Shown here: piece after piece, positions 1 through 22,907 of the stretch
Layout of the letters: each line of letters begins with the position of its first letter
How positions within the stretch are numbered: position 1 is the stretch's first letter
Virus record (IMG/VR): IMGVR_UViG_3300049473_000005
Span: 1-22,907 of that record
Source of the DNA: a virus
Length of the DNA: 22,907 nucleotides
Strand: one strand, 5' to 3'
Program-made: the position numbers and the translations under genes
The notes under the pieces: model-generated
Databases searched by the model: none
What the model was told of the DNA's origin: nothing
Seen by the model: the letters and a program-made list of their open reading frames with translations, nothing else

Positions 1-2287
1 CAGATCCGGTTGTCGATAAACATGTCTCTGCCCCAAAATTGGTTTGAACTGACTGTTGGTTAATCGCCTTGAAACTCACACAATACTCCGTCCCGGATTG
101 CAGACTTGTCATTGTCTCTGTTGCATCCCAGGTTTCAAATGCCTGCCATGACGCCGTGTCTGACGGGGCGCCGGTATCCTTGTTGACGTACTTTCCATTC
201 CATGCCGGGTCGGTTGAGGTCACATATCCGGCCAGCCACGTCCCGGCCGTGTTTGTCCCTTCGTCCACCTCGCTGATGTCGATGGTGTTGTCAGTTGCGT
301 TGTCGAGAGTCGGAGCGCCGGGCGTGTCGGCCAGAGTCGCCCGCTTAAACGGTGCGCTAACCGTTCCCTCATTGCCCTCAGAATCCTTCATTTGAACGCC
401 ATAGCAGTAGCACAGGTTCGTACCAAGGCCCGAATCCGTATAAGTTGTGTCTGCTGATTGCCATCCGCTTGAAGTTCCTCCTGTTCCAAGTGAGGAACAT
501 CCCGCCCCGGCGCAATCATCTGATTCGGGATCAAGGATAAATTGATAACTGATAGGCGGAGAAGCGTCCGATCCGGTTGTCGCCTCCATTGAGATAGCAG
601 AAGTCGAGTCTGCCGTCGGTTCCGTCTGCCATGTTGCGGGATCTGGCGTGGGCGGATCGGTGTCGGCAGGCGGAGCGCCCCCAACATATACATACGCACC
701 GGCATCCCACTGATACGTTTCTCTGTTGACATCTTCAACACTCGGCAGTTGAGAATCAGATCCCCATGTCGTATTCGGCCCGATCCCGGAATAATCGTAT
801 ATAGGGACAGTTTCCCCGTTGATCGTTAACGTTGCCAATGTGCCCACCGAGACATCTACCCCTGCATTGTAGGCATTCGAGTCCGTATCTACAATCGTAA
901 AATCCCCGGTCGCAACATTTGTAAGTCCTGGATCTGCATCAGAGCCGTGTACCTCCTGATTGCCGTAAGACCCTCCGAGGGATTGCAATTGCGCAATCGT
1001 CTTGCTTCCCGCATCCCCCCAATAAACCGTACTACTGTGACTCGGCCAGTAATATATATCGTAATCAGCGGTCATGTTTGTATCCGAATTTGCGTTGATA
1101 TACATCTGCCGGTAGTCGCTTTCATTTGGACGGTTTGAAATAAAAATATTATTTTTTGCCCAATTGGTCATGCTGGGAGCTACGATGTAAATCCCAGTGT
1201 GGTAGTTTTCTTCAGGGGCGACACCGTTTCTGTAAAATGTGTTATTCCATATTCTATACCCGGTTCCTGAACCATTCGTCGATGCCCCGAAAATACCCCC
1301 TCCTTCAGATGATGACGCTATAATGTTAGAAAATATGTTTATGTCTGTATGGGGTTGGCTGCTCTGCCCTGATATGTTGCTCTGCTTTGCACCGTAGACG
1401 TAATTTTCATAAATATAGATATGGTTTTTCCCGCCATTGGACAGATTGATGTTTGCAGGACTCGATGCTGCCCCGTTGTCAAAAATCTTGTTTCTACGGA
1501 CAATGACGTTATATGCGCCGTATTTCATATCGATCCCGTCTTCGCCTTTTTCGCCATCTGCCCCGTGTATCGAATCTGTGTCGTCATTTTTGTGCCCGTG
1601 AATGCTATTCCCTTCAATCAAGAAGTCGTATGGTGCAGTCCCGGCGTTGGTGATTTGAATGCCGTCAATCCCCCAGTTGGCCGAGTTGGCATAAAAATGG
1701 TTGTTTCGATAAATGATATCATGCGAGCCGTTATTCATGGCCGTGGCGTCGGCTGTCGTCCATCCGACATTTTTCCCTACGCAGTCTTCAATCAAAACAT
1801 TGTATGTACCAATACCGTTATAGAATCCTTCTCTTACTTCATGGACGTAAACTCTATATATTTTGATGTCGTGGACACCGCTATTATTGTCAACCGCCTC
1901 ATTGCTGGTTCCCGTTCCAATATCCGTAATTTCGAAATCTTTCAGGATTGTATAGTTTCCGAGATCAATGCCATTCCCAGACCCGTTGGTGTCTATTTTT
2001 GCCCTTCCAGAAGACTCGGATATGCCTGCATATGTCGTGTCGTTAGTACAGTATCCGTCCAGCACTACAGGATTGCCCGAGGTGCCGTAAATATCAGACG
2101 CATCCAGAGACGATGTGAAAGTACCTGAAAAACAGAACGTATCTCCCGCCTTGCTGCCTGAAAGCGAATTGAACTCGGCGGCAGAATAATTTGCTCCAGC
2201 ACCCGTCTGCGTAACGGTATATGTTGCTGAAAAGCCTATGGCCGGGGTTAGAATTAGGAATAAAAGTATTAAAAGTTTTTTAATCAT
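1..2287 (-). CDS. Large beta-helix adhesin with FN3-like tail and signal peptide (partial)
   Basis: The frame is open from ATG 2287 to the left edge (762 residues visible, no stop). Residues 1-22 are a signal peptide (MIKKLLILLLFLILTPAIGFS/A). Residues 23-80 (YTVTQTGAGANYSAAEFNSL, GTSGNPVVLDGY) open a parallel beta-helix that runs to about 480 with many rungs (ILKDFEITDIGTG, FLIEGNSIHGHKN, VIVRRNKIFDNG, RIWNNTFYRNG). A cap follows near 524-533 (QWDAGAYVYVGG). Then come two FN3/Ig-like units, about 540-645 (DTDPPTPDPATW..) and 650 onward (DTPGAPTLDNATDN..), the second ending at the edge with STTGS. The frame begins 1 nt after the previous stop with GGGGTGG 4 nt upstream. Architecture is that of a polysaccharide-binding surface or tail protein; no catalytic site is identified. 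Confidence 0.78.
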   Translation of the reverse strand, partial: MIKKLLILLFLILTPAIGFSATYTVTQTGAGANYSAAEFNSLSGSKAGDTFCFSGTFTSSLDASDIYGTSGNPVVLDGYCTNDTTYAGISESSGRAKIDTNGSGNGIDLGNYTILKDFEITDIGTGTSNEAVDNNSGVHDIKIYRVYVHEVREGFYNGIGTYNVLIEDCVGKNVGWTTADATAMNNGSHDIIYRNNHFYANSANWGIDGIQITNAGTAPYDFLIEGNSIHGHKNDDTDSIHGADGEKGEDGIDMKYGAYNVIVRRNKIFDNGAASSPANINLSNGGKNHIYIYENYVYGAKQSNISGQSSQPHTDINIFSNIIASSSEGGGIFGASTNGSGTGYRIWNNTFYRNGVAPEENYHTGIYIVAPSMTNWAKNNIFISNRPNESDYRQMYINANSDTNMTADYDIYYWPSHSSTVYWGDAGSKTIAQLQSLGGSYGNQEVHGSDADPGLTNVATGDFTIVDTDSNAYNAGVDVSVGTLATLTINGETVPIYDYSGIGPNTTWGSDSQLPSVEDVNRETYQWDAGAYVYVGGAPPADTDPPTPDPATWQTEPTADSTSAISMEATTGSDASPPISYQFILDPESDDCAGAGCSSLGTGGTSSGWQSADTTYTDSGLGTNLCYCYGVQMKDSEGNEGTVSAPFKRATLADTPGAPTLDNATDNTIDISEVDEGTNTAGTWLAGYVTSTDPAWNGKYVNKDTGAPSDTASWQAFETWDATETMTSLQSGTEYCVSFKAINQQSVQTNFGAETCLSTTGS

Positions 2288-2288
2288 T

Positions 2289-3476
2289 CTACCACCCCAC
2301 ATATATCGTGACATAGGTTGGATAATCCGCCGTTGCGCTGATGCCCACAGACCAGAACTCCGTAACCGCCGTTATGTCGTCATAAGAGGCATTGATGGTA
2401 TCAACATCACATCCATCGGCGCAAGTTGACTGCACGTCCGAGTCACAAACCAGCTCGCTCGTCAGGACATCGTTGCTGCTTCCGTCTACCAGATTCAGCG
2501 TGACAGTTCCGGTATCCGTCTTGCACCATACTTTTGTAATAGTGTGGTTCTGAGCGAAAGATATAATATCTCCATACGTGCCTTCTCCGGGGCTTTCGAT
2601 TCTGAAGCCTCTTGAATTGTCCACCCCTATGTCATCGACATATTTCTTATTCGCAGCCTGAAAATCGGTTGTTGGTGCAGAAGATGGCGTGATTGGAAAT
2701 GACGTAAATGTCTTGATCCCCACTATTTCTTCGTCGCCGGACAAATGAACTACGCTCGAATCAAGCGCCCTAAGACCAAAAGCAGTATCAATTCCCGCCA
2801 TCAGTTCGTCAATGGTATCATCATCAGACGACTCGGAAAAATTGGAGTAAGCATCTCCTGCCGTAACGGATATCTGAGATTGGGTTATTCCGGTCAGTCC
2901 AGATCCGTCTCCGGTCGTTCCCAAAGCACCGATATTTGATAGGATCGCTGCGTTATTGGCGCTTCCGAGCATGGTCTGGACATTTGCCGAAGGGGTGACG
3001 GTTGCCCATGTGTCGAGGTCTACATCTCTCGGTTGATAAGTATCAGATATATCCGGGATATCGTCAGAAACAAGTGATCTAAACGTCGGAGCATCCGCTG
3101 CGCCCGTGGTCGGTCCGGCGAATACCTTATTAGCCGATTGATCATCAAGCCCTATCTGTTGATTTATAAGTTCAAGGATAGCGTCAGCATCGGTTGACAG
3201 GGTTACTTCGTCTTGGCCTACCGGCAATGCTGAAATATAAGAAATAATCTTACTTGCACTCCAAGCATGGGTGTTGTCGGTTCTCGTATCATCAAGCAGG
3301 GTTCCCCAAAGAATCTTATGTGCCCTATGGTTAGCAGGGGCGCTTACATCTATCCAGTATAGAACATCATCGAGCTGCGGATCGGTGTTTTCGTCAAGTT
3401 CTGTGGTTGTGTCAGCAAATGCCACTCCTAATCCGATGAACAAGATTAGAATAATTAAAATAAAATATTTTTTCAT
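2289..3476 (-). CDS. Fibre-like protein with signal peptide
   Basis: The 395-residue product opens with MKKYFILIILILFIGLGVAFA/DTT, a strong signal peptide. The mature part has fibre phrases: NKVFAGPTTGAADAPTFRSL followed by VSDDIPDIS (about 120-148), GDGSGLTGITQSQIS, and VHLSGDEEIVGIKTFTSFP with TTDFQAANKKYVDD (about 244-280), which in many phage tail fibres joins repeats. The last 100 residues are a beta domain with four cysteines (CKT.., LVCDS, STCADGCD) that could form disulfides if exported. AAGGT lies 7 nt before ATG 3476, 10 nt after the tailspike stop. It is probably a fibre or adhesin working with the tailspike. No enzyme motif is seen. Confidence 0.72.
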   Translation of the reverse strand: MKKYFILIILILFIGLGVAFADTTTELDENTDPQLDDVLYWIDVSAPANHRAHKILWGTLLDDTRTDNTHAWSASKIISYISALPVGQDEVTLSTDADAILELINQQIGLDDQSANKVFAGPTTGAADAPTFRSLVSDDIPDISDTYQPRDVDLDTWATVTPSANVQTMLGSANNAAILSNIGALGTTGDGSGLTGITQSQISVTAGDAYSNFSESSDDDTIDELMAGIDTAFGLRALDSSVVHLSGDEEIVGIKTFTSFPITPSSAPTTDFQAANKKYVDDIGVDNSRGFRIESPGEGTYGDIISFAQNHTITKVWCKTDTGTVTLNLVDGSSNDVLTSELVCDSDVQSTCADGCDVDTINASYDDITAVTEFWSVGISATADYPTYVTIYVGW

Positions 3477-3486
3477 TTTTTATACC

Positions 3487-5748
3487 TTATACAAAAGTAC
3501 AGGTTGCAAATATTGTTATCCATTCCGTACCAGACCACATAAAGACCCCTGTTTCGTCAACAGCATCGAAAGTCGCCACTTCAGGATCAGATGTTTCATG
3601 GTGCGTTATTGAAACGGTGCTTGAATGAGATGCGTCGGTCATTACAATTGTTTTTATTTGGCCTATAAAATAACCGTCTCCAAGAGTCGCAGAAACGGCC
3701 CCTCCGCTTGAATCAATAGAGGCTGATCCCATATATGGGGTAATCGTAATCGTCCCAGTCAAAACCTCTGTGTCTGGAACATTGTTAATTATTTTATGAT
3801 TTGAGCCTTCAACATAAAAATCAGAAGTTACAGACCCTGAAAAACTATTTCCAGAAATAATGTATCCTGATCCGTCTGTTCCGTATAATCCAATTCCATA
3901 ATTACAACCAACTATAGTATTATTTGAGATAACCATATTACTCATTGATAAACTTTCATCGCTTGAGGTGGTTAGGTTTATCCCTTTCCCTGTCGCATTC
4001 GTATGGATAGTATTCCCTGAAATCACACCACCAAGATAAGGAATATTGTTGAAAAGAATCGAATCTTTATTTGTGCCTGTTGCGTTGTAAAGGGTATTTC
4101 CTATGATTGAAATATTATATGAATTTGTATAAGTCCCCGTAGAAATCTGACATTCTATACCATTTCCTGAATAGTCATAAATACCGTTTCCATAAATGTT
4201 TATATTCGTGCTATCATTATTTACAGCTATACCAGAAACAGAATTTACAACCCCATGAATCATATTTCCAAAAACGTCTATAGAGTTTCCACCGACTTCT
4301 ATCCCAGCAAGTATCCCCGGTTCATAAATTGAATTCCCACCTACCGTTATATTAGAAGATGATGTATGAATTGAAATACCATTGTTATATGTTCCTTCAT
4401 TGCATTTAATTGCATTATTGGAAACAGTGCCATTATAACTTGTGTTCCCTGCTGATATTCCAGAAGTGGCAACATCTGTACTGTCAGTAAGGTCTATAGT
4501 ATTTCCAGAAATTGTAAAATTATTGACCGTATGGACTTCAATCGCTGTCGTATCATCAGTAGCGGTAATTGAAGTATTGTCAATAATATTGTCAGAGATA
4601 ACAACTCCGCTTGCCTCATAAATATCTACACCAGAACCGTCGTTATCATAAATTCTATTCCCCGTTATTATTATATCTTCATGCGAGAGAGACGCATTCA
4701 AGCGAATAACTTCACAGGCGGCATTTTTAAATGTGTTATTTCTTATGGTAAGCCTCTTGATCTGCGCCGTTCCTTGGATGATGTTCATGGTATCAACGAC
4801 GCGAGTCTGGTTAGAACCATTGCCATCAAAAATAAGACCATCAATAAGAACGTCTGTTACGGCATTAGAAAAGTCAACCATATGAGTATCGGAGTTTGCC
4901 GCAAGCTTGATTGTCGCACCGCCGATACCCTTGAAATTGACATATGATTCCGGTATTAAAGAATCGCTGATAAGATATGTTTGACCATTGAAAACTACAT
5001 CTCCGGCGCTTATAGAATCTATTGCCGATTGGATTTCGGAGGTCATATCCGTAGTTCCCGGGGTTGTATTTACCCCCCACCATTTGGGATATACTTTGTT
5101 TATAGACCCTGGTGCAAAATAAAGAGTACCGGAAAAAATAGCACCTTCTTCAACTATAACATTGAAATTGCTTGTAATTGTTGTTGGGGTTGTAAAGGTG
5201 TAGGTGGTGGTTGCTTCACCCGAATTATGAGAAAAATATAAAGTTGCCTTGGTCGTAGTCCCAACTTCTGTGAGGATATCGGTGACTGAATTGCCAGACC
5301 CGACAACGCCCTGGTCAGCTTCGGTATAATCAGGATAATAATAATTACCGGTAACAAGGTATTTCTCATAGGCCGTTGAAGGAACGTAATATATTTGATC
5401 CCCGGAAGAATCCAAAACCTTGAGAGAATAATCACCTTCGACCAATAGAGTAACCGGCGACCCTTCATATAAAGGCACACCACCAGCGCCGGTGCTTATA
5501 GGTTGAGTCACGGCAACAATAGTGCCATCCTCTTGCTGGACGCTTAAGGTCTTTTGGTTGGCGACTATCTCTGGGTCAAGGTCTGGCTTTCCAACGTAAA
5601 TATCGGCATTTGACAACGCACGACCTATGCTTGTATTCGGGAGGTATATGGGAGATAGCTTGACGACATTTAAAGCATATGCAGACTGCAATAAAATTAA
5701 AAATATCGCTGTTAGATATAAAAATATTTTAAACGATTTTCTTGTCAT
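3487..5748 (-). CDS. Tailspike with P22 head-binding domain behind a signal peptide
   Basis: The 753-residue product has four parts. Residues 1-25 are a signal peptide (MTRKSFK, a long hydrophobic run, SAYA/LNV). Residues 31-124 match the P22 gp9 head-binding domain: ADIYVGKPDLDPEIVANQ parallels GKIYIGQIDTDPVNPANQ, then EDGT..VTQP, AGGVPLYEG and YSLKVLDSSGDQIYYV. Residues about 225-640 are a right-handed beta-helix rich in NN/GN turns (ITGNRIYDNDGSG, ISGNTIDLTD, FGNMIHGVVNS). Residues about 655-753 form a beta end (ATLGDGYFIGQIKTIVM..FMWSGTEWITIFA). The head-binding domain should join gp10/gp4 in the tail and the helix bind or cut surface polysaccharide. The signal peptide is hard to reconcile with cytoplasmic assembly. 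ATG 5748 has GGGG 6 nt upstream and overlaps the previous stop (ATGA). Confidence 0.82.
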   Translation of the reverse strand: MTRKSFKIFLYLTAIFLILLQSAYALNVVKLSPIYLPNTSIGRALSNADIYVGKPDLDPEIVANQKTLSVQQEDGTIVAVTQPISTGAGGVPLYEGSPVTLLVEGDYSLKVLDSSGDQIYYVPSTAYEKYLVTGNYYYPDYTEADQGVVGSGNSVTDILTEVGTTTKATLYFSHNSGEATTTYTFTTPTTITSNFNVIVEEGAIFSGTLYFAPGSINKVYPKWWGVNTTPGTTDMTSEIQSAIDSISAGDVVFNGQTYLISDSLIPESYVNFKGIGGATIKLAANSDTHMVDFSNAVTDVLIDGLIFDGNGSNQTRVVDTMNIIQGTAQIKRLTIRNNTFKNAACEVIRLNASLSHEDIIITGNRIYDNDGSGVDIYEASGVVISDNIIDNTSITATDDTTAIEVHTVNNFTISGNTIDLTDSTDVATSGISAGNTSYNGTVSNNAIKCNEGTYNNGISIHTSSSNITVGGNSIYEPGILAGIEVGGNSIDVFGNMIHGVVNSVSGIAVNNDSTNINIYGNGIYDYSGNGIECQISTGTYTNSYNISIIGNTLYNATGTNKDSILFNNIPYLGGVISGNTIHTNATGKGINLTTSSDESLSMSNMVISNNTIVGCNYGIGLYGTDGSGYIISGNSFSGSVTSDFYVEGSNHKIINNVPDTEVLTGTITITPYMGSASIDSSGGAVSATLGDGYFIGQIKTIVMTDASHSSTVSITHHETSDPEVATFDAVDETGVFMWSGTEWITIFATCTFV

Positions 5749-7310
5749 ATTTTACCCCTTCTCCGTAATTCGTTAAACGCCTCAACCTGTTTTTCGTTAA
5801 GTTCTCCGTTCTCATATCGCTTAATTATATCTGCATTTTGAGAAGATACAGCCAATGGCACATAATCACTCGGCCTTGGTGTTGGACTTTGTGATTTCTT
5901 TTTTTCGGTTAATTTTTCAACTTCTGAAAACATATTTTTTACTATTTGGTTTGGGTCATTCAGCCATTTGTAATACTTTGAAATACCCTTCATGCCCATA
6001 CCTGCCGTAAAAGAAACAGGGTCTTTTGACATCATGCCTGTTATGACCTGAGAACCCGACAGAATATCAGAGAAATCGATCAATCCCTTATTATTCTTTC
6101 TGGCATCTACAATAGATCTTTTTGTGACATCACTTTCTATGGCTTTAAGATCCCCATATTTCTTTTTTAAAGCACTGTATTCTTTTCCTGTTGTTGCTTC
6201 GATAGTCGAGTCAAGCTGTGCTCTTAAATCGTTTGCAATAACAGAATCAATTAAAGCTTTCCCTTTCATATCCGGAGAAGGGTCTCTATAGAATTGTTCA
6301 AGAGTTTGATTTAACATTTGGATAGCTTCTTGAGTTTCAACAGCAGTATAATTACCTCTACCTTTCAATGATTCTGCTCTCATTTCAGCATATTTTATTG
6401 TTTCCGGAGAAAGATCTTTTAGTACCTTATTGTTCATAACAGGTTTCAATTTGTCGGCTGTTTTGGACAGATCAATTTTCACTGTACCAACGGCATCAGA
6501 TTGTTTTGCAAGAGAATCGTATTCAGCAAACACATTTCTTTTTGTTTGTTCAATGGCTTGTGAAAACTGATAAAGAGTTTTTGGCAATCCTTCTATTGGT
6601 GCGCCGGTATCGCTAACCAATTTAAGATTATCCTTGTTTTTGACTATCTCTCCGATAGCAGATTCAGCCTGCTTGAAATATCTTCCTACTTGGCTGCTGG
6701 TTGATTTTTTAACCACTGATGGACGTATCGCCTTATTCATCCCTTTTTTAATAGCAGCAGAGGTTTCACTATCGAGAGTTTCCAAGACACTTGCCGGTGC
6801 TTTTTTCATTGCATATTTAGCCCCAACCAAAGCAGGTAGCGCAGACAATGCTGAATGAACGGTTGCTGCTATTTCAGGAGAATATCCGGCTTCTACCAAT
6901 TTATTACCAACAAACTGAGGTATCTTTTCGTATTCGGTTAGTGGATATGTTGCCGCCTCGGTTAATTGTTTTCCACCCTCTGTTTGCGGTTGATAAATAA
7001 GGGCTTTTTGAGTTTCTTTTATTGCCTTATTAGCCGTTTCAAGGCCAAATGGCAAAGCGAAAAGGCCGACCAACCCAGAAGCAGGAACGCCATATGAGGA
7101 TGTAACAAGATTAGCTGCCGTTTCAGCAGCAGGATAAACCTTGCCTATATTTTTAACTGTTTCCCAAGCACTCCTAAAAAATCCGGGTTTTTTTTCTTCA
7201 GGCGCTTCCTCGGTAGGAGTAGATTCATCCGGCTTAGAATCAAGCACAAACCCCTCTGGCAATTCAGGCGTTTTGTCTAATACAAATCCTTCTGGAAGGG
7301 TTGCAGGCAT
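5745..7310 (-). CDS. Ejection protein (gp16 position)
   Basis: The start chosen is the ATG at 7310 (521 aa). A TTG 15 nt upstream is in frame but would put the GGGAG (7319-7323) inside the coding region, and that GGGAG is 8 nt from the ATG. The N-terminus repeats LPEGFVLD twice (residues 5-12 and 17-24). Residues about 60-90 (NLVTSSYGVPASGLVGLFALPFG) and 145-170 are hydrophobic or amphipathic, suited to membrane contact. The remainder is helical and Lys-rich, ending in KRYENGELNEKQVEAFNELRRRGKI. P22 gp16 (609 aa) is the third injected protein and acts at the membrane; I infer an analogous role from position and composition. ATGA overlap with the tailspike gene. Confidence 0.68.
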   Translation of the reverse strand: MPATLPEGFVLDKTPELPEGFVLDSKPDESTPTEEAPEEKKPGFFRSAWETVKNIGKVYPAAETAANLVTSSYGVPASGLVGLFALPFGLETANKAIKETQKALIYQPQTEGGKQLTEAATYPLTEYEKIPQFVGNKLVEAGYSPEIAATVHSALSALPALVGAKYAMKKAPASVLETLDSETSAAIKKGMNKAIRPSVVKKSTSSQVGRYFKQAESAIGEIVKNKDNLKLVSDTGAPIEGLPKTLYQFSQAIEQTKRNVFAEYDSLAKQSDAVGTVKIDLSKTADKLKPVMNNKVLKDLSPETIKYAEMRAESLKGRGNYTAVETQEAIQMLNQTLEQFYRDPSPDMKGKALIDSVIANDLRAQLDSTIEATTGKEYSALKKKYGDLKAIESDVTKRSIVDARKNNKGLIDFSDILSGSQVITGMMSKDPVSFTAGMGMKGISKYYKWLNDPNQIVKNMFSEVEKLTEKKKSQSPTPRPSDYVPLAVSSQNADIIKRYENGELNEKQVEAFNELRRRGKI

Positions 7311-8830
7311 TATAACTTCTCCCAACTTCCGTTTCTAAATATAATTTTTTCACCATTTGGGCCGGTAGCGGTTTGACCTTCTGTGTATGAAGTTTCAACT
7401 CCAGGTTCTTTAGCGGTTGAACTTTCTGGCCTGTTTCTCATTTTCTTTCTCGCCAATTCTAATTGTGTTTCGACGCTCTTTACCCTCATTCTGGCAGCGG
7501 CCCTTGTTTCTTCAAGTAATGACAACATATCCTTAACGCTCAAGTTTTTATCGTGTATTTTATCCCATTTAGCCTGTGCCGTTGTTGACAACTCGGCTAT
7601 TGACGCCGCGGAACCGGTAGCGAGTTTGCCTATTTCGCTTTCTATTTCAGTTAAATACATATCATACTTTGATTGAAGAGGACTGCCTGCTATCTTTCCC
7701 CTAAGTGTTCTAAGCGGGACATTTAATAATCTTGTGTCAAAAGTTTCCAGGTCTTTAGATAAGTCCTTTACTTTGTCAACCTGCATATCAATATTGGCGA
7801 CGAAACTGCCCATTGCGCTTAATTGCTTTTCAAGGAAATTCTGGGCACCCTGAATAGACTTTGTATCAGCCTGAGAGCCTACAACGTCAAGGGCAGCTTG
7901 AGCAGGCGTTTTGGTCGGTTCTGTATCTTCTTCTCCAAAATTCTTTGCACCAAGTGCCTGTTGAGCCGCGCTTTTGACAATTTGAGCCCGTATCTTTGTA
8001 GATTGTTTTCCCCTTCCGAGTGTAGGCATTTTTCCGGTTAGGTTTAAATAAGCGCCCCATGTATCAATCTGATCGGGAGTCATGTTTTCGATGTCAATAT
8101 CTGTTCCTGATATTTTGCTGTCATAAGCCCTTATAATAGGGGAGTTTGGATCTTCTCCATCATCTATTAGCGCCTGTCTTTCTCCTATGAGTTTTTTAAG
8201 TGGGCTGGGAGCATATTCTGAACCTGTTACCTTCGAAAATGTGGCAGCACCCAATGGATCGTCTTTCAATAACTGTTGATAGTATTCAAAATTCTTGATC
8301 CTTTCGGTTTTGGCTTCAGGGGATGTTATGTCTTTGTACTTTTCCCATTCATCCTTTGTTGAAAGCAATGCGTATTCACTCGCTATGACCTTTTGAGCTT
8401 TCTCAGGGTCATCTTGAATCAGTTTCCCAAGGTTTTCAATCTTCGCCTGTTCTTGGGGATCTAAACCGTCAGCCGCAAGCTGTGTTTTCATTTCTTCTAA
8501 TGCTTTAGGAGCCTGAGAAGGATCAATAAGGGCGCTAAACAAAGCGTTTTTGTATTTATCGGCTGTCTCTCCCGGAAGTTTCGTTTCAACGGTCTTTTTG
8601 ATCGTATCTGCCATTTCAGGATTTGAAATCATAAACTCTCTTATTTTGTCAGGATCGTGGGATTTGAACGCCTCCAATGCTCCCTGTTTCATGGCCTGAA
8701 CTCTGGCGAATTCATCCTGTTGTGCTTTTTCCGCTTTCTTTATTTCTCCAACCCTACTAACGGTCTGAGAAAGCCCCATAAGTCCGGGACCGAAGTCTCC
8801 ACCAGGTTGAATGTAAAAAGGATTAGGCAT
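7310..8830 (-). CDS. Ejection/DNA transfer protein (gp20 position)
   Basis: The 506-residue protein resembles in layout the P22 gp20 (471 aa) class, proteins carried in the head and injected before DNA. It opens with MPNPFYIQPGGDFGPGLMGLSQTV, a start seen in many phage ejection proteins, then long charged helices (KKAEKAQQDEFARVQAMKQG, PLKKLIGERQALIDDGEDPN), a Gln/Ala-rich centre and a C-terminal tag-like unit (EGQTATGPNGEKIIFRNGSW). No membrane helix, signal peptide or catalytic motif. The Shine-Dalgarno AAGGAGGT is perfect, 5 nt before ATG 8830, inside the previous gene. The stop is joined to the next start as TAATG. The exact P22 counterpart rests on order, not on clear sequence match. Confidence 0.7.
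   Translation of the reverse strand: MPNPFYIQPGGDFGPGLMGLSQTVSRVGEIKKAEKAQQDEFARVQAMKQGALEAFKSHDPDKIREFMISNPEMADTIKKTVETKLPGETADKYKNALFSALIDPSQAPKALEEMKTQLAADGLDPQEQAKIENLGKLIQDDPEKAQKVIASEYALLSTKDEWEKYKDITSPEAKTERIKNFEYYQQLLKDDPLGAATFSKVTGSEYAPSPLKKLIGERQALIDDGEDPNSPIIRAYDSKISGTDIDIENMTPDQIDTWGAYLNLTGKMPTLGRGKQSTKIRAQIVKSAAQQALGAKNFGEEDTEPTKTPAQAALDVVGSQADTKSIQGAQNFLEKQLSAMGSFVANIDMQVDKVKDLSKDLETFDTRLLNVPLRTLRGKIAGSPLQSKYDMYLTEIESEIGKLATGSAASIAELSTTAQAKWDKIHDKNLSVKDMLSLLEETRAAARMRVKSVETQLELARKKMRNRPESSTAKEPGVETSYTEGQTATGPNGEKIIFRNGSWEKL
7319..7323 (-). promoter_or_regulatory. Shine-Dalgarno deciding the start of the gp16-position gene
   Basis: GGGAG on the minus strand lies 8 nt before ATG 7310 and inside any reading from the TTG at 7325, so the ATG is preferred. 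The ATG also overlaps the previous stop as TAATG. Confidence 0.7.
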
Positions 8831-9692
8831 GGCCCACCTCCTTTGGGAATATTCCGAGCTTGATGTAATCCACGATCATAAATCCATGTCTAATTCCGAT
8901 ACACTCCGGATGCGTCTTGACAAGTTCATCGGCGAGAACACCTTCGGATTTACCTTTAAGTCCCATTTTATTTGCCACAATGTTCCAGTCCCACATATAC
9001 CAATTGTGCCCGTTGACTTCCCCAATTTTTTCAAGGTTGTTTTTTAGGCGTCTGTCTGAGAAATTTACTCCGGCACCATAGGCGTTTATTCCAAGATTCG
9101 CCCATCCCATCGTGTTGTTAATAAGTTGCTGATTTCCGACCTGTTCTGCTTGTCCTGCTGCGATCTGACCAAGCCCTAACGTCTTGCCAATTTCAGATGT
9201 TTGTTGAGCGATTGCGTTCTCGTTTGTTTGCAATCCTGCCAATCCTGTCAATCCCTGTAATTGTTGATTGTAAGATTGAAGAAGGGCTTGATTCGCTAAT
9301 TGGGTATTATAGTCATAAAGATTGGCCTGAACGTTCCCGGATCTGAACCCACCGGTCATTGAAGCATTCCGTAAAATAGCTTCCTCTCCGAACTTCTGAC
9401 CGCCCATGATCGATTGATACAATGGAGAGGATATCGCCCTGTCAATAAGATCCTGCTGGCTCCCTGTCCCACCCTCAAGACCATAAAGACCGCCAAGACC
9501 TTTTAGCGCACCTTCTTTGAATTGTTGAGGAACAGCATTAACTTCTTTCAAATAATTAAGGGCCTCGCGCTGCGCCTGCGCCGTTGTATTAGCCCCTTGA
9601 AGCGAAGCATCTGCGGCATCAGAAGCCCCTTTTTTTGCCAAATATCCGCTAATCAATGAACCTCCAACAACTGCTGTAGCTACCCAGGTCAT
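8823..9692 (-). CDS. Ejection protein (gp7 position) with S74 chaperone-like C-terminus
   Basis: The 289-residue protein is first of three in the P22 gp7-gp20-gp16 position. Residues 3-18 are hydrophobic (WVATAVVGGSLISGYL), followed by an Ala/Gln-rich helical body with low-complexity segments (ALLQSYNQQLQGLTGLAGLQ), as in injected pilot proteins. From residue 211 it switches to FSDRRLKNNLEKIG..WYMWDW..GVLADELVKTHPEC..GFMIVDYIKLG, the signature of the S74 intramolecular chaperone domain of fibres and endosialidases. S212 and K217 have the five-residue spacing of the self-cleavage Ser-Lys pair. The domain is short (about 80 aa). ATG at 9692 has AGGAG 6 nt upstream. The 3' end overlaps the next gene by 8 nt. 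Confidence 0.75.
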   Translation of the reverse strand: MTWVATAVVGGSLISGYLAKKGASDAADASLQGANTTAQAQREALNYLKEVNAVPQQFKEGALKGLGGLYGLEGGTGSQQDLIDRAISSPLYQSIMGGQKFGEEAILRNASMTGGFRSGNVQANLYDYNTQLANQALLQSYNQQLQGLTGLAGLQTNENAIAQQTSEIGKTLGLGQIAAGQAEQVGNQQLINNTMGWANLGINAYGAGVNFSDRRLKNNLEKIGEVNGHNWYMWDWNIVANKMGLKGKSEGVLADELVKTHPECIGIRHGFMIVDYIKLGIFPKEVGHA

Positions 9693-10102
9693 GATATTCT
9701 CCTAAGTTTGTTTTCTATGTATTCATTTTCAGGAATGATAAACTCTGTCTCGATTTTTTCCAGATCCGTTTCTTTTGTAGGATGAACCGTGACCAATATC
9801 GTATCGGTGTGAGAATATGTCATCCTTTTCGATCCTGCCGGAGACACCCATATTTTGGGTGCTTCGTGTATTTCGGTTTCTTCGCCTAATTCGTTATAGA
9901 CACCGAGAATGCCTTTCAGTAAGATACTAATGGTTTCGTGCCTGTGACGTTTCCCTACAATCAGGGTATCAGCTTTCGCGCATCTCTCACGAACATAAAC
10001 CCCTCCACCGAAGGTATGAGTCATCATAATTTCAGCTTGGGGCATCGTTTTCAACACCCCTTCAAGTTCCGACAATGATGGTTTTTGAGTCTGTATTTCC
10101 AT
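9689..10102 (-). CDS. Cupin-fold phage protein
   Basis: The 137-residue protein matches the small cupin type. Motif 1 is around KRHRHETISILLKG (about 71-84), with HxHE and the closing Gly. Motif 2 is around SPAGSKRMTYSHTDTILVTVH (about 106-126), with PxG and a late His. The end, KETDLEKIETEFIIPENEY, is a phrase I associate with cupin-like proteins in phage tail regions. Metal binding by H72, H74, E75 and H126 is possible but unproved. It starts in the stop of the fibre gene (TAATG) with a weak Shine-Dalgarno and ends in ATGA with the first ejection gene. It is in the rough position of P22 gene 14, but similarity to gp14 is not evident. Role unknown; it may assist assembly or be a minor virion part. 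Confidence 0.6.
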   Translation of the reverse strand: MEIQTQKPSLSELEGVLKTMPQAEIMMTHTFGGGVYVRERCAKADTLIVGKRHRHETISILLKGILGVYNELGEETEIHEAPKIWVSPAGSKRMTYSHTDTILVTVHPTKETDLEKIETEFIIPENEYIENKLRRIS

Positions 10103-10674
10103 TAAATTATACTCGTAATAAGTCCATCTGTCACTGTTACCGTGTCGCCGTCTCCGTTTGTAAAGGTATCAGTTATACCGGTTCCCTTCCATGCGACAAG
10201 ACCATCAACAACCAATGATAGAGCCGTTACAACCGCTGAAAGGGCTGTTAAAGCTGCCTGTGTTGCAAAATATGTGCTATCGTGGCTGTCCAAAAGGTCG
10301 GCGTCTAATCCGCTTCCAGATCCAGCCCCGCTTATCCCTGTTGTCGGAAGTTTTACGGTTCCATCAATATCAAGAGTCGTAGTTGGTGTGTTGGTTCCTA
10401 TACCAAGTCGTTTATTTACATTATCCCAGAATAAATCCGGGTCTTCAGCCAACAACTCACTGTCTGCAAATGGAATCGAGCCATCTGAAAAGTCGGTTGG
10501 AATGGCCTCTATTTTGAAATCGTCAATAATCCCGGCAATAGTTATCAAATTATCAACAATTGTCAGGTAGTCTTCGATGAACGCATCTTTGACCTCTGGC
10601 GGTAAAAGTGTTCTCAGATCATTTGCGCTTAATACCAAACCCCTTAATCGTTGTACGGTTGTCAGATCAGGCAT
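10102..10674 (-). CDS. Fibre/needle-like trimeric tail protein
   Basis: The 190-residue protein sits right after gp10, where P22 encodes its tail needle gp26, but has no clear sequence match to it. Residues 1-55 are helical. Residues 60-107 (DFSDGSIPFADSELLAEDPD, NVNKRLGIGTNTPTTTLDID) are phrases typical of phage fibres. Residues 122-160 (GLDADLLDSHDSTYFAT then AALTALSAVVTALSLVVDGL) look like a fibre unit followed by a short heptad coiled coil. The C-terminal 28 residues (GITDTFTNGDGDTVTVTDGLITSII) are a beta tip seen at many fibre ends. I infer a thin trimeric fibre or needle plugging the tail. GGAG lies 7 nt before the ATG. Confidence 0.6.
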   Translation of the reverse strand: MPDLTTVQRLRGLVLSANDLRTLLPPEVKDAFIEDYLTIVDNLITIAGIIDDFKIEAIPTDFSDGSIPFADSELLAEDPDLFWDNVNKRLGIGTNTPTTTLDIDGTVKLPTTGISGAGSGSGLDADLLDSHDSTYFATQAALTALSAVVTALSLVVDGLVAWKGTGITDTFTNGDGDTVTVTDGLITSII

Positions 10675-12088
10675 ATGTAAGCTCCATCAATGCAAAGGCC
10701 ATACGTGATCTTGAAACGCCCCTAAATCTAAACCCTATCCAATCATTGCAATAACCAAGACGCCGTAAAATAAATCTCTGACCATAATTATTAGGCTTTC
10801 CGTATTGCATCCAGTGTTCGCCTCCGTAAGAAACGCCATTGCTTGTAATCGCCATGGCCACCGTTGCATCAAGGGTTGTTGTGTGCCCTGGAATAGTCTC
10901 AATGCTTATTTCATCAACAGACATAGTTTCAAGATCAATGAAAGGCGTGTATAGAACCCACTCTGTGATTGCGTCATATTGCGTAGCTACGTCGTTATCC
11001 AAAATCCCTATCTTAGAACCTAATTTGTCTCCATATACCCATTTGCCCGATCTGGCGTCTAACACGCCGTTGATCCCCCGATAAGTCGTGTCTCCTGTTC
11101 CGGATTTCAATATAGTCCATGCGATTTCTTTCCCAAATTCAGAGGCTACGGTCACATTAAAACAAAGCGTCTCTTCAGGGAGATGAACCAGAACAAACGA
11201 AACGTCATTTTCTACCCGGCACTCCATTCTCATATCCGAAAGTTCAGGTTCAGAATATTTAGCGATAATCTTGTCTATTTCACGGGTTGAGACTTTTACG
11301 GCACTACCAATTCCAACAGCGTAAACCGAAACAGCACCATCTCTGTATCCACCGGTAATGTAAAAACTCCCGCCGCCGAGTTCACATTTTGCATGAGTCG
11401 CAACTATCCCTATTTTCTGGCCCCTTGTTGCTATTCTTGTAAACGCGAAATTGGCACTCGCAACATTGGTGAAATATTCAAGGCTGTATCTGCCGAATAC
11501 GATGACTTTATCGTCCTGAGTCAAACCTATCCCGAGTGAAGGATCAGGGGAAAACTCGGCAGTTGCATACTGTAATGGGTTAATGCTCGTTTCATCAGTC
11601 AATTCGGTGTGAAATAAATATTCACCGTCCGTCATAAAATAATAGTTATCCACCCAAACCCCATCGATAGGAGATCCGAGGTCAGAATCGACAACTTCAT
11701 TAAATCCGCTTGCAGGGCTGTAAAGAAAAAACCTTCCATCTGCTATGACTCCCTGAGTGTTAAAGCCGTACAAGTCAATAAGTCTCGCCTGTTTTGTTCC
11801 AGGGATAGTTCCTAATTCTGTAACGGTTCCATCGGTTGAAACTGATATTAACTTATTTCCTGATACTCTATAAAGTTCGTGAAATCGCTCGTTATAATTC
11901 GCGCCCCGGTCAGCACCAAATCCATCGGAAAGTTTCGTTAGACCGGGATACTCGATCATATACCCTTTTGCGCCAAGAATATCCTTTCTAACAGCGTACA
12001 TGTTTACCGGGAGTGCATCCCGGTAATCAGTAGCAGGGCTGTTGTCTATGCTGTCGCCCTTGATGAGGGTTATGGGTACTGTTGGCAT
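10667..12088 (-). CDS. Tail hub / DNA stabilization protein (P22 gp10-like)
   Basis: The 473-residue product compares with 472 in P22 gp10 and has matching landmarks: ALPVNMYAVRKDIL..GYMIEYPGLTKL (25-53) against YLPVNMLATPKEIL..GYLRSFPGITKR, GRYSLEYFTNV against SSTIEYFSL, VSFVLVHLPEETLCFNV against ELLIIHLPRHVLVYD, and NDWIGFRFRGVSRS near the end. The protein attaches below gp4 in the tail and carries tailspikes and the needle. It starts at ATG 12088 with AAGGA 5 nt upstream, after the lectin gene. It carries no signal peptide, in contrast to the preceding four genes. The end overlaps the next gene by 8 nt. Confidence 0.92.
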   Translation of the reverse strand: MPTVPITLIKGDSIDNSPATDYRDALPVNMYAVRKDILGAKGYMIEYPGLTKLSDGFGADRGANYNERFHELYRVSGNKLISVSTDGTVTELGTIPGTKQARLIDLYGFNTQGVIADGRFFLYSPASGFNEVVDSDLGSPIDGVWVDNYYFMTDGEYLFHTELTDETSINPLQYATAEFSPDPSLGIGLTQDDKVIVFGRYSLEYFTNVASANFAFTRIATRGQKIGIVATHAKCELGGGSFYITGGYRDGAVSVYAVGIGSAVKVSTREIDKIIAKYSEPELSDMRMECRVENDVSFVLVHLPEETLCFNVTVASEFGKEIAWTILKSGTGDTTYRGINGVLDARSGKWVYGDKLGSKIGILDNDVATQYDAITEWVLYTPFIDLETMSVDEISIETIPGHTTTLDATVAMAITSNGVSYGGEHWMQYGKPNNYGQRFILRRLGYCNDWIGFRFRGVSRSRMAFALMELTYA

Positions 12089-12096
12089 TATTGTCC

Positions 12097-13500
12097 TTAA
12101 TTCAGTTCGAGACCTAATCCTAAATTGTTAATTCCTTTCGTTTCTCCATATTTTCCAGCAAAACCACCAGTTCCATATACATAGGCCCCTATTTCATATT
12201 TTAGTCCTTGGTCTACAATCACAACACCATCAGGCCATGTCGATTCGGAAGCAAGCCCATAATTATACGGCGATCCAATGACTGTTCCGGCTGCAAGACA
12301 AGGACTCCCCGCCTGAAGCGTAAAGTCTCCCCCTGCTGCGTTGGTGAAAGGATCTGATATGCCCCAAATGGAGTCCGTATCCGTATATGTGCCGTCACCG
12401 GATGCCGAAGCCACGTTGAATGCATTATTGGTCCCTGTTACGGTTTTACCGGCAGCGATTACGATATCTTCTCCAAATTCGTCATAGCCAAGCGTGTTTA
12501 TAATCGTTGCTGACTCGTTGGCATAGATTGGGCTTTTGAACATGGAGACTTGTATAATAGAATTACCTGTGCCTTTGATTCTCAATGGCGATACATCAAA
12601 AAGTGCTACCTGTATCGAAGAATCATTGCCCGCTAGATCAAGACCATACCCTCCTCGGACGAATCGAAGATAATACCGACCCGTCGACTTCGTGGTGGTG
12701 CTCGCGTACCCGTTGTGGAAGTACACGTAGAACGCATCGTCGCTACTGCACGGACGCGTAGATGCCGTCCAATGCCGCGCATTCGTCGTGCTCGGAAATG
12801 CCGTGGTGTCGATGGCCGGGTTGCAGTTTCCTATATTGACAATGGACGGCAGTTCGAAACGATTGGGGATCCGCCAGTCCGCATAACCACCGACCTGAGC
12901 CGTATTGACCGATGTTAAAACATCCCAAATCGTATCGCCTGTGGTCGCAAAATTGGTCGATACCGGGCCTTCATCCGTTAATGCCTCAACGGTGGTAATT
13001 ACTGTCGTTGATATATTGGCAACTGTGTAAGTTCCGTCGTTGCTCACCGTACCAGATACCGTGAAAGTCCTACCGGCTACAAGAACAGACGTATCAAAGG
13101 GAGTTCCTGCGGCGGCGGTGATAGTTTTTCCCCCGCTGTCAAATGTTACGGAAGTGGTGGCAAGCGTCCAGTTCGACCAAAAAAATTGTCCATCAGTTTG
13201 AGGCCCAAGATCAGACTGAATCACCTCTCTCATCCACATTAACCCTGTTCGATTGTCTCTCACGCAAGCGTTGCTGGTTGCATGGGTCTTGCCGTTTTCA
13301 GTGACATTTACGGTAGATGCATACTGTCCTGTGGTCAAAACCGTGTAAGACTTGGAGACACCAAGTTCAAGATCCCCGTCATCTCCGGTCTGGTATGAAT
13401 CTTCCTGACCTGTTTGAAGTAGTCTCGACAAGTCATCTGCGTTGGCAAATGAGCCGGATATAAAAAATAACAGGATTAAAAATATAAATGCTTTTCTCAT
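12097..13500 (-). CDS. Secreted DUF1566 C-type-lectin protein with beta-helix cap (signal peptide)
   Basis: The 467-residue mosaic has, in order: signal peptide 1-19 (GSFA/NAD); DUF1566/Lcl-like lectin halves at 78-92 (ACVRDNRTGLMWM) and 191-284 (IWDVL..GGYADWRIPNRFELPSIV, RHWTAST, FYVYFHNGY, YYLRFVRGG); a beta-domain inserted between them at about 115-188 (VTFDSGGKTIT..TFTVSGTVSNDGTYTVANIS), of a type common in phage structural proteins; and a right-handed beta-helix end at about 285-445 (IIQVSMFKSPIY, FGEDIVIAAGKTVTG, GGDFTLQAGSPCLAAG, YEIGAYVYG). The DUF1566 fold is a ligand-binding scaffold and a known diversity-generating-retroelement target. The lectin core is more GC-rich than its flanks. 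It sits between gp4-like and gp10-like genes and is probably a receptor-binding or surface-adhesion protein; the signal peptide makes its location uncertain. Confidence 0.78.
   Translation of the reverse strand: MRKAFIFLILLFFISGSFANADDLSRLLQTGQEDSYQTGDDGDLELGVSKSYTVLTTGQYASTVNVTENGKTHATSNACVRDNRTGLMWMREVIQSDLGPQTDGQFFWSNWTLATTSVTFDSGGKTITAAAGTPFDTSVLVAGRTFTVSGTVSNDGTYTVANISTTVITTVEALTDEGPVSTNFATTGDTIWDVLTSVNTAQVGGYADWRIPNRFELPSIVNIGNCNPAIDTTAFPSTTNARHWTASTRPCSSDDAFYVYFHNGYASTTTKSTGRYYLRFVRGGYGLDLAGNDSSIQVALFDVSPLRIKGTGNSIIQVSMFKSPIYANESATIINTLGYDEFGEDIVIAAGKTVTGTNNAFNVASASGDGTYTDTDSIWGISDPFTNAAGGDFTLQAGSPCLAAGTVIGSPYNYGLASESTWPDGVVIVDQGLKYEIGAYVYGTGGFAGKYGETKGINNLGLGLELN
12649..12780 (-). other. 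Candidate diversified region of the DUF1566 lectin gene
   Basis: This covers residues 241-284. A run of C-ending codons (TTC TAC .. TAC TTC CAC AAC .. TAC .. AGC ACC ACC) occupies the lectin ligand-binding loop positions, as expected if AAC codons of a template were mutated at adenines. Between 12661 and 12740 I count 43 G+C of 80, against 22 of 60 at 12541-12600. No template repeat or reverse transcriptase is seen in the window. Confidence 0.35.
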
Positions 13501-13847
13501 TTAATCACCTCCGGCTGTTCGACTGTCTTTTTGGTCACGGTAGGTTGTTTTTTCGGGTTGTCGTAATGTTTTATATCTATGTCAGACAAGGATTTGCCTT
13601 TGCTGTCCAAGATTTTTTCGTTTATTATATCCTGCGATCCATCAGCGTTATAGGTATAGGTATCCACACGCTGTCTTACCAATTTTCCATCCTGCCCATA
13701 GCAGTTTTCCGTCCATGTGGACATTCGGCCATTTGCATCTTTCTGGACTACCGTTGAACAATCGTCCGTCCATTGAGGGGTAGACCACCCGGCAAACGCA
13801 AATACCGGGATCAATATAAAAACAAGAGATAATATAAAAGATTTCAT
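13497..13847 (-). CDS. Secreted small protein with YD-like hairpins (signal peptide)
   Basis: The 116-residue product begins with a signal peptide with a good site, VFAFA/GWS. The mature part has two cysteines (C30, C49) that could form a disulfide after export, and repeated beta-hairpin phrases of the form KDANGR.., GQDGKL.., YNADGS.., DSKGKS.. resembling YD/RHS-like or MORN-like short repeats. The C-terminal 20 residues are a Lys/Pro/Thr-rich tail. No enzyme motif is seen. GGAGG lies 6 nt before the ATG, inside the end of the previous gene. It overlaps the following lectin gene by ATGA. A role as partner or anchor of the lectin protein is possible from coupling only. Confidence 0.65.
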   Translation of the reverse strand: MKSFILSLVFILIPVFAFAGWSTPQWTDDCSTVVQKDANGRMSTWTENCYGQDGKLVRQRVDTYTYNADGSQDIINEKILDSKGKSLSDIDIKHYDNPKKQPTVTKKTVEQPEVIK

Positions 13848-14207
13848 TTAGGGCCTCCAATATTGTATTTTACAGTTTTTTAATGTCCAGTTCGTTCCTA
13901 TTTGCGCGCCGTCTGTAATCACCAAATTTTGCAATTCAATGTACGTTTGGCCGTTCGGAAGTATGGATTCAATGGTTGCGTTTCTAATGATAATCGGGTG
14001 CCCATCGGTACCAGATCCATTTGGAAGCCAAGTTCCTGTAAAAGCATTTCCACCGCCATCGACAATATCATCACCGGCGAGCGTTTCCGCTGCTACGAGT
14101 GCGGTGAATGTTGTGTATGTCTGCCCAGGGCCAATATTATAAGTCGCCCCCCACACCGGCCCCGCCATCAGAACCAGCGAGAGGATTATAAATAGGAGTT
14201 TTTTCAT
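13848..14207 (-). CDS. Secreted short beta-helix N-terminal module (signal peptide; probable fragment)
   Basis: The 119-residue product has a signal peptide (MKKLLFIILSLVLMAGPVWG/A) followed by ATYNIGPGQTYTTFTALVA, the opening of a right-handed beta-helix protein, and two or three rungs (GHPIIIRNATIESI, YIELQNLVITDGAQI, WTLKNCKIQYW). It stops after these rungs, while full proteins of this kind carry ten or more. The protein at 1-2287 has the same layout (signal, ATYTV..GANYSAAEFNSL, then GNPVVLDGY) but continues for hundreds of residues. I read it as a truncated relative whose distal part was lost or replaced; a C-terminal beta-helix cap occurs two genes downstream (12097-13500). It could still fold as a small product. 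Its stop is directly followed by the next ATG. Confidence 0.7.
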   Translation of the reverse strand: MKKLLFIILSLVLMAGPVWGATYNIGPGQTYTTFTALVAAETLAGDDIVDGGGNAFTGTWLPNGSGTDGHPIIIRNATIESILPNGQTYIELQNLVITDGAQIGTNWTLKNCKIQYWRP

Positions 14208-14584
14208 TATCTTCTCTCACCAATATTGAAGATTATCTTTGCGCCCTGGGTTAAGGTCGCATCCGTAAAATCAAAGCATAGCCTTTTCCGCTGATTGTAA
14301 TACATCACCCTAGGCTCTCCATCACCCGAGATTAAAAGAACTGACGTAGGGGACGTAGCTACATTTCCGGTATATTCACGGATCGTAACTTGGTCATCGG
14401 CAGCTCCAGGGATTAAAACAACAGATTCCACGTTGATTTCCATATCCATGATGTAATCACTGTCGATAGCGGATACCTCGATTGTCCTGTTTGTTTTATT
14501 TACCGTGTTTGCCGACCATCCAGCTGTGACAAAAAACAGCAAGGCCATCAAAACCAAGATTGTTGAAAATAGATATTTTTTCAT
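14207..14584 (-). CDS. Secreted small beta protein of unknown function (signal peptide)
   Basis: The 125-residue product has a clear Sec-type signal: MKKYL, a hydrophobic core to about residue 20, and a cut near AGWSA/NT. The mature part (about 100 aa) is beta-rich (TIEVSAIDSDYIMDMEI, ESVVLIPGAADDQVTIREY, EPRVMYYNQRKRLCFDF). The alternation and the 'VTIRE..G' phrase are like small phage virion proteins that sit beside gp4 or decoration genes. One cysteine is present and there is no lipobox. It begins the four-gene signal-peptide cassette between gp4-like and gp10-like genes. AAAGGA lies 5 nt before the ATG. TAATG overlap with the next gene suggests coupled translation. Function not recognised. 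Confidence 0.7.
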   Translation of the reverse strand: MKKYLFSTILVLMALLFFVTAGWSANTVNKTNRTIEVSAIDSDYIMDMEINVESVVLIPGAADDQVTIREYTGNVATSPTSVLLISGDGEPRVMYYNQRKRLCFDFTDATLTQGAKIIFNIGERR

Positions 14585-14596
14585 TGTTTTCCTTTC

Positions 14597-15316
14597 TTAT
14601 GAGGTTTTTTCTCCGGTGGTTACTTCAAAATAAATTATCCTGGTTATTTTTCTCCCAGTGCTGGTTGTCGCAATGATCTTGACCTTAAAAACGCCCACGG
14701 CATCGGCCTGTATTCGGTAAGAAATATCAGGAGTCGTTAGGGAGTCGGATACAATCGTCAATCCGGTGTTGGCATCGATACTATAATCATCCACAGTCTC
14801 CGGACTTATCAGGTACGAATCAAAATGCTCAATAAAATCATTGATATCATCGACAATCATCCGATTAGTCGCGCAAGTGTTCGGGGCCTCTGGAACAGGA
14901 ATGTAAAATCGGCTTGTTTGAGCATTGCCGGCACCCATTGACTGTCTTCGAGGATACTGAACCTGTCTCGGATTCGCAGTTGCGGCATAAAGAAACGACA
15001 TTTGAGCAGAAGCGTTCTTAAAAAGAGTAGGATCAGGCTGCATCCCTTTACCAAAGTCAGACAATAACCTCACGGCAAGAACACACTCGAACGAATACCA
15101 GAATTTCTTGTCAAGCCCTGATGGAGAATTAACGTCAGGGTCATCTTCGAGATAGTAGCCGGTGTTAATATTCCTGGCATAAAACTCATTCGCCATGCCC
15201 TCAAGACGCCTCAAGGCCGTTTCAATGTCGCTCGGTGATGGCTCTATGGTCATTCCCGATATCCGCATCTGAGAATAAGCGCCGTTGATTATATCGCCCT
15301 TAAGATCGTTCGGCAT
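14597..15316 (-). CDS. Tail accessory factor (P22 gp4-like) with extra Ig-like C-terminal domain
   Basis: Residues 1-145 match P22 gp4 (166 aa), the ring that closes the portal after packaging: ALRRLEGMANEFYARNINTGY (34-54) parallels DDLEAMMAEWYQDGIITGY, and YPRRQSMGAGN..FYIPVPE (121-143) parallels YPSRMPTGSGN. P22 gp4 also has peptidoglycan hydrolase activity; I cannot confirm the needed residues here. Residues about 150-239 are additional: RMIVDDINDFIEHFDSYLISPET, then Ig/cadherin-like beta strands (TGLTIVSDS, SYRIQADAVGVFKVKIIATTSTG, KITRIIYFEVTT). Such domains occur in phage fibre-tail adaptor proteins. GGA lies 8 nt before the ATG, within the previous gene. The next P22 partner (gp10) is displaced by a four-gene insert. 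Confidence 0.8.
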   Translation of the reverse strand: MPNDLKGDIINGAYSQMRISGMTIEPSPSDIETALRRLEGMANEFYARNINTGYYLEDDPDVNSPSGLDKKFWYSFECVLAVRLLSDFGKGMQPDPTLFKNASAQMSFLYAATANPRQVQYPRRQSMGAGNAQTSRFYIPVPEAPNTCATNRMIVDDINDFIEHFDSYLISPETVDDYSIDANTGLTIVSDSLTTPDISYRIQADAVGVFKVKIIATTSTGRKITRIIYFEVTTGEKTS

Positions 15317-15629
15317 CGCTCTGTTCCTTTAATTCACCAGCAAGCCGTTCAATGCTCTTGTTCCACCAATGGTCTATGCCTGCATCTTTGGCCGCTTTTC
15401 TGATAGCCTCTTCTTTGAGGTCATCTTCCGATTCCGCTTTTTCCGGCGCCTCTCTTGGAGCTGCTTTGTCGTCAATCTCTTGTTTTTCCTCGGCATAGCA
15501 TTCCTCCGGCGTGTAGTGCCAACCTTGTTTTAAAAGATGCAGATACGAATACTCGTTGCATATCTGATATTCGCAGGGAATACCGTTCACCTTATGGATG
15601 TTCCCTCTTCTATAAAGTATGATAGCCAT
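15300..15629 (-). CDS. Small acidic phage protein of unknown function
   Basis: The 109-residue protein has two parts. Residues 1-45 (MAIILYRRGNIHKVNGIPCEYQICNEYSY..LLKQGWHYTPEECYA) form a small beta/helix unit often seen beside phage head genes. Residues 46-75 are a Glu/Lys/Asp linker. Residues 76-105 (IRKAAKDAGIDHWWNKSIERLAGELKE) look like a two-helix SAP/HeH-like DNA- or protein-binding hairpin. AGAGG lies 5-6 nt before the ATG. The end overlaps the gp4-like gene by 17 nt, so the two are probably translated together. A head-completion or adaptor-related role is a guess from position only. Confidence 0.6.
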   Translation of the reverse strand: MAIILYRRGNIHKVNGIPCEYQICNEYSYLHLLKQGWHYTPEECYAEEKQEIDDKAAPREAPEKAESEDDLKEEAIRKAAKDAGIDHWWNKSIERLAGELKEQSDAERS

Positions 15630-15647
15630 TTTGACCTCTAAGGGTGT

Positions 15648-15665
15648 GGGGACCCAAAGGCCCCC
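15648..15665 (-). other. Intergenic hairpin after the beta-helix gene
   Basis: The minus-strand RNA GGGGGCC-UUUG-GGUCCCC forms a 7-bp stem with one G-U pair and a tetraloop, 7 nt after the stop at 15673. On the plus strand the same place has an A-C mismatch, so the structure favours the transcribed strand. No U-run follows. Confidence 0.4.
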
Positions 15666-15672
15666 GTTAATA

Positions 15673-16593
15673 TTATGAAGTAAACTGTACCTGGAATGGA
15701 TAATTAGCGTTTCGCTCTGTTCCTGCCGAGCTGGTTAACCTGTTGTCTATCCATTTAGCGGCAGTTACGTCCATAGCGCCTAATGAATCAGCGCCCATGT
15801 CAGCAGCAGTAAACATCTTATTACCCGATCCGTAGAAAATATCACCGTCATCATCAACCACCAGGCCGGCAGCGCTAATGATATTATCCTGAATTAACGG
15901 CATCCATGAAGCAGTGGTAGTGCCTGCGGTAATAATCCCTTTGCCAAGGGAGCCTGACATCTTGTTGTCTTTAATATGTGCGCCGCCTGCTTCCCCCGCA
16001 CCAAACGAAATAAAAGAGGTTGCAAAAGGCCCCTTGAACTCGCAATCAAATACTCCAAGAAACGGCATGGCGGTTGACAAAATACCACTCGTAACTGTAC
16101 CAAGGGTTGCATCAAAGGTACATGCGTGGAACTGGACACCGGACGCCGAATTTGCCCCGGCAAGAGTAAAAATTGCTGAGGCTGTGGCATCGGCCAAGAA
16201 ATGCATATTAAAAAATCTGGTCCCGTAAGACTCGGCGGCAGAGCTATGGTTCCCTGAAAGACCGCACTTCGTATATCCGTCATATGACCCTACACCGATA
16301 ACATCACACTTGGTCGGTAGTTGGGTCAGCGTTTCATCAAGGGCGTCGCCCATGCAGAAAATCCTGTTTCTCCGCGCCCACCAGCGGTTAAATGTTAATT
16401 TTATTGATGTGTTGCTGGCAGCTATGGCTTCAGCTAAAGTCGAGAATGGATAATCCCTGGCTCCGCTGCCTGTTGCCGAAACATTCCCATCGACATAATA
16501 ATCTTCCGCGCCCGATGGATTCGGTTGTCTAATGTAAGCCAATTCGCTTCTCGACACATCAAGCCCTGTGTGATAAAAATCTCGTTTTCTCAT
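15673..16593 (-). CDS. Parallel beta-helix virion protein, no signal peptide
   Basis: The 306-residue product starts with a cytoplasmic-type polar N-terminus, then DYYVDGNVSATGSGARDYPFS (31-51), which is the usual opening of phage pectate-lyase-like folds (a G-x-G turn followed by a 'PF-TLAEAI' helix). The body is short beta strands with Asn/Gly turns (CDVIGVGSYDGY, FFNMHFLADATA, VQFHACTFDA, FGVFDCEF-like). No lyase or hydrolase catalytic set can be picked out. It lies in the head-gene cluster and may be a surface decoration or fibre. GGGGAG lies 7 nt before the ATG. Unlike the other beta-helix proteins here, it has no signal peptide. Confidence 0.65.
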   Translation of the reverse strand: MRKRDFYHTGLDVSRSELAYIRQPNPSGAEDYYVDGNVSATGSGARDYPFSTLAEAIAASNTSIKLTFNRWWARRNRIFCMGDALDETLTQLPTKCDVIGVGSYDGYTKCGLSGNHSSAAESYGTRFFNMHFLADATASAIFTLAGANSASGVQFHACTFDATLGTVTSGILSTAMPFLGVFDCEFKGPFATSFISFGAGEAGGAHIKDNKMSGSLGKGIITAGTTTASWMPLIQDNIISAAGLVVDDDGDIFYGSGNKMFTAADMGADSLGAMDVTAAKWIDNRLTSSAGTERNANYPFQVQFTS

Positions 16594-16613
16594 TTTAAAT
16601 CTCCCCTGTTCCG

Positions 16614-16633
16614 GGCGGGGTTTTACCCCCGCC
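16614..16633 (-). other. Intergenic GC hairpin after the small head gene
   Basis: A perfect 7-bp stem GGCGGGG/CCCCGCC with a 6-nt loop lies 11 nt after the stop at 16645. No U-run follows on either strand, so it is not a classic terminator. It may protect the 3' end of an upstream mRNA or slow transcription before the beta-helix gene. Confidence 0.45.
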
Positions 16634-16644
16634 GAGTAAGATTG

Positions 16645-17010
16645 TTAAACTGATACAACCGGTGTGTTCGCTGCGCCACCCATGCCCAGGATAATCCAGC
16701 CAACGGTGTCATTAACATAAAGCAGAGTGACAAAGTCACCGGCTGCGGTAAGAACAATGGTTGCAAACCCTGTGCATGTGGACGGCGTTATTGTTCCTGC
16801 TCCACCGGTAGCGGTAAGGTTAATAACCAATATTTGGCCGGGTTTGCCGTCTGCCAAAGTAAGGGCTTCGGCCCCGCCTGTAGTTTTGGCAACATACGCA
16901 TGAGTGACAGGAATCGCCAAAGTAGCGCCCGCAACTGCAATGGTAAGGTCATCCGTTGCGTCGGAGTCCTGCTGATGATACATTTCTGCAATTCTAAATA
17001 TTCGTGACAT
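16645..17010 (-). CDS. Small beta-rich head-associated protein (decoration candidate)
   Basis: The 121-residue protein has no cysteine-rich or catalytic motif. After a polar N-terminus (MSRIFRIAEMYHQQDSDATD) it is a run of short beta strands with Gly turns. From residue 50 (LTLADGKPGQILVINLTATG) to 113 (VGWIILGMGG) it follows a pattern common in phage structural proteins: GxxGQ, then Thr/Gly-rich strands, then a closing W. It follows coat (before the HNH insertion), so a capsid decoration role is plausible but not shown. The ATG at 17010 has AAAGGA 7-8 nt upstream, inside the HNH reading frame. The same pattern recurs at the C-terminus of the tailspike at 3487-5748. Confidence 0.7.
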   Translation of the reverse strand: MSRIFRIAEMYHQQDSDATDDLTIAVAGATLAIPVTHAYVAKTTGGAEALTLADGKPGQILVINLTATGGAGTITPSTCTGFATIVLTAAGDFVTLLYVNDTVGWIILGMGGAANTPVVSV

Positions 17011-17551
17011 GACATTTTCCTTTCTTTTTTATAAGTTTGTGTTTCAAAGCATACTGGTATGCAGGGCTTGAGCTATCACAACCTGCCCAATTAAGGCATT
17101 GTTCGGCGGCAAGACGCATTAAAACAGCCTCATATTTATAACTAAAACATCCAAGATTGCTTTGAATATTATTGTTCCTGATTCCTGCGCGCCATTTTTT
17201 TTCTCTATTATCATACCAAACGCCCTTTATCCCAGACTTGTTGTTTGATGGGTTGCCCCTATTTCTTTGATTACAAGAAACCGATGCCTCCCTTAAATTA
17301 TCTATTTTATTATCCGATCTCTTTCTGTTTTTATGGTCAATTTCAGGTTCAGGCATATATCCATGATGATATAAATAAATCAATCTGTGTGCTGGATATT
17401 GCTTTCCATCGATTGTAATAACAATATACCCATTACGATGCATACACCCAGCGTTTTTATGGACTCTCCCTGATCCTGATTTTTTCCAGTACAGCGTTCC
17501 ATCTTCATAATAAAATAGTTCTTTTAAATACTCTTGTGTTAATGTTTTCAT
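16994..17551 (-). CDS. HNH homing endonuclease with AP2-like domain
   Basis: The start used here is the second in-frame ATG (17551, 185 aa): AAAGGAG (17561-17567) touches the first ATG at 17560 with no spacing but sits 9 nt from the second. The N-terminal half holds an HNH_3-type nuclease: H55-R (AHRL), D72-H73 (EIDHKNRKR), N85-L-R and N94-Q-R-N. Residues about 106-150 (SGIKGVWYDNREKKWRAGI) form an AP2/NUMOD-like DNA-binding region. This is the usual build of free-standing phage homing endonucleases, which cut alleles lacking the gene and spread by repair. It sits between coat and a small head gene, and its last 17 nt overlap the next gene and contain that gene's ribosome-binding site. A hairpin upstream could shut off its translation. 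Confidence 0.88.
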   Translation of the reverse strand: MKTLTQEYLKELFYYEDGTLYWKKSGSGRVHKNAGCMHRNGYIVITIDGKQYPAHRLIYLYHHGYMPEPEIDHKNRKRSDNKIDNLREASVSCNQRNRGNPSNNKSGIKGVWYDNREKKWRAGIRNNNIQSNLGCFSYKYEAVLMRLAAEQCLNWAGCDSSSPAYQYALKHKLIKKKGKCHVTNI

Positions 17552-17620
17552 GTTTGACATCTCCTTTATTAGGTTGATTGTTTATTTACAATGTCACTTT
17601 TTTATGGAAATGTCAAACAT
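17550..17620 (-). promoter_or_regulatory. Hairpin hiding the HNH ribosome-binding site and start codons
   Basis: In the minus-strand RNA, bases from 17620 to 17606 (AUGUUUGACAUUUCC) pair with bases from 17564 to 17550 (GGAGAUGUCAAACAU): 15 continuous pairs, one of them G-U, with a 41-nt loop. The 3' arm contains the GGAG and both possible AUG codons of the HNH gene. There is no U-run after it, so it is not a normal terminator. Confidence 0.75.
17588..17616 (-). promoter_or_regulatory. Possible promoter overlapping the HNH hairpin
   Basis: TTGACA (17616-17611) lies in the 5' arm of the hairpin. Seventeen nt further is CATTGT (17593-17588), a poor -10. A transcript starting about 7 nt downstream would lack the 5' arm and leave the HNH ribosome-binding site free. 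The -35 is perfect but the -10 matches the consensus weakly, so this is tentative. Confidence 0.25.
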
Positions 17621-17640
17621 TTTTAAGTTATTGTTTTTGT

Positions 17641-18918
17641 TTAATAAGTAACGGCTACCCCACAGTTTGAAGGATTCTTTATTGTTATGCCATACCAGGT
17701 AAACAATCTGAACCGGAAGGTCATGGTGTCGATGTTCCCATCATAAACCAGGTAAAGGTTCAAACCGTTGCTCATGGTGTCCGTGATAACCTTCATGCCG
17801 TCATACTGTTTGAAAAGCTCGGCGGGAATTGTGCCGCCGATAACCTCAACCGCTGATTTGTCCCAGAACAGATTGGTTTTGTTGGTGGAATCGATGTTCA
17901 GACGGGTCAATGTTGCAGCATTCAGGATTGCCGTGTTGATATTGGCATAAGCCGCTTCAAGTGTCGAAATACCGGCCTGATCCGCAGCGATCGGTTTCGG
18001 GTAAATCTTGATATGGGTTGCATCGGTCAGTTCAATGACCGTCCATGTCATTGGCTGTCCCGTTGCTGTCTTGTCGGTCAGACCAACGGACTGAATCGCT
18101 GTCCCACTGTTTTCAAGCGTAAACTTATCACCTACTGATACCAAGGCCGAGTTATTGACAACCAGACTGGCCTCACGATAATCGACATTGGTTACAACCC
18201 CTGTCGTGGCGTTGACCGTTCCGCCCACAGGTACAAATGCCTGATTCCCGGTCACAGTTACGGCAGGATCGGCGCCGCCTGTGATATTCGGCAGAAATGA
18301 ACCGGTATAAACATCAAAACCAGCTACATTCTGACCGATCTGGCCGGTTTTCCATGTCTCCGCAGGCCGTCCCTGCAATGTCTGTCTGGCTGCAAGGTCC
18401 TTGCTGAACAAAAGCATATCCCGGTCGTTAAGCAAAAAATATCGCTGGGTTGTTTTGCCCTGGCGCTCGTTCATAATGGACTGAGCCTCAGCGATAAACT
18501 CATACCCGCTGGTTGCATTTGACCGATAAAACATAGACCCCTGAACCGCAATGGCCGAAGCAATCGCCTGATTTAGAACAGACGCCTGTTTCTTGCCGGA
18601 CTCTGTGCCTCGGTTTTCCCAATATCGGGTGTCCCGCATATCGTCGGCTCTCATTTTTACAAAATCATTCGACGGTGTTCCGAGTAATGCCGGATAAGTC
18701 TCTTCGATGATCCCGGTTTCCTGACCGGACAGATCCCATCCCGAGATGACAGGAGCGTGCTGCTCTACCGGATACCAAATGAAATTTCCGGAGTTCTGCA
18801 TACCGCCACCATCCGGCTGATGAAAATCAGTCATATCGAGCATGTCCATTTGATGCTCATGTGTTTCTAACGCTTTTTCAAACATTACCTCTGCAATCTT
18901 ACCTGTTGAAAGTGCCAT
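17641..18918 (-). CDS. Major coat protein (P22 gp5-like, HK97 fold)
   Basis: The 425-residue product compares with 430 in P22 gp5 and aligns along its length. Matching landmarks are MAL..GKIAEV at the start, NFIWYPVEQHAPVISGWDLS (res. 45-64), NDFVKMRADDMRD (84-96), and the C-terminal KTNLFWDKSAVEVI and FTWYGITIKNP. Residues about 215-315 form a beta-rich insertion at the place of the P22 I-domain. The protein builds the icosahedral shell on the scaffold. A good Shine-Dalgarno (AAAGGA, 8 nt spacing) precedes the ATG. Its stop is followed by an 80-nt non-coding stretch with a hairpin, and then by the HNH gene. Confidence 0.94.
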   Translation of the reverse strand: MALSTGKIAEVMFEKALETHEHQMDMLDMTDFHQPDGGGMQNSGNFIWYPVEQHAPVISGWDLSGQETGIIEETYPALLGTPSNDFVKMRADDMRDTRYWENRGTESGKKQASVLNQAIASAIAVQGSMFYRSNATSGYEFIAEAQSIMNERQGKTTQRYFLLNDRDMLLFSKDLAARQTLQGRPAETWKTGQIGQNVAGFDVYTGSFLPNITGGADPAVTVTGNQAFVPVGGTVNATTGVVTNVDYREASLVVNNSALVSVGDKFTLENSGTAIQSVGLTDKTATGQPMTWTVIELTDATHIKIYPKPIAADQAGISTLEAAYANINTAILNAATLTRLNIDSTNKTNLFWDKSAVEVIGGTIPAELFKQYDGMKVITDTMSNGLNLYLVYDGNIDTMTFRFRLFTWYGITIKNPSNCGVAVTY

Positions 18919-18932
18919 GTTCTATTTCCTTT

Positions 18933-19889
18933 CTACCACTTCGAAACATCCACACCGGCCTTCCGAGCTTCTTTCTTGGCGTTGTACGCTTCCTGTAAGT
19001 TCTTTTTGGAATGAGCTGCGTCATATTTCTTTTTGAATCTCGCCTCTAATCCGGTTACGTTGGCGTCACCCTTAATGTTAGTCGGAGGGTTCGGCGCGTT
19101 GCTTCGTGGTTTTATTGGATTTGTTAATCTTTGTTTTTCCTGTCCGAGATAAACAGCGGCTTTCATACCGGACTTGTCAGACGCCAGCAATGATTGAAAC
19201 TTTGCAAGCGCCGCTTTGTTCCGGCCAAGAAAATACATCACCTTTTCCGAGCCTTCACCCAAGATCGAAATGACCTGATCTACGATCACATCACCCAAAT
19301 TCGGGGTTATGGCCTCAACCGCCTTTCGGACAGTGGTATCCGCCGCCTGGTAAATCTCAGGCTTGATACCGCTTTTTTCGATAAGGTCAGCCGCCCTTAA
19401 ATAATGCTCATCAACGGCCTCCATTAGCTTTTCCTGTGCCTGTCTTTGTTCGGCTTTACGTTGATCCTCAAGACGAGTCCTGTTGATCGTTTCTGACGTT
19501 CGGTTCAGATTGTACTTGTCGAGAGCCTCGTAAAACTCATCGTCAGTGTCGAAATCATCCTTTTTCGGACGCTCTAAAACCGTTTCTTCCTTTGGTTTCA
19601 GCTTGGCTAATTCGGCATTTTCACGTCTAAGTTTTTCAAGCTCTTCGTTCTGCTCAGAAATCCTGCCTCTCAGCTTTTTCTTGAGTCCAACAAACTTGCC
19701 AACCGGCACAGTTTTTGAAGGATCGTCAGGGTCCTGCTCCCCTTCTTCCTCCATCCAAGGTTCGACGGGCTTAACAATAGGATTACCGTCTGCATCAAGC
19801 TCAGGCTCTGCCTTTGCTGCCAATTCTGCGGCTACCCTCGCTGCCTCTTCCTCTGCCAACCTTGCTGCTTCTATTTCTTCAGGTGTCAT
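18933..19889 (-). CDS. Scaffolding protein (P22 gp8-like)
   Basis: I take the ATG at 19889 (318 aa; P22 gp8 has 303). A longer reading from TTG at 19913 would place the strong AAGGAG (19900-19905) inside the gene. The protein is highly charged and mostly helical: an Ala/Glu-rich N-terminus, an acidic proline-containing linker, a coiled coil (about residues 70-105, SEQNEELEKLRRENAELAKL), and a basic C-terminus (about 277-318, LEARFKKKYDAAHSKKN to the final DVSKW). The basic helix-turn-helix end is the coat-binding element of P22 scaffold. Its place just before the coat gene fits. It should act inside the procapsid and leave during packaging. A 74-nt gap separates it from the preceding gene, with no clear element in it. 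Confidence 0.85.
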   Translation of the reverse strand: MTPEEIEAARLAEEEAARVAAELAAKAEPELDADGNPIVKPVEPWMEEEGEQDPDDPSKTVPVGKFVGLKKKLRGRISEQNEELEKLRRENAELAKLKPKEETVLERPKKDDFDTDDEFYEALDKYNLNRTSETINRTRLEDQRKAEQRQAQEKLMEAVDEHYLRAADLIEKSGIKPEIYQAADTTVRKAVEAITPNLGDVIVDQVISILGEGSEKVMYFLGRNKAALAKFQSLLASDKSGMKAAVYLGQEKQRLTNPIKPRSNAPNPPTNIKGDANVTGLEARFKKKYDAAHSKKNLQEAYNAKKEARKAGVDVSKW

Positions 19890-19899
19890 CTCAGATATT

Positions 19900-19905
19900 C
19901 TCCTT
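19900..19905 (-). promoter_or_regulatory. Shine-Dalgarno deciding the scaffold start
   Basis: AAGGAG on the minus strand lies 10 nt before the ATG at 19889. It lies inside the alternative reading that begins with TTG at 19913, which argues for the ATG start. Confidence 0.7.
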
Positions 19906-19963
19906 ATCTGCAAAGGCTAATCAGGTTCCCCCTGCGGGTTGCGTTTAATCGGTGCGCCTCCGC

Positions 19964-20368
19964 TTATTTGATGTTCTCAAACACTGAATTTTCAAGCCGT
20001 CTTATAACACAATGAATTTCTTCATCTAAATCATGCGAGTCATATCCGAACCTCACAGAAGCGATATGCTCAACTCTTGAGAGCATTAATTCACAAACCT
20101 CATGGAAAGCAGCTCTTTTTAGGTTATAATCTGATAGCGCATCTTCTGTGAATTCTTCCCATTCCGTTGCTAATCCGATGGTAGCAATCTTGGCCTTATG
20201 ATTGCTGAACATAAAAGCCCTTCGGCTATCATCGTCAGGGTCTTTATGGGCAAAATGGACTTGCCAATCTGATAACCCAAAAAATTTGATCCATTTATTA
20301 GCCTCTGTCTTAAATAATTCAAAGTGTTCTGATGTTGTTGGAATTTTTATGTTTTTATCTTCTTCCAT
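19964..20368 (-). CDS. Small metallopeptidase-like phage protein (HExxE)
   Basis: The 134-residue soluble protein starts in the portal stop codon (TAATG). Residues 87-101 form a helix with H89-E90-V-C-E93, which looks like a zincin HExx helix with Glu where the second His of HExxH normally lies. The upstream segment with SDWQVHFAHKD and the two-helix end (DEEIHCVIRRLENSVF) resemble the minimal SprT/WLM-like metallopeptidase fold found in many phages. The position between portal and scaffold is where a head-maturation protease could sit, but P22 itself uses none, and a proteolytic role here is not shown. It could be an inactive or alternative metal-binding protein. The Shine-Dalgarno is weak (GATGGGATA before ATG), so translation probably depends on coupling to the portal gene. 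Confidence 0.6.
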   Translation of the reverse strand: MEEDKNIKIPTTSEHFELFKTEANKWIKFFGLSDWQVHFAHKDPDDDSRRAFMFSNHKAKIATIGLATEWEEFTEDALSDYNLKRAAFHEVCELMLSRVEHIASVRFGYDSHDLDEEIHCVIRRLENSVFENIK

Positions 20369-22536
20369 TATCCCATCTTTATCTGATTAAATAGCTCTTC
20401 ATCAGCCATGTCTTCAATTTTCTTGGGTGTTTTCAACTGTATCACCTTCCCGGCGTTGTCTAATTGAGTACCCACTGACTCAATGTCCGACTTTCGTATC
20501 ACAGCCCCGGCTTTTTGTGCCTCGATCTGGACCTTCATTCGTTCAGTCTGAGCCTTAAAGACTTCTATCTGGTGCTTTGCCTTTTCGTTTTCATCGTTAA
20601 GATTAAGCTCAACACCTTTTCGCTTGACCTCCATCACATCGGCTTGGCCCTTAAGTTCCTCGGCCTTTGCCAATACCATCGCCGCATCAGGCTGCGGTGG
20701 CTGCGACTGCGCCTGTTTGAGAAGGGCTATCTCTTCCTCTGTCTCGGGCGTCTTGATACCGGACAAAACAAGCTGTTTGTTGGCGTATTCCTTCAGGTCT
20801 TCCATCTCAACACCGTCTGCAAGCTGGATTAATTTCAACTGCATGGCTTTTCTCATCGGGTCATCGGGAGCCATCCCTGCGAGGACCGTCTCCAATCGGT
20901 CAAGGGTCTGTTCCTTCTGGCTTGTATATGAAGCGGTTATCCTGCTTGTGACTTCAAACTCGGCCATTCTAAGGTCGTTAAGGATGACAACTTCACCGGT
21001 CTGTTGGTCGATTACAGACTTCATGATCTCGACTTCTTTTTTAGTTCCGTCCGGAAGCTCGATTTTTTCTTTCCCCGGAATATCGTAAATCTCAGAAGCC
21101 ATCGAGATGTATATTTCACCGTCTCTCCTTATTGCGAATTTCTTATGTTCCTGGTAAATCATGGACTGCATATCTAAACGTGCCTGTAACGCAAGAACAG
21201 CCTTTCCTGACGTATCGGGATCGGCAATGTCCTGAGGTAATCCGGGATTGGCAACCTCTCTGATCGCCCCGGCTGATAACTCTATGGCTGCGGTAAGGGC
21301 AGGTGGAATATTGACGTTGGGCATCGTTGCAACCTGACCAATTGGGAGTTCACTGCCATCTGCGGATAATCGATTTTGAAGTAAGTACGGATAATTATTC
21401 TCAGCGCCAGACATTGTGTACATATGTTCGAAGCCCGCAATCTGTTCCTGAAAGAAGATAGGCTTTTCCCTCGGACTTCGTGAAAACATATCGGTAAGAT
21501 ACGAATACGCAAAGTCCCTCATCCTCTGGGGGTCTTTGGCTAATTTCGTCACGCCCTCATAGACTTCCTCACCTTCGACAATCGCTCTTTCACCATACTC
21601 AGGGACTACGGGAATATGCTCTCCGGCTATCCTTTCGCCTGCCCTTTCGCCGTCGACCATTTCACCGTTTAATATCTCAGCTCCGGACGCGATGTATTTC
21701 CTGACTTCCCAGGCATCAACGGTCTTTTCATCGACGATCTCATATCCTGCGTCTAACATCTCATCCATGACGTTCTTTAATGCCGATTCTCTCAAGGTCG
21801 TTGTATCGCCAAAAGGATCTGACATGGTTAGGAGCTTTTCTTTAACTTTAGACCGGTGATAGAACTCGACAACATAGATTTTCTTTCCTTCACCGCCGAT
21901 CCACGGGAAAGTGAACGACTGTTCGGGTGTTTTAAAACTGGACGGTGAGACTATTTCAGGCTCTTCTCCGGTTAAGTCCTTAACAAGTTTTTTATATCCG
22001 TCCTCTGAATATGCGTTTAGATGTGAGAAATAATCCGCATCTGATTTGTCTATCCTCTTCGCATTCGGGTCCCAGAATCCGTTGTTGTTCGCTTCATAGA
22101 CAGGACGCCTGACGATTCTCTGTTTCTTATTCCCGGTTTTATTCGACTGGTATTTTGTTTCGATGATCCAAGCACCAACACCACATACTACACTTTCTTG
22201 TTCCGCAACCGCGAATGCCTCTAATGAGGTGTTATGATTCGCATCCCTTCGATACAATCCGTCCGCCAAATCTGAAACCTCATCAGGCGTGTCGTTAATG
22301 GACTCAAAGTCATTCTGAATAGGGTTAGATGCCAGATCGGCAAGGATCTGTTTCCCGGCGCTTCGGATCATGTCAAACTCGCCGCGGTAATCCATCTGGA
22401 TATCTTGAAGGAGAGTATCGTCCCAATGAGTCACCCAATAGAATACAAGATCGTCAGAGGCACGTTCTCTGTTGGTCTGGCCTGATATGTACGCCTTGTC
22501 GTGCAATCGTTTTAAATCAATTAGTTTTAACGGCAT
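20368..22536 (-). CDS. Portal protein (P22 gp1-like)
   Basis: The 722-residue product is close to the 725 residues of P22 gp1. Portal proteins form the dodecameric ring at one capsid vertex through which DNA is packaged and ejected. The N-terminus (MPLKLIDLKRLHDKAYISGQ..RERASDDLVFYWVTHWDD) and the segment with YLTDMFSRSPREKPIFF resemble P22-type portals. The last 120 or so residues are charged, heptad-rich and helical, as in the long C-terminal barrel of the P22 portal. The ATG at 22536 has an AGGAG 9 nt upstream, inside the terminase gene. It ends in a TAATG overlap with the next gene. No truncation or frameshift is seen. Confidence 0.93.
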   Translation of the reverse strand: MPLKLIDLKRLHDKAYISGQTNRERASDDLVFYWVTHWDDTLLQDIQMDYRGEFDMIRSAGKQILADLASNPIQNDFESINDTPDEVSDLADGLYRRDANHNTSLEAFAVAEQESVVCGVGAWIIETKYQSNKTGNKKQRIVRRPVYEANNNGFWDPNAKRIDKSDADYFSHLNAYSEDGYKKLVKDLTGEEPEIVSPSSFKTPEQSFTFPWIGGEGKKIYVVEFYHRSKVKEKLLTMSDPFGDTTTLRESALKNVMDEMLDAGYEIVDEKTVDAWEVRKYIASGAEILNGEMVDGERAGERIAGEHIPVVPEYGERAIVEGEEVYEGVTKLAKDPQRMRDFAYSYLTDMFSRSPREKPIFFQEQIAGFEHMYTMSGAENNYPYLLQNRLSADGSELPIGQVATMPNVNIPPALTAAIELSAGAIREVANPGLPQDIADPDTSGKAVLALQARLDMQSMIYQEHKKFAIRRDGEIYISMASEIYDIPGKEKIELPDGTKKEVEIMKSVIDQQTGEVVILNDLRMAEFEVTSRITASYTSQKEQTLDRLETVLAGMAPDDPMRKAMQLKLIQLADGVEMEDLKEYANKQLVLSGIKTPETEEEIALLKQAQSQPPQPDAAMVLAKAEELKGQADVMEVKRKGVELNLNDENEKAKHQIEVFKAQTERMKVQIEAQKAGAVIRKSDIESVGTQLDNAGKVIQLKTPKKIEDMADEELFNQIKMG

Positions 22537-22907
22537 ACCCTTCTACTCCTTGACTCTAAAGTACGACCAAGCGGCCTGATTGGTTTCGGCATTACGAATT
22601 TAAGGATATTGGGCTGATGCGGGACTCTCATGAGCATCATTAAAGAATCGGCCAAATTTGGAGATGGAAACTTAAATTTGGCTTTCATCTCTGCTTTGGT
22701 GTAAAGTTCAAACTTCCCCGACCCGTTAGGCTTAACCGGCATACGGCACAGCTCAGATCTAAGTTTTGATATCAATGGCAATGTTGAATCAATTGACAAC
22801 AGGTCATCAGGATTGTGATACACGCCTTTCTCAACCGCAAGATAAGTCCGGTACATCCGCTGTCTCAACTCAAAATAATATTGAGCCCTTTTATTCTTAA
22901 GAGCATC
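22527..22907 (-). CDS. Terminase large subunit, C-terminal end (partial, P22 gp2-like)
   Basis: The frame is open to the right edge; 126 residues of the C-terminus are visible. The motor translocates DNA into the procapsid through the portal and its C-terminal nuclease cuts the concatemer. The stretch PSPNLADSLMM (visible residues 81-91) matches the end of the RNase H-like nuclease of large terminases, where the Asp of a (N/D)xAD motif binds metal (D87 here). The segment NKRAQYYFELRQRMYR is also typical of the C-terminal half of P22-type terminases. The gene sits directly before the portal gene and overlaps its start by 10 nt, which is the usual order. The ATPase domain lies outside the window, so function rests on the C-terminal motif and on context. 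The C-terminal tail is basic (SRSRRVCR). Confidence 0.88.
   Translation of the reverse strand, partial: DALKNKRAQYYFELRQRMYRTYLAVEKGVYHNPDDLLSIDSTLPLISKLRSELCRMPVKPNGSGKFELYTKAEMKAKFKFPSPNLADSLMMLMRVPHQPNILKFVMPKPIRPLGRTLESRSRRVCR

Follow-up and report, generated by a model that had tools for sequence, protein, structure and literature searches.

A probable variable region of a diversity-generating retroelement in the lectin gene of a P22-like phage contig

Can the target gene of a diversity-generating retroelement (DGR) still be recognized once the retroelement is no longer beside it? DGRs are usually catalogued by a reverse transcriptase (RT) next to a pair formed by a template (TR) and a variable region (VR), so that targets without an RT are invisible. 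The question is raised by one lectin gene in a 22,907-base IMG/VR record, referred to hereafter as the window, whose profile matches identify it as late genes of a P22-like podovirus. The original prediction was that positions 12649-12780 have the codon pattern of a DGR variable region, either served by a system elsewhere or left as a frozen or borrowed product. We conclude, with a probability of roughly 0.7, that the stretch is the VR of a DGR target gene detached from its retroelement, RT-less, probably frozen and horizontally acquired.

The window encodes a portal, scaffold, coat, head-tail adaptor, Hc3, ejection-type proteins and a tailspike with a Head_binding domain. Signal-peptide-like hydrophobic starts were seen by eye in seven minus-strand late genes (2-2314, 2289-3476, 3487-5748, 12097-13500, 13497-13847, 13848-14207 and 14207-14584), the tailspike with the Head_binding domain included. 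Such starts are odd for a P22-like phage, and the L109 homologue of orf125 does not have one. An ORF resembling HNH-type homing endonucleases, also picked out by eye, lies directly downstream of the coat gene (16994-17560).

Lectin domain and codon run

The product of the lectin gene matches the Lcl_C/DUF1566 profile (PF07603) over residues 79-282 with 88.3 bits, against a curated cut-off of 34.9. An N-terminal hydrophobic stretch is followed by the lectin domain (residues 79-283), within which a beta domain is inserted at about residues 109-188, and by a C-terminal beta-helix remnant (residues 284-467). Homologues of the lectin were collected by protein search, to which a scan of genome contigs added a single locus (L027). 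Neither the lectin protein nor the two beta-helix parts had a match among INPHARED phages, and no near-identical second copy of the gene turned up.

The structure predicted for residues 74-284 from a 31-sequence alignment had a pLDDT of 88.7, with values of 93-97 over the VR. Its best fold match was the C-terminal domain of Legionella Lcl (PDB 8q4e, Z 11.8, 110 residues, 22% identity), and several C-type lectins, including snake ones, matched with Z of 7-9; on the basis of the model and these matches, the VR is predicted to be set in a C-type-lectin fold. The inserted beta domain (model residues 36-115) matched a phage tail tube (Z 8.8). A sequence-profile search of the PDB with alignment A2 gave no match, while the wider alignment A3 found 8q4e. 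A model of the full-length protein was poor (pLDDT 52) and its fold matches were meaningless; it was discarded, the lectin domain alone having been modelled well.

Positions 12649-12780 correspond, on the minus strand, to residues 241-284 of the 467-aa ORF. The predicted run of mostly C-ending codons (TTC TAC GTG TAC TTC CAC AAC GGG TAC GCG AGC ACC ACC) is present at residues 257-269. As had been claimed, the core is richer in GC than the DNA around it (local GC 0.58, compared to 0.48 for the lectin gene). GC3 and C3 are 1.00 and 0.67, respectively, over residues 256-270, compared to 0.45 and 0.25 over the whole gene. Only four of the 7,150 15-codon windows in the genes of the contig have a GC3 of 15/15, all four in the region of residues 256-270, and the top eight GC3 windows all fall in the core-run region. 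Given the amino acids and the codon usage of the contig, P is about 6e-7 for 15/15 GC3 and about 9e-5 for C at all eight TR-asparagine columns between 258 and 269. Both P values were computed after the run was seen, and the contig-wide ranking is therefore to be preferred.

Table 1. Features of the lectin locus (coordinates are those of the window)
Feature	Position	Strand	Basis or remark
Head closure Hc3 / P22 gp10-like gene	10667..12088	-	Downstream flank of slot; 94% identical in L102
DUF1566/Lcl_C (C-type-lectin fold) gene, 467 aa	12097..13500	-	Lcl_C profile and model
3' half of right-handed beta-helix gene, in frame behind VR	12097..12651	-	Ends in tag GINNLGLGLELN
Putative DGR-type VR, residues 246-283	about 12652..12765	-	Codon-by-codon alignment with TRs of L021, L055, L079, L034 and L069
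Core NNC/NNG codon run, residues 256-270	12691..12735	-	Codon statistics and TR/VR column mapping
orf116, conserved lectin-family companion, part of cassette	13497..13847	-	Copies at other lectin/DGR loci
5' part of interrupted beta-helix gene, 119 aa	13848..14207	-	Signal-peptide-like start
orf125 and Ad3 head-tail adaptor	14207..15316	-	Upstream flank of slot; 96-97% identical in L102

Templates of related phages and their trace in the window

An ideal DUF1566 template pattern, TKSAACGTSAACTTCAACAACGGSAAC, matched 16 viral stretches; an RT was found in 15 of these 16 records (14 above the curated cut-off) and an Lcl_C gene in all of them. A wider pattern yielded 74 TR-like stretches. One homologous locus, L021, is a complete DGR with target, Avd, TR and an RT that was confirmed in full, Avd and RT being assigned by bAvd (PF22296), RVT_1 (PF00078) and the PHROG 'Avd protein of DGR'. 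Its TR and VR differ over 90 nt at 15 adenines and at no other base. Four more loci (L034, L055, L069 and L079) have homologous targets with VR, TR and Avd, and the window gene is 48-52% identical to these and to the L021 target, with some of the alignments covering only a portion of the gene. Avd and TR lie directly behind the target in those DGR-bearing homologues that were examined, and the lectin gene stops at VRG or VRN in every homologue read.

In 99 distinct TR/VR pairs from these loci, adenines were substituted at 1405 of 2345 sites (59.9%) and other bases at 7 of 5080 (0.14%). The altered codons map to window residues 258, 260, 262, 263, 265, 267-270 and 272-274, while those mapping to residues 256, 257, 259, 261, 264 and 266 are unchanged. 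Within the core run, the TR-asparagine columns are 258, 260, 262, 263, 265 and 267-270.

An RT-less homologue, L022, served as the main negative control. Cellular DUF1566 controls were few: L093 and L098 look ordinary, while L091 has a VR-like codon pattern. The L091 gene, from a genome of the same phylum as L027, contains the NNC run CTC, ACC, GGC, TCC, ACC, TAC, AGC, AGC.

Mismatches at adenines are by themselves weak proof of mutagenesis, since an ordinary lectin also departs from an asparagine-rich template, and the direction of change was therefore compared. Over codons 251-276, the window differs from the L021 and L055 TRs by 19 A-to-N and 1 N-to-A changes, compared to 20 and 12 for L022. 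Against foreign TRs overall, the window shows 13-19 A-to-N and 1-3 N-to-A changes, like the RT-bearing members, and L022 shows 15-20 and 12-15, respectively. Non-A mismatches between the foreign TRs and the window VR number 9-20 in 42-50 sites.

The third bases of the window VR equal those of the L034 TR at 28 of 37 codons, a level that none of 20,000 draws based on codon usage reached (mean 12.9). The excess is modest when the asparagine columns are taken by themselves (P 0.009, or 0.045 with local GC3), and at 4 of the 12 TR-asparagine columns the third base of the window differs from that of most TRs. In eight of ten homologues, residues 246-282 share 35-51% of amino acids with the window and 22-29 of 37 third bases; in upstream 37-codon windows of the same eight, third-base identity is at most 17-20 of 37. 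Along the lectin gene, amino-acid identity is thus lowest, and third-base identity highest, across residues 246-282. This inversion is absent in L001 (18/37) and L022 (6/36). Silent sites that are kept while residues vary are a prediction of template-driven rewriting, and the pattern therefore supports a DGR footprint. Taken together, the alignments show an adenine-directed substitution footprint in the window VR. The call of a DGR-type variable region was therefore upheld: the homologues are DGR targets, the same residues vary, and the footprint is A-directed and conserves silent sites. The predicted span overlaps the VR but has to be trimmed, because the VR itself covers about 12652-12765, up to the conserved VRG at residue 283.

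Missing machinery and an interrupted beta-helix gene

No RVT_1 match was found within the 22.9 kb record, no near copy of the VR on either strand of the window in an A-tolerant sliding comparison, and no significant tblastn match of the L021 Avd in the window. A complete DGR within the window was therefore rejected, and the claim that neither RT nor template lies there held; the record is a fragment, and these absences are statements about the contig. A strict TR-like pattern built from the window VR had no match in IMG/VR. No hairpin follows the VR in the window, which says little because most RT-bearing homologues likewise have no canonical one within 130 nt. An AT-rich segment (TTATTT...TATTT) lies right behind the VR stop in L021 (from 10808), L034, L055, L069, L079, L019 and L020, and may be the homing element of this lineage, where phage BPP-1 has a GC hairpin.

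In a tree of the gene portion preceding the VR, members with and without an RT are intermixed, which requires the RT state to have changed at least twice. The window gene stands together with RT-less members; the supported group of five to which it belongs also includes the RT-bearing L079. Two other RT-less members have a truncated avd behind the VR: 37 residues are 97% identical to the L021 Avd in L020, and 40 residues are 85% identical in L019. These stubs indicate that, within the lectin family, deletion has removed the DGR core. The remnants (L020, 8969-9079; L019, 10787-10906) are cut at almost the same point (HHKYVIGA and HHKYVIDAD) and the sequence that follows differs; the cut point could reflect either a shared deletion or a retained element.

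The VR ends at residue 283 of 467, so that, as predicted, it lies in mid-gene rather than at the 3' end, and the 184 residues beyond it are a beta-helix tail. Two genes upstream of this tail, the ORF at 13848-14207 is 47% identical to the N-terminus of a single beta-helix ORF in L089, and the two halves, when joined, are colinear with that ORF (E 2e-28). Against L089, the tail by itself reaches 44.7 bits, compared to 24.6 for the best shuffled score. In L102, whose flanks are 94-97% identical, the same slot holds an uninterrupted beta-helix gene of 751 aa, the C-terminus of which is 49% identical to the tail over 92 residues (E 6e-17). A search of IMG/VR with only the C-terminal part gave no relative, and its kin surfaced solely through L089 and L102. 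In L103-L108 and L110-L113, Hc3 lies almost directly behind Ad3. The colinearity with L089 and the intact slot gene of L102 indicate that an exchangeable slot gene received an insertion of about 1.2 kb, a cassette made up of orf116 and the lectin gene.

Genes 36-48% identical to orf116 lie beside a lectin or DGR in L019, L020, L021, L022, L027, L034, L055, L065, L076 and L084; orf116 itself has no Pfam or PHROG match. Across at least 10 loci, orf116 lies on one side or the other of the lectin gene. The window lacks the AT-rich segment found behind the VR stop in the RT-bearing homologues and in L019 and L020, this segment having been removed together with the lectin stop codon by the fusion. 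No direct repeat could be clearly tied to the insertion, the longest shared string being 8 nt.

Different slot proteins encoded ahead of Hc3 end in similar tags: GINNLGLGLELN in the window (12097-12135), and GMNSLGLGLVLH and GLTKLGMSLKL at the other loci (L102 near 3788, L109 near 7872). The tag is perhaps a virion anchor or an export signal. A second beta-helix protein of the window (2-2314), truncated by the left edge of the contig, has N- and C-termini similar to those of the interrupted one.

Weighing the readings, and comparison with known systems

The alternative that survives best, which we consider improbable but worth weighing, is continued diversification of the VR in trans, with the RT and TR located in the portion of the phage genome beyond the contig, in the host, or on a phage that co-infects it. 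The contig is incomplete, so a remote RT and TR are conceivable, and remote targets are acknowledged in the literature (PMC8144416). The silent sites of the VR differ from those of foreign TRs no more than they do in RT-bearing members, so that there is no positive sign of decay. Against this, the usual place of Avd and TR behind the target is occupied by beta-helix coding sequence and Hc3, and the AT-rich segment is gone. None of the 74 TR-like stretches carries window-specific features, and no RT or Lcl_C was found in 12 relatives of the phage collected through Hc3, two of them 40-46 kb long.

That the gene is an ordinary DUF1566 lectin, with C-ending codons due to local codon bias and residues due to family consensus, is very unlikely. 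Even ahead of the VR, over residues 181-245, GC3 is elevated (0.62), and the residues YVYFHNGY look close to the DUF1566 consensus. However, codon usage even at the local GC3 fails to give the 28/37 third-base agreement (mean 15.2, 0 of 20,000 draws), amino-acid and silent identity are inverted inside the VR only, and the RT-less L022 shows no such agreement (11, compared to 11.4 expected). Least probable of all, to the point of being nearly negligible, is an assembly chimera in which the DGR target of another phage was joined to the contig: the contig is metagenomic and relatives of the phage have no copy of the cassette, but matching halves of one beta-helix gene lie on both sides of it without a break in reading frame and the conserved terminal tag of the slot is kept on the fused C-terminus.

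We therefore return to a VR separated from its DGR. The borrowed origin that had been offered as one option is favored by the phage relatives, which have neither a DUF1566 gene nor an RT, and by the interruption of the beta-helix gene; we infer that the cassette was acquired horizontally. In the donor phages, a template RNA would have been copied by an error-prone RT that misreads adenines, and the cDNA would have replaced the 3'-terminal VR of a C-type-lectin gene, turning AAC and AAT codons into NNC and NNT and randomizing the ligand-binding face. A P22-like phage may then have gained orf116 and the lectin gene with the VR already mutagenized, and without TR, Avd or RT. The cassette would have landed in a beta-helix gene, the variable slot between orf125/Ad3 and Hc3, with loss of the lectin stop codon and the 3' flank of the VR and in-frame fusion of the beta-helix C-terminus. 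The lectin presumably acts in host or surface binding, and the phage has most likely been left with a single, fixed binding specificity.

The variable patch is probably frozen, since RT and template are missing here and the gene appears to have been borrowed and spliced into a tail-type protein; the VR would thus be inactive at present as a DGR target. Sequence just downstream of the VR is required for homing in BPP-1 (PMC3240598), and the C-terminal placement of VRs has been ascribed to such cis elements (PMC8144416), so that a VR in mid-gene whose flank has been replaced would probably make a poor target, an argument that is weakened by the scarcity of the canonical hairpin in RT-bearing relatives. 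As a speculation to which we give little weight, RT-less lectin cassettes might circulate between unrelated phages as pre-diversified modules in tail-type genes, maybe to be re-diversified in trans by a co-infecting DGR phage.

The lectin family thus spans intact DGRs, members with a truncated avd and what appears to be a captured orphan VR in the tail-type gene of another phage, and the fate of a hypermutable binding protein after loss of its mutator becomes testable. The silent-site test, in which the protein varies while third bases match foreign templates, can detect orphan targets where no RT is present. To judge from our searches, the novel points are the capture of a target by another phage, the placement of its VR in mid-gene ahead of a foreign beta-helix, and the existence of relatives that keep truncated avd stubs.

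Among the Pfam domains of DGR targets, DUF1566 is reportedly the most frequent (PMC6642488). In domain, fold, variable codon columns, A-directed footprint and the TR form A(W/F)NVNFNNGN, the window resembles the DUF1566/C-type-lectin targets of that report and of L003-L018, L021, L034 and L055. Unlike these targets, the window has no RT, Avd or TR, and its VR lies in mid-gene with a beta-helix C-terminus behind. BPP-1 mtd is likewise a phage C-type-lectin protein diversified by A-to-N retrohoming, but with RT, Avd, TR and a required hairpin behind the VR (PMC3240598), none of which was found in the window. The closest solved fold is that of the Legionella Lcl C-terminal domain (8q4e), from which the window domain differs in being phage-encoded and in its inserted beta domain. 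In Nanoarchaeota, VR fragments without an RT have been reported as fossils or as remote targets (PMC4372165); like the window, they combine a VR bearing signs of adenine mutagenesis with an RT-less locus. In contrast to those fragments, the window VR lies in a tailed phage, apparently by horizontal transfer, and the avd stubs of L019 and L020 show one route by which RT was lost in the lectin family.

Follow-up and report, generated by a model that had tools for sequence, protein, structure and literature searches.

The closest described counterparts of the locus analysed here are homing endonuclease genes of T4-like phages. According to the review PMC2988022, hairpins that hide the ribosome-binding site, together with promoters whose transcripts escape them, occur at I-TevI, I-TevII, I-TevIII and segB of T4 and at mobE of Aeromonas phage Aeh1, and none of the endonuclease-specific promoters of T4 is early; PMC3014915 agrees about the hairpins. 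The four T4 systems resemble the present locus in that the read-through RNA is closed and the RNA from a gene-side promoter is open. The T4 genes e, soc and 49 follow the same RNA logic, with start sites hidden on long transcripts, but they are phage genes and not mobile endonucleases. The Aeh1 mobE gene is also alike, being a free-standing HNH gene among phage genes, with a hairpin that buries the ribosome-binding site and a promoter whose RNA escapes it, whereas it differs in belonging to the ribonucleotide reductase operon of a T4-like phage and in using a phage late promoter, where the present locus lies in the capsid operon of a P22-like phage and has a promoter of sigma70 type. The kind of mechanism is already known from I-TevI, segB and Aeh1 mobE; what is new in the literature searched is the setting, with a P22-like capsid operon, a promoter of sigma70 type and, probably, reversed timing. 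A search of full-text literature, in which few subscription journals are covered, turned up no earlier description of a hairpin like this one at the junction behind a P22-like coat gene.

The window, the whole 22.9-kb stretch of viral DNA that was analysed, has genes for a P22-type portal, scaffold and coat on its minus strand; a protein with an Lcl_C domain (PF07603) is encoded among the structural genes at 12097-13500, also on the minus strand. The gene for the major coat protein (17641-18918, minus strand; P22_CoatProtein, PF11651) has its stop codon 20 nt ahead of the stem described below. Between this gene and a small conserved gene (`dec', 16645-17010, minus strand), which normally lies directly behind the coat gene, sits an HNH homing-endonuclease-like gene (16994-17551, minus strand; 185 aa counted from the second ATG), the stop of which overlaps the start of the small gene. 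The HNH protein matches phrog_99 with an E value of 3.6e-57 and contains an HNH_3 domain (PF13392) that scores 50.6 bits, and the corresponding domains at the related loci L221 and L068 score 62.9 and 65.6 bits, all above the curated cut-off of 24.8. Among the matches listed for the HNH part, the only solved relative is 1u3e (E value 1.4e-4, about 75 positions), I-HmuI, an HNH homing endonuclease from a Bacillus phage; this similarity is weak, and I-HmuI differs in being intron-encoded.

The earlier note had claimed a 15-bp stem over the start site on the minus strand, and folding of 17500-17680 recovered it. In the minus-strand RNA, 17620-17606 (the 5' arm, AUGUUUGACAUUUCC) pairs without interruption with 17564-17550 (the 3' arm, GGAGAUGUCAAACAU) across a loop of 41 nt (17565-17605, minus strand), with one G-U among the 15 pairs. 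The minus-strand RNA 17680-17500 folds at -30.8 kcal/mol, compared with a mean of -20.7 kcal/mol for 200 shuffles (z = -2.87, three shuffles as good), and a start-site stem of this length was obtained in none of 2000 shuffles of the window leader (-110 to +40). Counting inverted repeats of 10 nt or more whose arms lie no further than 100 nt apart, the window has four, and this one is the longest. The exact string of the 3' arm was found in 14 viral stretches, which is about the chance level for 16 bases in the collection by a rough estimate rather than a computed value. Within the 3' arm, the ribosome-binding site GGAG (17564-17561) and the first AUG (17560-17558) are fully paired, in agreement with the claim that the start site is buried; that claim had extended to both AUGs, however, and of the second (17551-17549) only the A and the U are paired, the G remaining outside. 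The second AUG is the likelier start codon, because it lies 9 nt behind GGAG and because the related loci L002 and L135 align at this position. Among the window genes tested, in a comparison for which some gene starts were chosen by the analyst, the start region of the HNH gene has the highest opening energy, 17.8 kcal/mol, with 12.8 kcal/mol for the next gene and 2-10 kcal/mol for the others. Three other roles for the structure were considered and rejected: a terminator, since no terminator-like site lies within 16900-18000; a known RNA family, since Rfam gave 0 matches in the window; and coupling to coat translation by melting, since at the three loci carrying the stem it starts 15-22 nt behind the coat stop codon, a distance beyond the reach of a terminating ribosome.

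The same arrangement is found at L221 and L068, where a 15-bp stem again covers the start site, formed by CUUGACAUCUUCUUG with CAAGGAGGUGUCAAG in L221 (fold z -3.91) and by AAUUCAUGAUGUACU with GGUACAUCAUGAAUU in L068 (fold z -2.88; 0 of 2000 leader shuffles with a start-site stem as long). The arms of L068 are unrelated in sequence to those of the window and L221, and the complementarity of the arms is retained at the level of sequence: when leaders and start regions were exchanged among the three loci, the self pairings gave -22.7, -28.7 and -25.0 kcal/mol for the window, L221 and L068, respectively, and the six mixed pairings gave -7.1 to -18.1 kcal/mol. Aligned in register, the window and L221 share 15 pair positions, two of which are changed on both sides, three on one side and two broken, and this covariation is not significant by a column-shuffle control (124 of 500; two rows). 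At L135, where a related HNH gene (58% identical) occupies another site, there is an 8-bp stem only, with 484 of 2000 shuffles as long. An inverted repeat of this kind could instead be a DNA operator, for example with the endonuclease acting as an autorepressor in the manner of I-TevI, which represses its own promoter via an operator resembling its homing site (PMC2988022), and the motif TGACAT/ATGTCA does occur five times in 17005-17615, with 21 occurrences in the whole window. However, the loops of the three loci (41, 32 and 24 nt) do not preserve a helical phase, and these differing lengths fit a role in RNA better than a DNA operator; moreover, the arms of L068 have no sequence in common with those of the other two loci, and yet the start codon is covered by the repeat every time, as would be required for pairing in RNA. 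The operator explanation is highly improbable on this evidence, although an operator role and an RNA role are not mutually exclusive.

The junction between the coat gene and the next gene was read in related viral contigs, giving 70 distinct junctions with the window not counted. Of these, 67 are empty, two contain an HNH gene (L068 and L221) and one contains another gene (L107); with the window included, the start-site stem is present in three of the three junctions found to be occupied by an HNH gene. The HNH protein of the window is 68% identical to that of L221 and 61% identical to that of L068, whereas the coat C-termini are 70% and 89% identical, an opposed order of similarity that is as expected for a mobile gene. 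As judged from these sequences, the HNH gene is inserted at some junctions and missing from others, in the scattered pattern of a mobile gene. A blastn search of the cassette against phage records gave no match; relatives of the HNH protein in genome contigs numbered none by alignment A5 and two by alignment A6, neither of them adjoining a coat gene; and in the isolate phages with a related coat protein, AH02 and Vibrio 1.275.O, no endonuclease gene is annotated behind the coat gene.

A GC-rich hairpin precedes the next gene in 64 of the 67 empty junctions and is absent from all six pieces of junction sequence from the three loci with an endonuclease gene; the cassette therefore replaced that hairpin, and the new start-site stem most likely arrived together with it. 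These counts could also be taken to mean that the stem is simply a substitute for the usual hairpin between the coat gene and the next gene, acting as an mRNA stabiliser or attenuator, and that it covers the start site by coincidence. That explanation is rendered extremely improbable by the state of the start sites themselves: at the empty sites the start of the next gene is open (all 57 values no higher than about 8.5 kcal/mol; median 4.5, maximum 8.5 kcal/mol), whereas at the occupied sites the start of the endonuclease gene is closed, at 15.8-21.8 kcal/mol. Other arrangements were also seen in the course of the survey. The gene inserted at the coat junction in L107 (3829-4788) is a different one, of about 319 aa, and the GC-rich hairpin is kept there; in L005 the coat junction is empty and an HNH gene (1404-1979) lies between the portal and scaffold genes, about 10 nt behind the portal stop; in L010 the small gene behind the coat gene is present in two tandem copies, 63% and 50% identical to that of the window; and L068 and L135 lie on one phage contig (IMGVR_UViG_3300033145_000890), with two HNH genes, 49% identical, at different sites a few kilobases apart.

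The hexamer TTGACA that had been pointed out in the 5' arm is indeed there, at 17616-17611 on the minus strand, and aligns with a TTGACA in L221. Taken as a putative -35 element, it is followed within the loop by a TG (17596-17595) and a putative -10 element, CATTGT (17588-17593, minus strand), which aligns with CATAAT of L221 but is weak on its own, with three of six positions matching the consensus; the predicted transcription start, uncertain by a few nucleotides, is at 17581 (minus strand), also in the loop. Between the coat stop and the HNH start, the best sigma70-like matches are TTGACA-17-CATTGT with the TG extension in the window, TTGACA-17-CATAAT in L221 and TTGACT-17-TAACCT in L068, with scores of 9.7, 13.2 and 9.6, calculated from approximate position frequencies. 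The L221 match ranks first among 3463 positions and that of the window 11th among 22,877 gene-strand positions, and a stricter promoter scan of the window did not list the site. The window and L221 have the -35 element inside the 5' arm, and in L068 the arm lies between the -35 and -10 elements. An RNA starting in the loop is without the 5' arm, and its start site would therefore be open. The predicted energy for opening the start region is 15.8 kcal/mol in the read-through RNA and 3.6 kcal/mol in the loop-start RNA of the window, 21.3 and 4.3 kcal/mol in L221, and 21.8 and 3.7 kcal/mol in L068; the proposal in the earlier note that the former RNA is closed and the latter open is supported by prediction at all three loci, and its weak point is the -10 element of the window.

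The weakness of the promoter would be accommodated if the hairpin only insulated the gene, with no working promoter in the loop and with scant protein made via rare breathing of the stem or RNA processing. A strong stem is present in all three same-site loci, the promoter matches are weak in the window, where 56 of 500 shuffles do as well, and in L068, where 23 of 500 do, and seven free-standing T4 endonuclease genes are without a promoter according to PMC2988022, all of which would be compatible with insulation alone. On the other hand, the L221 promoter is near consensus (0 of 500 shuffles), and at all three occupied loci the best match has a 17-bp spacing and a predicted start in the loop, while scores of at least 9.5 occur at only two of 65 empty junctions, so that insulation without a promoter appears unlikely. 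Near other phage HNH genes of this kind, sigma70-like promoters scoring at least 11 were found in six of 104 cases versus three of 213 for other genes (p = 0.037), the same comparison giving p = 0.07 and 0.06 at scores of 9 and 9.5; one of these loci, L210, has TTGACA-17-TATAAT near its HNH gene, and most of these genes are without such a hairpin.

The leaders of a wider set of HNH genes were also compared, 92 loci being reduced to 86 distinct leaders for the stem test and 85 for the opening-energy test; of 30 loci with the C-terminal motif, six were left out for having no start and one for too short a leader. Five of the 86 leaders reached a start-site stem score of 10 or more, and none of 180 other genes from the same loci did. 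Two of these five cases are weak: L176 is very rich in A+T, and upstream of it no same-strand ORF of 90 aa or more comes closer than about 170 bases; for L004, 51 of 2000 shuffles equal the stem. In L161 a 14-bp stem (one of 2000 shuffles) occurs without a good ribosome-binding site. The whole distribution of opening energies of the HNH set is shifted relative to the control genes (p = 0.003), but energies above fixed cut-offs of 8, 10 and 12 were not enriched in HNH leaders over control genes (p = 0.36, 0.10 and 0.17), and the hairpin is therefore not a rule for all such HNH genes. With five long-stem leaders among 86 and opening-energy cut-offs that do not separate the groups, the device is thus recurrent and not universal. 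At other sites, a different structured RNA, resembling int-alpA (Rfam RF02996), lies just upstream of related HNH genes; it is above the gathering score at two loci (L223:1996-2059 and L238:1998-2064, plus strand), the same GATAGG...CGAAA core is present in L231, L235 and L331 and, by eye, in L135, and this association with HNH genes may be worth studying.

Taken together, we propose, with a probability of roughly 0.72, that a mobile cassette consisting of a promoter, an insulating hairpin and an HNH gene is inserted between the coat gene and the next gene of P22-like phages, where the hairpin blocks translation from read-through RNA and the RNA of the loop promoter escapes it. The cassette would settle at the coat junction; in RNA reading through from the coat gene, the leader would pair with the region that holds the ribosome-binding site and the start codon, leaving the endonuclease untranslated, and a sigma70-type promoter in or around the 5' arm is predicted to start an RNA in the loop. 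The coat operon of P22 is a late operon. Since read-through from the coat gene is presumably late and the loop promoter is of an ordinary sigma70-like kind, the HNH gene would be off on late mRNA; it may be on from the incoming or unreplicated genome and off during late capsid expression, and its product presumably has homing activity. The analogy with T4 I-TevI drawn in the earlier note holds for the hairpin mechanism described in PMC2988022, but its timing does not carry over: in the T4 systems the open RNA is made late or in the middle period and the closed RNA early or in the middle period, and the I-Tev genes lie in introns, whereas the read-through RNA of the window is presumably late. 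If the coat operon is late, the timing is probably reversed with respect to T4. A fuller version of this idea, which we put forward tentatively and at slightly less than even odds, is a T4 timer run backwards, in which the sigma70 promoter would drive a burst of endonuclease early on, from the incoming genome, and the hairpin would silence the gene during high transcription of the capsid operon, with the -35 element of the window and L221 serving also as part of the 5' arm and the arms rebuilt with unrelated sequence in L068.

In conclusion, the design suggested here is very small, with a promoter inside a hairpin arm, and would be easily tested in reporters; it raises the question of whether early-only expression suits homing. 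If the proposed reading is true, hiding a start site behind an RNA hairpin would not be a peculiarity of T4 but a recurrent device among selfish endonuclease genes, and it would provide a route for such genes to live in the operon that a phage expresses most strongly.
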